Shown: positions 1-64,000 of the stretch, in pieces
Layout of the letters: each line of letters starts with the position of its first letter
Position numbering within the stretch: position 1 is the stretch's first letter
Made by a program: the position numbers and the translations under genes
The notes under the pieces: model-generated
The model's database searches: none
The model's input: the letters and a program-made list of their open reading frames with translations, nothing else
What the model was told of the DNA's origin: nothing
From: Enterococcus sp. DIV2402
GTDB taxonomy: Bacteria > Bacillota > Bacilli > Lactobacillales > Enterococcaceae
Assembly: GCF_017426705.2 (NCBI RefSeq)
Contig: NZ_CP147251.1
Location: forward strand, 1,960,501-2,024,500
DNA length: 64,000 bases
Reading direction: 5' to 3'

Positions 1-297
1 TATGGAGGGGAAGAATTTTCTTTTTTATTCACTTCGATTGATATTGAACAAGCAAAAGTAATAGCTGAAATGCTTCGACAAAAAATTTCTGAAACTGATT
101 TTACATGGGTAAATCAAAAAATTGAAGTCACAGTTAGCATTGGTATTAGTGTTTCCAATGAAAAAGAAAAAATATCATTAGAAGACTTACTTTTACAAGC
201 AGATGTGGCATTATACGAAGCTAAAACAAAAGGACGAAATCAAGTTTGTTTGTATAAAAATACACAAGAAATGCACATAAATTCAAGTGCAAAATGA
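1..297 (+). CDS. GGDEF-domain diguanylate cyclase, C-terminal end (partial)
   Basis: The reading frame is open from base 1 and encodes the last 98 residues of a GGDEF domain. The signature loop appears as GGEEF at residues 2-6. The later conserved stretch VTVSIGIS and the end motif ADVALYEAKTKGRNQV are both present. Enzymes of this family condense two GTP into cyclic di-GMP. GGEEF is a catalytically competent variant of the active-site loop. The N-terminal sensory part lies outside the window. Many enterococci lack c-di-GMP enzymes, so this hints at a species outside the faecalis/faecium core. No forward terminator is visible after the stop. Confidence 0.9.
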   Translation, partial: YGGEEFSFLFTSIDIEQAKVIAEMLRQKISETDFTWVNQKIEVTVSIGISVSNEKEKISLEDLLLQADVALYEAKTKGRNQVCLYKNTQEMHINSSAK

Positions 298-369
298 TTT
301 TCTTTTTATTTGAAATTTGCTAGCATAAAAAAATGAGTGATTATAACACTCATTAAAGGAGGAAATTCA

Positions 370-1068
370 TTGAAGAAAAAAAGGAATATGGACGTGGAAT
401 GGAGCTACTCTGGAGCTAATGGTCCAGAACATTGGCACACCTTATGTGATTGGTACGCTGAAGGAGCGAAATATCCTTATCAATCACCAATTCATCTGAT
501 TCATGATGAAACACAAGACATTGGCGATGAAATTCTTTCTTTCCACTATAAAAAAGAAAAATTTACCGAAAAAGAATTCAAAAACACTATCCATTTTGTA
601 CCCTACAACACAGAAAGTTATGTTGTTTTCAAAGGCGTCGAATATCATTTGACAGATATTCATTTCCATATGCCTAGCGAACATGTCATTGATGACACAC
701 AAACAGAATTAGAATTTCATTTAGTGCATACAAATGCAAACCAAGAAAACTTAGTAGTAGGAGTCTTGTTTAATTTAACAGACAAATTAAATTGGATTTG
801 TAACGATCAAGATGATAGTATCTGGGATTTTGATCATCATATCCAATGGTTCGATCCATCAATTTTCTTACCAGAAAAACACAGTCATTTCCATTATGTA
901 GGCTCGTTAACAACGCCTCCAACCAAAGGACCTGTGAATTGGTTTGTCTTTGATACAATCGGAGAGATGAGCCGCTTGTTTATTGAAGAGTTTCGTGAAG
1001 AAGTGTTAGAAAACAATAATCGTCCGCTACAAAATAAAAAAGATCGTCCGATTTACTACAGTAAATAA
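370..1068 (+). CDS. Alpha-class carbonic anhydrase
   Basis: Probable zinc enzyme interconverting CO2 and bicarbonate. The 232-residue product has the alpha-CA landmarks in order: HWHTL near the N-terminus, QSPI, the zinc-ligand block HFHMPSEH, ELEFHLVH with the third His ligand, and SLTTPP near the C-terminus. I chose the TTG at 370 because AAAGGAGG lies nine bases upstream. The frame stays open to 337 but has no better start. No signal peptide or membrane segment is visible, so a cytosolic location is inferred, whereas many bacterial alpha-CAs are exported. The gene stands alone and ends in its own terminator. Confidence 0.88.
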   Translation: MKKKRNMDVEWSYSGANGPEHWHTLCDWYAEGAKYPYQSPIHLIHDETQDIGDEILSFHYKKEKFTEKEFKNTIHFVPYNTESYVVFKGVEYHLTDIHFHMPSEHVIDDTQTELEFHLVHTNANQENLVVGVLFNLTDKLNWICNDQDDSIWDFDHHIQWFDPSIFLPEKHSHFHYVGSLTTPPTKGPVNWFVFDTIGEMSRLFIEEFREEVLENNNRPLQNKKDRPIYYSK

Positions 1069-1072
1069 AGAG

Positions 1073-1108
1073 AAGAAACAGTCATTAAGTTGGCTGTTTC
1101 TTTTTTTT
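1073..1108 (+). terminator. Intrinsic terminator of the carbonic anhydrase gene
   Basis: Inverted repeat AAGAAACAG / CTGTTTCTT separated by a short loop and followed by a run of eight T, just after the carbonic anhydrase stop codon. Confidence 0.85.
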
Positions 1109-1309
1109 AGAAGGAAAGAAACTATTATCGCATACGCGATATAGAAATAAAGAGAATTAATACATACAAATCGCCTATTCGAACTATTATTGCATTTAAA
1201 ATAATCCTATCAAAATCAATCCACCCTCACCAAATTTAGCAAAAATTGCACTTCAATAAAACCCACCCAGCAACAACATCAACAAACATCCTTCAGATTC
1301 TAAATACGT

Positions 1310-1345
1310 AAAAAAACCTCTCATTACACATCGTAATAAGAGGTA
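1310..1345 (-). terminator. Intrinsic terminator of rqcH
   Basis: Read on the minus strand, CCTCTTATTAC pairs with GTAATGAGAGG (one G-T pair) and is followed by seven T. It lies directly downstream of the rqcH stop codon. The remaining bases between 1109 and 1310 are AT-rich and show no gene. Confidence 0.85.
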
Positions 1346-1349
1346 ATAG

Positions 1350-3044
1350 CTATTTTTTCAATTTTAGTACATTTTCTTCATATGGAGTGACATAATAAGT
1401 CGTTTGATTTTCATAAATCACATAACCAGGTTTGGCACCATTTGGTTTACGAATATGTTTCACTTGAACGAAATCAACGGGAACTTGTGCTGAATAACGA
1501 TATTTTGAGTAATAAGCTGCGATTTCGGCAGCTTCTAAAATTGTTGTTTCGGATGGTTCATTGCTACGAATAATGACATGTGATCCAGGAATATCTTTTG
1601 CATGTAACCAATAATCGGTTTTACGCGCAGTACGTAAAGTTAATTGGTCATTTTGTAAATTATTTTTCCCAACTAGAATTTCTGTACCATCCGAAGATAG
1701 AAAGTGTTCAGGTTGTGATTTTTTCTCTTTTTTCCTTGTTTTCAGATTGCGATTTTTTAAATAGCCTTGCTCAACTAACTCTTCACGAATCACATGAATA
1801 TCCATAGGTCCTGCTAATTCCAGTTGCGATAAAATCGATTCTAAATAAGTTAATTCTTCTTTGGTCTCACGGATTTGTTCTCCGATTAATTTTACAGCAT
1901 TACGTAATTTTTGGTAACGTTGAAAATATTTTTGGGCATTTTGATTGGGTGTTAATGCTGGATCAAGTGCAATTTCTATTAAACGGTTCTCGTCATAATA
2001 GTTTTCTAATTGAACAGCAGTAGCACCTCTAGGAACTTGCGTCATAAATGTGGTTAGCAGTTCGCCTTTTTGACGAAATTCTTCAGCATTTTCTGAATCG
2101 GCAAGTGTTTGTTGTCGTTTTTTTAATTTTAATTGGTTTCGTTTGTATTCATTTTCAACTTTTTTTAACAGCTCACTGCCTTGTTGTTTGACTCGATCAC
2201 GCTCAGCTTTTTCATGGTAAAAAGCATCTAAGAGTGTGCTTAAAGAAGGATACGTTGTCAGTTCAATACCATGTAAAGAAGGATAAAGAATCGGTGTGAA
2301 GAATTCTTTTTGTTCGGTTTGAATATAGGTTGGTACTGGCGCTTGCAACTCGTTAAAAAATGCTTGCCATACTGGAAGTTTTTCATTAGGTTTTTCGTTT
2401 AAACGAGCGGCTAATTCGTCAGCAGTATCTTTTCCTAATCCTTGGAACCGTTGCTGTAAAGCTTTGCCATTTAGTTCAGGAAGTGTAGATAGCTTTTCAA
2501 AAATTTGCGTATCGCTGGCTGTAAATGGATTTAAGGTATCTTGCTTAGGAGGAGCGATATATTCCGCACCAGGCAGCAATGAACGATAGGTGTTATGTGC
2601 ACTACCGATATGCTTAATCGCATCTAAAATTTTACCAGTCTCTTTATTTAAGAGTAAGACTGTGCTATGGCGTCCCATTAGCTCCACAACTAAAACAATT
2701 TGCTGCAAATCACCTAATTCATCTCGTTTTTTAAAATTAAAATGTAATACACGATCATTATCCAACTGTTCAATTTGTTCTAAAATAGCACCGTCTAAAT
2801 ATTTACGAAGCATCATAACAAAATTAGGTGGAGTGTCTGGATTTAAGTAGTTCATCGAAGTTAATTGAACACGTGCATAATTTGGATGAGCTGATAATAA
2901 CAATTTATGATTTTTTCCTTTTGAACGAATGATTAAGACGATTTCATTCTCATAGGGTTGTTGAATTTTATTGATTCTTCCATGAATCAGTTCTTCGGAT
3001 AACTCTTTTACCATTAAATGGGTAAATACACCATCAAAAGACAT
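1350..3044 (-). CDS. rqcH: RqcH / FbpA-type NFACT protein (ribosome quality control)
   Basis: The 564-residue protein starts MSFDGVFTHLMVKEL, typical of the NFACT family (RqcH, also called FbpA, PavA or EfbA). Its layout is NFACT-N (about 1-270), a helical coiled-coil region rich in Lys/Glu (about 280-440) and an NFACT-R domain (about 450-564) with TDYWLHAKDIPGSHVII. Known family role: binds 60S-like stalled large subunits and recruits tRNA-Ala to add alanine tails. Surface copies bind fibronectin in streptococci and enterococci. The start is supported by GAGGGAT upstream. It is monocistronic, with its own terminator. Confidence 0.92.
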   Translation of the reverse strand: MSFDGVFTHLMVKELSEELIHGRINKIQQPYENEIVLIIRSKGKNHKLLLSAHPNYARVQLTSMNYLNPDTPPNFVMMLRKYLDGAILEQIEQLDNDRVLHFNFKKRDELGDLQQIVLVVELMGRHSTVLLLNKETGKILDAIKHIGSAHNTYRSLLPGAEYIAPPKQDTLNPFTASDTQIFEKLSTLPELNGKALQQRFQGLGKDTADELAARLNEKPNEKLPVWQAFFNELQAPVPTYIQTEQKEFFTPILYPSLHGIELTTYPSLSTLLDAFYHEKAERDRVKQQGSELLKKVENEYKRNQLKLKKRQQTLADSENAEEFRQKGELLTTFMTQVPRGATAVQLENYYDENRLIEIALDPALTPNQNAQKYFQRYQKLRNAVKLIGEQIRETKEELTYLESILSQLELAGPMDIHVIREELVEQGYLKNRNLKTRKKEKKSQPEHFLSSDGTEILVGKNNLQNDQLTLRTARKTDYWLHAKDIPGSHVIIRSNEPSETTILEAAEIAAYYSKYRYSAQVPVDFVQVKHIRKPNGAKPGYVIYENQTTYYVTPYEENVLKLKK

Positions 3045-3171
3045 CGTTTATCCCTCATTTCTTAAATAGTCTTTCTCCATTATAGCTAAAATACTTCAGA
3101 AAACAAAGAGGAAGATAGCGTGAGGAAAATTCAAAAAATATTAGAAAAAAACAAGTGATTTAGGAACTTAC

Positions 3172-3201
3172 TTGACGATTGTGTTGTTTAATTGCTAGTA
3201 T
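3172..3201 (+). promoter_or_regulatory. Putative promoter of the 193-residue membrane protein
   Basis: TTGACG at 3172-3177 and TAGTAT at 3196-3201 are separated by 18 bases. The -10 hexamer is preceded by TG, an extended form. Confidence 0.5.
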
Positions 3202-3244
3202 TTTAGTATAGTTAAAAGATAATTTACTAAAGCGGGTGTATCCA

Positions 3245-3826
3245 TTGAAAACGATTAAAATGATAGCAGAAACGATCTTGTTCCAACTGCAAGAATCATG
3301 GATAGAATTTGGCTATGCAGTCAATGCCAATCGTAAGAAAACTCTTATCCGAATAGTGATTACGGCAGTTTTAATGGGCGCATTAACCTTAGCCATGCTG
3401 ACAGCAAGTCCTATGATTCGGAAAGCGCAAATCGATCAACTGATTATTAATGAATTACCAACAGAACAAATTATTCCTTTTTCTTATGAGCAAGGCGATC
3501 GAGAAATTAAGAATAAAGCAGCTATTTCAGTCATGTTTACCAAACCTAATGGCGAACAATACGATGACGTGATGGCTTTGTTGAGTGAAAAAAGCGATGA
3601 ATTGAATCGGAAATTTTATTATTATCCTATTGTTTATGATGCAGACGTATTGAAACAGCAATACAATGTAGAGCCAGACAAAGTTACGTTTATTTTCTTT
3701 CAAAATGGTGTTGAAAAAAATCGTTTTACGCTGGATTCGCTAGAAGATGCTGAACAAGACTTGGTTCCTGAATTAAATCGTTTGCCAATGTTTAATATTC
3801 AAGCTGCAGAAAAAGAAGACAATTAA
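3245..3826 (+). CDS. Uncharacterised membrane-anchored protein
   Basis: I do not recognise this 193-residue protein. It has a short basic cytoplasmic N-terminus (NANRKKTL), one hydrophobic helix around residues 35-55 (IRIVITAVLMGALTLAML), and a hydrophilic tail of about 135 residues that would lie outside the cell. No Cys or lipobox is present. I prefer the TTG at 3245, because GCGGGTG lies about seven bases upstream. A GTG at 3236 is in frame but lacks spacing to a ribosome site. It sits alone between rqcH and the importer leader and has no terminator of its own. Confidence 0.6.
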   Translation: MKTIKMIAETILFQLQESWIEFGYAVNANRKKTLIRIVITAVLMGALTLAMLTASPMIRKAQIDQLIINELPTEQIIPFSYEQGDREIKNKAAISVMFTKPNGEQYDDVMALLSEKSDELNRKFYYYPIVYDADVLKQQYNVEPDKVTFIFFQNGVEKNRFTLDSLEDAEQDLVPELNRLPMFNIQAAEKEDN

Positions 3827-3847
3827 AATAAAAAGCTAATTTACTAG

Positions 3848-3876
3848 TTGACGGATACTAAAGATTACGGTATTCT
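3848..3876 (+). promoter_or_regulatory. Promoter of the trpXYZ leader
   Basis: TTGACG at 3848-3853, a 17-base spacer, and TATTCT at 3871-3876. Transcription would start about 20-25 bases before the leader-peptide ribosome site AAAGGAGG. Confidence 0.75.
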
Positions 3877-3907
3877 AATTTCAACATTACTAAAGGAGGA
3901 AGTATTC

Positions 3908-3961
3908 ATGAAACTATTTTACGCGTATCAACCAAAAACATGGCAAAACTGGCGTAGATAG
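3908..3961 (+). CDS. Leader peptide with two Trp codons, upstream of trpXYZ
   Basis: A 17-residue ORF reading MKLFYAYQPKTWQNWRR, preceded by AAAGGAGGAAGTATTC and a good promoter. Trp codons fall at 3941-3943 and 3950-3952, four and seven codons from the start of the final Arg-Arg-stop region, where a starved ribosome would pause. The stop codon TAG overlaps the first arm of the attenuator. Two Trp in 17 residues is far above chance for this rare amino acid. The QPK segment and the terminal aromatic-Arg end are shared with the leader peptide of the aro operon. The regulatory role is inferred from this layout. Confidence 0.82.
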   Translation: MKLFYAYQPKTWQNWRR

Positions 3962-4121
3962 TTGTATTAGTGGATGCTTTAATCCATAGATACAACTTTT
4001 TAGAGAACATTCTAAAGTGTGTATCTATGTCGGTAAATGAACTTGTAAATATCGCCGCATAGAGGAATAAATCTGTGTGGCTTTTTTGTTGAAGCAATTG
4101 CCACGCGCAATTGCTTTTTTT
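3961..4121 (+). promoter_or_regulatory. Multi-helix transcription attenuator of trpXYZ
   Basis: Seven segments can pair with either neighbour. Helix 1:2 is 3961-3967 with 3990-3996, plus TGGAT 3971-3975 with ATCCA 3982-3986. Helix 2:3 is 3985-3994 with 4020-4029 (10 pairs). Helix 3:4 is 4024-4034 with 4054-4063 (10 pairs, one bulge). Helix 4:5 is 4054-4063 with 4072-4081, followed by six T (terminator one). Helix 5:6 is 4075-4081 with 4100-4106 (7 pairs). Helix 6:7 is 4092-4100 with 4108-4116, followed by T (terminator two). Helices 1:2, 3:4 and 5:6 exclude 2:3, 4:5 and 6:7. A ribosome at the stop codon would cover segment 1 and favour the terminators, while one held at a Trp codon would leave it free. 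Confidence 0.78.
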
Positions 4122-4162
4122 ACTTTTAAAAATGTATAACAAAATAGAAATGGGGAGAAAAA

Positions 4163-5182
4163 ATGAAAAATAAAGGGTTAATTGCAACATTAATTGTCAT
4201 TTTTGTCGTTTTAATTGGCACATTTGCTTTCCAATATGGAAAAGCAAGTGCAGAAAAACCAAAAGGAGCAGACAACTCGGAAAACAAAATTGTCGGAATT
4301 TTGCAATTTGTTAGTCATCCCGCACTTGATGCTATTCGTGATGGCATCGAGGATTCTTTAAAAGAGGCGGGTTATATCGAAGGTGAAAATCTAACGATAG
4401 AATATCAAAATGGTCAAGCCGATCAAAGCAAGTTAGCGACGATGAGTGAACAACTTGTCAATAAGAAGTCAGATGTTATTGTAGGTATTGCCACACCAGC
4501 TGCTCAAGCATTAGCAAATGCCACACAAGATATCCCAATTGTTTTAGGGGCAGTTACTGACCCAGTCGGTGCTAACCTTGTTGCAAATATCGAACGCCCA
4601 GGTGGCAATATCACTGGTGTTTCAGACAAAGCACCCGCAGATGAACAAATTCGTTTAGGAAAAGAATTGATGCCCGATGCTAAGACGGTGGGTATGCTGT
4701 ATTCCTCAACCGAAGACAATTCTAAATATCAAGTGGAAGAAGCCGCTCAAGCAGCTAAAGAATTAGGGCTAGAAGTCAAAACGTATCCAATTCCATCCAC
4801 AAATGAAATTACACAAACCGTGCAAGTAATGAGCAATGCCGTTGATTTCATCTATATTCCACTCGATAACACTATTGCCAATGCGATGCCAACAGTTGTC
4901 GGTGAAGCTAACAAGAAAAAAGTACCGATTATTACGTCAGTTGATACGATGGTTGAACAAGGCGGATTAGGAACTATTGGAATTGACCAATATACTTTAG
5001 GTAGAAAAACTGGAGAAATGGTGGTTTCGATTTTAGAAGGAGCAGATCCGGCCACTACACCAATCTACACATTTAAACAAGGGGATGTCATTTTAAATGA
5101 AAAACAAGCTGAATTTTTAGGAATTAACATTCCCAAAGAATTAAGAGAACAAGCAAAATTTGTTGGAGGTGACGAAGAATGA
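4163..5182 (+). CDS. trpX: ABC transporter substrate-binding protein, TrpX family
   Basis: Extracytoplasmic solute-binding protein of 339 residues of the ABC_sub_bind type (PF04392). It has an N-terminal hydrophobic segment (residues 6-24) followed by AEKPKG, then GILQFVSHPALDAIRDGI and two periplasmic-binding-like lobes. No lipobox Cys is seen, so anchoring by an uncleaved helix or release after signal cleavage is possible. The stop codon overlaps the permease start by four bases (ATGA), which indicates translational coupling. Tryptophan as substrate is inferred from the two Trp codons in the attenuator leader and from family precedent. The fold alone would not reveal the ligand. Confidence 0.85.
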   Translation: MKNKGLIATLIVIFVVLIGTFAFQYGKASAEKPKGADNSENKIVGILQFVSHPALDAIRDGIEDSLKEAGYIEGENLTIEYQNGQADQSKLATMSEQLVNKKSDVIVGIATPAAQALANATQDIPIVLGAVTDPVGANLVANIERPGGNITGVSDKAPADEQIRLGKELMPDAKTVGMLYSSTEDNSKYQVEEAAQAAKELGLEVKTYPIPSTNEITQTVQVMSNAVDFIYIPLDNTIANAMPTVVGEANKKKVPIITSVDTMVEQGGLGTIGIDQYTLGRKTGEMVVSILEGADPATTPIYTFKQGDVILNEKQAEFLGINIPKELREQAKFVGGDEE

Positions 5183-6063
5183 TTATTTCTTCTATTGGAC
5201 AAGGGTTATTATGGGGTGTTTTAGGTTTAGGAATTTTTATGACCTATCGAATTTTAAATTTTCCAGATATGACAACGGAAGGATCATTTCCTTTAGGAGG
5301 AGCAGTATGTGTGGCAGCCATTGTTCAAGGTATTCCGCCAATTATTGCAACTTTTCTAGGTGTTTTAGCTGGCATGTGTGCAGGGTTGGTGACTGGTTTG
5401 TTATATACTAAAGGAAAAATACCAGTCATTTTATCAGGGATTCTGGTCATGTCTGCTTTGAATTCGGTGATGTTGTTTGTCATGCAGACCCCTAACTTAT
5501 CACTATTAAATCAACCACGAATTTTAGACTTTTTTACAAAATTAAATCTACCAAATCATTACGACACGGTTTTTGTTGGTCTCATTGTCATTTTCTTATT
5601 AATTGCTTGTCTGGTATATTTCTTTAATACAGATTTTGGACAAGCATATATCGCAACTGGAGATAACGAATACATGGCCCGTTCTATGGGGATTAAAACG
5701 GATCGTATGAAAATTATTGGTTTAGTCTTATCCAATGGCGTCATCGCTTTAGCTGGGGCATTGATTGCTCAAAATGACGGTTATGCCGATGTAAGTAAAG
5801 GAACTGGGGTTATCGTTATCGGTCTGGCATCAATTATTATCGGAGAAGTTTTATATGGTGAATTAACTTTTACAGAACGTTTAATAGCCATTGTAGTCGG
5901 AAGTATTATCTATCAATTGCTCATCTTGTTAGTTATTCGTTTAGGGTTTGATACGACTTACTTGAAAATTTTCTCAGCAATCGTGTTAACGATGTGTCTA
6001 TTAATTCCACAATTTAAACAAGCGTTACATCTTAAAACTGATTTTGAAAGAGAGGAAAAATAA
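5179..6063 (+). CDS. trpY: ABC transporter permease, TrpY family
   Basis: Integral membrane protein of 294 residues with about eight to nine hydrophobic helices, belonging to the branched-chain-type permease group (BPD_transp_2). It contains the GLVLSNGVIALAGALIAQ segment typical of the cytoplasmic coupling region that contacts the ATPase. It overlaps the upstream binding-protein gene by four bases and ends one base into the start of the ATPase gene, so the three are made together. Probable aromatic amino acid (tryptophan) importer channel; the substrate is inferred from the leader peptide. Confidence 0.85.
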   Translation: MIISSIGQGLLWGVLGLGIFMTYRILNFPDMTTEGSFPLGGAVCVAAIVQGIPPIIATFLGVLAGMCAGLVTGLLYTKGKIPVILSGILVMSALNSVMLFVMQTPNLSLLNQPRILDFFTKLNLPNHYDTVFVGLIVIFLLIACLVYFFNTDFGQAYIATGDNEYMARSMGIKTDRMKIIGLVLSNGVIALAGALIAQNDGYADVSKGTGVIVIGLASIIIGEVLYGELTFTERLIAIVVGSIIYQLLILLVIRLGFDTTYLKIFSAIVLTMCLLIPQFKQALHLKTDFEREEK

Positions 6064-6827
6064 TGGCTATTTTAGAATTAAAAAATGGAACAAAAATTGT
6101 TAATAATGGTCCTAGCGAACAAAAAATTCTGCTAAACAATGTGAACCTCTCGATTAATCAAGGCGAGTTTATCACAGTTTTAGGTGGAAATGGAGCAGGA
6201 AAAAGCACGTTGTTTAATAGCATCTCTGGCACAATCCCATTAACTAAAGGACAACTATTTATTCATGATCAAGAGGTGACGAATTTTTCAGAAGAACGTC
6301 GTGCCCAGTACATTTCACGTGTTTTCCAAGACCCAAAGATGGGAACCGCACCACGGATGAGTGTGGCAGAAAACTTATTGTTAGCAAAAAATCGTGGGCA
6401 AAAACGAGGCTTAAAATTACGTCAACTTAAACAAAATCGTGAGTTGTTCTATTCTTTATGTGCTGAAATCGGAAATGGACTAGAAAATCATTTGGAAACA
6501 CCTGCTGGTAATCTTTCAGGGGGACAACGACAAGCGTTAAGTTTATTGATGGCAACTATTCAAACCCCCGAATTACTTTTACTGGATGAACATACTGCAG
6601 CATTGGATCCTAAGACGTCTAAACAATTAATGGAAATTACTGCTCGCCGTGTCGAAGAGCAACAGTTAACTTGTTTAATGATTACTCATCGCATGGAAGA
6701 TGCATTGAAATATGGGAATCGAATGATTGTCTTGCAAAAAGGTGAAATTGTTAAAGACTTAAATGCAGAAGAAAAAGCTAAATTAACCTTACCGGACTTG
6801 TTGCAATTCTTCGAAGAAATTGTGTAA
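6063..6827 (+). CDS. trpZ: ABC transporter ATP-binding protein, TrpZ family
   Basis: ATPase of 254 residues with Walker A GGNGAGKST (about residue 47), Q-loop FQDPKMG, signature LSGGQRQALS, Walker B LLLLDEHTAALDP and switch His in MITHRM. The Walker B Asp-Glu is followed by H rather than the common P, a variant seen in this subfamily. Last gene of the importer operon. The following 200 bases carry the aro promoter and leader, and no clear terminator separates the two, so some read-through into the aro leader is possible. Confidence 0.9.
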   Translation: MAILELKNGTKIVNNGPSEQKILLNNVNLSINQGEFITVLGGNGAGKSTLFNSISGTIPLTKGQLFIHDQEVTNFSEERRAQYISRVFQDPKMGTAPRMSVAENLLLAKNRGQKRGLKLRQLKQNRELFYSLCAEIGNGLENHLETPAGNLSGGQRQALSLLMATIQTPELLLLDEHTAALDPKTSKQLMEITARRVEEQQLTCLMITHRMEDALKYGNRMIVLQKGEIVKDLNAEEKAKLTLPDLLQFFEEIV

Positions 6828-6861
6828 CAGGACAAAAATTAGACAATTTTTAATTTTACTG

Positions 6862-6890
6862 TTGACAGATTCTAATTAAAACCATATACT
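6862..6890 (+). promoter_or_regulatory. Promoter of the aro operon leader
   Basis: Perfect TTGACA at 6862-6867, a 17-base spacer, and TATACT at 6885-6890. One of the best consensus promoters in the window, it sits directly upstream of the Tyr/Phe leader peptide. Confidence 0.85.
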
Positions 6891-6925
6891 AAACTCAATC
6901 TTACATCAGTTTGGAGCGATTTTTT

Positions 6926-6982
6926 ATGAAAAATACACGACAACCAAAACTGAATAATTACTACTTTAGCTATTTTAGATAG
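6926..6982 (+). CDS. Leader peptide rich in Tyr and Phe codons, upstream of aroE
   Basis: An 18-residue ORF reading MKNTRQPKLNNYYFSYFR, preceded by TTGGAGCG at suitable spacing. Five of the last seven residues are Tyr or Phe (codons from 6959 to 6976), immediately before Arg and the TAG stop. Tyrosine and phenylalanine are the two final products of the operon that follows (tyrA and pheA), so this is the expected composition for a starvation-sensing leader. It shares QPK and the aromatic-Arg end with the Trp leader at 3908. The stop codon abuts the first attenuator arm. Confidence 0.85.
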   Translation: MKNTRQPKLNNYYFSYFR

Positions 6983-7170
6983 GTTTGTATTCATGAAACC
7001 ATGGGTACAAACAGACAGTTTGTATCTATGATGGCTAGAGCGATTCGTATTGATTTTAAGCCACGTAGATCAGGGAAAATCTATGGTGGCTAAGTATAAA
7101 TTTTCATACTTTTTTTGAGTATTAAAATGTCCACTAGTAGATTTTTCAGCCTACTAGTGGACATTTTTAT
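6983..7170 (+). promoter_or_regulatory. Seven-segment domino attenuator of the aro operon
   Basis: Successive alternative helices: 1:2 is 6983-6990 with 7005-7012 (8 pairs). 2:3 is 7005-7012 with 7018-7025 (8 pairs, loop of 5). 3:4 is 7024-7036 with 7059-7070 (12 pairs, bulged A7031). 4:5 is 7059-7070 with 7079-7091 (12 pairs, one bulged G). 5:6 is 7079-7089 with 7131-7142 (11 pairs, bulged A7136). 6:7 is 7129-7140 with 7151-7162 (12 perfect pairs), followed by ATTTTTATT, the terminator. A weaker hairpin with a T run lies at 7092-7116. The set 1:2, 3:4, 5:6 blocks the terminator; the set 2:3, 4:5, 6:7 forms it. A ribosome resting at the leader stop would mask segment 1 and switch the chain to termination. 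Confidence 0.8.
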
Positions 7171-7186
7171 TGTAAGGAGGAAGCAA

Positions 7187-8053
7187 GTGGAAAAAACAGC
7201 AATTAGTGGCTATACTCGTTTAGTTGGTTTTTTAGCTAGTCCAGCTAAACACAGTATTTCTCCCAAAATGCATAATTTAGCTTTTAAAGAAACAAATACC
7301 GATGCAGTTTATCTTGCTTTCGATGTATCAAAAGACGAATTGGAACACGGCATACAAGCGATTCGAACCTTTGATATGTTAGGAGCAAACGTCTCAATGC
7401 CTCACAAAATTGCCGCCGTTTCTCATATGGATGAATTAACAGAAGCTGCCGAGCTAATTGGGGCGATCAATACCATTATTCATCGTGAAGGTAAATTAAT
7501 TGGGCATAATACGGATGGTATTGGTTTTTGTGAAAGCTTACGAGAAAATCAGGTACTCATCAAAAATGAAACCATGACGTTACTCGGCGCAGGGGGAGCA
7601 GCAACCGCAATGATTTGCCAAGCGGCTCTTGACGGGATGAAAACCATCCATATTTTTAGTCGTAAAAGCCCACGCTATGAACGGATGCAAGAAAAAATCA
7701 AAGAAATTACTGCAAAAACCAATTGTGTGATTACGCTAACAGAACTAAGTGATCAAAATAAATTAGCAACTGCTTTAGCACAATCAAGTTTATTAGTAAA
7801 TGCGACAAGTGTTGGAATGTCAGACGATACATCGCCAATTAGCGACACATCGTTGCTGCGTAAAGACTTAACCGTCTATGATGCTATTTACAATCCACGC
7901 GAAACGTATTTATTAAAACAAGCCAAAACAGCGGGTGCTAAAACCATTAACGGTTTAGGAATGCTTGTGTACCAAGGTGCCGCTGCATTTGAATGTTGGA
8001 CAGGCAAAAAAATGCCTGTGGAACAAATTAAACCAATTATTGAAAATAGTTAA
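7187..8053 (+). CDS. aroE: Shikimate dehydrogenase
   Basis: NADPH-dependent reduction of 3-dehydroshikimate to shikimate, step four of the chorismate pathway. The 288-residue protein has SISPKMHN at the substrate site, NVSMPHK with the catalytic Lys (usual form NVTxPHK), GAINT, GHNTDGIGF and the nucleotide loop GAGGAATAM. I start it at the GTG at 7187 because AAGGAGGAAGCAA lies just upstream. The frame is open back to a TTG at 7115, but that extension would translate through the terminator hairpin. First structural gene of an eight-gene operon. Confidence 0.93.
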   Translation: MEKTAISGYTRLVGFLASPAKHSISPKMHNLAFKETNTDAVYLAFDVSKDELEHGIQAIRTFDMLGANVSMPHKIAAVSHMDELTEAAELIGAINTIIHREGKLIGHNTDGIGFCESLRENQVLIKNETMTLLGAGGAATAMICQAALDGMKTIHIFSRKSPRYERMQEKIKEITAKTNCVITLTELSDQNKLATALAQSSLLVNATSVGMSDDTSPISDTSLLRKDLTVYDAIYNPRETYLLKQAKTAGAKTINGLGMLVYQGAAAFECWTGKKMPVEQIKPIIENS

Positions 8054-8086
8054 CATTAAAAAGACAAATGAAAGAAGGATAAACAA

Positions 8087-9106
8087 ATGATCGTAATTAT
8101 GAAACCAGGTGCAACACAAGAGCAAGTAGATGTCGTTATTAAGCGTATTAAAGATAGTGGCTTAGATGTCCAAATTAACCAAGGGAGTGAACAAGTTGTA
8201 TTAGGTTTAATCGGAGATACACGCAACATTCAAGATGTCGCTTTCCGTAGCTACCAAGGTGTCGATAAAACAGTACGTATCAGTAATACGTACAAATTAA
8301 CTTCTCGTGAATTCCACCCACAAGATACAGTTGTTGATGTGGATGGAGTAAAAATTGGGGATGGTAGCTTTGTAACAATGGCTGGTCCATGTTCCATCGA
8401 AGGTTTAGACCAAATCCGTGAAACAGCTCGTATGGCCAAAGCTGGTGGTGCAAAAATTTTACGTGGCGGAGCTTACAAACCACGTACATCTCCATACGCT
8501 TTCCAAGGTTTAGAAGAAGAAGGCTTAAAATACATTCGCCAAGCTGCCGATGAATACGATATGAAAGTCATTACTGAAGTGATGGATGAAGCACATATTG
8601 ATGTTGTTGCAAAATACAGTGACATTATCCAAATTGGTGCGCGTAACATGCAAAACTTCAAATTATTAGCGGCTGTTGGCCAAACAGGAAAACCAATTGG
8701 CTTGAAACGTGGAATTTCTGGAACCATTGATGAATGGTTAAATGCAGCAGAATACATTGCTATTTCAGAAAAAAGCCCAGTTATTTTCATTGAACGTGGA
8801 ATTCGTACGTACGAAACAGCTACCCGCAATACGTTTGACTTAAGTGCTGTTCCAATCATGAAAAAATTAAGCCATTTTCCAGTTATTGTTGACCCAAGCC
8901 ATGGTACAGGTGTCTGGGATTTAGTTCCACCAATGGCACGTGCCGGCGTTGCTGCAGGAGCAGATGGAATGATTGTTGAAATCCATCCAGATCCAGCGAA
9001 TGCTTGGTCAGATGGTCCACAATCATTAAACGAGAAAAACTACTTGAAAATGATGAAAGAAGTCGATGTTATTTTCAATGCGATGAAACAAATTCGTGAA
9101 ATGTAA
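8087..9106 (+). CDS. aroF: 3-deoxy-7-phosphoheptulonate synthase (DAHP synthase)
   Basis: Condenses phosphoenolpyruvate and erythrose 4-phosphate, the entry step of the shikimate pathway. The 339 residues comprise an N-terminal ferredoxin-like domain (about 1-70, MIVIMKPGATQEQVD), which in this subfamily is the allosteric domain for Tyr/Phe, followed by the TIM barrel with AGPCSIEG, GGAYKPRTSPYAFQG, KRG and DPSHGTG. No chorismate mutase domain is fused. The ribosome site GAAGGAT precedes the ATG. It lies 33 bases after aroE. Besides attenuation of the operon, enzyme-level feedback is likely from the extra domain. Confidence 0.93.
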   Translation: MIVIMKPGATQEQVDVVIKRIKDSGLDVQINQGSEQVVLGLIGDTRNIQDVAFRSYQGVDKTVRISNTYKLTSREFHPQDTVVDVDGVKIGDGSFVTMAGPCSIEGLDQIRETARMAKAGGAKILRGGAYKPRTSPYAFQGLEEEGLKYIRQAADEYDMKVITEVMDEAHIDVVAKYSDIIQIGARNMQNFKLLAAVGQTGKPIGLKRGISGTIDEWLNAAEYIAISEKSPVIFIERGIRTYETATRNTFDLSAVPIMKKLSHFPVIVDPSHGTGVWDLVPPMARAGVAAGADGMIVEIHPDPANAWSDGPQSLNEKNYLKMMKEVDVIFNAMKQIREM

Positions 9107-9136
9107 AAATAATTAACTTAAGGGATGTGTCAAGAA

Positions 9137-10192
9137 ATGCTAAGGGTAAATTTAACCAATCATCAATATGATATTCAAATTGAACGTCATTTGCTAAAAA
9201 AATGTGGACAATGGGTACAAACTTTATGGAAACCACAGCGAATCGCAGTGATTACTGATAGCAATGTTGCCCCACTTTACGGTAAAATGGTAACAGAGTC
9301 ACTTGAAGCCTGTGATTTTCAAGTAAGCCTCTTTGTTGTACCAGCCGGTGAGCAAAGTAAGTCATTAGAACAAGCAGCAAACTTATATGATTTATTAGCA
9401 GAAGATGGGTTCACACGTAGCGATGGTATCATCGCATTAGGTGGCGGCGTTATCGGTGATTTAGTCGGTTTTGTTGCTTCCACATACATGCGTGGCTTAC
9501 ATTTCTTGCAAATTCCAACTACTTTAGTCTCACAGGTCGATTCAAGTATTGGAGGCAAAACAGCCGTCAATACGAAAAATGCAAAAAATTTGGTGGGAAC
9601 TTTTTCCCAACCCGATGGCGTGTTAATTGATCCAGAAGTATTAAATACCCTAGATGACCGCCGCCTGCGTGAAGGTATTGCTGAAATTATTAAATCTGCT
9701 GCAATTGCAGATGAAAATCTTTGGGATTTATTAGCTTCGATGAAAGATGAGTTTGAATTACTTGAACGTGCAGAAGAAGTGATTATTCCTTCATTAAAGG
9801 TGAAGCGCACAGTCGTTGAAGAAGACGAATTTGATAATGGTAGCCGTTTGACCTTGAATTTTGGTCATACAATCGGTCATGGAATCGAAAATACTGCAGG
9901 TTATGGTGTTGTCAGCCATGGGGAAGGTGTTGCTGTCGGAATGGTAATGATTTCAAAACACGCCGAAGCAATTGGTGAAATGCTTCCAGGTACCACAGAA
10001 CAATTAATTCAAATGATTGAGAAATTCCATTTGCCAACACAGCTAGAAATCGACTCACAAGCTGTTTATCAAGCGATTACGCATGATAAAAAAGCACGAG
10101 GCTCGCAATTAAAGATTATTTTACTTGAAAAAATTGGCCAAGCAAAAATTGTGTCAATTCCAATTGAAACGATGAAAGATTACTTACAATAG
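9137..10192 (+). CDS. aroB: 3-dehydroquinate synthase
   Basis: Converts DAHP to 3-dehydroquinate using NAD and a metal ion. The 351-residue protein has [32 protein letters not shown] and the metal-binding [12 protein letters not shown] prefer the ATG at 9137, giving [12 protein letters not shown], since AAGGGATGTG sits about nine bases upstream. An in-frame ATG at 9125 falls inside that ribosome site. It sits between aroF and aroC with short gaps. The next enzyme, dehydroquinase (aroD), is not in this window. Confidence 0.93.
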
Positions 10193-10203
10193 GGGGAACT
10201 TAT

Positions 10204-11370
10204 ATGCGTTATATTACAGCAGGAGAATCACATGGACCAGAACTAACAGCAATTATTGAAGGACTACCAGCAGGAATGCCTTTGTCCGCAGAAGATATTA
10301 ATCATGAATTAGCACGTCGTCAAGCCGGTTATGGTCGTGGAGGCCGCATGTTAATCGAAACAGACCAAGTACGTATCACTTCTGGTGTTCGTCACGGCAA
10401 AACACTTGGCTCACCAGTGACAATGGTTGTTGAAAACAAAGACTGGAAAAACTGGACCAAAGTCATGAGTATTGAAGAAGTGGAAGAAAAACAAAAAAAA
10501 TTACGTCGTGTTGCTCGTCCAAGACCAGGACATGCAGATTTAGTAGGTGGTATGAAATATCATCATGATGATTTACGTAATGTTTTGGAGCGCTCTTCTG
10601 CTCGTGAAACAACGATGCGTGTTGCTATTGGTGCAGTTGCGAAAAAAATCTTATCTGAACTAGGAATCGAAGTAGCTGGCCATGTTACGATGCTTGGTGG
10701 CATTAAAGCAACAATTCCAGAAGGGATTACGGTCAGTGAAGTAAAAGCTATTTCCGAAGCTTCGGATGTTCGTGTTGTGGATCCAACAGTCGAAAGCGAC
10801 ATTCGTCAATTGATTGATCAAACCAAACGTAATGGTGATACTATCGGTGGTGTTGTTGAAGTTTTAGTTGGTGGTGTACCAGCAGGACTTGGAAGTTACG
10901 TACAATGGGATAAAAAATTAGATGCCAAAATTGCACAAGCAGTAGTCAGCATTAACGCCTTTAAAGGTGCTGAATTCGGTGTTGGGTTTGAAGCTGGTGT
11001 CTTACCTGGTTCAAAAGTGATGGATGAAATTTTATGGAACGAAGAAGATGGCTACACACGTCGCAGTAATAATTTAGGTGGTTTTGAAGGTGGAATGACA
11101 AATGGTGAGCCGATTGTTGTCCGTGGGGTAATGAAACCAATCCCGACATTATACAAACCATTACAAAGTGTAGATATGGATACAAAACAACCGTATAAAG
11201 CTAGTGTAGAACGCTCGGATAGTACTGCTGTGCCAGCAGCTAGTGTAGTTGCTGAAAGTGTAGTTGCAACAGTTGTGGCAAATGAAATTTTAGAAAAATT
11301 TTCTAGCGATTCATTTGAAGAGTTGGTTCAAGCTGTCAAAGAATACCGTGAATACTTGAAAAATTACTAA
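10204..11370 (+). CDS. aroC: Chorismate synthase
   Basis: Flavin-dependent 1,4-elimination of phosphate from EPSP to give chorismate. Full length at 388 residues with the family signatures GESHGP (residues 7-12), [21 protein letters not shown] followed by VAIGAVAKK, and [16 protein letters not shown]. The ribosome site GGGGGAAC lies eight bases before the ATG. Its product is the branch point to Phe and Tyr in this operon and to menaquinone via menF about 10 kb downstream. Confidence 0.95.
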
Positions 11371-11388
11371 GATGTTGGGGAGGTAGGC

Positions 11389-12486
11389 ATGAAACAAAAT
11401 GTATTAATCATTGGTTTAGGTTTAATCGGTGCGTCATTAGCTATTGCTATTAAAAAAGAACATCCCGATGTGCAATTGATTGGTTGGGATTACTTTGAAG
11501 AAACACGTATGATTGCCAAAAATCAAAAAATCGTAGACGAAATTCCAACTACGTTTGAAGAAGGAGCACTTAAAGCAGATATTATTTTATTAGCTGTTCC
11601 AATTAAAACGTCGTTAACTTATTTAAAAGAATTAGCCAAACTTCCATTAAAATCAACGGTCCTTGTAACCGATGCAGGCAGTACGAAACAGGAAATTATG
11701 CTGCTTGCAGAGCAACTGCCCTTTGATTTTATCGGTGGACATCCAATGGCCGGTTCGCATAAATCAGGTGTGTCAGCCGCTGATGGGAATCTTTTTGAAA
11801 ATGCCTACTATATTTTTACTGTCCCACAAGATGAACAAGTAGCCAAACGGGTAGCTGAATTACAAGAGTTGTTCCAAGGTGCTCGTGCCAAGTATGTCAT
11901 ATTGACTGCTGATGAACACGACCAAATTACAGGTATGTTATCGCATTTACCACATATTATTGCATCTGGATTAGTCAATCAAGCCGATGTTTTTAATCAA
12001 TTACACCCACGCGCTAAACAATTAGCTGCAGGTGGTTTTCGAGATATTACACGAATCGCTTCTGCTGATCCACAAATGTGGACGGATATTTTGTTAAGCA
12101 ATCGGGAAGCCTTGCTTTCATTAATGATCACTTGGCAAGAACAAATGACAGAAATTTCTGACTGGTTAAAAGCAGGCGATCGTACGAAAATTTTTGAGTT
12201 TTTTGAAAATGCGAAAGATACACGTGATAGCTTACCCGTTCATAGTAATGGGGCGATTCCGGCTTTTTATGATTTAATGGTGGATGTTCCAGACCGTCCA
12301 GGGGTAATTGCTGAAATCACGAGTATTTTAGGACAGGCCGAGCTTTCTGTTATTAATATTAAGATTTTAGAGACACGAGAAGACATTATCGGTGTCTTAC
12401 AGTTAACCTTTAAAAATCAAGGCGATTTACTTGCCGGTAAACAATGTATTGAAGAGAAGACCGACTATCCTTGTCGTCTGAAATAG
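11389..12486 (+). CDS. tyrA: Prephenate dehydrogenase with ACT domain
   Basis: Oxidative decarboxylation of prephenate to 4-hydroxyphenylpyruvate for tyrosine. The 365-residue protein has an N-terminal Rossmann loop GLGLIGAS, then the dehydrogenase body with GGHPMAGSHKSGV, HDQITGMLSHLPHIIAS and AAGGFRDITRIA. A C-terminal ACT domain (about 290-365, DVPDRPGVIAEITSIL) probably senses tyrosine. No chorismate mutase is fused, so that activity must be encoded elsewhere. A GGGGAGG site precedes the ATG. Confidence 0.93.
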   Translation: MKQNVLIIGLGLIGASLAIAIKKEHPDVQLIGWDYFEETRMIAKNQKIVDEIPTTFEEGALKADIILLAVPIKTSLTYLKELAKLPLKSTVLVTDAGSTKQEIMLLAEQLPFDFIGGHPMAGSHKSGVSAADGNLFENAYYIFTVPQDEQVAKRVAELQELFQGARAKYVILTADEHDQITGMLSHLPHIIASGLVNQADVFNQLHPRAKQLAAGGFRDITRIASADPQMWTDILLSNREALLSLMITWQEQMTEISDWLKAGDRTKIFEFFENAKDTRDSLPVHSNGAIPAFYDLMVDVPDRPGVIAEITSILGQAELSVINIKILETREDIIGVLQLTFKNQGDLLAGKQCIEEKTDYPCRLK

Positions 12487-12495
12487 GAGGAAACT

Positions 12496-13782
12496 ATGAA
12501 ATTATCACAGGCAAATCAATTAAAAGGGACGTTACGGGTTCCAGCAGATAAATCAATCTCACATCGCAGTATCATGTTTGGGGCGTTAGCAAGTGGAAGA
12601 ACGACCGTGAAAAATTTTCTACGTGCGGAAGACTGTATGAGTACGCTTCATGCCTTTCAAGCCCTAGGTGTACCAATTGCGGACGACGGCGAAACAATTA
12701 CGATTGATGGGCAAGGGTTTGACGGTTTAAAACCAACAGATTCGCCAATTGATATTGGAAATTCTGGGACAACGATTCGTTTAATGATGGGTATCTTAGC
12801 AGGTTCTGGGTTTAAAACTACGTTATTTGGTGATGACTCTTTAAATAAACGTCCCATGAACCGTGTGATGTTGCCATTGTGTGAAATGAATGCTCAAATG
12901 CACGGAGACAATGATTCTGAATTTCCGCCAATTACAATTGAAGGCGTGGATGAGCTACAGCCAATTAATTATGTGATGCCGATGGCGAGTGCGCAAGTTA
13001 AATCAGCGATTATTTTTGCTGCTATGCAAGCAAATGGCACTTCAACTATTCTAGAAAAAGAAGTATCACGCAACCACACAGAAGAAATGATTCGTCAATT
13101 TGGTGGCGAAATTAATGTTTCTGGCAAAGAAATTTCAATCACAGGTCCACAAACATTAACCGGTCAAGCTGTAACAGTTCCTGGAGATATTTCTTCTGCA
13201 GCATTTTTCTTAGTTGCGGGTGCAATCACACCAAATAGCGAAATTACCTTAACAAACGTAGGGATTAATCCCACACGTACAGGAATTGTGGATGTTTTAA
13301 CGGATATGGGAGCTGATTTAGAAATATTAAATGAAGATACAAAAAATCAAGCAGCAGATATGGTGATTCGTACCTCTCATTTAAAAGCCACAACGATTGA
13401 AGGAGATTTAATCCCTCGTTTAATTGATGAACTACCAGTAATTGCGTTATTAGCAACTCAGGCGCAAGGAACAACGGTAATTAAAGACGCTGAAGAGCTA
13501 AAAGTTAAAGAAACCAATCGTATCGATGCAACAGCTGACCAATTACGCAAAATGGGCGCTGATATTACAGCAACAGAAGACGGTCTAATCATTAACGGTC
13601 CAACACCATTGCATGGTGCAACCGTTTCTAGTCTAGGCGATCACCGTATTGGTATGATGTTGCAGGTTGCTGCATTAATTAGCGAAGGGGATGTTGAATT
13701 AGAACGCCCAGAAGCGGTGGCTATCTCTTATCCAGCCTTTTTTGATGATGTTCAATCGTTAATTCAAGGAGGCGCAAAATAA
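12496..13782 (+). CDS. aroA: 3-phosphoshikimate 1-carboxyvinyltransferase (EPSP synthase)
   Basis: Transfers the enolpyruvyl group from PEP to shikimate 3-phosphate. The 428-residue protein has [19 protein letters not shown], the PEP-site loop [32 protein letters not shown] and the late GDHRIGMM. The ribosome site AGGAGG begins next to the tyrA stop, giving a gap of nine bases. The stop codon is followed at once by the aroK start. Nothing is missing from the catalytic set. Confidence 0.95.
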
Positions 13783-13783
13783 A

Positions 13784-14290
13784 ATGAATCAAATTGTTTT
13801 GATTGGTTTTATGGGTGCGGGTAAAACAACTGTCGGAAATCTTTTAGCTGAAAAACTGAATAGTCAGCAATATGATTTTGATCAACTTATCGTAGAAAAA
13901 ATCGGTATGAGTATTGCCGATTATTTTGAACAATATGGCGATGTAGCCTTTCGTGAAATTGAAACAACTGTTTTAGCTGAAGTTGACGCGTTAGACGGTA
14001 TTCTGTCAACGGGTGGCGGGATTGTTTTAAAAGCAGAAAATCGTGAATTACTCAAAAAAATGGCGAATGTGGTCTATTTAAAAGCTGACTTAACAGAATT
14101 AATTCAACGAGTAACGCAAGATGAAGAGAATATCCGTCCGCTAGCAGATTCAAAAACGCCGCAAGAAATTGAAGCTATCTATCGTCCAAGAGTGCCTTTA
14201 TATGAAGAAAGTGCACAAATTATTATTGAAACTACAGGTAAAACGCCGCAAGAAATCGTCACAGAAATTTTGAAACAAGTAGGTGAGTAA
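13784..14290 (+). CDS. aroK: Shikimate kinase
   Basis: ATP-dependent phosphorylation of shikimate at the 3-hydroxyl. The 168-residue P-loop protein has Walker A GFMGAGKTTVG at residues 7-17, DFDQ for Mg and shikimate binding, FREIE, and the STGGGIVL loop. The ATG is placed within two bases of the aroA stop, and the ribosome site AGGAGG lies inside the aroA end (GGAGGCGCAAAATAAA). The stop TAA directly abuts the pheA ATG, so translation of aroA, aroK and pheA is probably coupled. Confidence 0.94.
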   Translation: MNQIVLIGFMGAGKTTVGNLLAEKLNSQQYDFDQLIVEKIGMSIADYFEQYGDVAFREIETTVLAEVDALDGILSTGGGIVLKAENRELLKKMANVVYLKADLTELIQRVTQDEENIRPLADSKTPQEIEAIYRPRVPLYEESAQIIIETTGKTPQEIVTEILKQVGE

Positions 14291-15124
14291 ATGAAAGTTG
14301 GTTATTTAGGACCTAAAAATTCCTTTACCTTCCAAGCAGCAAGTACCATCGCAGACGAAACAGAACTTGTCGCATATCCGTCTATTCCTTTTTGTATTCA
14401 AGCTTTAGAAGAACATCAAATTAGTTTTGCAGTAGTTCCTATTGAAAATTCATTGGAAGGTTCAGTTCATGCCAGTGTGGATCGCATTTTCCATCAAGAT
14501 AAGCTGTTTGTTGCCGGAGAAATTGTCTTACCGATTCGACAACAATTATTAGGCTATTCCAATGAACAACCAATTACTAAAATCCTTTCGCACCCGCAAG
14601 CTCTTGCGCAGTCGCAACGCTTTTTAGAAACGAACTATCCCTTGACTCCGTTGGAAGCAGTAGCATCGACCACCTTTGCAGCAGAATATGTCGCAAATCA
14701 TCCAGAAGAACAAGTTGCTGCTATTGCTTCGGAAAAAGCAGCAAGTGAATATGGATTAAACATTTTAGCACATGGTATTCAAGATAATGCTTTAAATCAA
14801 ACACGTTTTTGGATATTAACTGCTACGAAAGGTGAAACGTTAGATACCTTAGGAAAACCGGCTCGCAACACCTTATTTATTACGTTACCAGATAATTTAC
14901 CCGGAGCTTTGCATAAGGTCTTGTCTTGTTTTGCGTGGCGAAATATCGATTTGAGTAAAATTGAGTCGCGTCCTTTAAAAACAAGTTTAGGTGAATATTT
15001 CTTTATCGTTGATTTAACTTTGGAAGATAATCAAGCTTTAATTAAAAATGCAATTGAAGAAATTGAGCTTTTAAATGGACGTACCAGAAACATCGGGAGT
15101 TATCCTGTAAAAATCATTCAGTAA
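14291..15124 (+). CDS. pheA: Prephenate dehydratase
   Basis: Converts prephenate to phenylpyruvate for phenylalanine. The 277-residue monofunctional enzyme has GYLGPKNSFT at the N-terminus, PIENSLEGSVHAS, the TRF motif in NQTRFWIL, and a C-terminal ACT domain (about 195-277) with ESRPLK, the regulatory Phe-binding motif. It begins immediately after the aroK stop. A strong terminator starts at the base after its stop codon, marking the end of the aro operon. Confidence 0.94.
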   Translation: MKVGYLGPKNSFTFQAASTIADETELVAYPSIPFCIQALEEHQISFAVVPIENSLEGSVHASVDRIFHQDKLFVAGEIVLPIRQQLLGYSNEQPITKILSHPQALAQSQRFLETNYPLTPLEAVASTTFAAEYVANHPEEQVAAIASEKAASEYGLNILAHGIQDNALNQTRFWILTATKGETLDTLGKPARNTLFITLPDNLPGALHKVLSCFAWRNIDLSKIESRPLKTSLGEYFFIVDLTLEDNQALIKNAIEEIELLNGRTRNIGSYPVKIIQ

Positions 15125-15150
15125 CCTATGCTTTTGGCATAGGTTTTTTT
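15125..15150 (+). terminator. Terminator of the aro operon
   Basis: CCTATGC (15125-15131) and GCATAGG (15137-15143) form a perfect 7-pair stem with a 5-base loop, followed by seven T. Confidence 0.93.
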
Positions 15151-15240
15151 GTAGAAAAAGGTTAAGTTTTCTTATTTTAATTTGCTTTATTGTAAGGGTC
15201 ATGTATGCTATAAGAGAATATATCTTTGGAGGAACAAATT

Positions 15241-16308
15241 ATGAGTCGAATGGATCGTCATAAAAAACAAAAATCAACAGAACAAATTTTTGCTCGTAAA
15301 ACGATTGAAAAACAAACAGACTGGGAAGAAGATTGGGAGGACGTTGAGAGTGGGAATAAGCTACCACCTAGTGCACCTCCACCTAAATCAAGCTTTTTTA
15401 AAAAGAAGCCCAAAAAACAAAAAAAACATCGCTTTGTCCGATGTTTGATTACCTTTTTAATTGTATGTATTGGGTATTCGGGTATTTCATTTTTTGTCGG
15501 GCAACTAGTCGCTAAAAGTGATAGTGCTTCTGTCCAACCAGAAACCTTTAACGGAATGACCGCAGCAGACGGGAGTCACAATATTCTATTGATAGGAAAT
15601 GACAGTCGTGAAGGAGAAACAGCACGTGCTGATACGATTATGGTCTTGCAATTAGATGGACCTGCCAAGAAACCTAAACTTATTTCTTTCATGCGCGATA
15701 CTCTTGTGACTATTCCTGGTGTAGGCGATAATAAAATTAATGCTGCGTATGCCTATGGAGGAGCAGAATTAGTCCGAATAACGTTATCACAAAATTTTGG
15801 TATTGAAACTAGCTATTATACAACAGTTGATTTCCAGACATTCGAAAAAGTGATTGATACTCTTTTTCCAAGCGGTGTAAAAATTGATGCCGAAAAAGAC
15901 ATGAGTAAAAATTTAGAAGTAGCCATTAAACAAGGTCCACAAAAAATGGATGGCTTGACCCTTTTACAATATGCTCGGTTTAGAATGGATGAAGAAGGGG
16001 ACTTTGGTCGCGTTCGTCGTCAGCAACAAGTGATGAACGCCGTATTTAGTCAATTAAAAAATCCTATTTCTTTATTAAAATTGCCTTATGCAGCTGGGAA
16101 AGTCATGGGATATGCGTCAACAGATTTATCGATGGGCTTTTTATTGAAAAATACCTTGTCGATTGCTAAAGGAGCGGCTGGTGTCGATCGTTTAAGTGTT
16201 CCTGTTGAAGGCTCATGGTCTTATGGTGAAACCTATGAAGCAGGTAGTGTATTAGTCGTTGATACTGAGATGAATCGTCAAGCTATTCAACAGTTTCTGT
16301 CAAAATAA
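15241..16308 (+). CDS. psr: LytR-CpsA-Psr family protein (Psr-like)
   Basis: Cell-envelope ligase family that attaches glycopolymers to peptidoglycan. The 355-residue protein has a basic cytoplasmic tail (about 1-65) with a Pro-rich and Lys-rich stretch, one membrane helix (about 70-92, FLIVCIGYSGISFFVG), and the extracellular LCP domain with NILLIGNDSREGETARADTIMV, SFMRDTLV, DNKINAAYAYGG and LLQYARFRMDEEGDFGRVRRQ. Start ATG 15241 follows TTTGGAGG; the upstream in-frame TTG at 15226 has no such site. In enterococci this gene follows pheA, as here. Confidence 0.9.
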   Translation: MSRMDRHKKQKSTEQIFARKTIEKQTDWEEDWEDVESGNKLPPSAPPPKSSFFKKKPKKQKKHRFVRCLITFLIVCIGYSGISFFVGQLVAKSDSASVQPETFNGMTAADGSHNILLIGNDSREGETARADTIMVLQLDGPAKKPKLISFMRDTLVTIPGVGDNKINAAYAYGGAELVRITLSQNFGIETSYYTTVDFQTFEKVIDTLFPSGVKIDAEKDMSKNLEVAIKQGPQKMDGLTLLQYARFRMDEEGDFGRVRRQQQVMNAVFSQLKNPISLLKLPYAAGKVMGYASTDLSMGFLLKNTLSIAKGAAGVDRLSVPVEGSWSYGETYEAGSVLVVDTEMNRQAIQQFLSK

Positions 16309-16388
16309 TTAGAAGCACTTTTAAAAACGGATAGGTTTATGCTATATTAGTACTAACGTTTGAAAATTGTTTGAAACGAGGATAGAAA

Positions 16389-17237
16389 ATGAAATTAGCA
16401 ATTGTTACAGATAGTACGGCATTTTTACCTGAACGCATTCAAAAACATTCTGATTTATTCGTTATCCCAATCCCTGTTATTTTAGATGGGAAAATTTATA
16501 ACGAAGGAATCGATATTGAAGCAGAGGAATATTATGGATTACTAAAAAACAGCAAGGAATTTCCAACAACTTCACAACCGGCATTAGGCGAAGCTCTTGA
16601 ACTATATGAAAGTATCGCTGCAAAAGGTTATGATACCATTATTAGTATTCATTTATCTTCGGGTATTTCAGGATTTGTTCATAATTTGCACACAATTGAA
16701 GAGGCCATTGATGGTGTGAAAATAGTCCCTTATGATTCGAAAATTACGAGTATGCCCATGGGCCATATGGTGGAAGCAGCTCTTGACTTAGCCGATCAAG
16801 GTAAAAGTTTAGAAGCTATTTTAACTCATTTAGATGTCATTCGTGACAATACCTATGCGTATTTAATTATTGATGATTTAAATAATTTAGTGCGTGGTGG
16901 ACGTCTAACCAATGGGGCAGCAGCTATTGCGGGGCTTCTAAAAATCAAACCAATATTAACTTTTGAAAATGGAAAAATTGTATTATTTGAAAAAATTCGT
17001 TCCAGTAAGAAGGCTTTCAATCGTGCTGAAGAAATAATTGGCCAACATAAACAGGAAATCAATCGTCCTTTAAAATTATATGTTATTCATGCGAATAATC
17101 CAGAAATGGCTTTAGAAGAACAAAAAAAATTACAAGAACGTTATCCCGATGTATCAGTTGAAATTGGTTATTTCGGACCAGTTATCGGCACTCATTTAGG
17201 AGAAAAAGCAATTGGTTTAGCGATTTCTGCGCAATAA
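16389..17237 (+). CDS. DegV family fatty-acid-binding protein
   Basis: The 282-residue protein of the DegV/FakB fold begins MKLAIVTDSTAFLP. It has FPTTSQPA for the lipid head-group site, ISIHLSSGISGF and the DDLNNLVRGGRLT segment, all typical of FakB-type proteins that present fatty acids to the kinase FakA. The ribosome site CGAGGA precedes the ATG. It has its own upstream AT-rich promoter region (TATGCTATATT) and a downstream terminator, so it is probably monocistronic. FakA is not in the window. Confidence 0.88.
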   Translation: MKLAIVTDSTAFLPERIQKHSDLFVIPIPVILDGKIYNEGIDIEAEEYYGLLKNSKEFPTTSQPALGEALELYESIAAKGYDTIISIHLSSGISGFVHNLHTIEEAIDGVKIVPYDSKITSMPMGHMVEAALDLADQGKSLEAILTHLDVIRDNTYAYLIIDDLNNLVRGGRLTNGAAAIAGLLKIKPILTFENGKIVLFEKIRSSKKAFNRAEEIIGQHKQEINRPLKLYVIHANNPEMALEEQKKLQERYPDVSVEIGYFGPVIGTHLGEKAIGLAISAQ

Positions 17238-17242
17238 TTGAA

Positions 17243-17272
17243 AAACTCGTGCATAGGTACGAGTTTTTTTTT
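17243..17272 (+). terminator. Terminator of the degV gene
   Basis: AAACTCGT and ACGAGTTT form an 8-pair stem with an 8-base loop, followed by a long T run. Confidence 0.9.
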
Positions 17273-17390
17273 GCCTGAGAAAACCATAATAAAATTATGT
17301 AAACTTATATTCGATGAGCTTTAATCTAGACGAATTGACTTTTTCTTGGAATAATAAACGCATCAACTATTTATCAGGAGGCGGTAGCAG

Positions 17391-17783
17391 ATGCTTTGTC
17401 AATTTTGTCATGCGATTTCCTCGCATAATTACTTAAAAACCACCGCTCACTTTTATGTCGTCTACGATATCGATCCTATCCAACAAGGCCATTTGTTAAT
17501 CATCTCTAAAGAACATTATACGAATTTACGGAGTCTTCCGAGACATAGCTTATATGAATTAATTGAGTTAGAACAAGAACTAACAGAATTATTAGAAACT
17601 CATTTTGATATTCAAGGAGTATCGATTCTGCAAAATAACGGAAAAGTGATGGATGAGGGGACTCATTTTCATGTCCATGTTGTCCCGCGTTACCCAAACG
17701 ATGCTTTTTGGGATAATCAATACGTACCACAGCAGCCACTTTCACTGACAAAATTAACGAACTTATTAGGAGGAATAGTGTGA
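17391..17783 (+). CDS. HIT family nucleotide hydrolase
   Basis: The 130-residue protein has an N-terminal CxxC pair (CQFC, residues 3-6) and the histidine-triad motif HFHVHVVPR near residue 100, with ILQNNGKVMDEGTHFHVH as the usual run-up. HIT enzymes cleave nucleoside phosphoramidates or adenylyl conjugates. The substrate cannot be read from the sequence. The ribosome site AGGAGGCGG precedes the ATG. Its stop overlaps the following phosphatase start by four bases, so the two are co-translated. Confidence 0.88.
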   Translation: MLCQFCHAISSHNYLKTTAHFYVVYDIDPIQQGHLLIISKEHYTNLRSLPRHSLYELIELEQELTELLETHFDIQGVSILQNNGKVMDEGTHFHVHVVPRYPNDAFWDNQYVPQQPLSLTKLTNLLGGIV

Positions 17784-18370
17784 AACTAATTTTAATTCGA
17801 CATGGCGAATCGACTTATAATAAATTTAATCGTGAGAATCCACAAAAACGCGTCTTTACCGGACAATTCGATACCCCTTTAACAGATATGGGTCGCCAAC
17901 AAGCATTGCAATTACAACAATTTCAAGAATTGAGAACGATTGAAACGGTCTATGCATCTACGCTATCTCGTGCTTTTGAAACTGCTCAGTTAGCAACAAA
18001 TAGAAAGGATATCTTGCTTGATGAGCGTTTGAAAGAGCGATCGTTAGGCGAACTAGAAGGACAGTCATTAGCTGACTTAACTGATTTTTGTGCCACATTA
18101 CCACAAGATTTCACTCATAGTTTTCACACGAAAGCACCAGGAGGCGAAAGTTATACGGATGTTCTGCAACGAATGCATGCTTTTTTTAGTGATTATTGGC
18201 ATGATGAAATGGCTGTATTCTCACATCAAGGTTGTATCCGTACGATTATGATGCATCTGATGAATTTAACGGAAGCCGAAACATTACGCTTACAGATCCC
18301 CAATTGCTATCCAATTGTCTTAGAAGGCGAGCGCGTAGGGGAATTCATTCAAAAAACGAGCAACTCGTAG
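17780..18370 (+). CDS. Histidine phosphatase family protein (phosphoglycerate-mutase-like)
   Basis: The 196-residue protein opens MKLILIRHGESTYN with the catalytic RHG. The acceptor Glu region LKERSLGELEG and the late FSHQGCIRTI His are both present, so it should be an active phosphatase. GTG start at 17780 inside the end of the HIT gene, with AGGAGG upstream. The substrate is unknown; small-molecule phosphate monoesters are typical. A bidirectional terminator overlaps its stop codon and separates it from the convergent menI. Confidence 0.85.
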   Translation: MKLILIRHGESTYNKFNRENPQKRVFTGQFDTPLTDMGRQQALQLQQFQELRTIETVYASTLSRAFETAQLATNRKDILLDERLKERSLGELEGQSLADLTDFCATLPQDFTHSFHTKAPGGESYTDVLQRMHAFFSDYWHDEMAVFSHQGCIRTIMMHLMNLTEAETLRLQIPNCYPIVLEGERVGEFIQKTSNS

Positions 18371-18388
18371 AGTTACTCGTTTTTTTTG
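18351..18388. terminator. Bidirectional terminator between the phosphatase gene and menI
   Basis: AACGAG...AACTC and GAGTT...CTCGTT form a stem with T runs on both strands (AAAAAA on the left, TTTTTTTT on the right). It serves the two convergent genes. Confidence 0.85.
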
Positions 18389-18738
18389 TTCACCATTAAT
18401 GTACATTTACCGGTTGCTATTAATGTTTCTGCTAAATAAATCTCTGCGTGCCAAAATTGTAAACGTCCGCCTACTTTTTCTGGGGAAGCGATAACTTGGA
18501 TCTTGCCTGACTGTACAGTATTAAGATGGCTGATTTGTAAATCCACACCTACCGCAAATCCATCTGTAAGGTGCTGATTAGCACCCAGACTACAAGCAGT
18601 TTCAATCAAGACACCACTTACACCGCCATGCAAATAACCAAATGGCTGTTTATGGATTGCTGCTACTTCTAAAGATAAAATAACTTTTTCTTTTGTTACT
18701 TGCTCTGTGTGTATTGCTAAATGCTCTAATAAATTCAT
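18373..18738 (-). CDS. menI: Hotdog thioesterase, probable DHNA-CoA thioesterase
   Basis: The 121-residue PaaI/YdiI-type hotdog protein has the active-site helix GYLHGGVSGVLIETACSLGAN, with the HGG and catalytic Glu expected for acyl-CoA hydrolysis. It is divergent from menB. Because the men operon has every other step up to DHNA but no thioesterase, hydrolysis of 1,4-dihydroxy-2-naphthoyl-CoA is the likely job. This assignment rests on context plus family. ATG is preceded by AAGGAGTAAGAGA. Confidence 0.75.
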   Translation of the reverse strand: MNLLEHLAIHTEQVTKEKVILSLEVAAIHKQPFGYLHGGVSGVLIETACSLGANQHLTDGFAVGVDLQISHLNTVQSGKIQVIASPEKVGGRLQFWHAEIYLAETLIATGKCTLMVNKKNE

Positions 18739-18878
18739 TCTCTTACTCCTTCGTTTTGTTTAGTATAGCGCAGAGTGAAAAAATTGGCTAGCTGCTTTTT
18801 ATTAAGCATAAACTCTCTCTTTTTTTGCTATCTTACTGTATAATGAGTAAGTGATGCAATAAAGGAGGAATTAAATCC

Positions 18879-19694
18879 ATGAGAGAATGGCAAACAATTA
18901 AAGAATACGATGAAATTCTTTTTGAACAATACGAAAAAGTGGCAAAAATAACAATTAATCGTCCAGAAAGACACAATGCATTTACGCCTAAAACAGTAGC
19001 GGAAATGATTGAGGCGTTTAACATTAGTCGTGATCGACAAGATATTGGTGTAATTATCTTAACGGGTGCTGGCGATAAAGCCTTTTGTTCTGGTGGTGAC
19101 CAAAAAGTCCGTGGACATGGTGGCTATGTTGGCGAAGATCAAGTTCCTCGTCTCAACGTTTTAGATTTACAACGTTTAATCCGAGTTATTCCTAAACCGG
19201 TCATTGCGATGGTTAAAGGCTGGTCTATTGGTGGCGGAAATGTCCTTCAATTAGTGTGTGACATTACTATCGCCGCAGATAATGCTAAATTTGGTCAAAC
19301 TGGTCCGAATGTTGGTAGTTTCGATGGTGGTTATGGCTCTGGTTATTTGGCACGTGTTGTTGGACATAAAAAAGCCAAGGAAGTTTGGTTTATGACAAAA
19401 CAATATACGGCAGAAGAAGCCCTAGCAATGAATTGGATTAACACTGTTGTTCCTTTAGAAGAAGTAGAAGATGTGACAATGGAATGGGCAGGAGAAATGT
19501 TGAAGAAGAGTCCATTAGCTTTACGTATGATTAAGGCAGCGATGAATGCAGATACTGACGGCTTAGCCGGTATTCAACAATTAGCAGGGGATGCAACATT
19601 ATTGTATTATACAATGGATGAAGCTAAAGAAGGTCGCGACGCCTTCAAAGAAAAACGTGAACCTGATTTTGATCAGTTCCCTAAATTCCCATAA
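18879..19694 (+). CDS. menB: 1,4-dihydroxy-2-naphthoyl-CoA synthase
   Basis: Crotonase-fold ring-closing enzyme of menaquinone synthesis, acting on o-succinylbenzoyl-CoA. The 271-residue protein has [46 protein letters not shown] and the MenB-specific [30 protein letters not shown] precedes the ATG, and TATAAT at 18839-18844 is a candidate -10. First gene of a tightly packed six-gene men operon; its stop shares a base with the menE start. Confidence 0.95.
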
Positions 19695-21103
19695 TGAGAC
19701 CAAATAGTTGGTTACAGCGACAAGCGCAATTTTATCCAGAAAGACCAGCTTTTTATTGGAAAGATAAAAGCTGGTCTTTTCATGCGTTAAATCAAGACGT
19801 CCAAGGGTACGCGCAGTATTTTCAACAACATCTTCCTAAAAATTGCTCACGTGTCGCAATTTTTAGTAGCAATTCTCAGGAGATGTATTTGACGATTTTA
19901 GCACTTTGGGAATTAGGAATTGAGATTCAATTGTTAAATACTCGTTTAACAGATGAGGAAATTACCTTTCAATTACAAGATGCTGACACACAAGTGGTGA
20001 TTAGCGAAAAACCACTTACGATTGTGATGTCTTTAGCTTTTCCAAACGAAATTCCATCGGTTCAACCAAACAATTTCGTTGATTACGGGTATCAAGCGAC
20101 TGCTACTGCATCAATCATGTATACTTCAGGAACAACAGGCAAACCAAAAGGCGTTCCCCAAACTTTTGCACATCATCACGCAAGCGCAATAGCCACACAA
20201 GAAAATATGCAGATTGCAGCCAATGATTGTTGGCTGTGTCCTACAACCTTATATCATATTAGTGGTTTATCTGTTTTGCTACGTTCGTTAGTGTTAGGGA
20301 TGAGTGTACGTTTGTATGAAAAATATGAGGTTGAAAAATTAGCTAGTGATATTCGTGAAGGATACGGAACAATTGCCTCTGTAGTCAGCAAAATGTTGAT
20401 GGAGCTATTACCTTTATTACCTGAATGTCCTACTTCGTTTCGTCACTTTTTATTAGGTGGAGGTCCGATTTCCAAAGAAGTATTACAACAATCGGAAGCA
20501 CAACGGTTTTCAGTCATTCAATCGTTTGGTATGACAGAAACTTGTTCTCAGGTTATCGCCTTACCTCCTGAAAAAGCGAGCCAAAAGCTTGGTTCAGCTG
20601 GACTTCCGTTGAAAAATGTCGAATTGAAGATTGAAAAGGGAGAGATTTTATTAAAAGGTCCTAGTATTGTGTCCTCTTATTTGAATCAGCATACAAGTAT
20701 GGATGAGGAGAACTGGTTTCATACAGGTGATTTAGGTTATCTGGATGAAGAAGGTTATTTATATGTGCTCAGTCGGATGAGTGAATTAATTATCTCTGGT
20801 GGTGAAAACATTTATCCAGCAGAAATTGAGTACGCTTTGATGCAGCATCCACAAATCAAAGAAGCGATTGTCGTTGGAACAGAAGATCCAACGTGGGGGC
20901 AAGTCCCTGTCGCCTATCTAGTGATAAATGATTCCTTACAAGCACGGACTATCCCTTCCTATTTAACAGGATTAGCAAAATATAAACATCCAAAAGCTTA
21001 TTTTATCGTTTCGAGCATTCCTAAAACGGCTAGTGGGAAACCACTAAAACGAAAATTTCTAACAGAAGAAAGAGTGAACTATATTGTGTACCAACTTACA
21101 TGA
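19694..21103 (+). CDS. menE: o-succinylbenzoate-CoA ligase
   Basis: Adenylate-forming enzyme of 469 residues that activates o-succinylbenzoate with ATP and CoA. It has the P-loop YTSGTTGKPKG, SFGMTETCSQ, the HTGDLGYLDEEGYLYVLSR hinge region, and the C-terminal Lys in TASGKPLKRKF. It begins inside the menB stop and its last 20 bases overlap the menF start. Slightly shorter N-terminus than many acyl-CoA ligases, normal for MenE. Confidence 0.93.
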   Translation: MRPNSWLQRQAQFYPERPAFYWKDKSWSFHALNQDVQGYAQYFQQHLPKNCSRVAIFSSNSQEMYLTILALWELGIEIQLLNTRLTDEEITFQLQDADTQVVISEKPLTIVMSLAFPNEIPSVQPNNFVDYGYQATATASIMYTSGTTGKPKGVPQTFAHHHASAIATQENMQIAANDCWLCPTTLYHISGLSVLLRSLVLGMSVRLYEKYEVEKLASDIREGYGTIASVVSKMLMELLPLLPECPTSFRHFLLGGGPISKEVLQQSEAQRFSVIQSFGMTETCSQVIALPPEKASQKLGSAGLPLKNVELKIEKGEILLKGPSIVSSYLNQHTSMDEENWFHTGDLGYLDEEGYLYVLSRMSELIISGGENIYPAEIEYALMQHPQIKEAIVVGTEDPTWGQVPVAYLVINDSLQARTIPSYLTGLAKYKHPKAYFIVSSIPKTASGKPLKRKFLTEERVNYIVYQLT

Positions 21104-22436
21104 GCAACTAGCAGCTATTCAAACAGAATATATTAGTTATTCTTATCCGATTGCATCAGTTGCTTTAGAAGATTTATTTGCCAAAAGTGATGCGTATCAA
21201 GGAACACGTTTCTTTTGGCAATCAGCAGATAAAAAAGTAGTCTTTCTAGGGTTAGGTCAGTTGGAAATTTTATATGGTAAAACAGTTGAAGAAATTCGTG
21301 CGTTTCAAACGAATTTTTTTGAGAACTGTACGATTTTGCCAACAGAAGTCTATCAAGAACCGCTTTTATTTGGTGGATTTGCATTTGATTTAAATGGAAA
21401 ATCCGCCCCATTTTGGCAAGAATTAGAACAAGGCTCTTTTCAAGTCCCAACTATCTTATTTAGCCAACAAGAAAAACAGCTATTCGCGACGTTAACCGTT
21501 CGCAATCAAAAAGAAGTGGCGCAAACTTTTGCAAAACTAGAGCAGCAAGTTGAAAACCTCTTAGCAGCACCACTTCCTAAAATGATATCAACACCACTTC
21601 AAGAGCAGGAATTAGGCGTTCCTGAATGGTTAGCCTTAGTCAACAAAAGTGTCTCTGCGATTCATGCAGGCAAACTAAAAAAAGTCGTGTTGTCTCGTCA
21701 AATGAAGGTCACTACACAAGGCACGTTTCATTTAGCAGCTATTTTAAAAAATCTATTATCGCAACAACCAAATACGTATGTCTTTTTATTAGAAGGGGCT
21801 ACAAGAACGTTTATTGGTGCAACGCCTGAACGATTAATTGAAGGAACACCCGATTATTTTGCTACAGCAAGTGTAGCGGGTTCGATTAGACGGGGAGCAA
21901 CAGAGACAGAAGATGAGCAACTGGGACAATCGTTACTAACCGATCCAAAGAATTCTCATGAACATGGTTTAGTCGTCAATCGAATTGAACAAGAGTTAGC
22001 TCCTTTTATTGATGAACTAACGTTAGGCCCTCGCCGACTGTTAAAAAATAGAGATATTCAACATATTTATTTACCATTATTTGGTAAACGAAAAAAAGAG
22101 GTTTATTTGCTACAGTGTATTCAAGCCTTACATCCAACTCCTGCATTAGGGGGCGAACCTAGACAAGCCGCCATGCAGTGGTTAGCCAAACATGAAGCAG
22201 CTGGTCGTGGACTATACGGTGCCCCGATTGGTTGGTTAAGCTTAAAAGAAGATATTGGCGAATTTGCAGTAGGCATTCGTTCGGGTGTTTTTAGTCAGGA
22301 TGAAGGTTTGTTGTATGCAGGTTGTGGTATTGTAGGAGAATCCATCCCTGAAGAAGAAGAAAAAGAAACACGGATTAAATTCCAACCGATGTTGCGAGGA
22401 GTGAAAGGTATTGAGTCACCAAAAAACGATGACTAG
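21084..22436 (+). CDS. menF: Isochorismate synthase
   Basis: Isomerises chorismate to isochorismate, the committed step to menaquinone. The 450-residue chorismate-binding protein has LSRQMKV, GATPERLIEG, AGSIRRGAT, HEHGLVVNRIEQEL, HPTPALGG, GRGLYGAPIGW, FAVGIRSG and YAGCGIVGESIPEEE. The start is uncertain: the TTG at 21084 overlaps menE by 20 bases and has AGAAAGAGTG upstream. No ATG lies near. It ends overlapping menD. Chorismate comes from the aro operon to the left. Confidence 0.93.
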   Translation: MCTNLHEQLAAIQTEYISYSYPIASVALEDLFAKSDAYQGTRFFWQSADKKVVFLGLGQLEILYGKTVEEIRAFQTNFFENCTILPTEVYQEPLLFGGFAFDLNGKSAPFWQELEQGSFQVPTILFSQQEKQLFATLTVRNQKEVAQTFAKLEQQVENLLAAPLPKMISTPLQEQELGVPEWLALVNKSVSAIHAGKLKKVVLSRQMKVTTQGTFHLAAILKNLLSQQPNTYVFLLEGATRTFIGATPERLIEGTPDYFATASVAGSIRRGATETEDEQLGQSLLTDPKNSHEHGLVVNRIEQELAPFIDELTLGPRRLLKNRDIQHIYLPLFGKRKKEVYLLQCIQALHPTPALGGEPRQAAMQWLAKHEAAGRGLYGAPIGWLSLKEDIGEFAVGIRSGVFSQDEGLLYAGCGIVGESIPEEEEKETRIKFQPMLRGVKGIESPKNDD

Positions 22437-24105
22437 CTATTTATTAGCGTTTATTGCAGGATTAAAAACAGCAGGGATTAAACAAGTAGTGATTAGTCCC
22501 GGTTCTCGTTCGACCCCACTAGCATTATTATTGCATCGGGATACAGAGTTAACTTGTTTTATTGATGTCGATGAACGATCAGCTGGTTTTTTTGCCTTAG
22601 GGTTAATCAAAGCTTCTAAAGAACCTGTTGCATTGGTTTGTACTTCTGGAACAGCTGCGGCGAATTATTATCCAGCGATTTGTGAAGCAGATGCAACCAA
22701 TTTGCCATTAGTTGTCTTAACAACAGATCGGCCACCAGAACTACGAAATGTCGGTGCACCTCAAGCAATGGATCAGCAACAACTTTATGCTAGTCATGTA
22801 AAACGATTTACAGAAATGACGGTTCCAGAAGATAGTGAAGAATTGTTACGATATAGTCATTGGCAAGGATTAACCAATAGCTTACATGCGCAACAAGCTC
22901 CAAAAGGTCCTGTGCATGTAAACTTACCACTACGTGAACCATTATTACCTGATTTGACGCTAAAAGCACCTGAATTTCTAAACTCAATGATTCTTCCAAG
23001 TCAACGTATCGTCGATTTAAGTGAGTTAATGCCTTTTTTCACTAAAAAAGGGTTAATTATTGTGGGAGAACAACACACTACCCAAGAAGCAAAACGTTAT
23101 CTAGAATTAGCTGCTTTATTGAATTGGCCCATTGTAGGTGATCCGTTAACCAATTTAGCAACTTGTCAGTCATCACCGTATTATTTGAAACAAGCGGATT
23201 TGATCTTTAGTCAAACAACGTTAGAACCAGAAGTTATTCTGCGTTTTGGACGTTTGCCAGTAACCAAAAATGTTTTATTGTATTTACAAAAATTAACGGC
23301 ACCAACAATTTTTGTGGAAGAAACTTTATCTTGGCAAGATCAATTACAAACGACCAATTATTTTATTGAAGCGACAATTGATGAGCTATTGACAAGCATA
23401 AAGAAGAGGACATTTCAGCCAATAGCTACGCAATGGGTAACTTCATGGCAAGTGCAACAAACCATTGCAACAACAACTTTAACAAAACAAGCGCTGTTAA
23501 CTGAATTCAATGAATCTGCTGCAACGGTGGCGTTAGTCGAGCAGTTAAAAAACAGTCAATTATTTGTGGCCAACAGTAATGCGATTCGTTTTGTCGATCG
23601 ATTGACTGCAGTGAATGCCAATAATGTGACCATTCATGGAAATCGTGGCGTCAACGGAATTGATGGTTTAATTTCTACTACAGCAGGAATTGCTGCCAAT
23701 CAAGCTCAACCTACCTTTTTATTAATTGGCGATTTAGCTTTCTTCCATGATATGAATGGCTTACAGATGATGAAACACTACCAACTCCCTGTAACAATTG
23801 TTTTGTTAAATAATAATGGGGGTGGCATTTTTTCATTTTTATCGCAAAACCAACTACAACCAGAAGACTTTGAACCGCTATTTGGTACACCTCTAAATAT
23901 GGATTTTCAGCATGTAGCAAAATTATATGGGGCGGTTTATCATCAACCTAAAACATTAGCAGCATTCGAACAATTAATTAGCGAGGCACAACAACAGCCG
24001 ATTTTCCAAATTATTGAAGTCTGTGGTACACAAAAAGAACCCGTTAATTTATGGCAACAAATTTGTCAGCAGTATCAAACGGCACTAGGTGAGCAAGATG
24101 GTTAA
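22411..24105 (+). CDS. menD: SEPHCHC synthase (2-succinyl-5-enolpyruvyl-6-hydroxy-3-cyclohexene-1-carboxylate synthase)
   Basis: Thiamine-diphosphate enzyme that joins 2-oxoglutarate to isochorismate. The 564-residue protein has SPGSRSTPLALLLH, the ThDP Glu region, CTSGTAAANYYPAICEA, LTTDRPPELRNVGAPQAMDQ and the Mg/ThDP motif GDLAFFHDMNGLQ followed by LLNNNGGGIFSFL. TTG start at 22411 with GAGGAGTGAAAG upstream, overlapping menF by 26 bases. Overlap of this size throughout the operon suggests strict co-translation. Confidence 0.95.
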   Translation: MSHQKTMTSYLLAFIAGLKTAGIKQVVISPGSRSTPLALLLHRDTELTCFIDVDERSAGFFALGLIKASKEPVALVCTSGTAAANYYPAICEADATNLPLVVLTTDRPPELRNVGAPQAMDQQQLYASHVKRFTEMTVPEDSEELLRYSHWQGLTNSLHAQQAPKGPVHVNLPLREPLLPDLTLKAPEFLNSMILPSQRIVDLSELMPFFTKKGLIIVGEQHTTQEAKRYLELAALLNWPIVGDPLTNLATCQSSPYYLKQADLIFSQTTLEPEVILRFGRLPVTKNVLLYLQKLTAPTIFVEETLSWQDQLQTTNYFIEATIDELLTSIKKRTFQPIATQWVTSWQVQQTIATTTLTKQALLTEFNESAATVALVEQLKNSQLFVANSNAIRFVDRLTAVNANNVTIHGNRGVNGIDGLISTTAGIAANQAQPTFLLIGDLAFFHDMNGLQMMKHYQLPVTIVLLNNNGGGIFSFLSQNQLQPEDFEPLFGTPLNMDFQHVAKLYGAVYHQPKTLAAFEQLISEAQQQPIFQIIEVCGTQKEPVNLWQQICQQYQTALGEQDG

Positions 24106-24895
24106 TTACTTTTATCAATGGTTTACCCCTTATCAAGCGCACCGACCGACAATTATTTGTTTACACGGTTTTACAGGGACGTCGAATACCTTTCGATCCT
24201 TAACATTTTCAGCAGAGTATAACTACTTAGGGATTGATTTGATTGGTCATGGCAACAGTAGTGTCTTTGTCCATCCCGATGAGTACCAAATGGAGCAGGT
24301 CGTTAATAAATTGCAATCACTCGTGCAGCAACTAGATATTTCGACCTATTATTTAGTAGGTTATTCGATGGGTGGACGTGTGGCATTAGCTTGGGGATTG
24401 CAAGATACGAATGTTCAAGGGATTGTTTTAGAAAGTGCTTCTCCAGGATTAGCCAGCCAAGAAGAAAGAAACCAGCGAATAGCAAGCGATAATAAACTTG
24501 CACGACGTTTATTAACAGAATCGCTAATCGAATTTGTTGATTTTTGGCAAGAGTTGCCCTTATTCGCCTCGCAAAAACAGTTGCCAGCATCTACTCAAGC
24601 CACGATTCGTGCTGAACGAATGAGTCAACAGGCATATGGTTTAGCGATGAGTCTCTATATGATGGGGACCGGCCAACAGCCGAGCTATTGGCAATACTTA
24701 GAGACTACTACGCCAATGCTTTTAATTACTGGTGAATGGGATCAAAAATTTCAACAAATTGCATATAACATGCGCAAAAAAAATCCAAGCATACAAATTC
24801 AGGAAGTATCTGGTGCTGGTCATTGTGTGCATATTGAACAACCTGCAGCCTATTGTCAGATTGTCGAAGATTGGTTAAAGGAGAATGCTAAATGA
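24098..24895 (+). CDS. menH: SHCHC synthase (alpha/beta hydrolase MenH)
   Basis: Eliminates pyruvate from SEPHCHC. The 265-residue alpha/beta hydrolase has LHGFTGTSNTF at the oxyanion site, nucleophile elbow GYSMGGRVAL, the acid in TGEWDQKF and the catalytic His in GAGHCVHIEQP. I use ATG 24098 with AGGTGAGC upstream. It overlaps menD by eight bases and menC by four. Confidence 0.9.
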   Translation: MVNYFYQWFTPYQAHRPTIICLHGFTGTSNTFRSLTFSAEYNYLGIDLIGHGNSSVFVHPDEYQMEQVVNKLQSLVQQLDISTYYLVGYSMGGRVALAWGLQDTNVQGIVLESASPGLASQEERNQRIASDNKLARRLLTESLIEFVDFWQELPLFASQKQLPASTQATIRAERMSQQAYGLAMSLYMMGTGQQPSYWQYLETTTPMLLITGEWDQKFQQIAYNMRKKNPSIQIQEVSGAGHCVHIEQPAAYCQIVEDWLKENAK

Positions 24896-26001
24896 AGATT
24901 GTTGAAGTGAAACATGTACAATTACGCTTACCATTGAAATCTCCATTTGTAACAAGTTACGGCGTTTTAAAGGAGAAAGCCCTTGATTTATATCTTTTAT
25001 ATGATGAAGCTGGCAATCAAGGAATTGGTGAACTGGTATCTTTTGAAGTACCTGATTATATTGAAGAGACTATTGAAAACTCCCGCCACGTTATTCACAA
25101 TTTTTTATTCCCTTTATTAGGACAGACTGACATTTACCATCCGAAAGACGTTTGGCAATTATTTCAAGGAATTCAAGGTAACTATATGGCTAAATCGGCA
25201 TTAGAAACAGCGGTATGGGATTTATATGCGAAACGCCAGAAGCGATCATTGGTGACTTATTTTGAGGAAACACGCCAAGTCCTTCCAGTGGGTGTAAGCA
25301 TCGGAATCCAGCCGTCTATCTCACAGTTACTAAAGATCGTTCAAGACTATGTGGCACAAGGGTACCAGCGGATTAAGTTAAAAATTAAACCAAATCAAGA
25401 TTACGAACCATTGACAGCTATTCGGCAACAGTTTCCTGAGTTATTGTTGATGGCGGATGCTAATTCAGCTTATTCTTGGGAAGATTTACCTTTGCTTCAA
25501 AGAATAGATACGTTAAACTTAGCGATGATTGAGCAACCTTTTCATCAACGAGATTTTGTTATGCATCAGCAATTACAAAAAAGATTACACACACCAATTT
25601 GCTTGGATGAAAATATTCGTAGTTTAGAAGATGTACAGACAGCGTACGCTTTGGGCAGTTGTCGAAGCATTAATTTAAAAATTCCTCGTGTGGGTGGAAT
25701 TACAGAGGCGTTACGTATCGTTGATTTCTGCAAAGAAAAAGGGCTCATTGTGTGGCTAGGTGGCATGTTTGAATCGGGAGTTGGACGGGCGTTAAACCTT
25801 CAATTTGCTAGCCAATCAATTTTCCAATTTCCTGGCGATATTTCCGGTTCAGATCGGTATTACTATGAGGATATCATTATGAATCCAGCAAAAGTCGTGG
25901 CTGGAACATTGAAGGTTCCCAAAGGCGAGGGGATTGGTGTAAAATTAGATTGGACAACAATCGAACGTTATACGTATTCTTCAAATAAATTCTTATTGTA
26001 A
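24892..26001 (+). CDS. menC: o-succinylbenzoate synthase
   Basis: Enolase-superfamily dehydratase of 369 residues acting after MenH. The catalytic and metal residues are visible: KLKIKP (Lys base), ADANSAY (first metal Asp), EQPF, CLDENIRS and NLKIPRVGG. ATG overlaps the menH stop by four bases. With menC the operon encodes the whole route from chorismate to DHNA-CoA. Prenyltransferase (menA) and methyltransferase genes are not in the window. Confidence 0.93.
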   Translation: MKIVEVKHVQLRLPLKSPFVTSYGVLKEKALDLYLLYDEAGNQGIGELVSFEVPDYIEETIENSRHVIHNFLFPLLGQTDIYHPKDVWQLFQGIQGNYMAKSALETAVWDLYAKRQKRSLVTYFEETRQVLPVGVSIGIQPSISQLLKIVQDYVAQGYQRIKLKIKPNQDYEPLTAIRQQFPELLLMADANSAYSWEDLPLLQRIDTLNLAMIEQPFHQRDFVMHQQLQKRLHTPICLDENIRSLEDVQTAYALGSCRSINLKIPRVGGITEALRIVDFCKEKGLIVWLGGMFESGVGRALNLQFASQSIFQFPGDISGSDRYYYEDIIMNPAKVVAGTLKVPKGEGIGVKLDWTTIERYTYSSNKFLL

Positions 26002-26025
26002 TCTTAGAGAAAAGAGGGGAGAGCG

Positions 26026-26568
26026 ATGATTCAACTCGTATTCTTACGTGGTGTGATGCCTTCTGGTAAAAATAGAGTCCCAATGAAACAATTGCAAGAG
26101 TTGCTTCAAGAAAATGGCTATCCTAATGCACGAACATACCTGCACACGGGAAATATTATTCTTACGTCTGAAAAGAATCCTAATGAATTAGCAAAACATA
26201 TTTATCAACTGATTCTAACAAATATTGGGCCAGATTTAGGTGTTCTAGTACGAACGCCTGAAGCCGTTCAACAAATATTGATAAATAATCCTTTTCAACA
26301 GCCGGAAGATGAATTAAAACGTGTTTTTTTCAGTATGCTTAGTCATAGTCCAACAAAAGAAGCTGTACAGGTTGTCCAAGAAAAAATTAAAGAAACGACG
26401 GAACGTTTAATCGTTTCTGGAGATACAGCCTATATGTATATTCCAGGTAGTGCTGCTAGAAGTAAACTGAGTAACATCACATTAGAAAAGTCGTGGAAAC
26501 TAGTAGCGACGACGCGTAATTTTAATACTTTATCCAAAGTGTTAGCGATTGCTGAAACTTTCAAGTAG
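26026..26568 (+). CDS. DUF1697 family protein
   Basis: The 180-residue protein begins MIQLVFLRGVMPSGKNRVPMKQL and has the YLHTGNIILTS and TLSKVLAIAE segments that mark DUF1697. No enzymatic function is established for the family. It lies 24 bases behind menC, with its own AGAGGGGAGAG ribosome site, and ends at a strong terminator, so it may be the last cistron of the men transcript. No link to quinone synthesis is evident. Confidence 0.8.
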   Translation: MIQLVFLRGVMPSGKNRVPMKQLQELLQENGYPNARTYLHTGNIILTSEKNPNELAKHIYQLILTNIGPDLGVLVRTPEAVQQILINNPFQQPEDELKRVFFSMLSHSPTKEAVQVVQEKIKETTERLIVSGDTAYMYIPGSAARSKLSNITLEKSWKLVATTRNFNTLSKVLAIAETFK

Positions 26569-26585
26569 AATACGTAATATGAAAT

Positions 26586-26632
26586 AACATGATTTCTTCT
26601 TCATTTGAATGAGAAATCATGTTATTTTTTTG
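26586..26632 (+). terminator. Terminator after the men operon and DUF1697 gene
   Basis: AACATGATTTCT and AGAAATCATGTT form a perfect 12-pair stem followed by ATTTTTTT. Confidence 0.93.
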
Positions 26633-26691
26633 TTGACAGATTGTTTATATAATGATAAAGTAACTACATTAAATCGTAATTATTACGATTT
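26633..26691 (+). promoter_or_regulatory. Promoter with perfect Zur-type operator
   Basis: TTGACA at 26633-26638 and TAAAGT at 26656-26661 (17-base spacer) are followed by a perfect 10-1-10 palindrome at 26671-26691. Its half-site AAATCGTAAT / ATTACGATTT matches the Firmicute Zur (zinc uptake regulator) box. The operator lies just after the -10, a classic repressing position. The genes that follow encode cysteine-free L32 and L33, which are standard Zur targets. Confidence 0.88.
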
Positions 26692-26714
26692 ACAGATTAA
26701 AAGGAGTGAATGAA

Positions 26715-26882
26715 ATGGCCGTACCAGCAAGAAAAACATCCAAAGCAAAGAAACGATTACGTCGTACACATCAAAAGGTTACTAAACCTGAAATTGCTTA
26801 TGATGAAACAATAGGCGATTATCGTCGTAGTCATCGGGTATCGTTAAAAGGATATTATAAAGGGAAAAAAGTGATTGAATAA
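26715..26882 (+). CDS. rpmF: Zinc-independent ribosomal protein L32 paralogue
   Basis: The 55-residue protein starts [19 protein letters not shown], the L32 signature, but the C-terminal half has no cysteine where zinc-ribbon L32 has two CxxC pairs. It would replace the zinc-bearing L32 when zinc is scarce, freeing metal. AAGGAGTGAATGAA precedes the ATG, 24 bases after the Zur operator. First gene of the probable Zur operon. Confidence 0.9.
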
Positions 26883-26894
26883 GAGGTGAATGAA

Positions 26895-27263
26895 ATGAAA
26901 ATAGTTTATCCGCCACTCGTTGAACAAAGTGTGACTTATCATGCTACTCAACACATCAGTAAAGCAGATATGTATCGTTCGATGGTCGAGAAAGGAATCA
27001 TTACAGAAAATGGCTTGCCAACTGAATACGCATTGGAAAATGGTTGGATTAAGGATTTTTATGAAAAAGAAAATTTATCGTTTGATGAATTTCTAGCTAT
27101 CTATCCAATTTTTGAAGAATACGATCAAGAGTTGTTTAAATTAGTAGATGGCTTTTGGGAGATTCCAATTACATTGAAAGAAGAACTCTTACAAGCTTTA
27201 GCTTCTGAGAATGTTAATTACGATGAAAAAATACAGATAGAAGAATATCTAGCAGATCGATAA
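26895..27263 (+). CDS. Unknown protein in the Zur-controlled ribosomal operon
   Basis: The 122-residue acidic protein is not one I recognise. It contains no Cys and few His, no signal peptide and no membrane helix. The sequence is predicted mostly helical, with ITENGLPTEYALENGWIKDFYEKENLSFDEF-type charged segments in the middle. The ATG at 26895 follows AGAGGTGAATGAA, 12 bases behind rpmF, and rpmG follows after 56 bases. It is placed to be induced by zinc limitation, which suggests a role in zinc sparing or in handling the paralogue ribosomal proteins. That role is only inferred. Confidence 0.7.
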   Translation: MKIVYPPLVEQSVTYHATQHISKADMYRSMVEKGIITENGLPTEYALENGWIKDFYEKENLSFDEFLAIYPIFEEYDQELFKLVDGFWEIPITLKEELLQALASENVNYDEKIQIEEYLADR

Positions 27264-27319
27264 TCAACTAATACGGCTGGATATCTATTAACCATTTTAC
27301 CTAAATAGGAGAGACAAAT

Positions 27320-27469
27320 ATGAGACAAAATATTATTTTAGAGTGTGTGGAAACGAAGGAACGAATTTATCTAACGAGCAAAAATAAACGCAATACACCA
27401 GATCGTTTAGAATTAAAAAAATATTCACCAAAACTAAGAAGAAAAGCTCTTTTTAGAGAAACAAAATAA
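27320..27469 (+). CDS. rpmG: Zinc-independent ribosomal protein L33 paralogue
   Basis: The 49-residue protein reads [20 protein letters not shown] and later [16 protein letters not shown], clearly L33. Only one of the four zinc-binding cysteines remains (ECVET), and [10 protein letters not shown] replaces the usual second Cys pair, so this is the C-minus form. AGGAGAGAC precedes the ATG. Together with cysteine-free L32 it forms the zinc-sparing set. Confidence 0.9.
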
Positions 27470-27474
27470 GGCTA

Positions 27475-27507
27475 AGCAGATGTATCTTTCAGATATGTCT
27501 GCTTTTT
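27475..27507 (+). terminator. Terminator of the Zur operon
   Basis: AGCAGA..TATCT and AGATA..TCTGCT form an interrupted stem with a T run, six bases after the rpmG stop. Confidence 0.8.
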
Positions 27508-27569
27508 GTAGACGAAAATATTTTTTATTGAGATAATCGCTTTATTACATCAATGAGGAGCGATAACTA

Positions 27570-28100
27570 ATGAAAAAAGTTTTAGTTTTTAGTAGCATTA
27601 CTGGTGGTGGAAAAACGACCTTGATTCAAAAATTAGCTGTAAGAATAGAAAACTGTGTCGTGATTTCATTTGATGATTATAGCATTGATGCATTGCCTTC
27701 AGCGCCACCATTAGATACACCGATAGAAGACGCGATCAATCAATATGAACTGCAACAGTTGATGGATGATTTTCTTAATATTCCGGATGAAACAGAAATT
27801 GTATTAATTGATTTTCCTTTTGGTAATCGTCATGAAGTATTGGCGCCATATATTGACACCACATTTTACATTCAAACGCCTTTAGATATTGCTCTTGCTC
27901 GACAAATTTTGCGTGATTTTTCGGCTAAAACGCAGAAAGAGATTTTAGAATGGGCAGCAACATATTTGAATTTTGCTAGACCTATTTTTGTCAATCATGA
28001 AGCTTATGTATCTGAAACAGCAGATATTATCCTAGAGGGTACAGCTTCGATTGAAGACAATGTACAAATTGTCTTAGAATCTTTAGAGGAAAATGCATGA
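27570..28100 (+). CDS. P-loop kinase-like ATPase
   Basis: The 176-residue protein has a Walker A variant SSITGGGKTTLIQ (residues 8-20) and FDDYS, resembling uridine kinase or small-molecule kinase folds, then ETEIVLIDFPFG as a Walker-B-like strand and ARQILRDFSAK as a possible lid. The substrate is unknown. It overlaps the following GNAT gene by four bases, so the pair may act together as in some modification or resistance cassettes; this is inference. Confidence 0.7.
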   Translation: MKKVLVFSSITGGGKTTLIQKLAVRIENCVVISFDDYSIDALPSAPPLDTPIEDAINQYELQQLMDDFLNIPDETEIVLIDFPFGNRHEVLAPYIDTTFYIQTPLDIALARQILRDFSAKTQKEILEWAATYLNFARPIFVNHEAYVSETADIILEGTASIEDNVQIVLESLEENA

Positions 28101-28600
28101 TAACTGTAAGGAAATTAGATTTAAATGATTTAAGTCAATTTATTGATTTACGATTAAAAGTTTTAAAAGAGGTTCCTGAAGCATTTGCATCAGCTTATCA
28201 AAAAGAGTGTGATTTACAAGAAGAAGTTTTCGCTAATCGATTAAAAATCACTGATAATCAGTTTACGATAGGCGCCTTGGATAATAACGATCTTAGTTGT
28301 GTAGCCGCTTTTTTTAGAGAGACAAGAGAGAAGAGCAAACATAAAGGAAATGTCGTCGCTGTGTATTGTTTACCTGAATATCGTAAAAAGAAAATTGCAA
28401 CGATAGTTATGGAAACCTTAATCACAGAAGTCCGAAAAATACCAGACCTGATTGTATTGAATTTGAGTGTCGTATCTGAAAATAATCGAGCAAAGCAATT
28501 TTATGAGAAATTAGGATTTGTTGTCTATGGTAAAGAACCCAAAGCATTGTTTGATGGCCAAAACTATTTTGATGAGTATTTATTACAGTTATCCCTATAA
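28097..28600 (+). CDS. GNAT family N-acetyltransferase
   Basis: The 167-residue protein with one GNAT domain has VVAVYCLPEYRKKKIATIVMETL as the acetyl-CoA loop (a degenerate R/Q-x-x-G/A) and NNRAKQFYEKLGFVVYGKEPKAL as the C-terminal motif. ATG overlaps the P-loop gene stop. The acceptor is unknown. It ends 15 bases before a strong terminator. Confidence 0.85.
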   Translation: MITVRKLDLNDLSQFIDLRLKVLKEVPEAFASAYQKECDLQEEVFANRLKITDNQFTIGALDNNDLSCVAAFFRETREKSKHKGNVVAVYCLPEYRKKKIATIVMETLITEVRKIPDLIVLNLSVVSENNRAKQFYEKLGFVVYGKEPKALFDGQNYFDEYLLQLSL

Positions 28601-28614
28601 ATAATAGTAATTTA

Positions 28615-28652
28615 AACACAGATGAAGAATAATTTTTCATCTGTGTTTTTTC
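28615..28652 (+). terminator. Terminator after the GNAT gene
   Basis: AACACAGATGAA and TTCATCTGTGTT pair perfectly over 12 bases, followed by TTTTTT. Confidence 0.92.
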
Positions 28653-28890
28653 GTTCATTGGATTAGATAGAAATTCATATTAATATTTTGAAAAGCTCTT
28701 AGAATGCGTTTCTAACACACGTTATTTATTGATTGCTTTTTGAAGTTATTTTGCGATCTTATTCACTATTTGTATGATTTTCATGAATAAGAATTATTGA
28801 TTTTATTGATTTTCTTAAAAATATTTATTTTAATTCCTTATTATGTTAATATAATATAAAAATAATGAATAGTTGATTTGGAGGGATTTT

Positions 28891-29442
28891 ATGCCGTATA
28901 ATGTTGAACCATTACGTACGAAAATAGAAATAGATGATTTTTTATTTTGCTTACGACGAACAGCAAATCCAGAAAGAGATTCTTTTCTTTTTTTGTTAGG
29001 AATTAATACCGGATTAAGAATGTCAGACATCGTAAAACTGCAAGTAAAAACCATTCGCTATTCAGCACGCCCGGTTATTATCGAACAAAAAACAGGCAAA
29101 AGGAAAATTCTCTATTTAGATAATATGCAAGAATTGATTGGAAAATATATTGATGGACGTGAAGACGACGAATTTCTATTTCCGTCTAAAAAGGGTGGGC
29201 ATCTAACAGTTAATGCTGTATACAAAATATTTCAAAGCGTTGCAAACACCTTAGATAGAGAAGATATTGGCACGCATACACTTAGAAAGACGTTTGGTTA
29301 TCACTACTACAAGAAAACTAGAGATGTTGCTACTTTAATGGAATTGTTTAATCACAGCAGCGAACGCGTGACTAAAAAGTATATAGGAATCAACGCAGAC
29401 GAAATTGGAAACTCTTTAGAAGGATTTCATTTAGGGTTTTGA
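28891..29442 (+). CDS. Solitary short tyrosine recombinase
   Basis: The 183-residue integrase-fold protein has only the catalytic domain. Visible catalytic residues are Arg in GINTGLRMSDIV, HTLRKT, His in LFNHSSERVT and Tyr in KKYIGI. It lacks the SAM-like N-terminal DNA-binding domain of XerC/D and phage integrases, like FimB/FimE-type and several enterococcal orphan integrases. ATG 28891 follows GGAGGGATTTT. An inverted repeat CTTATTCA / TGAATAAG (28758-28765 and 28784-28791) lies upstream. No phage or transposon genes adjoin it. Confidence 0.85.
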   Translation: MPYNVEPLRTKIEIDDFLFCLRRTANPERDSFLFLLGINTGLRMSDIVKLQVKTIRYSARPVIIEQKTGKRKILYLDNMQELIGKYIDGREDDEFLFPSKKGGHLTVNAVYKIFQSVANTLDREDIGTHTLRKTFGYHYYKKTRDVATLMELFNHSSERVTKKYIGINADEIGNSLEGFHLGF

Positions 29443-29599
29443 ATTCCAAAGAGTCTAGTTTATTATATATAAATTATGTAAATCATTTTGTTATGTAAAC
29501 TGTTTTTTCTTTTTTAAATCTATTTTAGAGTAATTTGAATATTATTAGTTATTCAGATAAATAACTAATATGCAGTTGAAGAATCTATGCAAAATGATC

Positions 29600-29641
29600 A
29601 AAAACCACTCATGGAATTATTTTTCTTCATGAGTGGTTTTT
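29600..29641. terminator. Strong terminator downstream of the recombinase
   Basis: AAAACCACTCATG and CATGAGTGGTTTT form a perfect 13-pair stem with a T-rich loop, flanked by A and T runs, so it could work in both directions. Confidence 0.85.
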
Positions 29642-30202
29642 GATATATAAATTTTGAAACTATGAAATTAAATATGACTGTATAGCAATAATTTGAATAT
29701 AATTTATAATGTTAAATTTGAATCTATGAATGTTTATGGAGAAATAACTATTGAATAGATGAATAGATACTGGGATAATGAAAATAAAATAATTATTATT
29801 TTTAAATAACTGTAAATAAAAATAACGAATAAAGATGTAAACACATAGATTGTTAGTTAATAATCAACAAAAGAGAGGCTAAAATTGTAAAATTATTAGC
29901 TTATTCACTACTTAAATTCCCGATATAACTTTGTATAATATATATTATGTAAACTAAAATATATATTTTTTTAATGATATTTGAAATGAATGTTTTTAAT
30001 CCTTTAAACTCATTGGTCCTCCCCTAGTTTCAAATGACTTTGTACATAATACACGAAATCAAATTTCCACTTTTAATATCCGATGCACCAATATAAAATC
30101 AGCAAACATAGATACATATTTATATAGTTTTGATATTTCTCTAGTTGTAATCCAATAGACATTTTTAAGCCAGTTAAATTATAAATCAAATTTGCAACTC
30201 TC

Positions 30203-30234
30203 TAAAAAGCACCCAATAAATTGAATGCTTTTTT
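30203..30234 (-). terminator. Terminator of the amidase gene
   Basis: On the minus strand AAAAGCATTC pairs with GGGTGCTTTT (G-T pairs included) and ends in T. Confidence 0.7.
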
Positions 30235-30240
30235 AAATTG

Positions 30241-31521
30241 CTAAATTAAATTGGGCATATAATCTGGTAGTTTGTAATAAAATTGAAGTTGCTCTCCAAT
30301 ATCTATCAAACGTTGCTCACAATCAAAATCGGAAATAATTTGAACAGCAATAGGTAAATTTGTTTTATCAGATAAGGCTATTGGGATAGTAATGACCGGC
30401 AAACCGGCGTTGGAAAAAGGTTTGTTAAACTTAGGAGAGCCTGTACTTTTAAGCCCTTCTGGTGCAGTTTCTGGAGTAGCAGGCGTAATTATTAAATCTA
30501 TATCAGAAAAAATCTTTACAAATTCTTTCTGATATTCATATCTCATTTCTTGGGCTTCTAAATAATCATGAGCAGAATAAGATAAACCTTCTTCAATATC
30601 AGTTCTTAGCTCTGTGCTAAATAATTCTCTCTTTTTATTGAAATAAGAAGAATGATAAAAAGCTGTTTCAGAATCTACAACAACGCTATGTGCAGCGTTT
30701 GCTTTTTCAAAAAGTGCAGGCATTTTTATAGAGATAATCTCGTGCCCCATATCTCTTAATTTCTCCATAACTTTTTGAAAATTATCCATAATATCGATAG
30801 TAGCCATAAAATAATCATCAGTTAAAACTGCTATTTTAAATTTTTTTGATAGATTACCATTTGTCAAATGTAAAACTTTATTTTTATAAGGATAAGTGTA
30901 TTGATCTTTAATATCAAAACCTGCTATCTCGTTGTAAATATATTTTAAATCTTTTACATTTTTAGTAAAGATACCTATGCAATCAATACTCCAACTAGCT
31001 GGGATTATTCCAGATTTACTAATTTGTCCAAAAGTTGGTTTAAGAGCGACTACTCCACTATATGAAGCTGGTCTGATTACTGATCCTGAAGTTTGAGTTC
31101 CTAGAGCAAACATTACCATCTCTGAAGCTACAGAGGCTGCAGAGCCAGAACTTGAACCACCAGGGGTATGTGATAAATTCCAAGGATTCTTAGTACTTGG
31201 CGCGCCACCACCACTTGCAAATTCAGCAGTTGTAGTTTTTCCAATCAAAGCAGCACCAGCTCTATTTAATCTGTTAATAACTGTTGCATTTTTAGTTGCT
31301 ATATTACCTTTTAAAATTTTTGATCCAGCTTCTAAAGGCAATCCTTCAACTTGAACTAAATCTTTAACACCATAAGGAATTCCCAATAATGGACATTGAT
31401 TAACTTGGTTCCTCAACAGAACATTTATTTCATCGATTACGCTATATTCCTCTTTAAGAAATGAAAAAGCATTAATTATAGGTTCAACAACTGCTATTCT
31501 TTTATAATACGAATGTACCAA
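30241..31521 (-). CDS. Amidase signature family protein, possibly 5'-truncated
   Basis: The 426-residue protein has the catalytic triad of amidase-signature enzymes: Lys in GIPYGVKDL, the cis-Ser in HTPGGSSSGSAASVA and the nucleophile Ser in GTQTSGSVIRPASYSG. The first recognisable residues (SYYKRIAVVEPIINAF) normally follow about 20-30 N-terminal residues, which are absent. The only start is a TTG at 31521 with no ribosome site, and the frame closes by a TGA inside the VOC gene just upstream. It may be translated by coupling from the VOC gene or be a truncated copy. Substrate unknown. Confidence 0.75.
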   Translation of the reverse strand: MVHSYYKRIAVVEPIINAFSFLKEEYSVIDEINVLLRNQVNQCPLLGIPYGVKDLVQVEGLPLEAGSKILKGNIATKNATVINRLNRAGAALIGKTTTAEFASGGGAPSTKNPWNLSHTPGGSSSGSAASVASEMVMFALGTQTSGSVIRPASYSGVVALKPTFGQISKSGIIPASWSIDCIGIFTKNVKDLKYIYNEIAGFDIKDQYTYPYKNKVLHLTNGNLSKKFKIAVLTDDYFMATIDIMDNFQKVMEKLRDMGHEIISIKMPALFEKANAAHSVVVDSETAFYHSSYFNKKRELFSTELRTDIEEGLSYSAHDYLEAQEMRYEYQKEFVKIFSDIDLIITPATPETAPEGLKSTGSPKFNKPFSNAGLPVITIPIALSDKTNLPIAVQIISDFDCEQRLIDIGEQLQFYYKLPDYMPNLI

Positions 31522-31541
31522 ATTTGTGCCAATGGTAGTTT

Positions 31542-31976
31542 TTAAAAATTTATAACTAACATATCATTTTCGTCAAATTCCCAAGAATCAGCATATGCAA
31601 CTTCCCAATAGTATCCATCTGGATCTTGAAAATATCCACTGTACCCACCCCATTCAACTACTTGTGGTTCTTTTACAATTACTCCATCAATTTCTTTTAC
31701 ACGCAAAAACAAATCATCCACTTCTTGCTTTGATTTCATATTACAAGCTAGTGTTATACCCGAGAATTTATATTGATTAATTTCTGGTGGATTATCTGCG
31801 TTGATATCTTTCACTAGTTCTTCAATTGGAAACAATTCTAATTTAGTTCCTTGATTATTAAAAAAGACAATCCCCGCATCTTCTTTCGCTTGAGTTTGAA
31901 AGCCAATATTTTTATAAAATAATAAAGATTTTTCTAAATCTTTAACACCTAAGCATATTAAATTAATTCTATTCAT
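31542..31976 (-). CDS. VOC family (glyoxalase/dioxygenase-fold) protein
   Basis: The 144-residue protein with two beta-alpha-beta-beta-beta modules begins MNRINLICLGVKDLEKSLLFYKN, has FFNNQGTKLELF in the middle and GYSGYFQDPDGYYWEVAY near the end, where Glu is a metal ligand. Such proteins include glyoxalases and antibiotic-binding proteins; this one cannot be narrowed. ATG 31976 is preceded by AAAAGGAGTTTTGAC. The amidase gene follows 20 bases downstream. Confidence 0.85.
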   Translation of the reverse strand: MNRINLICLGVKDLEKSLLFYKNIGFQTQAKEDAGIVFFNNQGTKLELFPIEELVKDINADNPPEINQYKFSGITLACNMKSKQEVDDLFLRVKEIDGVIVKEPQVVEWGGYSGYFQDPDGYYWEVAYADSWEFDENDMLVINF

Positions 31977-32041
31977 TGTCAAAACTCCTTTTGATAGATT
32001 ATTTTGCATCCAATTTTGCTGCGACTTTATTGAGCTACCAG

Positions 32042-32372
32042 TTAAATGTTTTTAAATAATGTGATACAAAGAATCTGATCTTCCTCATAAATATCGCCTA
32101 TTTGAATATAACCTAGTTTTTCATAAAATCTTGCAGCTGTTATTTCAGCATGGATTAGAATTTTTTTATAATTTTGGGAAACAGCTAAATTTTCTAGACT
32201 TTGCAACACTTTTTTACCACACTGTTGTCCTCGATACTCTTTTAAAGTAGCAACACGTCCAATGCGCATAATTTCTGTACTTTCTTTCAAGAACAAAAAC
32301 TTCCATTCGAACATACAAATTAGAGGCTAGTAAAGATGGTGTGTTCCCTACTTCAATTTTCCAATTGTTCAT
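32042..32372 (-). pseudogene. Broken GNAT acetyltransferase gene
   Basis: The N-terminal part (from ATG 32372, with ribosome site GGAGAAG) reads NLYVRMEVFVLER and then shifts out of frame near 32295. The next frame continues with EIMRIGRVATLKEYRGQQCGKKVLQSLE and ARFYEKLGYIQIG, a good GNAT acetyl-CoA motif and C-terminus. About 40 residues that normally connect these two parts are also missing. An internal deletion with a net frameshift explains it. The remaining 90-residue frame has a possible internal start but would lack half the fold. Confidence 0.75.
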
Positions 32373-32496
32373 AATTTTTCTTCTCCATGTGTTTAATAAA
32401 TTTTGTTTACTTATGCCCAATAATATAAATATTATACTGAGCGTTTTTTGTAAATGAAGTTATTGATTATCGTAAAAAGTTATAACTATTCCTAAA

Positions 32497-32524
32497 AATA
32501 AAATGTAGTCATCTAACTACATTT
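32497..32524 (-). terminator. Terminator overlapping the stop of the GNAT gene at 32513
   Basis: On the minus strand AAATGTAGT and ACTACATTT form a perfect stem around the TAG stop, followed by TATTTTT. Confidence 0.8.
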
Positions 32525-33016
32525 GTTCTCCAAATCTCGATACATCACATACATATTTGAGAAACTATTATCTTTCATACGAAATCCATTTCTAATAGTA
32601 CCGACTATCTCAAATCCATGATTAATATATGTTTTAATCGCAGCATAGTTTGTGGACACAACAGCATTAAATTGCATGCCTAAAAATCCTAATTCTTTAG
32701 ATTGAATCAACGACTGCCCAACCATATGATTAAAAATTCCTTTACCTCGAAATTTCTTATCTATTACATAACTTGCATTTGCCACATGCGCACACCGTCC
32801 AATATTATTGGGATGAATCACAAAGAAACCTGCTAACTCTCCGTTTAGCCAGACACAAGTCACTAAAGATTGTTCTCGTAAATAATTATCAAAACTAGCT
32901 TTTGAATAATATTCTTCTCCAGGAAAAGCATTTCCGTCCAATAATACTGCATTCCACATATCGGTCATTTGTTTTAAATGTTCCTGCTTATATGCTGAAA
33001 ATAAAATAGTCATCAT
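32513..33016 (-). CDS. GNAT family N-acetyltransferase
   Basis: The 167-residue protein has GELAGFFVIHP, the acetyl-CoA loop KKFRGKGIFNHMVGQSL and the late NYAAIKTYINHGFEIVGTI. The start is the first of two adjacent ATGs with TAGGAGTGAA upstream. It is divergent from the AraC regulator at 33121, with about 100 bases between, so that regulator may control it. Confidence 0.85.
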   Translation of the reverse strand: MMTILFSAYKQEHLKQMTDMWNAVLLDGNAFPGEEYYSKASFDNYLREQSLVTCVWLNGELAGFFVIHPNNIGRCAHVANASYVIDKKFRGKGIFNHMVGQSLIQSKELGFLGMQFNAVVSTNYAAIKTYINHGFEIVGTIRNGFRMKDNSFSNMYVMYRDLENKCS

Positions 33017-33120
33017 TTCACTCCTATGAATTTAATGATATAATAATATCATCAAAAAAAGAATATTTATAGCAAAATTTCTGCGTAATTATAACAAAAT
33101 ATCGTCAAAAGGTGATTTAA

Positions 33121-34008
33121 ATGACTATTTTATATGAAAAAAATCAATACAATGACCCTCGCTTCCCCTTTGAAATCTATCAAACGGATATGACTGGAAC
33201 TATTCCTCAAGGGCGTGGCTTTAATGACTTACACTGGCATGAGGAATTACAGTTTACACTTATAAAAAAAGGAAAGATTTCGATTCAAATAAATGGTGAG
33301 GATCTTATACTTCAAGAAAATGAAGGTATATTTATAAATAGTGGCGTCCTTCATCAAATGATTGAAATGGAAACAAATTCGAAGTATCATAGCATCAATT
33401 TTCCAAAAGAATTATTGGGATTTTCTCCTAATAGTAGACTAGAAATAAATTATGTAAATCCGTATACAGAAAAGTTAGTCCTTCCTTACCTAACACTTCA
33501 TTTGGACAGTTCTTGGCAAAATAGAATCCTTGCTAACTTATTAGAAATAGAAGAAATTTATTTAACGATTCAAGAAAGAGACTTTGCGTGGCAGTATCAG
33601 ATTTCAATTTTACTTGTAGAGTCTTGGTTGATCCTTATCCGAGCAATCAAAGAGATTCCAAACAAAGAAATTTCAACTAAATCTTATCTGCATTATGAAC
33701 GGATGCAAATCATGCTTCAATTTATCCATGAACACTATTTTGAAGATACCTCATTAAATGACATTGCTGAAATTACCAATATCAGTATCTCTGAATGTAC
33801 ACGTACGTTTAAAAAATTTACACACACTACACCATATAACTACTTGATTAATTACCGAATTAAGAGAAGTTTAGATTTGCTATTAAAGGAAGATTCGTCT
33901 ATTTCAGAAATAGCTTTAAAGGTAGGGTTTAATCAATCAAGTCACTTTATCAAAGCATTTAAAAAACAATTTGGTTACCCACCAAAACAATATAAAGATT
34001 TTTATTAG
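33121..34008 (+). CDS. AraC family transcriptional regulator
   Basis: The 295-residue protein has an N-terminal cupin sensor (LHWHEELQFTLIKKGKISIQING) and a C-terminal pair of HTH motifs: DTSLNDIAEITNISISECTRTFKKFT and SISEIALKVGFNQSSHFIKAFKKQFGYPP. The ribosome site AAAAGGTGATT precedes the ATG. Similar in plan to the AraC protein at 46607, including the SECxRxFKKFT segment, so the two are paralogues. The ligand is unknown. Confidence 0.9.
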   Translation: MTILYEKNQYNDPRFPFEIYQTDMTGTIPQGRGFNDLHWHEELQFTLIKKGKISIQINGEDLILQENEGIFINSGVLHQMIEMETNSKYHSINFPKELLGFSPNSRLEINYVNPYTEKLVLPYLTLHLDSSWQNRILANLLEIEEIYLTIQERDFAWQYQISILLVESWLILIRAIKEIPNKEISTKSYLHYERMQIMLQFIHEHYFEDTSLNDIAEITNISISECTRTFKKFTHTTPYNYLINYRIKRSLDLLLKEDSSISEIALKVGFNQSSHFIKAFKKQFGYPPKQYKDFY

Positions 34009-34147
34009 AAAATAGTAACCAGCTACATTCAGAGACAGGAGTGATGGAGCTGGTTAAAGTTATTCAAAAGTACTTCTCATAAATGGCCGTCCAAGTCTAT
34101 AAAATCTGCATAATATCTCCAATTTTGTTTCTTTTCACTCTCTCTTT

Positions 34148-34765
34148 TTAATGCTCAATAAACTCAGTTACAAATGACATATCACTTAATCTACGAATTC
34201 TCTTTTTTCTACCCTCATCATACAAAAAAGATACACCGCCTGCTTGACCGTAGAAATCCATTGTATTTAATGTTTCCTTTTCAAGACCTAACCATACGGC
34301 ATTGAAAACACTAAGACAGTCACCGTGGGAAACTAAAATAAAATTTTCTTGTTCGGATTCATCAATTTCATGGACAATCGGTACTAGACGTTCCCATAAT
34401 TCGCTACGAGATTCAGCAGACGGAATGAGACGATCGTAAACTGTTTCTTCGGGAATTAAGCGATCTTGAAACCACTTCACCGATTTTCCAACAGCTTCTC
34501 CTAAATTTCTTTCACGTAATTCTTCCCTCAAATGAAGTTCTATTTCCAAACTTTTTGCAAGATAGCGTGCTGTTTGCTGCGCTCTTTTTAAATCAGAGCT
34601 GTACAGTAGCCATTTTTGAGAAGCGATGGTGGGTGCCAGTCTCTCAGCAAGTCGTTTGGCTTGTTGATGCCCTTTTTCTGATAATTCCCAATCTGTCCAA
34701 GAGCCAATCATACCATTGGAGTGATGAATGGATTCCGTGTGTTGAATGGTAATAATGGTTTTCAT
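34148..34765 (-). CDS. Histidine-phosphatase-fold protein with altered RHG motif
   Basis: The 205-residue protein has the phosphoglycerate-mutase fold, but the catalytic RHGE appears as QHTES (residues 7-11), with the phosphate-binding Arg replaced by Gln and Gly by Thr. The rest is conserved: LYSSDLKRAQQTA, LRERNLGEAVGKS and VSHGDCLSVF with the second His. A phosphatase of changed specificity, or a non-catalytic binder, is possible. ATG 34765 follows AAGAGGAGAAACT. It is adjacent to a GNAT gene on the same strand. Confidence 0.8.
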   Translation of the reverse strand: MKTIITIQHTESIHHSNGMIGSWTDWELSEKGHQQAKRLAERLAPTIASQKWLLYSSDLKRAQQTARYLAKSLEIELHLREELRERNLGEAVGKSVKWFQDRLIPEETVYDRLIPSAESRSELWERLVPIVHEIDESEQENFILVSHGDCLSVFNAVWLGLEKETLNTMDFYGQAGGVSFLYDEGRKKRIRRLSDMSFVTEFIEH

Positions 34766-34807
34766 AGTTTCTCCTCTTTTATATGCTATCAACTTTGCAG
34801 TAGTAAC

Positions 34808-35599
34808 TTATTTTTTAGAAATCGAATAATAATTCATGACATTTTTTTCAATAAATCCACAAGATTGATAGAGAGATAGCGCATTTTCGTTAATAGTGTC
34901 AACTTGTAAGAATACGTTCTTGATTCCCAAAGTTAATAGTTTTTCGATGGTTTGCATTAATAATTCACGCCCATATCCTTGTCTACGAAAACTAGGATAT
35001 ATTTCTAAGCCGTAAATTCCTCCAAGTTCCCCCACTACTTCGATACGAACTTGACCGACCACTGTATCTCCTATTCGCCCATTAAAAAGATGTTTTTGAG
35101 TGTCGATTTCTTTTAGCTCTAAATGATAATTATTCATAGGAATAAATGAATGACTATTTAAGTACATGTCATATTCAGCATGATGATACGCTGCTTGCTT
35201 CTTTTCGATAAACTGAATACCGGTGTTTGAATCTTTGGGGCAAATAAACAATAATTCTTTGGCTGGTCGTTTATTAAATTCATCTTGAACAAGAGTGTAT
35301 AATTGAGTAAAAATACCTTGATTCCGAAAATTGGGATGAACCATTCCAGTAGCTTCTAATACTTCGTTATCAAAATCGCAAATGCCAAGATAACCAATTA
35401 AGTTGTTATTTATAAAATATAAAAATTCATTGATTTTCTGATTATTTTCATGAGACATACTATTCTTTAATTTATAATCTAGTTCTAGTTTATACGAATC
35501 AACTTCCTCATTCTGAAGGCAAATTGTTTCTAACTCTTTAATTTTCTGATAAAGTTGTACATCTATTGTTTGACGTAAAATAATTTGGGGATTTTCCAT
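34808..35599 (-). CDS. Two-domain GNAT acetyltransferase
   Basis: 263 residues with two GNAT-like halves. The N-terminal half has HPNFRNQGIFTQLYTLV and the C-terminal half has LEIYPSFRRQGYGRELLMQTIEKLL and ENALSLYQSCGFIEKN. Only the second shows a full acetyl-CoA loop (RRQGYG). Such tandem proteins often have one inactive domain. The ribosome site AGGGAGG lies before the ATG. It is followed closely by the histidine-phosphatase-like gene; the ACT gene lies upstream. Confidence 0.85.
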   Translation of the reverse strand: MENPQIILRQTIDVQLYQKIKELETICLQNEEVDSYKLELDYKLKNSMSHENNQKINEFLYFINNNLIGYLGICDFDNEVLEATGMVHPNFRNQGIFTQLYTLVQDEFNKRPAKELLFICPKDSNTGIQFIEKKQAAYHHAEYDMYLNSHSFIPMNNYHLELKEIDTQKHLFNGRIGDTVVGQVRIEVVGELGGIYGLEIYPSFRRQGYGRELLMQTIEKLLTLGIKNVFLQVDTINENALSLYQSCGFIEKNVMNYYSISKK

Positions 35600-35611
35600 G
35601 AATACCTCCCT

Positions 35612-35980
35612 TTATTCCTGAATCTGATAGTCCTGATGAAGCAAGACTTTCTTAGCCTCTTCAAAATCAGCGGTTTTAACTAAAATATAATCGGTATTAA
35701 ATGTTGATAGGGCAAATATACTGATTGACTGTTCAGCTAAGATAGTTGCTAATTTAGCTAAAATTCCTACTAAGCTAAAATCCAAAACTCCGTCAATTTT
35801 AAAAACTTTCCAATAATCTTCACGATTTAATGTAGAAACCGTGATAGCTTTCGTGGGTAAAACAACAGAAATTTCATCTGTAGTTTGTCCAATAAAAAGT
35901 GGTGAGATTGCCAAATCAATCATTGATATGTCGGATACTTGAATGACTGAGAATTCTTCTGATAAAACAGTTAATAACAA
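35612..35980 (-). CDS. ACT-domain protein
   Basis: The 122-residue protein consists of tandem ACT-like modules, with GVLDFSLVGILAKLATILAEQSISIFALSTFNTDYILVK as the clear C-terminal one (the CASTOR/ACT_7 type). These bind amino acids and act as sensors. It starts at a TTG with AAAGGAGCTG upstream and overlaps the end of the preceding GNAT gene by ten bases, so the acetyltransferase and the sensor are co-translated. Ligand unknown. Confidence 0.8.
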   Translation of the reverse strand: MLLTVLSEEFSVIQVSDISMIDLAISPLFIGQTTDEISVVLPTKAITVSTLNREDYWKVFKIDGVLDFSLVGILAKLATILAEQSISIFALSTFNTDYILVKTADFEEAKKVLLHQDYQIQE

Positions 35981-36501
35981 GATAAATCAGCTCCTTTTTT
36001 GACTTTAAAAATATAATGTGGCATATCTATGCCTTTATAATGTTTCGTAACACGTTTAAATACTGTCATACCATTACGAATAGCCACATTCATTGATGAT
36101 AGATTGGTATCACGTACAATCGATACTACCTCTTCTGCTTTTAGTACTTCAAATGCATAGGTTTTAACTGCTTGCACAGCTTCACTCATATAGCCCTTGT
36201 GCCACTCATTAGATATTAAATGATAACCGATTTCTAAATAAGTTGTGTCATCAATGGTTTGATTGGTTAATCCGCACTCACCAATAACCTTCCCATCTGA
36301 TTTTCTTTCAATTGCCCAAAGACCATATCCTTTATCATGATATAAAGCGAGGTTCCAAGATAGCCAATCCATGATTTTTTGGTCATTAAATCCACCTTCA
36401 TAAGCATACATTACTTCATCAGAACCTAAAAATGTTTTTAAAATGGTCTCTTCTCCGGCACGCCATTCTCGTAAACGTAAACGGTTGGTTTCTAAAATCA
36501 T
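35971..36501 (-). CDS. GNAT acetyltransferase, RimJ/RimL type
   Basis: The 176-residue protein begins MILETNRLRLREWRAGEE, the usual RimJ/RimL opening. It has GECGLTNQTIDDTTYLEIGYHLISNEWHKGYMSEAVQA and the late SSMNVAIRNGMTVFKR. The acceptor may be a protein N-terminus or a small molecule. First gene of a minus-strand run of four (GNAT, ACT, two-domain GNAT, phosphatase-like). Confidence 0.87.
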   Translation of the reverse strand: MILETNRLRLREWRAGEETILKTFLGSDEVMYAYEGGFNDQKIMDWLSWNLALYHDKGYGLWAIERKSDGKVIGECGLTNQTIDDTTYLEIGYHLISNEWHKGYMSEAVQAVKTYAFEVLKAEEVVSIVRDTNLSSMNVAIRNGMTVFKRVTKHYKGIDMPHYIFKVKKGADLSCY

Positions 36502-36759
36502 TTATTCAACTCCTTTATTCACTCTACTACTCCTTGTTTCATTTTATTTTGACTATTTCAAAAAGAAAAGTGTTCTATTGTTGAATTTCTTCTTCACCAA
36601 AAACGATTATCAATATATTGATTGTAACTTATTTCCATTTGCAATGCGAAAACATTTCATGACGTATCACAATTTTTGAAATCTGCAAAGCTTATTTATT
36701 AGCTTGATGAAACTTTTCTTGTAGAATTACCTCTCATATAATAATTACAAATGTCAGGT

Positions 36760-36797
36760 CAAAAAAAAAACAGCTAGTTTTTCAACTAGTCTGTTTA
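36760..36797 (-). terminator. Terminator of the CDF transporter gene
   Basis: On the minus strand AAACAG-ACTAGTT and AACTAG-CTGTTT form the stem, overlapping the stop codon, with a T run of more than nine. Confidence 0.88.
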
Positions 36798-37663
36798 AAT
36801 GGTTCAATATGAATATCGGTATCAAATACATGAAATTCTTCATATAAAATCGTTTCAATTTCATCCGCGATGGCGTGACTTTTTTCGACTGTTAGATTTT
36901 TATCTACCTTTATAACAACATCTAAAAAGATATTTGCGCCATAATAACGACCACGAATGGACACCAGTTCATCTACGCCAGCAACTTGTTTCACTGCTTC
37001 CGAATATTCCGCTAACAAGTCTTCTTCAAAACCGTCTGATAGCGAAAAAGCACTTTCTCTAAAAATATCGACAGCTGTTTTTAGAATTAAACAAGCAACC
37101 ACGACTGCAGTTAAACTATCTAACCAACCTAAATTGAAGGAAGCAGCAAAAATAGCAATAGATGTTCCTATACTGGTCCAGGCATCACTTCGATTGTCTT
37201 TTGCAGCAGCTAATAGTGCAGAGCTACGTACCTTTTCAGATAATTTTTTATTGTATAGGTAGACACCATACATGATAACTGCAGAAACTACACCCACAAT
37301 TGCGGCACTACTATCAGGGCTATGCATGTCATTTTTCAAAATGGCTTGTATCGATGAATAAAGTACCTCTAATCCAATCAATAGCATGATAAAAGAGGTT
37401 ATCAAACTAGCAACATTTTCAGCTTTCCAATGGCCATACGTATGATCTTTGTCTGCGGGTTTGCGAGCAATTCGTAACCCAATGAATACGACGATTGAGG
37501 CAATAATATCGGTAGAATTGTTTAATCCATCCGCAATAAGTGCTTTAGAATTGGCGAAATTTCCGACAATTAATTTTAGTACAGTGACAATAATATAGGA
37601 AACGATGCTAAGAATTGCACCGGTTTCAGCTTTTTTGAGGTCTTGTTGTCTATCTTTGTGCAT
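36782..37663 (-). CDS. Cation diffusion facilitator family metal exporter
   Basis: The 293-residue protein has six predicted membrane helices and a cytoplasmic C-terminal domain. Metal-site motifs are ALIADGLNNSTDIIAS (usually HxxxD; here an Asn/Asp variant), ADKDHTYGHWKAE and the late HAIADEIE and FDTDIHIEP. Members export Mn, Zn, Fe or Co; the NxxxD arrangement in helix II is more common in manganese exporters. ATG 37663 follows GGAGGGATAATC. The open frame extends upstream without a start site. Confidence 0.88.
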   Translation of the reverse strand: MHKDRQQDLKKAETGAILSIVSYIIVTVLKLIVGNFANSKALIADGLNNSTDIIASIVVFIGLRIARKPADKDHTYGHWKAENVASLITSFIMLLIGLEVLYSSIQAILKNDMHSPDSSAAIVGVVSAVIMYGVYLYNKKLSEKVRSSALLAAAKDNRSDAWTSIGTSIAIFAASFNLGWLDSLTAVVVACLILKTAVDIFRESAFSLSDGFEEDLLAEYSEAVKQVAGVDELVSIRGRYYGANIFLDVVIKVDKNLTVEKSHAIADEIETILYEEFHVFDTDIHIEPFKQTS

Positions 37664-37998
37664 GATTATCCCTCCATTAATATGAGTGCTCTTATCATAC
37701 AAAAAATTTTCTGAAAAAAGGTGAACATTTGAGAAATGTAATGTTTTTGGTAGCACATATAACCTAGGTTTCAGTGCACCAAAAAATGGAATCAACAATC
37801 CTTAAAAATCACTTGTTAGCAACAATCAATAACGTTTAGCTACATGTAATATTTATTTTATTATATACGCAATAATGAGTAGAGAACAAAAGAATCGAGT
37901 AAAGTGAATGCTTGAGTGATATGGTTGGAAGGAATTTTTTGTATTATCTGACATAAAAAAAATCCTCATTATGCACGGAAAACGAGGATTTTCTCCAA
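37664..37998. other. Intergenic stretch between the CDF and HTH genes
   Basis: About 335 bases with no supported gene. The only clear element is a minus-strand terminator at 37953-37991 (AATCCTC / GAGGATT plus eight T) serving the HTH gene. The rest is AT-rich and unremarkable. Confidence 0.6.
37953..37991 (-). terminator. Terminator of the HTH gene
   Basis: Minus-strand stem AATCCTC / GAGGATT with a 16-base loop followed by eight T. Confidence 0.75.
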
Positions 37999-38331
37999 TT
38001 ACTCCATGGTATCTTGTAAAGGAATTGCTTCTGCTACATCTTCTAGGCGCTCTTTTGCCTTCTTTTTATTCTGTGCCAATTGTTTATCATAGTCATCTTG
38101 TAAAGCTAGTAAGCGACTATATACTGTATTCATACTACGACTGGATGCTAAAGATAAGGCATAAATAAACGATACGGGCAGTGATTCAATGCGACGATCT
38201 CGATGAATCCAAGAAGCAACAGTTGATTGCTTGAAACCATGCATCTCGCACAATCGATCTAATGAAACACCTAAGTCACGAATAACAAAAACATTGATTG
38301 GATGGGGGTATACATAAGTATTGATTGTCAT
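37999..38331 (-). CDS. Small HTH-containing protein
   Basis: The 110-residue protein has a helix-turn-helix of the lambda-repressor-like kind at about residues 22-55 (VSLDRLCEMHGFKQSTVASWIHRDRRIESLPV). A charged coiled C-terminal tail of about 40 residues (DDYDKQLAQNKKKAKERLEDVAE) follows. AAAAGGAGGCAC precedes the ATG. Target unknown; single-gene unit with its own terminator. Enterococcal genomes carry many such orphan regulators. Confidence 0.7.
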   Translation of the reverse strand: MTINTYVYPHPINVFVIRDLGVSLDRLCEMHGFKQSTVASWIHRDRRIESLPVSFIYALSLASSRSMNTVYSRLLALQDDYDKQLAQNKKKAKERLEDVAEAIPLQDTME

Positions 38332-38424
38332 GTTTGATGTGCCTCCTTTTTATGTATATCGCGAACGCAATAATAGTAATTATCCTTATCATAGCACCCT
38401 TTTTTAACGAAAGCCAATTTTTTA

Positions 38425-38469
38425 GACAAAAAAGGAATGAGCAACGATTCGTCTTCTCATTCCTTTTAT
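38425..38469 (-). terminator. Terminator after the 72-residue gene
   Basis: AAAAGGAATGAG and CTCATTCCTTTT pair perfectly (12 bases); T run on the minus strand. Confidence 0.85.
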
Positions 38470-38478
38470 TTGTGTAAA

Positions 38479-38697
38479 TTAAATATGTTCCACAATTTGA
38501 TATTCCTCGCGATCTGTTAACTGGTCGAAATCCGTTTTGTTAAATAAAATATACTCGCCGTCACGATTTTTCTGTACAATAACAAATTTTTCATTCGTTC
38601 CACGATATTTTTCGATTTGCGCGGTTTCATATAAACTTTTCAAATCAACATTTGAAGAAATTGCATTACCTTTATTGAAAAAAATCGATTCTTCCAT
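38479..38697 (-). CDS. Small unknown protein
   Basis: A 72-residue acidic soluble protein (MEESIFFNKGNAISS ... EYQIVEHI) with no recognised motif. The ATG at 38697 has AAGGGGC upstream; a GTG at 38700 is the alternative. It is followed by a strong terminator and lies 17 bases behind the small membrane protein gene, so the two may form a unit. Confidence 0.6.
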   Translation of the reverse strand: MEESIFFNKGNAISSNVDLKSLYETAQIEKYRGTNEKFVIVQKNRDGEYILFNKTDFDQLTDREEYQIVEHI

Positions 38698-38713
38698 CAC
38701 TACTGCCCCTTTC

Positions 38714-38887
38714 TTATTTAAAAAATGTCACATACACAATATAGCCAACAATGACAATCCCAATCATAATTAAGGTATCTTTCCAACTATTTTGATGATA
38801 CTGATCACCATGATTGCCAGTCATGAAACGATTGAGGTTCCCACCTACATCAAAAATTGGATGTTGTTTTTTAATGTCTTTCTTCAT
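38714..38887 (-). CDS. Small single-helix membrane protein
   Basis: 57 residues: a basic, polar first half (MKKDIKKQHPIFDVGGN) and a C-terminal membrane helix TLIMIGIVIVGYIVYVTFF. The ATG at 38887 is preceded by GGAGGCAAAGGAG. An upstream ATG at 38902 would put the start inside that site. Likely inner-membrane, function unknown. Confidence 0.6.
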   Translation of the reverse strand: MKKDIKKQHPIFDVGGNLNRFMTGNHGDQYHQNSWKDTLIMIGIVIVGYIVYVTFFK

Positions 38888-38929
38888 CTCCTTTGCCTCC
38901 ATTCTGTAGAGTTATTACTTATAATATAA

Positions 38930-39370
38930 TTATAGCACAGCTTTTTCTAATTTCATTTCCACATGCGGTGTGCCTTCAAAAATAAAGGTTTCTCCAATAA
39001 TTTCAAATCCAAATTTTTTATAAAAGGATACTACCTGTTCTTGCGATTCAATCACAATTTCTTGTCCTTTAAAATACGTTTGACACGTTTCTAAAATATG
39101 TGTCATTAACTCTTTCCCTTGACCAGTTCCACGTAAAGTTTTTTGAATCACAACTCTCCCAAACGTCACATGATCTTCAAGGTTAAATACTCTGGCATAA
39201 GCCTCGACTCCCTGTTCAGTTTGATAAAATACGTGATAAGCAACTTTATCGTAGTCATCTACTTCATGATAAATTCGTGTTTGTTCCACGACAAATGTAT
39301 CAATCCTTAAACGTAAAACCTCTAACAATTCCTCACTAGTCAATTCTTTTAAGCCTTTCACTTTCCACAT
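38930..39370 (-). CDS. GNAT acetyltransferase, ElaA type
   Basis: 146 residues beginning MWKVKGLKELTSEELLEVLRLRIDTFVVEQ, the ElaA-like opening. The acetyl-CoA loop is KTLRGTGQGKELMTHIL, and the end carries SFYKKFGFEIIGETFIFEGTPHVEMKL. It is divergent from the MarR gene at 39435 with only 64 bases between, so MarR control is plausible. Confidence 0.88.
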   Translation of the reverse strand: MWKVKGLKELTSEELLEVLRLRIDTFVVEQTRIYHEVDDYDKVAYHVFYQTEQGVEAYARVFNLEDHVTFGRVVIQKTLRGTGQGKELMTHILETCQTYFKGQEIVIESQEQVVSFYKKFGFEIIGETFIFEGTPHVEMKLEKAVL

Positions 39371-39434
39371 AGCAGTTCCTCTTTTCTAAATAATCCTGTA
39401 AAATAGTGAACAACAAGCATAAAGGAGTTTCATT

Positions 39435-39848
39435 ATGAATGATATTGCACTATTTCGATTAATTGGTTCGATTTCCAGACAAGCAACAACGGATATGAAT
39501 CAATATGCGGCTACTTATCAATTAGATAATAATTTATTTTTGTATGTAATTCGTATTGTAGAAAATGAAGGTATCTCTCAGTCTGAATTAGCACAACTAG
39601 TCAAAATTGATAAAACCACACTCAGTCGTGCATTAAAAAAACTAGAGATTGAAAATTATTTAATTAGAAAAACCAATCCTATGAATAAAAAATTTAATCA
39701 ACTCTTCCCTACCCCAAAAGCACAAGAAATTTATCAGACATTACATACGCTTGAAAGCTACTATATTCAGCAAGCATTACAACAATTGACTTTGGAAGAA
39801 AAACAACTACTCAATCAATTATTACAAAAAATAAACCTAACTAATTAA
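39435..39848 (+). CDS. MarR family transcriptional regulator
   Basis: The 137-residue winged-helix protein has ISQSELAQLVKIDKTTLSRALKKLEIENYLIRKTNPMNKKFNQLFPTPKAQEIY as the DNA-binding wing region. AAAGGAGTTTC precedes the ATG. It is divergent from the ElaA-like acetyltransferase and is followed by a terminator overlapping its stop codon. Ligand and targets unknown. Confidence 0.9.
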   Translation: MNDIALFRLIGSISRQATTDMNQYAATYQLDNNLFLYVIRIVENEGISQSELAQLVKIDKTTLSRALKKLEIENYLIRKTNPMNKKFNQLFPTPKAQEIYQTLHTLESYYIQQALQQLTLEEKQLLNQLLQKINLTN

Positions 39849-39864
39849 TGTTGGGTTTATTTTA
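39833..39864 (+). terminator. Terminator of the marR-type gene
   Basis: AAACCTAAC and GTTGGGTTT (one G-T pair) around the stop codon, followed by ATTTT. Confidence 0.65.
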
Positions 39865-39893
39865 CCACATACAGTTGCAAATGCAACTGTATC

Positions 39894-39938
39894 TAAAAAA
39901 CAAACGTATCTATGAAATTATAGATATGTTTGTTTTTG
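39894..39938. terminator. Bidirectional terminator before the HAD gene
   Basis: AAACAAACGTATCTAT and ATAGATATGTTTGTTT form a long stem (one G-T pair) with T runs on both sides. It separates the convergent MarR and HAD genes. A further palindrome ATACAGTTGC / GCAACTGTAT lies just to its left. Confidence 0.88.
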
Positions 39939-39940
39939 GC

Positions 39941-40744
39941 TTATTTTGCTTGTAAAGCTAATATCTTTTCAATTGTTGATAAGACACCATTTTCATCATT
40001 CGAAGTAGTTACAAATGCTGCCGCTTTTTTTGTTTCTTCAAAAGCATTACGCATCGCAAAACTATATGTCGCAGCTTGCATCAGTTCAACATCATTTAAT
40101 CCATCGCCAAAAGTCATTGTTTCTGCTTCTGTGACATTTAAGAGCTGTTGCAATTCTTTTACTGTTGTTCCTTTATGCACACCGTAATTTGAAATATCAA
40201 TCCACGCGGCTTCTGAAGCAACAATATACGCCTCATTCTTAAATTCCTCCAATTCTAAGACACTATCAAAACAACGTAATTTCGGATCATAGATCGTAAT
40301 TTTAACAAAATCTTCTTCGATTTTTTGTAAATCAGCCAATGTTTTTACAACAGCATACGAACCACGCACTTTTTTTGCTTCATTTTCTGGAACAGAGTCT
40401 TGAATAAATGCTGCAGTTGGTGTACAAGCGATAATCACGTGATCTGAAGCAATTGTAGCCAACTTAGCAATCATTCGACGCCCCAATTGATTCGGAAGAA
40501 GTGATTCATAGACATACTGACCTTCATGTTTGATACGAGTCGCACTATCACCTAAAATCCAAATATCTTTGGTTTCATCGCCAAAAAGTTCTTCCACTCG
40601 CTCACATTGTTTTCCAGTACATGCAGCAAAATAAACATCCTGCTCGTTCATTTGTTGTCGCACTTTTTTGTAATAAGCTTTATCGAATTCTCCTTTATTA
40701 TTTAAAAAAGTTCCATCTAAATCGGTAATAATTAATTTAATCAT
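39941..40744 (-). CDS. HAD-superfamily Cof-type phosphatase
   Basis: 267-residue class IIB HAD protein. Catalytic DLDGTFLN (residues 8-15), motif III Lys in GVHKGTTVKELQ and motif IV FGDGLNDVELMQ. Usually sugar-phosphate or nucleotide phosphatases; substrate not assigned. It is divergent from the ROK regulator, with a TTAATTAA-rich operator in front of it, suggesting regulation by that protein. Confidence 0.9.
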   Translation of the reverse strand: MIKLIITDLDGTFLNNKGEFDKAYYKKVRQQMNEQDVYFAACTGKQCERVEELFGDETKDIWILGDSATRIKHEGQYVYESLLPNQLGRRMIAKLATIASDHVIIACTPTAAFIQDSVPENEAKKVRGSYAVVKTLADLQKIEEDFVKITIYDPKLRCFDSVLELEEFKNEAYIVASEAAWIDISNYGVHKGTTVKELQQLLNVTEAETMTFGDGLNDVELMQAATYSFAMRNAFEETKKAAAFVTTSNDENGVLSTIEKILALQAK

Positions 40745-40772
40745 CGCTATCCTCTTCCTTTTGTTAAACTTA

Positions 40773-40793
40773 TTAATTAAGTATATTAATTAT
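40773..40793. promoter_or_regulatory. Putative ROK operator, HAD side
   Basis: TTAATTAA-N5-TTAATTAT in front of the HAD gene. It resembles the second site at 40866-40886 and lies between divergent promoters. Confidence 0.45.
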
Positions 40794-40865
40794 AATAAAA
40801 CTTGTCAATAAGATTTCTGTCAACGTTTTACTTTTCCGTGAATCTATATTATATTGAAGCTATTA

Positions 40866-40886
40866 TTAATTAACTTATTTAATTAA
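40866..40886. promoter_or_regulatory. Putative ROK operator, autoregulatory side
   Basis: Perfect TTAATTAA-cttat-TTAATTAA about 15 bases before the regulator start codon, between a TATATT-like -10 and the ribosome site. AT-rich palindromic sites of this size are known for NagC/Mlc-type ROK repressors. Confidence 0.5.
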
Positions 40887-40900
40887 ATTGGAGGCTAACA

Positions 40901-41902
40901 ATGTCTAAAAACAAAAATCTAATTAGAGATAAAAACTTAGCAATCCTCAAATCCTTTCTTTTTCAAAAAGGTACAGCCTTAAAAGCTGAGATGGCTAAGG
41001 AAACCGGAATTAGCGTTGTGACAATCAATACCTTAGTCAAAGAATTAGTTGCAGAAAATATTATCATCGAAGGCGAAATGGTCCAACCACCTTTGGGACG
41101 CCCTGCCATTTGTTATCATTTCAATTATGACTTGAGCCATTTTCTATTGCTTAGTATCCAAGAACAACAAATCCATGCGAAACGCTCCTTATGTATCGTT
41201 GGAAAAATTGTCAATTTAGCGGGAGATGTCAAATATGACGCAAGATTTGATTTTACCGATATCTCAATGGAATTTTTTATAGAGAAACTCACCCATTTTA
41301 TCCACTTAGGTTTTGATTTAACTAAAATCGGTTTATCTTTTCCCGGAAAAATTTATAATGGCGTTGTTCTGTCTAGCTGGGAAAGTTTATTCGATTATTG
41401 GGAGTTTGAAAACGAATGGTCCAAGCATTCTTCAATCCCTTTATTGGTTCAAAATGATGCGCATTTATTAACCGTGGGTACCACGATTCAACAAAAACTA
41501 AGTAAGTTAGAAACTATTGTGGGTATTTTTTATCCCGAAAATAGTATGCCAGGAATTACCATTTATGCGAACGACGGACTGATTGAAGGTGGTCATAATT
41601 TAGCAGGAGAAGCAAAATTCCTTCCCCACCTCATTGACGCGGCTACGCCAGATACTACTGCAGCATTTATGACCAGTTTGTTAGAAATTCTAGCCATCTA
41701 TAATGCCGTGCTTGCTCCAGATACCTTTATCATCTCTGCGGATTCAGTTGAAGAAGCAACTATTCGCCAAGCAATCCAACAATCCACTCTTTTAGCGAAA
41801 CAAGTCAATCAACCCAACTTACTCTTTGTAGAAGATTTTCAGACGGCCTTGACTTATGGCCTACGTTGGTTAGTAACTTCGGAGAGTATTTATCAATTAT
41901 AA
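40901..41902 (+). CDS. ROK family transcriptional regulator
   Basis: The 333-residue protein has a winged HTH at the N-terminus (about 20-65, GTALKAEMAKETGISVVTINTLVKELVAENII) and a ROK-like sugar-kinase fold after residue 80 (IGLSFPGKIYNGVV, LLVQNDAHLLTVG). The ATP-binding DxGxT and zinc-binding CxCGxxGC motifs of active ROK kinases are not visible, so it is a pure regulator. TTGGAGG precedes the ATG. It probably represses itself and the divergent HAD gene. Confidence 0.82.
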   Translation: MSKNKNLIRDKNLAILKSFLFQKGTALKAEMAKETGISVVTINTLVKELVAENIIIEGEMVQPPLGRPAICYHFNYDLSHFLLLSIQEQQIHAKRSLCIVGKIVNLAGDVKYDARFDFTDISMEFFIEKLTHFIHLGFDLTKIGLSFPGKIYNGVVLSSWESLFDYWEFENEWSKHSSIPLLVQNDAHLLTVGTTIQQKLSKLETIVGIFYPENSMPGITIYANDGLIEGGHNLAGEAKFLPHLIDAATPDTTAAFMTSLLEILAIYNAVLAPDTFIISADSVEEATIRQAIQQSTLLAKQVNQPNLLFVEDFQTALTYGLRWLVTSESIYQL

Positions 41903-41930
41903 CGGGGCTATGAACACGTCTATTAACAAT

Positions 41931-42012
41931 AAAAACTATCCGAACGATAAGTGTCTGCGAATTCACCAGAATTAGTGTTCCTCACTTGCTATCGTTCGAA
42001 TAGTTTTTGTTT
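41931..42012. terminator. Large bidirectional terminator between the ROK and DapA-like genes
   Basis: AAAACTATcCGAACGATA and TATCGTTCGaATAGTTTT form a long imperfect stem, with an extra GAATTC/GAATT repeat in the loop. T runs occur on both sides, suiting the two convergent genes. Confidence 0.8.
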
Positions 42013-42032
42013 TTATATGATGTCTTTAGTTC

Positions 42033-42857
42033 CTAAGTATTGCCCAACGGTAAACGGGCACTTCCCATTTTAATGCCTTCATTCTCACTGATGGCTTGCT
42101 TGAGTGCAGGTAGTACGCTCTCACTAAATAATTCATCTAGTGCTTCTTGATGACAAAAAGGACTGTTTTTTCCGGCTAATAATTCTTGAAACCATTGTTC
42201 CATTTCTTTTGGATAGAGATTGCCACCAATGGAAGATAGTCTGGTAAAGCCTAACGTAATTTTTTCAGCTAAATTCGCTTCACCACCTGCATAGAAATAA
42301 AAGCTACGATTTTTAGGGAGATGAAACTGCGAAATTCGTTGATACACGCCGGCTTCTTTCAATCCAATAAGTTGAGGAATGGTCATTAACTCATTCATCG
42401 TTGCAACGGCAAGATCAAAACCCGTTCGTTTAGGGTTATTATATAGAATAATTGGTTTTTGAATGATTTTTGCTATTGCTAAAACATAAGCTTTTGCTTC
42501 TTGCTGGGTTGGTAAAATATAAGGTGGAAAACCTAACAATACGCCTGCAATTTTTGTTGAATGAGCAATTGCTTGAGCCAATAGTTCTGCCTCTTTTTGA
42601 CGAATGCTGGCGACACCAAACAGAATTTCAAAAGATTCAGGGAAAACAGTCTGTTCAATGCCTTCAATTAAAGCTAATTTTTCTTCCAGAGTAAGACTGT
42701 GCTGTTCTCCAGTTGAACCACAAATTAAAACGGAAGACACTCCTTGTCTTTGGAGGTGAGACACATGTTGAATTGTTGCGGAAACATTTAATTCTTCATC
42801 TTTGAAAAAAGCCGTTGGAACAGCTATGTGATACGCACATTGTAAATTTGTTTTCAT
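42033..42857 (-). CDS. DapA-family class I aldolase/lyase
   Basis: The 274-residue TIM-barrel protein of the dihydrodipicolinate synthase / N-acetylneuraminate lyase family. It has CGSTGEQHSLT, the catalytic Tyr in PIILYNNPKRTGFDL and the Schiff-base Lys in LIGLKEAGVYQ. About 20 residues shorter than typical DapA. The context (two PhzF genes upstream, no lysine genes) suggests a catabolic lyase instead of lysine synthesis. Substrate not assigned. Confidence 0.82.
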   Translation of the reverse strand: MKTNLQCAYHIAVPTAFFKDEELNVSATIQHVSHLQRQGVSSVLICGSTGEQHSLTLEEKLALIEGIEQTVFPESFEILFGVASIRQKEAELLAQAIAHSTKIAGVLLGFPPYILPTQQEAKAYVLAIAKIIQKPIILYNNPKRTGFDLAVATMNELMTIPQLIGLKEAGVYQRISQFHLPKNRSFYFYAGGEANLAEKITLGFTRLSSIGGNLYPKEMEQWFQELLAGKNSPFCHQEALDELFSESVLPALKQAISENEGIKMGSARLPLGNT

Positions 42858-42870
42858 TATCTTAACTCCT

Positions 42871-43647
42871 TTATGAAATGAAAATATCCGCTATTGCAAA
42901 CAAAGTTGCATACCCGGCTAATTTAGTCCGATCACCCGCATAAGTACCGTATAAAATACCTCCTCTTGCAGATGCTTGATAAGCAATGATTGTCTCAGTC
43001 TGCAATTTTTTTGCCCAATAAGGAACAATATGACAATGCCCACTCCCACATACAGAATCTTCGGCGATATTTAATTTTGGCGCAAAGGTTCGAGAAACAC
43101 AGGTATATTCTCCCTCGCTTTTAGCTGTCACATGCAATAATAATCCGTCTAATGCAGCAATTTTTTCTTGATTTGGAGTGACACGGTAAACATCTTCTGC
43201 TGTATCAAGAATACACAACAAATCTCTTCCCAGATACACTGCTGTTGGTTGACAACCTATTGCCGCAACAAGTTCATCTGTAATCGTAACTTCTTCCAAA
43301 TCAAATGAAGGAAAGCTGATTTCAAAACGTTCCTCTTGCTGACTAACAGCGATGTCGCCACTCATCGTGTGAAAAATCAACTCTGCCGTATGCTCGTAGA
43401 AATTGGCAATTACATAGGCTGCTGCCAATGTTGCATGACCACACAAATCAATTTCGCCATTTAACGAAAACCAACGTAAATGATAGTGGCCCGCTTTTTT
43501 TACAACAAATGCTGTTTCAGATAAATTATTTTCTAAGGCAATTGCTTGTAGATGGCTATCTGATAACCAAGTATCCAGAATACACACAGCAGCTGGATTT
43601 CCTTTAAATACTTCTTGAGTAAAGGCATCGACAATATATTGTTTCAT
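42871..43647 (-). CDS. PhzF family isomerase/epimerase-like protein
   Basis: 258 residues, diaminopimelate-epimerase fold. It opens MKQYIVDAFTQEVFKGNPAAVCIL and has the catalytic-Glu segment NNLSETAFV, then GEIDLCGHATLAAAYV and the late SVCGSGHCHIVPYW. The activity of most PhzF homologues is unknown. It sits 12 bases from a second PhzF gene and 13 bases before the DapA-like gene, all on the minus strand. Confidence 0.88.
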   Translation of the reverse strand: MKQYIVDAFTQEVFKGNPAAVCILDTWLSDSHLQAIALENNLSETAFVVKKAGHYHLRWFSLNGEIDLCGHATLAAAYVIANFYEHTAELIFHTMSGDIAVSQQEERFEISFPSFDLEEVTITDELVAAIGCQPTAVYLGRDLLCILDTAEDVYRVTPNQEKIAALDGLLLHVTAKSEGEYTCVSRTFAPKLNIAEDSVCGSGHCHIVPYWAKKLQTETIIAYQASARGGILYGTYAGDRTKLAGYATLFAIADIFIS

Positions 43648-43659
43648 CTCGTTGGCTCC

Positions 43660-44538
43660 TTATAAGTTAATAACGATTGTATCTACATACACAGCAGTTC
43701 CTGATATGGCTATCTGTAATTGGTCGTCACCAGTTACATGCACGACTACCTGACCATCTCGATTCATTTCTATCCCTTGTTCTACGAAAATAGTCTGTGG
43801 TGATGTCTGTTTTTTGACATATGTTTGATAATACGCACCCAGCACGCCTGAAGCTGTCCCTGTGACGGGGTCTTCCACCGTTCCTGAATAAGGTGAAGAA
43901 AAATGGCGTGCGTGTAAATCGTTGTCTGAATGGACTGTTTCAAAGCAAAATGGATGAATCGATGTTGTAGGAATTTCAGTTAATATTTCAGGAAATTGTT
44001 GATTATTTGGAACCATTTGTTGAAAGCTGGCTAATTCCTTGATTGGAACTACGAGTGTCCAAATTCCTGTATTACCATAAACAATCGGATAGCGTGAATC
44101 AATCGCAGTTTCAGTTAAACCCAATCCCTTAGCTAAAAGTGCCGTTGATCCATTGAATTTTCGGAATTTTGGCGTAGTCTGCTGCATGGTGACAACTAAT
44201 TGTTCTTTTTCAACTGTTGCTTGAATGGGTAAAACGCCAGCTTTTGTTTCAATTGTAAATTTTTTTGCCGCGAACCGATTATGACGATACAAACTGTAGA
44301 CTGCGCCGATTGTACCATGTCCGCATAAATTCATTTCATGTCCAGGAGTAAAATAACGGAATTGAAAATCCGCAATTTCTGACTGGCAAACAAATGCAGT
44401 TTCATTAAAGCCGACAGTTGCAGCAATTTTCAACATTTCTGCCTCTGTATAGTCATCACCATTGAGTACCACACCAGCAGGATTCCCTTTATTTGGTAAT
44501 GAACTGAATGCATCAATATGTTCCACTTGAATTTTCAT
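43660..44538 (-). CDS. PhzF family isomerase/epimerase-like protein (second copy)
   Basis: 292 residues with the same plan as its neighbour: HIDAFSSLPNKGNPAGVVLNG, VGFNETAFV, EMNLCGHGTIGAVYSL and EDPVTGTASGVLGAYY. Longer and clearly diverged from the 258-residue copy, so an old duplication or independent acquisition. ATG 44538 follows AAAGGAGGTTTTTCG. First gene of the three-gene minus-strand unit with the DapA-like lyase. Confidence 0.88.
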   Translation of the reverse strand: MKIQVEHIDAFSSLPNKGNPAGVVLNGDDYTEAEMLKIAATVGFNETAFVCQSEIADFQFRYFTPGHEMNLCGHGTIGAVYSLYRHNRFAAKKFTIETKAGVLPIQATVEKEQLVVTMQQTTPKFRKFNGSTALLAKGLGLTETAIDSRYPIVYGNTGIWTLVVPIKELASFQQMVPNNQQFPEILTEIPTTSIHPFCFETVHSDNDLHARHFSSPYSGTVEDPVTGTASGVLGAYYQTYVKKQTSPQTIFVEQGIEMNRDGQVVVHVTGDDQLQIAISGTAVYVDTIVINL

Positions 44539-44577
44539 CGAAAAACCTCCTTTGCGTGTTGTCATTTATTATACTAG

Positions 44578-44614
44578 AAAAAAACGCGTATCTTCAATCC
44601 TAGATACGCGTTTA
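44578..44614 (-). terminator. Terminator of queT
   Basis: On the minus strand AAACGCGTATC and GATACGCGTTT form a perfect 11-pair stem followed by seven T. Confidence 0.93.
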
Positions 44615-44617
44615 TAA

Positions 44618-45127
44618 TTAGTTTGTTAAATCGATTTTTTGGCCGATGGTATAAACAATCATGCCACCAACAGTCATCGAAAGTAGTTCTCCTACACCGA
44701 TAATTAACCAGTTATAGAAAAAGGGTAAGCCATATAAAAGGGTTAATTGTCCAGCTACAGTAAACATAGATACTGCAAAAACAATGGCGGTCATCACCAT
44801 TTTATATTTCATAGTTTGAATTCGTTTCGTTGCATAAACACTTACAAGTAATACCAAAAACGTACCGACACTCCCAACAACAACATCTACTAAGCCATTC
44901 GGTGAAGAGAAGTTAGCAATCGCAACGCCTAATGTTACCGCCCAAATATAGCGTTTATTATACAATGCGAAGTAATTAAACATCTCTGATAATCGAATTT
45001 GTACAGCACCAAAACTGATAACGGATAATCCGACCGTTACAACGACGTATAAACTCGTAACTAGTGCCATTTTTGCTATTTCTTGTGTTGTCCAATGAGT
45101 AACTGAACGTGTTTTTTCTTTATTCAT
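44618..45127 (-). CDS. queT: QueT-type queuosine precursor transporter
   Basis: The 169-residue membrane protein has about five helices and the QueT landmarks VTVGLSVISFGAVQIRLSEMFNYFALYNKRYIWAVTLGVAIANF. It is an ECF-type S-component expected to import preQ0/preQ1 for tRNA queuosine. ATG 45127 follows AAAGGAGAAAAGAC. It is preceded by a structured leader that could sense preQ1. Energy-coupling ECF ATPases are not in the window. Confidence 0.9.
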   Translation of the reverse strand: MNKEKTRSVTHWTTQEIAKMALVTSLYVVVTVGLSVISFGAVQIRLSEMFNYFALYNKRYIWAVTLGVAIANFSSPNGLVDVVVGSVGTFLVLLVSVYATKRIQTMKYKMVMTAIVFAVSMFTVAGQLTLLYGLPFFYNWLIIGVGELLSMTVGGMIVYTIGQKIDLTN

Positions 45128-45133
45128 GTCTTT

Positions 45134-45196
45134 TCTCCTTTGCAAGGACGTGCCTTGGTAAATAACTGCGACCAAAGGATTGAAGTGTCGCAGTGT
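45134..45196 (-). promoter_or_regulatory. Structured queT leader, possible preQ1-II-type riboswitch
   Basis: On the minus strand CCTTTGGT pairs with ACCAAGG around an 11-base loop, followed by CACG and then the ribosome site AAAGGAG, an arrangement like the preQ1-II (COG4708) class found before queT in lactic acid bacteria. Competing pairings exist: TCCTTTG with CAAAGGA at the ribosome site, CAAGG with CCTTG, and CTGCGAC with GTCGCAG. The loop does not match the class consensus well, so the class assignment is tentative, but a translational switch is well supported by the competing helices. Confidence 0.5.
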
Positions 45197-45247
45197 GGAA
45201 AACCACTATTATTCATGATAATGAAAAATGTTCAGTTTGCAAGGCTT

Positions 45248-45988
45248 TTATTTTAATAGCCAGCCTCCGTCAATTGGTAAAATTGTTCCTTGCATGTAAC
45301 GAGCTTGCTCACTTGCTAAAAAGAGCGTAACAGCGGCAACTTCTTCTGGTTGAGCCCAACGTTTCATGGGTGTTTCTTCTGCTACCCATTTTGCCATCGC
45401 ACCATCTCCAGCAAAATCAGCAGCATTCATCGGTGTTTGAATTGCTCCTGGTGCCAGTCCATTGACATGGATTCCTTTTCCAGCATAATCTAACGCTAAT
45501 TGTTTTGTAAAACCAGCCACTGCATGTTTTGCTGACGTATAAGCAATACCACCGCCACCACCAACAAAACTCGCTACTGATGCCATATTAATAATAGTAC
45601 CTGAAGCTTTTTTAAGCATCTGAGGTAAAACTTCTTTTGTAATCACAAACATACTTGTCAAATTAGTCGCTAAAACCTTTTGCCATAAATCAAGATCGGT
45701 TTCCTCAATTGTTTGATAGTCATCTAAAATTCCGGCAGTATTCAAAAGAATATCCACGTCACCAAAGGAATTCCGACAAGCTGAAACGGCTTCTTGACAA
45801 ATTTCATCCTGGCTTAAATCACCTGAAAATGATTTGAAATGACTATGGGCAGATAAGTTGCCAAAATCATGCTGAATATCTACACCAAAAACCAAACTTC
45901 CAGCTTCTAAGAATGCTTTAGCTTGTTCATAACCAATACCTGAAGCCGCACCTGTAACAAACACTATTTTATTTTTAAATTCGCTCAT
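45248..45988 (-). CDS. Short-chain dehydrogenase/reductase
   Basis: 246-residue classical SDR: TGAASGIG cofactor loop (residues 12-19), NTAGIL, Ser in NMASVASFVGGGG, the YTSAKHA active-site Tyr/Lys, and LAPGAIQTPM. It is close to 3-oxoacyl-ACP-reductase-like proteins, but the substrate cannot be told. The ATG overlaps the upstream DUF2829 stop by four bases. It is transcribed on the same strand upstream of queT but separated by that gene's own leader. Confidence 0.87.
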   Translation of the reverse strand: MSEFKNKIVFVTGAASGIGYEQAKAFLEAGSLVFGVDIQHDFGNLSAHSHFKSFSGDLSQDEICQEAVSACRNSFGDVDILLNTAGILDDYQTIEETDLDLWQKVLATNLTSMFVITKEVLPQMLKKASGTIINMASVASFVGGGGGIAYTSAKHAVAGFTKQLALDYAGKGIHVNGLAPGAIQTPMNAADFAGDGAMAKWVAEETPMKRWAQPEEVAAVTLFLASEQARYMQGTILPIDGGWLLK

Positions 45989-46209
45989 TCTTCAACGACT
46001 TTCCAATCATCCGCCAAAATATCACAAACGGTTGGTGCAAAGCTCGAAAAGCCTTCATCGGATGTTTTAATTAAAAAATAAGGCGTGACCGGACAACCCT
46101 CATATTCTTCTCCTGAAACAAGCGTGACGTATAATTCGAATCCACCCCAGCCTTCACGAATAATTTTTTTGCCTTGTTTTAACTTTGGTAAAATTTCTTC
46201 AAATGTCAT
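45985..46209 (-). CDS. DUF2829 family small protein
   Basis: 74 residues, MTFEEILPKLKQGKKIIREGWGG at the start and ADDWKVVEE at the end, the DUF2829 pattern often seen in phage and Firmicute genomes. GGAGGGATACTA precedes the ATG. It is translationally coupled to the SDR gene by a 4-base overlap. Function unknown. Confidence 0.82.
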   Translation of the reverse strand: MTFEEILPKLKQGKKIIREGWGGFELYVTLVSGEEYEGCPVTPYFLIKTSDEGFSSFAPTVCDILADDWKVVEE

Positions 46210-46271
46210 TAGTATCCCTCCATTTTCTCTCCTAGTTGTAACATAAAACAGACTAGAAAACCATCCTCGCT

Positions 46272-46460
46272 TTAAGTATCTTTTTCTTTTATTTTCTTTT
46301 TAAAAAACCACAAATCTTTGGTTAATCCAAAGATTACCAATATTAAAACAACAATATATATCTTATTACCTAAATATATTTTTAGTCCAAACACAAAAAT
46401 TGCAGCAATTAGGATTAGAAAATAGATGATTTTCAATATAAAATACGTTTTTTTATTCAT
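46272..46460 (-). CDS. Small two-helix membrane protein
   Basis: 62 residues with two hydrophobic helices (TYFILKIIYFLILIAAIFVFG and IYIVVLILVIFGL) and a Lys-rich C-terminus. ATG 46460 follows AGAGGTGG; an in-frame GTG at 46469 is less well placed. No family recognised. Confidence 0.55.
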   Translation of the reverse strand: MNKKTYFILKIIYFLILIAAIFVFGLKIYLGNKIYIVVLILVIFGLTKDLWFFKKKIKEKDT

Positions 46461-46606
46461 TAACGCCACCTCTTTCTACTATTTTATATTTTATCTCAAT
46501 TTCCGTTGACAAAAACGAAAAACAAAAATATTATTATAGTATCAATTATATCATATTTATAAAATAATTTTCGTTTAAATATAAAAATAGTATCAAAGGA
46601 GGCTGT

Positions 46607-47515
46607 ATGCAAAACTATCGTGAAATTCCAGTAACACCGAATTTAGAAGAACAATTTGATTATCCGGTTAACAACTTTTTATATGACTGTTGGGTGGATG
46701 ACTATAGTGAATTAAAAGATGATACATTAAATTGTCATTGGCACGATTCGTTTGAATTTGGCTATGTACTGTCTGGCTCATTTGATTATTTTATCAATGG
46801 TACCCATTTTAAGCTAAAAAAAGGAGATGGTTTTTTTATTAATGCTCGCGTCTTACATATGGCCATTGCCGATAATCAAGAAAAAGAGAATCAAATTTTT
46901 GGTTTTTTATTTCCCCATACATTATTAACACAAGGCTCACCTCAATTGTTTGAAAAATATTTTCAACCAATTATTGAAAGTTCGATTCAAGGTTTTCATC
47001 TACAACCCACAACGGTTAGTCAAAAACAATTACTTCACAGTATTCAAAGCGGGCAACGCTTAACACCCAATATGCCTTATTTTGAATTAGAAGCGATTAC
47101 TCAAGCAAGTAAAGTTTGGAAATTAGTTGTGGAGTATGTGGATACACAAAATCCTATGATTCAGGCACCTCATCGTTCAAAAGAACAAGAAACCAAGGCG
47201 ATTTTATCTTACATTTATCAAAATTATGCAAATAAGTTTACCATTGATGAATTATGTAAACAAATTGGGATTAGTCGATCAGAATGTTTTCGTTGTTTTA
47301 AAAAATTTACTAATAAAAAGCCGATGGAATACATTAACGAATATCGTTTGTTTCAAGCAAGCAAACTATTAAAACTTTCAACACTATCAATTGAAGAAAT
47401 TACCAAAAAATGTGGTTTTTCTACTTCAAGTTATTTCGGAAAACAATTTAAAGAATTATACGGTGTCACCCCTCTGCATTATCGTAAAAACAATAAATTA
47501 AAAACTTACTTTTAA
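46607..47515 (+). CDS. AraC family transcriptional regulator
   Basis: 302 residues: cupin sensor (CHWHDSFEFGYVLSGSFDYFINGTHF) and a double HTH (FTIDELCKQIGISRSECFRCFKKFT, SIEEITKKCGFSTSSYFGKQFKELYGVTP). AAAGGAGGC precedes the ATG. First gene of a three-gene operon with an MFS carrier and a HAD phosphatase (gaps of 11 and 3 bases), so it likely activates its own operon in response to the transported compound. Confidence 0.9.
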   Translation: MQNYREIPVTPNLEEQFDYPVNNFLYDCWVDDYSELKDDTLNCHWHDSFEFGYVLSGSFDYFINGTHFKLKKGDGFFINARVLHMAIADNQEKENQIFGFLFPHTLLTQGSPQLFEKYFQPIIESSIQGFHLQPTTVSQKQLLHSIQSGQRLTPNMPYFELEAITQASKVWKLVVEYVDTQNPMIQAPHRSKEQETKAILSYIYQNYANKFTIDELCKQIGISRSECFRCFKKFTNKKPMEYINEYRLFQASKLLKLSTLSIEEITKKCGFSTSSYFGKQFKELYGVTPLHYRKNNKLKTYF

Positions 47516-47526
47516 AGGAGAACAAG

Positions 47527-48687
47527 ATGTATTCATTACTACTCGCCATTATTTATATTGCTTTTATCAGCTTAGGTTTACCGGATTCCTTAATCGGATC
47601 AGCCTGGCCTGTCATGCACCAAGAACTGCAGGTTTCAGTGTCCTATGCTGGGATTATTACTATGACCATCGCTGGTGGAACAATTGTTTCTAGTCTATTT
47701 TCGGATAAATTAACACGCAAATTTGGGGCTGGTCTGGTCACTGCATTAAGTGTGTTAACAACAGCAATTGCATTATTTGGCTTTTCTATTTCTACTCACT
47801 TCTTAGCATTAGTGTTGTGGGCGATTCCTTATGGTCTAGGTGCTGGTGCTGTGGATGCAGCATTAAATAACTATGTTGCCTTGCATTATACTTCTCGTCA
47901 TATGAATTGGCTGCATTGCTTCTGGGGTGTCGGAGCAGCGATTAGTCCATATATTATGAGTTTTTATTTAACAAACGGACAATCATGGAATAACGGTTAT
48001 CGAACAATTGGTATCTTACAGCTGATTTTAACTGCCGTATTATTTTTCAGCCTACCACTCTGGAAACGACAAAAAGATACTTATACTAGTGATTCGACAA
48101 CAAAAGCGTTAAGTTTTAGTGAAATATTAAAACTCAAAGGAATTTGGGCTATTTTAATTGCCTTTTTTGCTTATTCAGCGGTTGAACAAACAACCGGGTT
48201 ATGGGCAAGCACCTTTCTAGTAACGGCCAAAAATATTCATCCGGATATCGCTGCTCGTTTTGCTGCCTTTTTCTTTTTAGGGATTACTTTTGGTCGGTTC
48301 ATTTGTGGATTTATTGCTGACCGTTTAGGGGACAAACAATTAATTCGTGTAGGCACAGGGATTATTCTAATTGGTCTACTTTTTATCCTTTTACCAAGTA
48401 GCCAAACATTTTGGGCATTATCTGGATTAATTATTGTTGGCGTCGGTTGTGCTCCGATTTATCCATCGATTATCCATGCGACACCTACTAATTTTGGTAA
48501 GGAGTATTCACAGTCCGTCATCGGTATTCAAATGGCATTTGCTTATGTTGGAACAACTTTTGTCCCGCCATTTTTTGGTTGGTTAGCGTCAGTTACCTCT
48601 CTTGCCATTTATCCATTTTTCCTAGCCTTCTTCGCTTTATTAATGCTTTTTAGTACCGAACGATTAAATCAACTATTAAAGGGGTAA
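47527..48687 (+). CDS. Major facilitator superfamily transporter
   Basis: 386 residues, twelve predicted helices. It has the loop motif SDKLTRKFGAG between helices 2 and 3 and its repeat ADRLGDKQLIRVG. It resembles FucP/sugar-type MFS proteins (GLPDSLIGSAWPVMHQELQ). The AraC regulator and HAD phosphatase around it suggest a carbohydrate, with uptake followed by dephosphorylation of an intermediate; substrate unproven. AAAGGAGAAC precedes the ATG. Confidence 0.85.
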   Translation: MYSLLLAIIYIAFISLGLPDSLIGSAWPVMHQELQVSVSYAGIITMTIAGGTIVSSLFSDKLTRKFGAGLVTALSVLTTAIALFGFSISTHFLALVLWAIPYGLGAGAVDAALNNYVALHYTSRHMNWLHCFWGVGAAISPYIMSFYLTNGQSWNNGYRTIGILQLILTAVLFFSLPLWKRQKDTYTSDSTTKALSFSEILKLKGIWAILIAFFAYSAVEQTTGLWASTFLVTAKNIHPDIAARFAAFFFLGITFGRFICGFIADRLGDKQLIRVGTGIILIGLLFILLPSSQTFWALSGLIIVGVGCAPIYPSIIHATPTNFGKEYSQSVIGIQMAFAYVGTTFVPPFFGWLASVTSLAIYPFFLAFFALLMLFSTERLNQLLKG

Positions 48688-48690
48688 ATA

Positions 48691-49491
48691 ATGATGATCA
48701 AAGCAATTGCTGTAGATATGGACGGAACTTTTTTAGATACAACGAGTCGCTATGATGTTCAACGCTTTGAACGGATTTATCATCAATTATGTAAAAAACA
48801 AATCAAATTCATCGTAGCTAGCGGGAATCAATATTATCAATTAAAATCTTTTTTTCCTGGAAAAGATGCTGAGATTGTGTATGTTGCAGAGAACGGAGCA
48901 ATTATTGGGGAAAATCAAAACTTACAGAGTGTCAGTCAGTTTTCATCGACCTTTGTTCAAACACTTCTGTCGGTATTATTAACGAATGATTATACGTTAG
49001 AATTTATCGTATGTGGCGTAAAAAGCGCTTATCTGTTATCTTCAGCTAGTCAACAGTTCAAAGAGTTCGCTAAGAAGTATTATTATCAATTAACAGAGGT
49101 GTCTTCATTTAATACGCTACCTGATGATGTCTTTGTAAAAATCGCTTTGGATGTGGAAGTTGAGAAGACGAACAGCGTGGTAAAGCAATTAAATGTACAA
49201 TTTGATGGACAGTTAGTAGCAGTAGCTAGTGGTCATGGAAGTATTGACATTATTATTCCCGATATTACAAAAGGTAGCACAATTGCAAAATTATTAAAAA
49301 AATGGCAGATAATGCCTGATGAGCTTTTAGCATTTGGAGATGCCAACAACGATTTAGAAATGCTTGGTTTAACTAAGCACAGTTATGCGATGGAACAAAG
49401 TAGCCCTCAAGTTAAAAGAACGGCAACATACCAAGCTCCTTCTAACAATAATTCTGGCGTACTTGCTGTCATTGAAACTTATCTCGATTAA
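48691..49491 (+). CDS. HAD-superfamily Cof-type phosphatase
   Basis: 266 residues: DMDGTFLD (residues 9-16), ITKGSTIAKLLKKW with the motif III Lys, and FGDANNDLEML motif IV. A paralogue of the HAD protein at 39941. Third gene of the AraC-MFS operon, starting four bases after the MFS stop, with GGGGTAA as the ribosome site. Confidence 0.88.
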   Translation: MMIKAIAVDMDGTFLDTTSRYDVQRFERIYHQLCKKQIKFIVASGNQYYQLKSFFPGKDAEIVYVAENGAIIGENQNLQSVSQFSSTFVQTLLSVLLTNDYTLEFIVCGVKSAYLLSSASQQFKEFAKKYYYQLTEVSSFNTLPDDVFVKIALDVEVEKTNSVVKQLNVQFDGQLVAVASGHGSIDIIIPDITKGSTIAKLLKKWQIMPDELLAFGDANNDLEMLGLTKHSYAMEQSSPQVKRTATYQAPSNNNSGVLAVIETYLD

Positions 49492-49492
49492 A

Positions 49493-49558
49493 CAAAACAA
49501 ACCCGAACGTCTTTTTTGCTTTAGCCTAGCAAAAGTGTACCGTTCGGGTTTGTTTTAA
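49493..49558. terminator. Bidirectional nested terminator
   Basis: ACAAACCCGAACG (49497-49509) and CGTTCGGGTTTGT (49541-49553) enclose an inner TTTTTTGCT/AGCAAAA repeat. T runs occur on both strands; it separates the HAD gene from the convergent DUF1801 gene. Confidence 0.9.
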
Positions 49559-49570
49559 TGATTGTTTCGT

Positions 49571-49951
49571 CTAGTTGGGCGCTTTACGCCAAAATTTAGT
49601 TTCATTAGCTTTATCTTCTATATTGAATTGAATCATTTCTCGTAACAATTCATAATGTACTTCTTGTTCCCATGTAATCCGAAAAGTATTCTCTGTATGC
49701 GCATAACCAACTATGTCTAGTTTATCTGCGAATTTTTGAATACCTGCAACTTCAGGTGAAACTGTGATATGTTTTTTTGTATGTTTAAAAGCAATAATAA
49801 ACGTACCATGGTCAGTAAACATCGGTTGTCCCCAACCGAATTTTATTTGAAGTTGAGGAAATTCAGAAGTAAGCCAATCGAATAATTCTTGAAGTTTTTG
49901 ACGCTTTGTATCATCGGTTACTGCGGCAACATATTCAGATAAGTTACTCAT
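49571..49951 (-). CDS. DUF1801 / YdhG-like protein
   Basis: 126 residues with FGWGQPMFTDHGTFIIAFKHTKKHITVSPE, matching the DUF1801 family (frataxin-like fold, sometimes called iron chaperones). Complete. It follows the MFS gene at 49967 by 15 bases on the same strand, so it may be the last cistron of that unit. No function can be assigned from the sequence. Confidence 0.8.
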   Translation of the reverse strand: MSNLSEYVAAVTDDTKRQKLQELFDWLTSEFPQLQIKFGWGQPMFTDHGTFIIAFKHTKKHITVSPEVAGIQKFADKLDIVGYAHTENTFRITWEQEVHYELLREMIQFNIEDKANETKFWRKAPN

Positions 49952-49966
49952 CGCTAACGCCTCCTT

Positions 49967-51226
49967 TTAGGCTTTTTTATTTAGCTTCGCTTGTAATTCT
50001 TTGTCATAATTGCGTGTAGCAGGAATGATAAAAGTCACGATTCCACAGAGTAATGTACCAATTCCTGCTAAGAGAAACATTTTTTCTACTCCAATTTTAT
50101 CGGCTAAAGGACCAGCAAAAATTAAACCAACTGGACCAGTAATACTCATCAGTGAATTAAGAACTCCTAAAATCCGACCTAAATATTTAGGATCATAACT
50201 TTGTTGAATCATTGCCATGAGCAGCGTATTAAAATACGGCGTAGCAAATCCTGCTAAGGCATTTAAGATAATGAAGAGAATAAACCCTTGCTTTGTAGCT
50301 GGTAAGATACCACTTAATCCAATTGTGATGCCAATAACAACGTAGGCTAATAACACAGGTTTCATTCGATCTTTCCAGTTCCCAGCAATCCCGATTAACG
50401 CCCCACCTGCTAACATTCCAATAGCATAAATCATTTCAATTAAACCGGCATCTCCTACTGAACGATTAAAATATTCCATCGTCATTAACGGATACATACT
50501 TGCAGCAGGCATGAAAATTAAAGTAAATGCTGAACCAATTAACGTAATCCACCATAGACCTTTATTAGCCATTAACTGTTGCAAACCAAATTTAGTATCT
50601 GTTAATAGATGAACTTTTTCTCCTTGTGACACGACTTTAGGAATCGTTACAAAAATTAGTAAGCCGATTCCAAAAATAGCACCTAATACGTCTAATAATA
50701 TCAATTGATTCATAGGAACAATCGCAAATAAGAAAGCACCTAATGCAGGAGCGATAATAAAATTAGCAGATTGAACCATCCCTAACTGTCCATTAACTTT
50801 GGTTAATTCCTCTTCAGGAACCATGGTTGGTAAAATAGATTGAATGGTTGGCATTTGGAACGTTTGCGCGATTGAACGCACTAATAGAGAAATAAATACT
50901 AACCACAATGGAAACTCTGCTGAAAATGTTCCCACTAAGGATAAAATCAAGGCGATAATTGCCACAATTCCATCCGTTACTATCAACAATGTTTTTTTGT
51001 TCCAGCGGTCAATTAAAGGACCCACGAAGGGACTGAGTATAACCATCGGCAACATCCCTAAAATAGTTGCAAAACTTAAAACTGTGGCTGAACCAGTCAG
51101 TTCAGTTAAATACCAAATAATAGAATATTGGACAATCATACTGGTAATTCCTGATAGAAATTGCCCACTTAAAAATAAATAAAAATTTCTACGCCAATGC
51201 GCTAGTGAAAACTCAGTTTCTTTCAT
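49967..51226 (-). CDS. MFS exporter, multidrug-type
   Basis: 419 residues with twelve predicted helices. It has GPLIDRWNKKTLL after helix 2 and GPLADKIGVEKMF in the second half, typical of MFS_3 / macrolide-efflux-like (MefA-related) proteins. The N-terminal LAHWRRNFYLFLSGQFLSGITSMIVQYSIIWYLTE also fits that group. Substrate unknown. It lies 25 bases downstream of the NAD-binding protein gene. Confidence 0.85.
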   Translation of the reverse strand: MKETEFSLAHWRRNFYLFLSGQFLSGITSMIVQYSIIWYLTELTGSATVLSFATILGMLPMVILSPFVGPLIDRWNKKTLLIVTDGIVAIIALILSLVGTFSAEFPLWLVFISLLVRSIAQTFQMPTIQSILPTMVPEEELTKVNGQLGMVQSANFIIAPALGAFLFAIVPMNQLILLDVLGAIFGIGLLIFVTIPKVVSQGEKVHLLTDTKFGLQQLMANKGLWWITLIGSAFTLIFMPAASMYPLMTMEYFNRSVGDAGLIEMIYAIGMLAGGALIGIAGNWKDRMKPVLLAYVVIGITIGLSGILPATKQGFILFIILNALAGFATPYFNTLLMAMIQQSYDPKYLGRILGVLNSLMSITGPVGLIFAGPLADKIGVEKMFLLAGIGTLLCGIVTFIIPATRNYDKELQAKLNKKA

Positions 51227-51251
51227 TTTATACTCCTTTTAAACAACAGAA

Positions 51252-51869
51252 CTATTTTTCTTCTGTCATCTCTTTCATTTTAATGACAATTGCTTGTGCC
51301 ACTTCTTCAACTTTTTGAGGCTGCAATTGTTTAATTGGTTGTGAAATGAAGGGGACTTTTTTGGCTAAGTGAATCATTTTCGCTTGTGTCGTAGTCAGTT
51401 TACGCTGTTTCCCATACATAAAGCTTGGACGAACCAATAACGCATGAGGAAAATAAGATAAAACAATCGATTCAGCTCTCGCTTTTGAGTGAAAATAACG
51501 TTTTAAGAAAAGAGTCGTAAAACGGTTCGCTGAAATATAAACAAAATAAGGAACCTTCATTTTTTGTGCTTCATCAGCAGTTACTTTAGCTGGTTCAATA
51601 TTGAAACGCTCGTACGTTAAGCCTTTTTTACGATTTTCAACTAACAAACCAATCGCATCAATTACAATATCGGCGTCTTTAAGCACATGGCGCCAGCCGT
51701 CTGGTTGAAAAACGTCTCCTTTTACCCATTCAATAGTTGACAACCATTCTTCTTCCAATGCTGGTTGCCCATGACGTGAGACACTGATTACATGATAATC
51801 CTCACGAGCAGCTTTGATAATTTCACGACCTAAAAAACCACTACCTCCAAAAATAACTAATTTCTTCAT
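51252..51869 (-). CDS. NAD(P)-binding atypical SDR
   Basis: 205 residues opening MKKLVIFGGSGFLGREIIKAA with the GGxGxxG cofactor loop, then DADIVIDAIGLLVEN and a YISANRF stretch. It belongs to the NmrA/NAD-epimerase-like atypical SDR group, which lacks a clear catalytic YxxxK. It may be a redox sensor or act on quinone-like substrates. GGAGGGCG precedes the ATG. Confidence 0.82.
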   Translation of the reverse strand: MKKLVIFGGSGFLGREIIKAAREDYHVISVSRHGQPALEEEWLSTIEWVKGDVFQPDGWRHVLKDADIVIDAIGLLVENRKKGLTYERFNIEPAKVTADEAQKMKVPYFVYISANRFTTLFLKRYFHSKARAESIVLSYFPHALLVRPSFMYGKQRKLTTTQAKMIHLAKKVPFISQPIKQLQPQKVEEVAQAIVIKMKEMTEEK

Positions 51870-52065
51870 TGTTTTCGCCCTCCTTTTATCTTTATACTAG
51901 CAAAATCAAAGGGAAAATGACACTTTTAGGAAAGATTGTATCAGTTGAAATGTGTTGTTACAAGCTCATTTTGTCTTTATGTTTTTCCACATTATTACTC
52001 AGTAAAAAGCAAATGGTCCAATAATCAATTTTATGAGTTCCCTTATAACTACCTATAATAGTTGA

Positions 52066-52926
52066 TTATCTCCCATCTAAATAACGACTCATCAATTCCA
52101 AATGATGCATAACAGCTGCTTTACGCATCACACCCATCCCAGGGAATTTTTCTTTCGCTGCTTTTTCTAACAATAATTCCAGCCCCTTTGTTGGTTGATT
52201 GTCACATAACTGAGGCATCCATTGATCAACTTCCATCATGAGTGCTAAAAATTTTTCCTTTTGCGAAGGTAATTCTTCTGGTGATAAAAAATGATGGATG
52301 CGCAATTGATCTTTTGCAAAATAGACAAGGTGCAAACTCAAAATAGGTGTGGGATAGCCATGTTCATAATAGATGCGGCTATCTATTGAAAAATCGCTAA
52401 AACCTACAAAGCCTTTCTTCTGATAAGTTTGATGTGTCACTGAAAAAAGTTCATCCATTTGTTCTTGATAAAAATGCGTTCTTGGCAAACGGGTAAAGGC
52501 ATCTTCTGATAAAATCCGTTGCCCTTTGACTCTCTGTAATAAACGAAATTCTTCTGGTACTAACACTTTTGCTTGGTAATTGTTCCATTCACTTGCTAGA
52601 GCAGGTGCTGCTTGATTAATAATTATCATTTCTGAAGGAGTCTCTACGGTTTCTAATGGTTGATCTAATAGATACGCTTTTTCATTAGGAAGTTGGCGCA
52701 ATGTTTCTAAACCATTTTCAGTAGCAAAAGCCCCCACTTGTGGATTTTGAATAATATAAAAAGAGTGCGCCAATTGTTGACTTGTGTCTATTAATTTTGT
52801 AAAAGCAGTCGTTTTCTTTACTGGTTCGATAATTGGCTGAATTCGCTTTGACAAACGATTTTCTTCCAGCAACGTGCGTAATGCAATCAAATCAAATTGT
52901 TTGCCACGAAAATAAGGATAATACAT
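52066..52926 (-). CDS. sce7725-like / Beta-protein-type protein of the LexA-box unit
   Basis: 286 residues beginning MYYPYFRGKQFDLIALRTLLEENRLSKRIQPIIEPVKKTTAF, the opening of sce7725-type proteins (related to the Beta protein family). No catalytic motif is obvious. The fold may be a TIM-like barrel, by family similarity. ATG overlaps the stop of the nuclease-like gene by one base, so the two are coupled. Such proteins are typically found next to a nuclease-like partner in islands and prophages; their role is unknown. Confidence 0.65.
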   Translation of the reverse strand: MYYPYFRGKQFDLIALRTLLEENRLSKRIQPIIEPVKKTTAFTKLIDTSQQLAHSFYIIQNPQVGAFATENGLETLRQLPNEKAYLLDQPLETVETPSEMIIINQAAPALASEWNNYQAKVLVPEEFRLLQRVKGQRILSEDAFTRLPRTHFYQEQMDELFSVTHQTYQKKGFVGFSDFSIDSRIYYEHGYPTPILSLHLVYFAKDQLRIHHFLSPEELPSQKEKFLALMMEVDQWMPQLCDNQPTKGLELLLEKAAKEKFPGMGVMRKAAVMHHLELMSRYLDGR

Positions 52927-53594
52927 TACTTTTCCTCCAACCAGCGATTTTCAAGTTCAAAATAAGCAGCACGCGTCGCCTCTAGTTCCTCTTTTAAAGC
53001 TTCTATTGCTTGCGATTGTGTCTCTTCAATAAAACGATCGTAATAGTTCACTCCGCCCCCAAACAAATCGTATTCTGGCTGTCTACGTTTGAGCTCTTTA
53101 AATAATTGTTCAGTACCAAATACTCGCAAGCCACGAGCTGTTTTTTTCGCTTTGCCTACTTCTCGCGCTTGCGAGGCGATTAAGCGATAAAGCAACTCTT
53201 GTTCATTGACTTGTAATTCTTGACGTTGCGGTTTTTTAGCGGTCGTAAAATACCCTGGTACCCCAATCTCTTCATTGATATACGAATGAAAAACTAATAC
53301 ACCAATCTGACTGGGGATTTCATCTTGGACTGCTAAATACAATTTTTCAGGTAACACAAAATAATTATAATGACCGACAAACGATAACTTTGCTTTTGAA
53401 CGAAAATCTGCTTTACTAACTTTTAGCTCATAACAACGCCATTCAAACTGATTGGCGATATCTAAACGGCAACTTAGTGTATCGACAATCCCTTGATCAT
53501 CAGGCATTGTGACCTCTTCAATAACAATATCGCCATTTTCTCGACAGGAATAATACAAACTTTCTTCCATTTGAATGGTTAAGGGTGTCTTCAT
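52926..53594 (-). CDS. Probable PD-(D/E)xK nuclease-like protein (MmcB-like)
   Basis: 222 residues. A restriction-endonuclease-like core is suggested by DTLSCRLDIANQFEWRCYELKVSKADFRS: an Asp followed about 13 residues later by ExK on a beta strand, then KLSFVGHYNYFVLPEKL, the pattern of MmcB-type DNA-repair proteins. The C-terminal third is charged and helical (QSQAIEALKEELEATRAAYFELENRW). It is first in a two-gene unit whose promoter carries a LexA-type box. Function is inferred, not established. Confidence 0.65.
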   Translation of the reverse strand: MKTPLTIQMEESLYYSCRENGDIVIEEVTMPDDQGIVDTLSCRLDIANQFEWRCYELKVSKADFRSKAKLSFVGHYNYFVLPEKLYLAVQDEIPSQIGVLVFHSYINEEIGVPGYFTTAKKPQRQELQVNEQELLYRLIASQAREVGKAKKTARGLRVFGTEQLFKELKRRQPEYDLFGGGVNYYDRFIEETQSQAIEALKEELEATRAAYFELENRWLEEK

Positions 53595-53623
53595 AATCGT
53601 TCTCCTTATTTTATGTTAATTAC

Positions 53624-53652
53624 AGAATAGAACATACGTTCACTTTTTGCAA
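53624..53652 (-). promoter_or_regulatory. Promoter with LexA (SOS) box for the nuclease / sce7725-like unit
   Basis: On the minus strand TTGCAA and TATTCT are separated by exactly 17 bases, and the spacer holds GAACGTATGTTC (plus-strand 53630-53641), a perfect GAAC-N4-GTTC as in Gram-positive LexA boxes. A repressor bound there would cover the promoter. Start codon about 30 bases downstream. Confidence 0.72.
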
Positions 53653-53680
53653 GTGAAACTTAAAGATATCTCGGCTTTTA

Positions 53681-55135
53681 TTACACTAGCTTTCCATCTT
53701 TGAGTTCCCACACTTCATCCGCTAATTCAATAAAATGTGGATCGTGCGATGTGAAGAGCACAGTCCCTGTGTATTCTTTCAGGAACGTCTCTAGTGCTTG
53801 AATGGTTGTTAAGTCAATAAAATTTGTAGGTTCATCCAATATTAATAGATTGGATGGTCGTGTAAATAATTGAGCAATCGCAACACGTGTCGCTTCGCCG
53901 CCACTTAATACGGATAATGGTTTTAATACTTCATCTTGTGAAAAACCTAAATGATGTAGCAATGAACGGACAGTACTTTCTGGCCAATCTGTTTCTGTCA
54001 TTAATTCAAGTAATAACGACCGTTGACTAGACAATTGATAGTCCATTTGACGATACGTCTCTATTTTTACTTTTGGTGATAAAACAATACTTGAATGACC
54101 ATCTAAAATTGCTTGAAATAAAGTGGACTTGCCGGCACCATTTGACCCCACAATAGCTACTTTTTTCCCTAAAGGCAATTGAAAGTCCACTTCATCTAAA
54201 ATACGTTTTTGATCATAAGTTACTGTTAGTTTCTCAATGCGTAGCGGATATGGATTATGAATTTCAGCTGTCTCGTGTTTTGGGAACTTAATGCTTGTCT
54301 CTCGCTCCAAGCCTTGAACTTCTTTTAATTGTTCCAAGCGGGCTGTCATGGTTTTGGCTTGTTTATAAAGATTTTTTTGAACGGTATCTTTTTGTTTTGA
54401 AGAAGACAGTCGATCTGGTCGAACATTTTGTTTTTTCTTTTTATCTGAAATTTTTCCGGCTTGTTCTGCTTTTTGTTTTTTCTCTTGAATACCTTTTGTT
54501 AATCGTTGCATTTCTTTTTGATACTCTTGGTGTGCACGTTCTTGACTGTTTTTTTCATGTTCTTTTTGTTGCAGATAGGCATCGTAGTTCCCTTTGTATT
54601 CTGTAATTTTGCCATCTTTTATTTCCCAAATTTTTTCAGCCAATTCATTTAAAAAGAAACGGTCATGACTAATAAACAACAACGTACCGTAATAATAACG
54701 CAATTCTTCAATTAATTGCTGTTTTCCACGCTGATCCAAATGAGTTGTTGGCTCATCCAATAACATCCCTGATTGATAAGTTGAAAGCAATTGCGTTAAA
54801 CGATATTTCGTCATCTCACCCCCACTTAAATTTTGGACATCCGTCGTGGGCACTGTAAAGCGACTTAATAATGCACCGTCTAAATCAGTTATTGATTCTT
54901 CTACCACATCATCCATTTGAGCATAGTACTGAAAATCGATACTTGTCTGAATTGTTCCTTTGGTAGGAGTCAATTGATGCGCAATTAATTTCATTAAACT
55001 TGTTTTCCCAGAACCATTTTCTCCGATAATACCAATTTTTTCATTCATATAAACGTTTAATTCAGGAACGATTACAATCTCTTTTCCTGAATAAATTAAC
55101 TCTAAGTCTTTGATTTGAATAGTTTGTTCTTCCAT
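53681..55135 (-). CDS. ABC-F family ribosome-protection ATPase (Msr-like)
   Basis: 484 residues with two ATPase domains and no membrane helix. Domain one: GENGSGKTS, LSGGEMTKYR, LLDEPTTHLD. A charged linker of about 90 residues (NSQERAHQEYQKEMQRLTKGIQ...) then carries the antibiotic-resistance-domain region. Domain two: GSNGAGKST, LSGGEATRVA, LILDEPTNFID. The length and leader fit the Msr/Lsa/Vga resistance group, which displace macrolides, lincosamides or streptogramins from the ribosome. Spectrum cannot be told from sequence. The RLR leader upstream suggests macrolide induction. Confidence 0.87.
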   Translation of the reverse strand: MEEQTIQIKDLELIYSGKEIVIVPELNVYMNEKIGIIGENGSGKTSLMKLIAHQLTPTKGTIQTSIDFQYYAQMDDVVEESITDLDGALLSRFTVPTTDVQNLSGGEMTKYRLTQLLSTYQSGMLLDEPTTHLDQRGKQQLIEELRYYYGTLLFISHDRFFLNELAEKIWEIKDGKITEYKGNYDAYLQQKEHEKNSQERAHQEYQKEMQRLTKGIQEKKQKAEQAGKISDKKKKQNVRPDRLSSSKQKDTVQKNLYKQAKTMTARLEQLKEVQGLERETSIKFPKHETAEIHNPYPLRIEKLTVTYDQKRILDEVDFQLPLGKKVAIVGSNGAGKSTLFQAILDGHSSIVLSPKVKIETYRQMDYQLSSQRSLLLELMTETDWPESTVRSLLHHLGFSQDEVLKPLSVLSGGEATRVAIAQLFTRPSNLLILDEPTNFIDLTTIQALETFLKEYTGTVLFTSHDPHFIELADEVWELKDGKLV

Positions 55136-55145
55136 GGTTTGATCC

Positions 55146-55319
55146 TTCCTGTTGTAACGAACAGGGATTCCATGTAACTTTTCTATTTAATTAAAAAATG
55201 GACACAAAAAAGGGATAGTCTTATACTATCCCTACGTTCATTTTATCTATGTGTATCTACTTAAAAAGTGCACACTTCACCCATGAATTTCGTTACAAGA
55301 CTTTTGAATTTGTATTAAA
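55146..55319 (-). promoter_or_regulatory. Attenuator region of the ABC-F leader
   Basis: Beyond the leader hairpin and terminator, a perfect 10-base pairing TTGTAACGAA / TTCGTTACAA links 55289-55298 with 55152-55161, spanning the terminator. A local hairpin CCTGTT / AACAGG beside the ribosome site competes with it. The exact antiterminator partner is not clear from reading alone. The frame also stays open as a 60-residue ORF here, but that is a shadow. Confidence 0.6.
55205..55233 (-). terminator. Attenuator terminator before the ABC-F gene
   Basis: On the minus strand GGGATAGT and ACTATCCC form a perfect 8-pair stem (loop ataag) followed by TTTTTT, about 70 bases before the ABC-F start codon and after the leader ORF. 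Confidence 0.88.
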
Positions 55320-55352
55320 TTAACGATTCAAAAGTAAAAAACGTAATCTCAT
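55320..55352 (-). CDS. RLR-type leader peptide of the ABC-F gene
   Basis: A 10-codon ORF reading MRLRFLLLNR with AAAGGTGA upstream. MRLRF plus a final LN is strikingly like the ErmD leader (MTHSMRLRFPTLNQ), in which RLR is the macrolide-dependent arrest motif (the +x+ rule). Codons 6-9 form the 5' arm of a 10-pair hairpin (ACTTTTGAAT / ATTCAAAAGT), so a ribosome held at RLR would keep it open. The candidate promoter is TTGATA-N17-TATTCT on the minus strand (plus coordinates 55397-55425). Confidence 0.82.
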   Translation of the reverse strand: MRLRFLLLNR

Positions 55353-55421
55353 AGATGTAGTCACCTTTCATTCCCCTTTACTTGGTTGATAAAAGTAGAA
55401 TACCATGCTTTTTTATTCTTA

Positions 55422-57302
55422 TCAATGCTTTTGTCTTTGTTCGGCTTGTCTGCGTAATTGTTTTTGTGCTTTTTTTGAGCCACGATCAATATCTCGATTA
55501 AATTTCCGCTCATGATACTCAACAAATAATTGTTCCAAATCATAACCTTGTGGGTATAATTCGCTTGCTGGGACAGCTAGTTTCAAGCGTTTAAGCGAAA
55601 CAGAAATCAGCTGTTTTTCAATAAGTATTTTAGCAGAATATTCATCTTGGTACTCATAAAACAATCCGTACTGCTCATGCTCATTGCTCCAGACACGATC
55701 GCCTTTATGAAACTCTATTTGCGTACTACTTGTTTCGGTTGCTTTTCGTTGATACACGATTTTTTTGGTCGCATAATCCTTATTGTGCAGATATTTTTTT
55801 GCTTGTGTTAGCACTTTAGAATCAATCGCCATTTTTTGAGCAATCCAAAAGGCGTTACTCTCTCCGACTTGATTAAGTAATAAACGATATTGCGGAGTCA
55901 ATGTTTCTGAATCGAATGCCATCGCTGCCGTTTGGAAATCTTCATGTTGTAACGCAAAATCTTTTATTTCACCATAATGCGTCGTTGCTACAATTGTTCC
56001 ACCTTGCTGATACATGGACTCCATTGCTGCAATTGCTAAGGCCGCTCCTTCATTCGGTTCTGTGCCACTGCCAATCTCATCAAGTAAAATCAACGTTTGC
56101 CTAGACGTGTGACGTAGAATTTCGCTAATATTTTTCATATGTCCTGAAAACGTACTTAACGAATTTTCGAGACTTTGTTGGTCGCCAATATCGATAAAAA
56201 TCTTTTTAAACAGTCCAATTGATGAACTGCCATTATGATTGACACAAACACCAAAATAAGTCAGCAAACACACCAACGCAATGGTTTTTAAGACTACGGT
56301 TTTCCCACCAGCATTAGGACCAGTAATAATTAAACCGCGCATTGTTCCAATTTCTAAACTTAAAGGTACTGGATTTGTCAATAATGGATGTTTGACACCA
56401 TCAAAATGCAGTGTCTCTTCTTCATTAATCGTTACTCGTTTTCCGCCAATACTTTGACTGTATTTTGCTTTTGCAAAAATACTGTCCAATTCAACGATAA
56501 TATCCATACAGTAGCTAATTACATCAGCTTCTTCAGCTAGCATCCCGGTTAAAGATGCGAGTACCTGATAGACAATTGCCGTTTCTTCACTTTTCGCGAA
56601 AATCAATTGGTCATTTAATTTTCGCAAACTTTCGGGTTCAATAAATACGGTTGTCCCACGATTGGACCGTTCAATAATCTCACCAGCAATTTTAGACTGA
56701 AAAGTTGTTTTAATTGGTAAGGTATAACGGTCTTCTTTTTTTACAACTAAACGATCTTGCAACCAACCGTTAGTTAATGCGTGTTTTAAGATTTTGTCAC
56801 ATTTTTTCTCAAGTTCATTTTCTAGTTTCATGATTTTTCCACGAATCTTTTTTAACTCACGCGAGGCTTCGGATTTCACCCGATTACCGGCAATAGCTTC
56901 GTAAATAGCATCAATGATGTGATGAAAATCCGTTAAGTCTTTCGTATAGCTTCTTAATAATGGTGTTTGGTACTGATTTTTCTCAAAAAAGCGTGCAATC
57001 AGACGAAACGATCGTAAAAAATCCCCGTATTCTGTTAATTCACTGGCTTCTAAAATAGCACCTTTTTCAATTTTAGTCGTCAAATGTTTAATTTGACTCA
57101 ATCCCATAAATGGTACATGTTGGCCGGATGCCAAAATTAACATCGCTTCATTCGTTTCTGTTAAACGTTTTTGAACGGTTTGATAATTGGTCGCCGGTTC
57201 TTTGCCAGCTAATAATTCTTTTGCATAGTCACTAATACAACGCTGAATAATCTGTTCTTTGATTAAATTAAATTCGGTTGCTTGAAATAAGGTTTTATTC
57301 AT
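55422..57302 (-). CDS. MutS2-like ATPase lacking the Smr domain
   Basis: 626 residues. It has the MutS core III / lever, a coiled clamp (SRELKKIRGKIMKLENELEKKCDKILK) and the ABC-type ATPase with GPNAGGKTVVLKT, TLILLDEIGSGTEPNEGAAL and the STFSGHMKNISEIL signature region. A KOW-like domain follows (KGDRVWSNEHEQYGLFYEYQDEYSAKI). MutS2 proper is about 780 residues and ends in an Smr nuclease domain, absent here; the end is a basic tail (DRGSKKAQKQLRRQAEQRQKH). Known MutS2 acts on collided ribosomes, so this may be a ribosome-rescue relative. ATG 57302 follows AAAGGAAT. Confidence 0.85.
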   Translation of the reverse strand: MNKTLFQATEFNLIKEQIIQRCISDYAKELLAGKEPATNYQTVQKRLTETNEAMLILASGQHVPFMGLSQIKHLTTKIEKGAILEASELTEYGDFLRSFRLIARFFEKNQYQTPLLRSYTKDLTDFHHIIDAIYEAIAGNRVKSEASRELKKIRGKIMKLENELEKKCDKILKHALTNGWLQDRLVVKKEDRYTLPIKTTFQSKIAGEIIERSNRGTTVFIEPESLRKLNDQLIFAKSEETAIVYQVLASLTGMLAEEADVISYCMDIIVELDSIFAKAKYSQSIGGKRVTINEEETLHFDGVKHPLLTNPVPLSLEIGTMRGLIITGPNAGGKTVVLKTIALVCLLTYFGVCVNHNGSSSIGLFKKIFIDIGDQQSLENSLSTFSGHMKNISEILRHTSRQTLILLDEIGSGTEPNEGAALAIAAMESMYQQGGTIVATTHYGEIKDFALQHEDFQTAAMAFDSETLTPQYRLLLNQVGESNAFWIAQKMAIDSKVLTQAKKYLHNKDYATKKIVYQRKATETSSTQIEFHKGDRVWSNEHEQYGLFYEYQDEYSAKILIEKQLISVSLKRLKLAVPASELYPQGYDLEQLFVEYHERKFNRDIDRGSKKAQKQLRRQAEQRQKH

Positions 57303-57389
57303 GTGAGTATTCCTTTCTACTATCAAAAGATACCTTGAAAAAAACAGAGTGATCTACTCGTTTTCAAATATTCGTTATGCAAAAAGCAT

Positions 57390-57530
57390 AAAAAAGGCAA
57401 TAGGAAGCCCTATTACCTTATCGTATCATTCGTTGATTCAATAGGTATCTTTAGGCATAACAAATAAACCTAGCATATTTTTGGTTTATTTGTATTCAAT
57501 TGCTTAATTAGATACCTTGCACACTCACAA
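57390..57530 (-). promoter_or_regulatory. Transcription attenuator before the mutS2-like gene
   Basis: On the minus strand, A (AGGTATCT, 57510-57517) pairs with B (AGATACCT, 57443-57450), with an inner perfect stem CAAATAAACC / GGTTTATTTG (57483-57492, 57461-57470). B's CCTATT (57440-57445) can instead pair with AATAGG (57409-57414), which is the 5' arm of a terminator AAGGTAATAGG / CCTATTGCCTT followed by T. So A:B permits termination and B:C prevents it. Promoter candidate TTTACA-N17-TATAAT lies at plus coordinates 57569-57597. Confidence 0.65.
57508..57528 (-). CDS. Candidate leader ORF before the mutS2-like gene
   Basis: GTG AGT GTG CAA GGT ATC TAA (6 residues, VSVQGI) with GAGGGA seven bases upstream. 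The end of the ORF is the 5' arm of an attenuator helix, so a stalled ribosome would unmask the second arm. Very short and lacking a known arrest motif, so only moderately supported. Confidence 0.4.
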   Translation of the reverse strand: MSVQGI

Positions 57531-57601
57531 AAAGTCCCTCTTTCAGAAAACGAGTTTTTACAAGTTGAATTATAACAAGTCCTTTAAACTCTGTAAAGTT
57601 T

Positions 57602-58054
57602 TTAAGGGTTTAATTCTTGAAATGCCTGCCATAAATGATCGCAGTCTTCGCGGTGACCAATTTCTTCCATCTCAAAAGCTGTTTTATCACTACCATCTAA
57701 ATAATTTCGCAGATGCATATCAGAGAACCCGTATTTTGCAGCATCCTCGCGCGTGTTACTGTAATATACTTTTTTGATATTGGCCCACATCATGACGCCT
57801 ACACACATTGGACAAGGTTCACAGGTCGCATAAACTTCACAATCTGATAAATCCATCGTATTTAATTTTTTACATGCTTCTCGCACGGCGACCATTTCGG
57901 CATGCGCAGATGGATCGGTATCGCGCATCATCGTATTGCCAACCGCTACTACAATTTCTCCATTGCGAACAATCGTTGCCCCAAACGGTCCTCCGTCGCC
58001 ACGCTTCATTCCTTCAAGTGTCGCTTTGGTTGCTAATTGAAAGTATTTATTCAT
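57602..58054 (-). CDS. guaD: Guanine-deaminase-like nucleoside/nucleobase deaminase
   Basis: 150-residue zinc deaminase with HAEMVAVREA (ligand His and catalytic Glu) and CEPCPMCVGV (two Cys ligands). It is closer to Bacillus GuaD than to TadA by length and the C-terminal region (EEIGHREDCDHLWQAFQEL). Converts guanine to xanthine in that family. Last gene of the minus-strand purine/oxamate block, 22 bases after the permease gene. Confidence 0.8.
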   Translation of the reverse strand: MNKYFQLATKATLEGMKRGDGGPFGATIVRNGEIVVAVGNTMMRDTDPSAHAEMVAVREACKKLNTMDLSDCEVYATCEPCPMCVGVMMWANIKKVYYSNTREDAAKYGFSDMHLRNYLDGSDKTAFEMEEIGHREDCDHLWQAFQELNP

Positions 58055-58075
58055 TTTTCTCGCTCCTTAGATATT

Positions 58076-59524
58076 TTATTTATTTTTATCGATAAAAGTT
58101 AACAGTGTATATAAAACAAACGAACTAATTAATCCTGAAAAGAATGCAAAATCATTAATCATTTTTAATAAACTAACATTAGGGAAAAAGGCTCCTACCA
58201 TCGAAAGAGTAAAACTAATTGCTAAGACAATTACGGCACGGCGATTGTATTTCATACTTAGTGGACTGTTTTCAGCTGCATAAATCTCTTGCAAATTCAA
58301 CTGCCCTTTTTTATTGATAAAGAAATCTGACAACATAATACCTGCAATCGGTCCAAACATTGACCCAATGAAACTATAAAATAAGAATAAGTTATTAATA
58401 ATTTTCCAAGGAAGGATTAAAACACCAATGATACCAGTTACAATCCCACCTGTTTTGACATTGAATAAGTTAGGTGCTAAAGAGGTTAATTGTAAACCTG
58501 CTGGGAACAAATTACCAAATACGACAAAAGCAGTTGCCCCTAAATTCAACGCCATAATTAAGACAATTACCGCAAGTGAGCTGTCCATTTGATCAATAGC
58601 CATGACGATATCAAAATTTTGCATTTCCGGAAAAGCAATTGCTGTACCTGCAAATAAACTTACACAAGTGATGGCAAATAAAATGTAAGAAAAAATAAAG
58701 CCTAAGGGTAAACCAATAATCATTGACTTTAAATCTTTTGCTCGTTGTGTAAAGTCTCCAATATTAACAATCGGACCCGCCCAGTTAGAGACTAATGCAC
58801 TCACACAAGCGATAAATAAAGCAGTGTTGAATTGCGCATTTGCAGGTGCATAATTCATGACGTTCTCCATACCACCCGCAATATTAATCGCCCATACAGC
58901 AGCACCAATAATAAATAGATACACTATCGGAGACGCATATGTGCCTAATTTATCAATAACTTTTGTTCCACCCATAAATAAACCAACTGTTATCACCCAT
59001 ACAAGGACAAAACTAATCGCAGTATAAATGGGTAACCCTAGGAATGTAGCTTCTCCACCAATGGATGTATAACCTGGAAAAATCCGATTAAATATGACAT
59101 CCATCGCCCGAGCAGTAACAAAGCTTTGCGTTCCAAAAAAGACAACACCAGCAATTAATCCTCTTGCTAAAGCTGGAATAATGGACCCCTTCACTCCAAA
59201 GACGGACCGTAAAACCATGGTAAACGGAATCCCATATTTCGCCGAAGCAATCCCGTTAATGACATAAAAGAACGAAACAATCACTGCTGAAGTCATCACC
59301 GCAGCAAGAACTTGTTTGGAGTTTAAACCAAGCATAAAAAATCCGGCAACAGTCATATAAGACAAAATGTTGTGAACAGAGCCCATCCATAATGTCGTGA
59401 ACTGCATAATTCCCCAATCACGCTCTTCTTGATTTTTTGGGCGTAACTCTTCTGCTACAGTAGTAAAATCAACTGATTCTTCAATAAATGGATCTTGGTT
59501 GTTCATCGTAATATTTTCAGCCAT
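58076..59524 (-). CDS. NCS1 family nucleobase permease
   Basis: 482 residues with about twelve helices. It has RSVFGVKGSIIPALARGLIAG in the early region, NWAGPIVNIGDFTQRAK and PIAGIMLSDFFINKKG, which mark nucleobase:cation symporters of the NCS1 group (CodB/allantoin type). The linked deaminase, FdrA-type proteins and PucR regulator suggest a purine, allantoin or related nitrogen compound. AGGATAACC precedes the ATG. Confidence 0.85.
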   Translation of the reverse strand: MAENITMNNQDPFIEESVDFTTVAEELRPKNQEERDWGIMQFTTLWMGSVHNILSYMTVAGFFMLGLNSKQVLAAVMTSAVIVSFFYVINGIASAKYGIPFTMVLRSVFGVKGSIIPALARGLIAGVVFFGTQSFVTARAMDVIFNRIFPGYTSIGGEATFLGLPIYTAISFVLVWVITVGLFMGGTKVIDKLGTYASPIVYLFIIGAAVWAINIAGGMENVMNYAPANAQFNTALFIACVSALVSNWAGPIVNIGDFTQRAKDLKSMIIGLPLGFIFSYILFAITCVSLFAGTAIAFPEMQNFDIVMAIDQMDSSLAVIVLIMALNLGATAFVVFGNLFPAGLQLTSLAPNLFNVKTGGIVTGIIGVLILPWKIINNLFLFYSFIGSMFGPIAGIMLSDFFINKKGQLNLQEIYAAENSPLSMKYNRRAVIVLAISFTLSMVGAFFPNVSLLKMINDFAFFSGLISSFVLYTLLTFIDKNK

Positions 59525-59529
59525 TGTGG

Positions 59530-60660
59530 TTATCCTCCATTTTTTTCTATCAATTTTTGTGATTGTGCAGCATGTTCACTAAATAATGAATTCGCTGGTT
59601 GAAGCTTGTCTGCTTCAATCATTATCTCATACGCTGCATGATGTTTACCTAAACTACGAAGACTATTTGCTTTATGGAACAAATAATCTACTCGATTGGG
59701 TGCTTGTTTCAGCAATTCGTCCATCATTAGAATTGCCTCTTGATGGCGACCAATTTCTCTTAAGTAATTTGATTTATGATAGATAAAAAAGGATCGATTG
59801 CCTTTTTGTGCTCCTTTATCAAAGAAAGCGATTACTTGTTTTTGATCACCTATTTTTTTATAAAGATTTGCTAAATAATAAGCAAATTGGGTATCTTGTT
59901 GAAAACCTTTCGCATAATAATACCGAGCAGCATCCAATTGATTCAAACATTCATAGCTCAAACCTAAATAATACAATTGCTCTAAAGATTCATCCATTTT
60001 AAGCAATTTTTGGATACTTTGATAACAGTTATTTGCGCGAATGAGTGTTTTAATTTCAGTAAAGGGACTTGTGGGATACGCTGCATTTAATAAACACTCA
60101 ATCGTTTCTTTTTTGAATTCTGTCGCATACTCACAAGCATCTTTTTGATCGAAATCTTTAATCGAGATATCCGCTTGAGAAGTAACTAATTCTTCGACGA
60201 TATCTCGATAAAGAAAGCCATCATCGCCTAATACAACAGCTTCTAAAAGTGCAGTCCAACCAAGACGATTGACATGATTGACTGGCACTCCAGCATCTAG
60301 GGCTTGCTGAACGACACGAATAAACCCCTTCTCACTAGATGGTAACAAAGCTGAACCTCCAAAACGATTTACTTGAGTTAAATCTGGTGAATAGCACAGA
60401 AGTAGCTGAAACATTTCAGAAAAACCATTAGCTGCTGCTGCAATAAAAGGTGACAGCATTGTATGATCTTTTGTATTAGGACTAAACCCCTTGTTTAATA
60501 AAACCGCAGCAATTGCTACTTGGTTAGTTGCTACTGCTAAATGAAGAGGAGTTTGTCCCTCTTCATTTACAGAGTGTACATCAATGGCGTGTGTTGATAA
60601 TTCATCCAACACGGCATCTAGTTGCTTTTGTTTAATGCTATCAAAAATTGTTTTTGTCAT
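59530..60660 (-). CDS. Ankyrin-repeat plus TPR-repeat protein
   Basis: 376 residues. The first half has ankyrin repeats (EEGQTPLHLAVATNQVAIAAVLL, MLSPFIAAAANGFSEMFQLLL, GGSALLPSSEKGFIRVVQQALDAG, GWTALLEAVVLGDDG). The second half has tetratricopeptide-like helices (FAYYLANLYKKIGDQKQVIAFFDKG, PNRVDYLFHKANSLRSLGKHHAAYEIM). Both are protein-binding scaffolds. Such proteins appear next to FdrA/DUF1116 and permease genes in Firmicutes. ATG 60660 after GGTGGAATCAG; function unknown. Confidence 0.8.
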   Translation of the reverse strand: MTKTIFDSIKQKQLDAVLDELSTHAIDVHSVNEEGQTPLHLAVATNQVAIAAVLLNKGFSPNTKDHTMLSPFIAAAANGFSEMFQLLLCYSPDLTQVNRFGGSALLPSSEKGFIRVVQQALDAGVPVNHVNRLGWTALLEAVVLGDDGFLYRDIVEELVTSQADISIKDFDQKDACEYATEFKKETIECLLNAAYPTSPFTEIKTLIRANNCYQSIQKLLKMDESLEQLYYLGLSYECLNQLDAARYYYAKGFQQDTQFAYYLANLYKKIGDQKQVIAFFDKGAQKGNRSFFIYHKSNYLREIGRHQEAILMMDELLKQAPNRVDYLFHKANSLRSLGKHHAAYEIMIEADKLQPANSLFSEHAAQSQKLIEKNGG

Positions 60661-60675
60661 CTGATTCCACCACAC

Positions 60676-62094
60676 TTAAAATTTTTCGCTTAACTTAACA
60701 ATGGCCTTTTGAAAGGCTTCTACCGGTGGATAGGTAATACCGGCACCAATCATCCCAATTCCCGCTTCCTTATGAGCAATCGCTGTATTAATTACGGGTA
60801 AAGTATTGGTTTGCATCACTTTTAGAATATCAATCCCTGTTGGAATTCCCATAAAGTTAAGTGCTGGAATGGTAACATTGGGATTTTCTCCTGTTGTAAT
60901 AGCTTCCATTGATAAGGAATAATTTGTTGCATCTGCTACCGTACCGCCCACTAATGCCACAATTGCCGGTGCTGCCGCCATTGAAAAACCACCTAAACCA
61001 AATGTTTCAGTGATTGCACTATCGCCGATGTCTAAGCCGGAATCTTCTTCTGTATACCCAGCAAACATTGGCCCGATAACTTTTTGAGACGGACCGACAA
61101 ACCATTCTTTAGGATCAGTACTTGCTAGGCGAATCCCAAACTCTGTTCCATTTCGCGCCATTGTTGTCACAACTGAGCTATACTCTTCAACACCCACAGC
61201 CGCATCTAAAGCTGCCTTACAAAATGCCATCCATGTTGGCCCAGAGAAATAATCACTGCTTGCGACAAAGTCAAACACATCTTTTTGATCCGCTACTGAA
61301 AAATCAGTCTGAATAATACCTGGAGTTAACGCTTGAATGAGTAGCGTTGTGCCTGCAACATTTCGATTGTGTAACTCATCGCCCATATGCAATGCTTGTG
61401 AAACCAGTAAGCGTAAATCAATCCCTCCTTCTAAACACGTCATAGCCTCTGCCAAGATAGGACCGAATACATCACGCATCCAAATCAAACGTTCAATCAC
61501 CGAATCGTCATTGGCACCCATTCTTAAAATTTTAGATAATTGTTCACTCAAATTAGTATATGCAACGTTGCCATACGTTTTATTTTCAACTATATGCACA
61601 TACATTGATGCGGAAGTAACACCTGCCATTGAACCTACAGTATTATGTTCGTGACACGGACTAAATTCAATTTGTCCTGATTGTGCCACTTTTTGGGCTT
61701 CTTCTAAATTTTCAGCAAAACCTTCAAATACAATCGCTCCTAAAACTGCTCCTTGCATAGGACCATTCATTTTCTCCCAAGTAATCGGGGGTCCCGCATG
61801 CAAAATCATATTTTTCTTCATCCCAGGAACAACATCAATTGCTTTGGCGTATCCAGTTAAATAAATACTTGATGAAGTAATGATTTCAAACACTCGTTGG
61901 TTAGCTTGCTGAATTTTTTCTAGATTTTCAGGCTTCTCAAGGATTGTCAACGCTTGTAAAACTGCTTCATTTCCTAATCCAGGTGGCGCCCAATCTAATT
62001 GAATACTTGTTCCTCCCTGAGTTTGAATATCTTCAGTAAATTTTTCTAAACCAACATTAACAACAGTTAATTCTTCGGTAAATAATGGATTCAT
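60676..62094 (-). CDS. allG: DUF1116 protein (AllG/YlbE-like)
   Basis: 472 residues. ELTVVNVGLEKFTEDIQTQGG, LDWAPPGLGNEAVLQAL, GLGGFSMAAAPAIVALVGGT and the late GAGITYPPVEAFQKAIV match the DUF1116 family. In E. coli the relatives AllF, AllG and AllH together form oxamate carbamoyltransferase in allantoin fermentation. No AllH (DUF2877) or carbamate kinase is seen here, so the exact reaction is uncertain. ATG 62094 directly follows the FdrA stop. Confidence 0.8.
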   Translation of the reverse strand: MNPLFTEELTVVNVGLEKFTEDIQTQGGTSIQLDWAPPGLGNEAVLQALTILEKPENLEKIQQANQRVFEIITSSSIYLTGYAKAIDVVPGMKKNMILHAGPPITWEKMNGPMQGAVLGAIVFEGFAENLEEAQKVAQSGQIEFSPCHEHNTVGSMAGVTSASMYVHIVENKTYGNVAYTNLSEQLSKILRMGANDDSVIERLIWMRDVFGPILAEAMTCLEGGIDLRLLVSQALHMGDELHNRNVAGTTLLIQALTPGIIQTDFSVADQKDVFDFVASSDYFSGPTWMAFCKAALDAAVGVEEYSSVVTTMARNGTEFGIRLASTDPKEWFVGPSQKVIGPMFAGYTEEDSGLDIGDSAITETFGLGGFSMAAAPAIVALVGGTVADATNYSLSMEAITTGENPNVTIPALNFMGIPTGIDILKVMQTNTLPVINTAIAHKEAGIGMIGAGITYPPVEAFQKAIVKLSEKF

Positions 62095-62095
62095 T

Positions 62096-63637
62096 TCATT
62101 CGTCCTTTCCAACAAATTCGCGGGCCAATAATGCGGCGTTTTGCATACTACTTGCATAAATTGCCCCTGTACGTTCCAGTTTTGCTAATTGTTCTTCAAT
62201 ATTTTGCGTATCGTAATCTGTTCCTAATATATAGCCAATTACCTCTAAATGACGACCATCTTTTTCAGCCTGTTGCTTCGCTTGAATGATTTCTTCTACC
62301 ATGACGCCAACTGGATCTTGATGTGCGCCATAACCTAAAACAAAATCGAGTAAAATCACACCTACTTTTGGATTTTGAGCTTCTTTTCTAAATTGATTGA
62401 TACGATTACTCGGATCAATCATTGGATGCGGTTTGCCATCTGTATATTCATCAGCACCAAAATCAATATAAATATGTCCATCACTTGAGTTTTCATTTAC
62501 TTGGTTTTCTGGATTTTTTGCAATGTTGCTATACACATTTGCATATTTTTGTTTCGTAATATAATAAGCTTCCGCTGCTAAAGTTCCACCTGTAAATAAT
62601 CCACGAATATATTTTTGTTCAGGTGCTAATTTCTGTCTGACTTCTTCAATCAAAGGAATGTTTAAAGGATGTAAATCTAAATTAGATGTAGAAATACCCG
62701 CTAACTCAACTGCTTTCAAGGCAGTATTTTTGGACATCGATTCAAAATAAATGTTTCCATCTACTCGTTGTTCCATTTCACCCACAAACCAAACGACGAC
62801 TGGTTTATTAATTGTTTTGACTTTAGCAATAATTTTTTCTTGTACCTTTTTTGCAGGTGGTTTGGAAATCAAAACAATCACTTCCGTATCCGGATCTTGT
62901 GCCAATAAATCGATACCTGCTAACATCATTTTCCCACCAATTTCAGCAGTTAAATCACGTCCACCTGTTCCCAACAATTGTGAAATACCGCCACCAAATT
63001 CATGAATACGTACAGAAATTTCTTGTGAACCTGTACCAGAAGCTCCAATAATTCCAATATTTCCTCTTCGTACATTATTTGCAAAACCTAAGCCAATATT
63101 ATTAATAATTGCTGTTCCACAATCAGGACCCATCATTAAAAGTCCTTTTTCGTTCGCTAAGTCTTTTAACATTTTTTCGTCGGCAACTGACACATTATCG
63201 CTGAACATCATGACATTTAGGTTATTGTTTAAAGCTTGCAAGGCTTCTCTGGTCGCATAATGGCCGTTCACAGAAATTAAAGCTAGATGGGCTTTTTCAT
63301 TTTGAACAGTTTCTTGAATCGTATGATATACACGTTTGACGTTGGTCGTTGTGACTTTTTCTTTTTTAGTCAACAGTTCTTCAACTTTAGCTAAAACAGC
63401 TTGTGCTTCCCCTTCATCGGTAATTTTCATCGTAATCACTAAATCACTCGCCTGTGCTTGTTCTACCACCTCATTGGTTAAGTCTGCATTCCGCATTACT
63501 TCTTTGTTCATATCCGTCGCCATTGCAACGATTGCCTGTGAAACATGTTCGATTTGATTAGCTTTGGTAGACAATGCCATCAATGAAACAGAATCAATGT
63601 AGCGATTTTTTAATACTTTTACTACTAAGTTCTTCAT
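62096..63637 (-). CDS. fdrA: FdrA family protein (AllF-like)
   Basis: 513 residues with succinyl-CoA-synthetase-like folds. MKNLVVKVLKNRYIDSVSLMALS is the typical opening, GIIGASGTGSQEISVRIHEFGGGISQLLGTGGRDL is the CoA-ligase-like nucleotide region, and the C-terminal half has FTGGTLAAEAYY. Carbamoyl or acyl phosphate chemistry is presumed. First gene of the minus-strand block, divergent from pucR, with AGGAGAACC before the ATG. Confidence 0.88.
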   Translation of the reverse strand: MKNLVVKVLKNRYIDSVSLMALSTKANQIEHVSQAIVAMATDMNKEVMRNADLTNEVVEQAQASDLVITMKITDEGEAQAVLAKVEELLTKKEKVTTTNVKRVYHTIQETVQNEKAHLALISVNGHYATREALQALNNNLNVMMFSDNVSVADEKMLKDLANEKGLLMMGPDCGTAIINNIGLGFANNVRRGNIGIIGASGTGSQEISVRIHEFGGGISQLLGTGGRDLTAEIGGKMMLAGIDLLAQDPDTEVIVLISKPPAKKVQEKIIAKVKTINKPVVVWFVGEMEQRVDGNIYFESMSKNTALKAVELAGISTSNLDLHPLNIPLIEEVRQKLAPEQKYIRGLFTGGTLAAEAYYITKQKYANVYSNIAKNPENQVNENSSDGHIYIDFGADEYTDGKPHPMIDPSNRINQFRKEAQNPKVGVILLDFVLGYGAHQDPVGVMVEEIIQAKQQAEKDGRHLEVIGYILGTDYDTQNIEEQLAKLERTGAIYASSMQNAALLAREFVGKDE

Positions 63638-63844
63638 TTAGGTTCTCCTCACTTTTATAGCTAACTGTTTATTTTATACAATTATCATAAAATAGGCCTT
63701 TTTAACTAAAAACACTTTATTTTATGAACTTATATCTATATAATAACGATAATGTAATCGCTTTAATATGTACTATTTGATTGAAAATACCTTCATTCAT
63801 TTGTACACAATATACAACTAAATTTTTTGGAGGTATTATAAATT

Positions 63845-64000
63845 ATGGATATCACTGCTTTTCTAAAACTACCGATGTTTGAAGATTTTAAACTTTTAGC
63901 TGGTGAATCAGGAATCACTAATAAAATTACTGGTGTAAATATTTTAGATAATCCTAAAGCGACAGATTGGTTGTCTCCAGGTGAATTAATTGTGACTTCT
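63845..64000 (+). CDS. PucR-type regulator, N-terminal end (partial)
   Basis: 52 residues are visible to the window edge: MDITAFLKLPMFEDFKLLAGESG then ITGVNILDNPKATDWLSPGELIVTS, the start of the PucR N-terminal domain found in purine-catabolism regulators. TTGGAGG precedes the ATG. It is divergent from fdrA with about 200 bases between and is the obvious candidate regulator of the purine/oxamate block. The DNA-binding C-terminus lies outside the window. Confidence 0.85.
   Translation, partial: MDITAFLKLPMFEDFKLLAGESGITNKITGVNILDNPKATDWLSPGELIVTS

Follow-up and report, generated by a model that had tools for sequence, protein, structure and literature searches.

A probable Tyr/Phe-sensing transcription attenuator of eight alternating segments ahead of an enterococcal aro operon, with copies in related bacteria that look re-tuned to other amino acids

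The aro operon of Enterococcus sp. DIV2402 is preceded by a leader that we read, with a probability of about 0.86, as a ribosome-mediated transcription attenuator, which would sense charged tRNA-Tyr and tRNA-Phe and control the operon through a domino relay of eight RNA segments. Computed from the sequences were the parts of the leader, their conservation, the covariation of seven helices, a constraint on codons, the match between sensor codons and downstream genes, and the direction of control, this last in about half of the representatives. The leader has the features by which a ribosome-mediated attenuator is recognised in sequence: a short, sensor-rich open reading frame (ORF) with a ribosome-binding site, a terminator, mutually exclusive covarying helices and codons matched to the pathway. 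Copies in related bacteria look to have been re-tuned to other amino acids through a few codon swaps.

Results

The window, by which we mean the whole stretch of 64,000 nt that was analysed (positions 1,960,501 to 2,024,500 of contig NZ_CP147251.1), carries this leader on its forward strand, as it does all features described below. As an earlier note on this DNA had stated, the leader begins with a consensus promoter (6862-6890), in which the -35 box TTGACA (6862-6867) and the -10 box TATACT (6885-6890) are separated by a 17 nt spacer, and encodes a peptide having five Tyr or Phe among its last seven residues. At 175 of 183 loci a promoter-like motif likewise lies within 70 nt 5' of the leader; 200 single-base shuffles gave such motifs at 14 loci on average and at no more than 27. 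The Shine-Dalgarno region, TTTGGAGCG (6910-6918, containing GGAG), includes the string AGTTTGGAGCGA, which recurs across many relatives, and is followed by the 18-codon ORF of the leader peptide MKNTRQPKLNNYYFSYFR (6926-6982), which ends in YYFSYFR and a stop codon.

Segment 0 (6964-6981) consists of the Tyr, Phe, Ser and Arg codons themselves, and forms a 17 bp helix with segment 3 (7018-7040) that encloses the hairpin 1:2; segment 3 can alternatively pair with segment 2 or 4. Segment 1 (6983-6995), which a ribosome at the stop codon would cover, has segment 2 (7000-7012) as its partner, and the latter can pair with either 1 or 3. Further downstream, segment 4 (7058-7071) pairs with 3 or 5, segment 5 (7077-7091) with 4 or 6, and segment 6 (7124-7142) with 5 or 7; 5:6 is the anti-terminator, whilst 6:7, completed by segment 7 and its T run (7150-7170), is a 17 bp intrinsic terminator. 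All 17 of these pairs are perfect and are followed by Ts, bearing out the note's perfect terminator ahead of aroE. The sizes it had given for the helices 1:2 to 6:7 (8, 8, 12, 12, 11 and 12 bp) hold for 3:4 and 4:5, both of 12 bp, and were too low for 1:2 and 2:3 (13 bp each), for the bulged 5:6 (15 bp) and for 6:7. The near-repeats that it had seen between segments 3 and 5, and between 4 and 6, are apparent by eye; segment 7 resembles 3 and 5 too, as does segment 0, absent from that description, resemble 4 and 6. The folding energy of the leader is -85.7, compared with a mean of -50.9 (sd 4.1; z -8.4) for 200 dinucleotide shuffles, and on a scale of our own making an intrinsic terminator scores at least 20 in 136 of 154 unique leaders, the other 18 scoring low.

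Downstream lie eight genes (7187-15124), identified through NCBIfam and Pfam as aroE, a DAHP synthase gene, aroB, aroC, tyrA, aroA, aroK and pheA, whose spacing and common strand suggest that they form one operon. The aroE product is under the NCBIfam cut-offs and over those of Pfam. At the most similar locus retrieved (L132), the leader peptide is identical, and AroE is 90.6% identical in the aligned stretch.

Leaders of this type were present at 75 of 80 loci retrieved via the aroF protein, 70 of them before aroE and five before aroF, in Enterococcus, Tetragenococcus, Vagococcus, Pilibacter and other Lactobacillales; hence the leader peptide is conserved in relatives, as the earlier reading had anticipated. 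The remaining five loci comprise one at a contig edge (L003), three at which no such leader lies ahead of aroE (L024, L026 and L073) and one from a deltaproteobacterium (L079). Relatives past these first 80 were mostly found with the Rfam model RF02863, which favours similar sequences. In total, 183 leaders were classified by their downstream gene: 108 precede aroE, eight aroF and 65 a gene for a TrpX-like substrate-binding protein, whilst two are unassigned. Some loci were retrieved twice, and over the stretch that was compared the rows amount to 154 different leaders. Seven loci that the detector left out of the 183 (L106, L123, L150, L186, L187, L191 and L193) each show the leader, and a looser detector, applied to both strands, recovers leaders missed by stricter ones, such as those of L018 and L078; L250, L269 and L271, at which the script found no leader, were left out of the leader classes. 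Further Tyr/Phe leaders lie before pheA (L227, L230 and L335), aroC (L225 and L282), an aminotransferase gene (L296), an ORF resembling DHQ synthase (L350) and genes for other substrate-binding proteins (L302 and, by eye, L196, L221 and L281). Two more precede a CitMHS-like transporter (L276, by profile match, and L279, by eye), which to our knowledge has no aromatic link. The leader of L259 was classed as Phe-type by eye only. A candidate at L298 proved to be a chance ORF from an over-permissive detector, and carriage of the element on plasmids was rejected as there was no match in a plasmid collection.

RF02863, annotated as 'sRNA_2410', matches the aro leader at 6966-7126 with 79.1 bits, exceeding its gathering score of 61. 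This match begins within the leader ORF and takes in only the first three bases of the terminator's first arm. This is the same RNA, and the Rfam consensus structure draws helices 0:3, 1:2 and 4:5; however, the family is filed as an sRNA gene, and is missing the promoter, the greater part of the leader ORF and almost the whole terminator. In our reading, this 'sRNA' is a clipped piece of the attenuator. The earlier note knew of no description of the element; parts of it were already in Rfam at 6966-7126, and for the element as a whole none was found in the literature searched, the key papers lying outside that search. No paper was found there for the peptide string YYFSYFR, and a survey of sRNAs in E. 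faecalis (PMC3166299) has none of the terms searched for in its main text. With an E-value of 0.01 or less, RF02863 has matches in 222 of 395 genomes from the order to which the window belongs (taken as Lactobacillales, since L001 is an Enterococcus) and in none of 14 control genomes; it is over its cut-off in 99 of the 395, and many genomes have two to five copies.

The Rfam filing represents one alternative, that the RNA acts in trans as a small RNA on targets of its own and that the leader peptide is incidental. An RNA-seq study of E. faecium, whose main text contains neither 'attenuat' nor 'leader', lists a 195 nt RNA for which Northern blots gave two transcripts (PMC5593968). However, an attenuated leader could itself yield short RNAs of this kind, as the terminated leader would appear as one, though the account consulted gives no reason for there being two. 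The limits of the RF02863 match within the leader ORF and the terminator arm also argue against an independent RNA, as does the genomic context: all assignable loci except L276 and L279 precede genes for the synthesis or uptake of amino acids, and the sensor codons follow the downstream gene. A purely trans-acting RNA is consequently very improbable, although the leader RNA may have an additional role in trans.

Covariation between the segments supports the logic of Tyr/Phe attenuation that had been proposed. Using the 154 aligned unique leaders (L184 was left out of these tests), duplex energies of each segment with its own partner were compared with those of shuffled partners for all 28 segment pairs; the test set consisted of 80 representatives with less than 80% identity, and the 300 partner shuffles were restricted to the operon class. 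Eight pairs had an observed value that none of the 300 shuffles attained: 0:3 (z -5.1), 1:2 (-10.6), 2:3 (-5.5), 3:4 (-4.8), 4:5 (-7.6), 5:6 (-8.6), 6:7 (-22.0) and 4:7, which has a weaker own-partner signal (-4.2) and falls outside the proposed model. For each of the other 20 pairs, which lie on the same tree and hence serve as an internal control, at least 13 of the 300 shuffles equalled the own-partner value. The identical eight pairs stand out when 153 sequences are used. Thus all six helices of the chain described earlier, from 1:2 to 6:7, beat shuffled partners in the 80 representatives, and the seventh, 0:3, had been overlooked. When only aro leaders are compared, helix 0:3 gives no covariation signal (z -0.4), as both of its arms are nearly invariant there; its support stems from the transporter class (z -5.1). 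Helix 0:5 was rejected: its energy is strong, but own partners fare no better than shuffled ones (z -0.9).

Four of the helices were also studied by counting columns in a second alignment (A1) of 71 diverse leaders, without L192. For 0:3, 93.8% of pairs are standard, compared with 86.6% after shuffling and at most 48.9% when the arms are slid, and there are 76 doubly changed cells against 22.6 shuffled and at most 18 slid. Doubly changed cells are likewise in excess in 1:2 (62 against 19.7 shuffled) and 2:3 (23 against 7.1). By this measure 3:4 is weak, with 82.3% paired against 81.3% shuffled and as high a covariation score in 59 of 500 shuffles; hence of the helices named earlier, column counts back 1:2 and 2:3 and give little for 3:4.

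The sensor codons are constrained beyond the residues that they encode. Of the 154 unique leaders, 152 use AGC for Ser and the other two have GGC (Gly) there, 153 have TTT as the middle Phe codon, and every one carries AGA or AGG for Arg, although the detector had demanded only the Arg residue and left its codon free. The 76 unique leaders that are aroF-derived, that of the window included, were reached via aroF and are therefore free of selection by RNA similarity; they have AGC in 75 cases and AGA or AGG in all 76. In the neighbouring genes of the window, AGC makes up 13% of Ser codons, and AGA and AGG together 6% of Arg codons. We propose that the Ser, Arg and Phe codons are held constant because they also form helix 0:3, and swaps of sensor codons are indeed accompanied by compensating changes in segment 3: where the Phe codon TTT has become Tyr TAC or TAT, segment 3 switches from GGCTAAAG to GGCTGTGG or GGCTGTAG (L216 and L226). 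As the consensus of RF02863 also draws this helix, we claim no priority for it; the present analysis adds the part that it plays in an attenuator, and tests of the helix.

The same codons bear on the possibility that the ribosome is stalled through nascent-chain arrest by the conserved peptide, as with TnaC, such that the identity of the residues is sensed rather than the charging of tRNA. Conservation of the motif LN.YYFSYFR goes far beyond what a plain run of Tyr and Phe codons would need. Nevertheless, the constraint acts on nucleotides (AGC, AGA/AGG and TTT) and not on residues alone, and the residues have been swapped in other members, whose sensors read FFFSFFR, YYYGYYR, IISIIR, LLISVIR or WQNWRR. 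We therefore regard arrest by the peptide as no more credible than a free-standing small RNA, and prefer the sensing of charged tRNA.

The direction of control was predicted by folding the RNA of each of the 80 representatives as far as segment 6 inclusive, when the terminator arm has not yet been made, with the ribosome footprint removed; the assumed edge of the footprint lay 12 nt past position 1 of the A-site codon. In this equilibrium folding, which is blind to timing, the mean number of 5:6 pairs was 2.0 in free RNA, 6.6 with a ribosome at the first conserved Tyr codon, 7.2 at the second and 3.3 at the stop codon. Stalling at the second Tyr raised the number of 5:6 pairs by more than two in 46 of 80 representatives relative to free RNA, and in 42 relative to the stop position; the opposite was seen in none and two, respectively. 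At the first Tyr, the corresponding gains occurred in 43 and 37. The predicted direction is thus backed by about half of the representatives: in 34 of the 80, stalling did not bring a gain of more than two pairs over free RNA, and in L173 helix 5:6 was present in every folded state. In the window itself, 5:6 had 0.3 pairs in free RNA, 11.7 to 11.8 when stalled and 4.3 at the stop codon.

Ile or mixed Ile/Leu/Val sensor codons are found in the same place at 16 loci, all 16 of which lie before branched-chain genes (ilvE, ilvA, ilvB or liv-type). These leaders, ending for example in IISIIR and a stop codon, retain AGC and AGA, except that L292 and L339 have another residue in place of Arg. The downstream genes encode a branched-chain aminotransferase (L202, L255, L278 and L292), threonine ammonia-lyase (L258, L270 and L286) or acetolactate synthase (L287 and L297), all over the NCBIfam cut-offs, and branched-chain-type substrate-binding proteins (L274, L289, L291, L339, L345, L346 and L347); these last seven score 151 to 178 bits, below the subfamily cut-off of 477.

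Trp leaders were found at 12 loci, that of the window and L283, L333, L334, L336, L337, L340, L341, L342, L343, L348 and L349, and TrpX is the best NCBIfam match of the downstream gene in all 12. Eight pass the TrpX cut-off of 390, and four (L336, L337, L340 and L349) do not, with 324 to 352 bits. Of the at least 65 TrpX-like proteins behind Tyr/Phe leaders, 13 were tested and all were under this cut-off (297 to 356 bits), a range that overlaps with that of the four Trp-led proteins; hence the TrpX score alone cannot separate the two groups.

The Trp leader of the window (3848-4087) precedes the operon of a tryptophan ABC transporter (4163-6827), which directly adjoins the aro leader on its 5' side. 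This operon encodes a TrpX substrate-binding protein (NF041285, 468 bits, cut-off 390), a permease and an ATPase, the latter two named from their position and general matches. A covariance model (R1) trained without this leader detects it at an E-value of 1.4e-4. Its promoter (3848-3876) has TTGACG at 3848-3853 and TATTCT at 3871-3876, and its peptide, MKLFYAYQPKTWQNWRR followed by a stop codon (3908-3961), contains two Trp codons. Duplex energies and masked folds define segments 0 (3947-3961), 1 (3962-3976), 2 (3981-3995), 3 (4019-4034) and 4 (4051-4065), with segment 5 and the T run at 4070-4087, such that the terminator is 4:5. Segment 0, from the Trp codon to the stop, pairs with segment 3. 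In masked folds before segment 5, the free RNA forms 0:3 and 1:2, the stalled RNA 1:2 and 3:4, and 2:3 is only partly formed with a ribosome at the stop position. With segment 5 added, the terminator appears in the equilibrium fold of the stalled state too, hence timing must matter.

Rfam also holds a fragment of this version. RF04312, the cis-regulatory 'trpB ncRNA motif', covers segments 2:3 and 4:5, but includes neither the leader peptide nor segments 0 and 1; it overlaps the Trp leader of the window at 3983-4092 with 55.3 bits, below its gathering score of 59, and scores 61.6 bits, above that cut-off, in the relative L333. Its source publication was not found, 'trpB' being absent from the main texts of PMC8632094 and of the Rfam 14 paper. 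RF02434 gave only a weak match (32.9 bits against a cut-off of 60).

The aro leader is one of several copies that look re-tuned, and not a one-off. A riboswitch or RNA-binding protein that reads this highly structured and conserved RNA directly, without translation, is the least probable of the alternatives, as one structure serves several amino acids through changed sensor codons and compensating bases, the ORF is retained along with its ribosome-binding site and pathway-matched codons, and at gathering thresholds the window has no Rfam match besides RF02863, whether to the T box (RF00230) or to any other family.

Discussion

Under the ribosome-mediated attenuator that we favour, segment 0 of a leader free of ribosomes would pair with segment 3 around the hairpin 1:2, which would leave 4:5 and then the terminator 6:7 to form, and the operon would be off. 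A ribosome stalled at the Tyr or Phe codons would cover segment 0, keeping 1:2 and freeing segment 3 for segment 4; 3:4 would in turn lead to 5:6, 6:7 would be blocked and the operon would be on. A ribosome that reached the stop codon would cover segment 1, giving 2:3, 4:5 and 6:7, and again the off state. Owing to helix 0:3, a stalled ribosome would act first by occupying segment 0, and termination would follow even without any ribosome. In this scheme we infer the positions of the ribosome, the co-transcriptional timing and the response to Tyr and Phe supply.

The logic is already known from the his attenuator of Salmonella and E. coli, in the account of which in PMC4046918 segments A to F are named, E:F is the terminator, a stalled ribosome picks the alternating helix, and an untranslated leader terminates by default since segment A pairs with B. 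The earlier remark that classical attenuators use three or four segments was thus incomplete. In both systems a ribosome on the sensor codons would select between alternating helices, with termination as the default. However, as compared with the his leader described there, the aro leader has eight segments and seven helices, its sensor codons form the long helix 0:3 enclosing a hairpin, its sensors are Tyr and Phe rather than His, and its hosts are low-GC Gram-positive bacteria. It is perhaps best seen as a longer his attenuator in its logic, a likeness in workings that makes no claim about descent.

Two other systems are closer in host or in pathway. The ilv-leu leader of S. aureus, a leucine-rich attenuator peptide with reporter data for a response to Leu, is likewise a leader-peptide attenuator of a low-GC Gram-positive species, but it is built differently: the terminator hairpin there stays intact, and its U tail is described as the partner of the anti-terminator (PMC5794164). 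The uORFC-13-1 motif before aroF in Acholeplasma, a candidate Phe leader proposed to control by termination, shares with the aro leader its link to a shikimate-pathway gene; it belongs to other bacteria, and the entry on this motif describes no chain of alternating helices (PMC8632094).

What sets the present attenuator apart is its breadth and its re-tuning. We consider it likely, if less firmly so than the attenuation itself, that one ancestral domino attenuator has served across Lactobacillales as an exchangeable sensor, re-targeted to genes for Tyr/Phe, Trp, Ile or Ile/Leu/Val by swaps of sensor codons, with Ser-AGC and Arg-AGA mostly kept as structural bases and segment 3 adapting. The length of the chain would be adjustable two segments at a time: comparison of the aro and Trp leaders suggests that, in evolution, the two extra segments moved the terminator from 4:5 to 6:7 and kept the sign of control. 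On this likely history RF02863, RF04312 and possibly RF02434 would be fragments of the one element.

Conclusions

According to the text of a survey from 2010, leader-peptide systems had been known before only in Proteobacteria and Actinobacteria, with T boxes of Firmicutes replaced by leader peptides in Proteobacteria; the same survey reports His leaders in bacilli (PMC2965389). A leader-peptide family appears to be widespread in a low-GC order, given the RF02863 matches in 222 of 395 genomes, and re-annotation of this Rfam 'sRNA' is suggested. The sensor codons may also predict the substrates of transporters. As the sensor amino acid has changed more than once whilst the RNA switch was kept, the family can show the co-evolution of coding sequence and RNA structure base by base, and represents a sensor design that would have been re-targeted in nature by a few codons.

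The window holds a second leader, at 3848-4087, which on sequence appears to share the design of the putative Tyr/Phe-sensing aro attenuator (6862-7187) and to sense Trp. It lies 5' of the trpX transporter operon, which in turn directly adjoins the aro leader, such that the gene order is Trp leader, trpX transporter operon, aro leader.

When segments of the aro leader were compared across 80 representatives from related loci, the pair 4:7 scored better than its 300 shuffled-partner duplexes (z -4.2), despite its low energy. This covariation signal may be transitive; alternatively, 4:7 may serve as a lock, closing around 5:6 much as 0:3 does around 1:2. In eight related loci (L158, L178, L181, L182, L183, L188, L189 and L192), the leader ORF is longer by three codons (e.g. 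YFRYCL-stop), hence its stop codon overlaps segment 1.

Not all aro operons have a leader of this type. Three Enterococcus loci (L024, L073 and L026, the last from E. thailandicus) have a different short leader and terminator upstream of aroE; read by eye, this leader could encode the peptide MRLYFE from a GTG start. In the L024 genome, a Tyr/Phe leader instead precedes an ABC transporter (L081). In T. halophilus DSM 20339 (L018), 989 nt separate the stop codon of the leader from the aroE match downstream, compared with 205 nt in the window, hence around 0.8 kb has probably been inserted between them.

One contig piece that carries an Ile-type leader of this family also has a T-box-like element (L258:84-331, minus strand), whose score of 80.4 bits falls short of the cut-off, 93.

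Tyr/Phe leaders also precede a CitMHS-like transporter in two loci (L276 and L279), which is possibly a transporter of aromatic compounds; the leader of a further locus, L268, resembles these two. Phe-only (FFFSFFR) and Tyr-only (YYYGYYR) sensors are found upstream of TrpX-like substrate-binding proteins in L126, L163 and L156, and this difference in sensor composition suggests that the substrates of these proteins differ.
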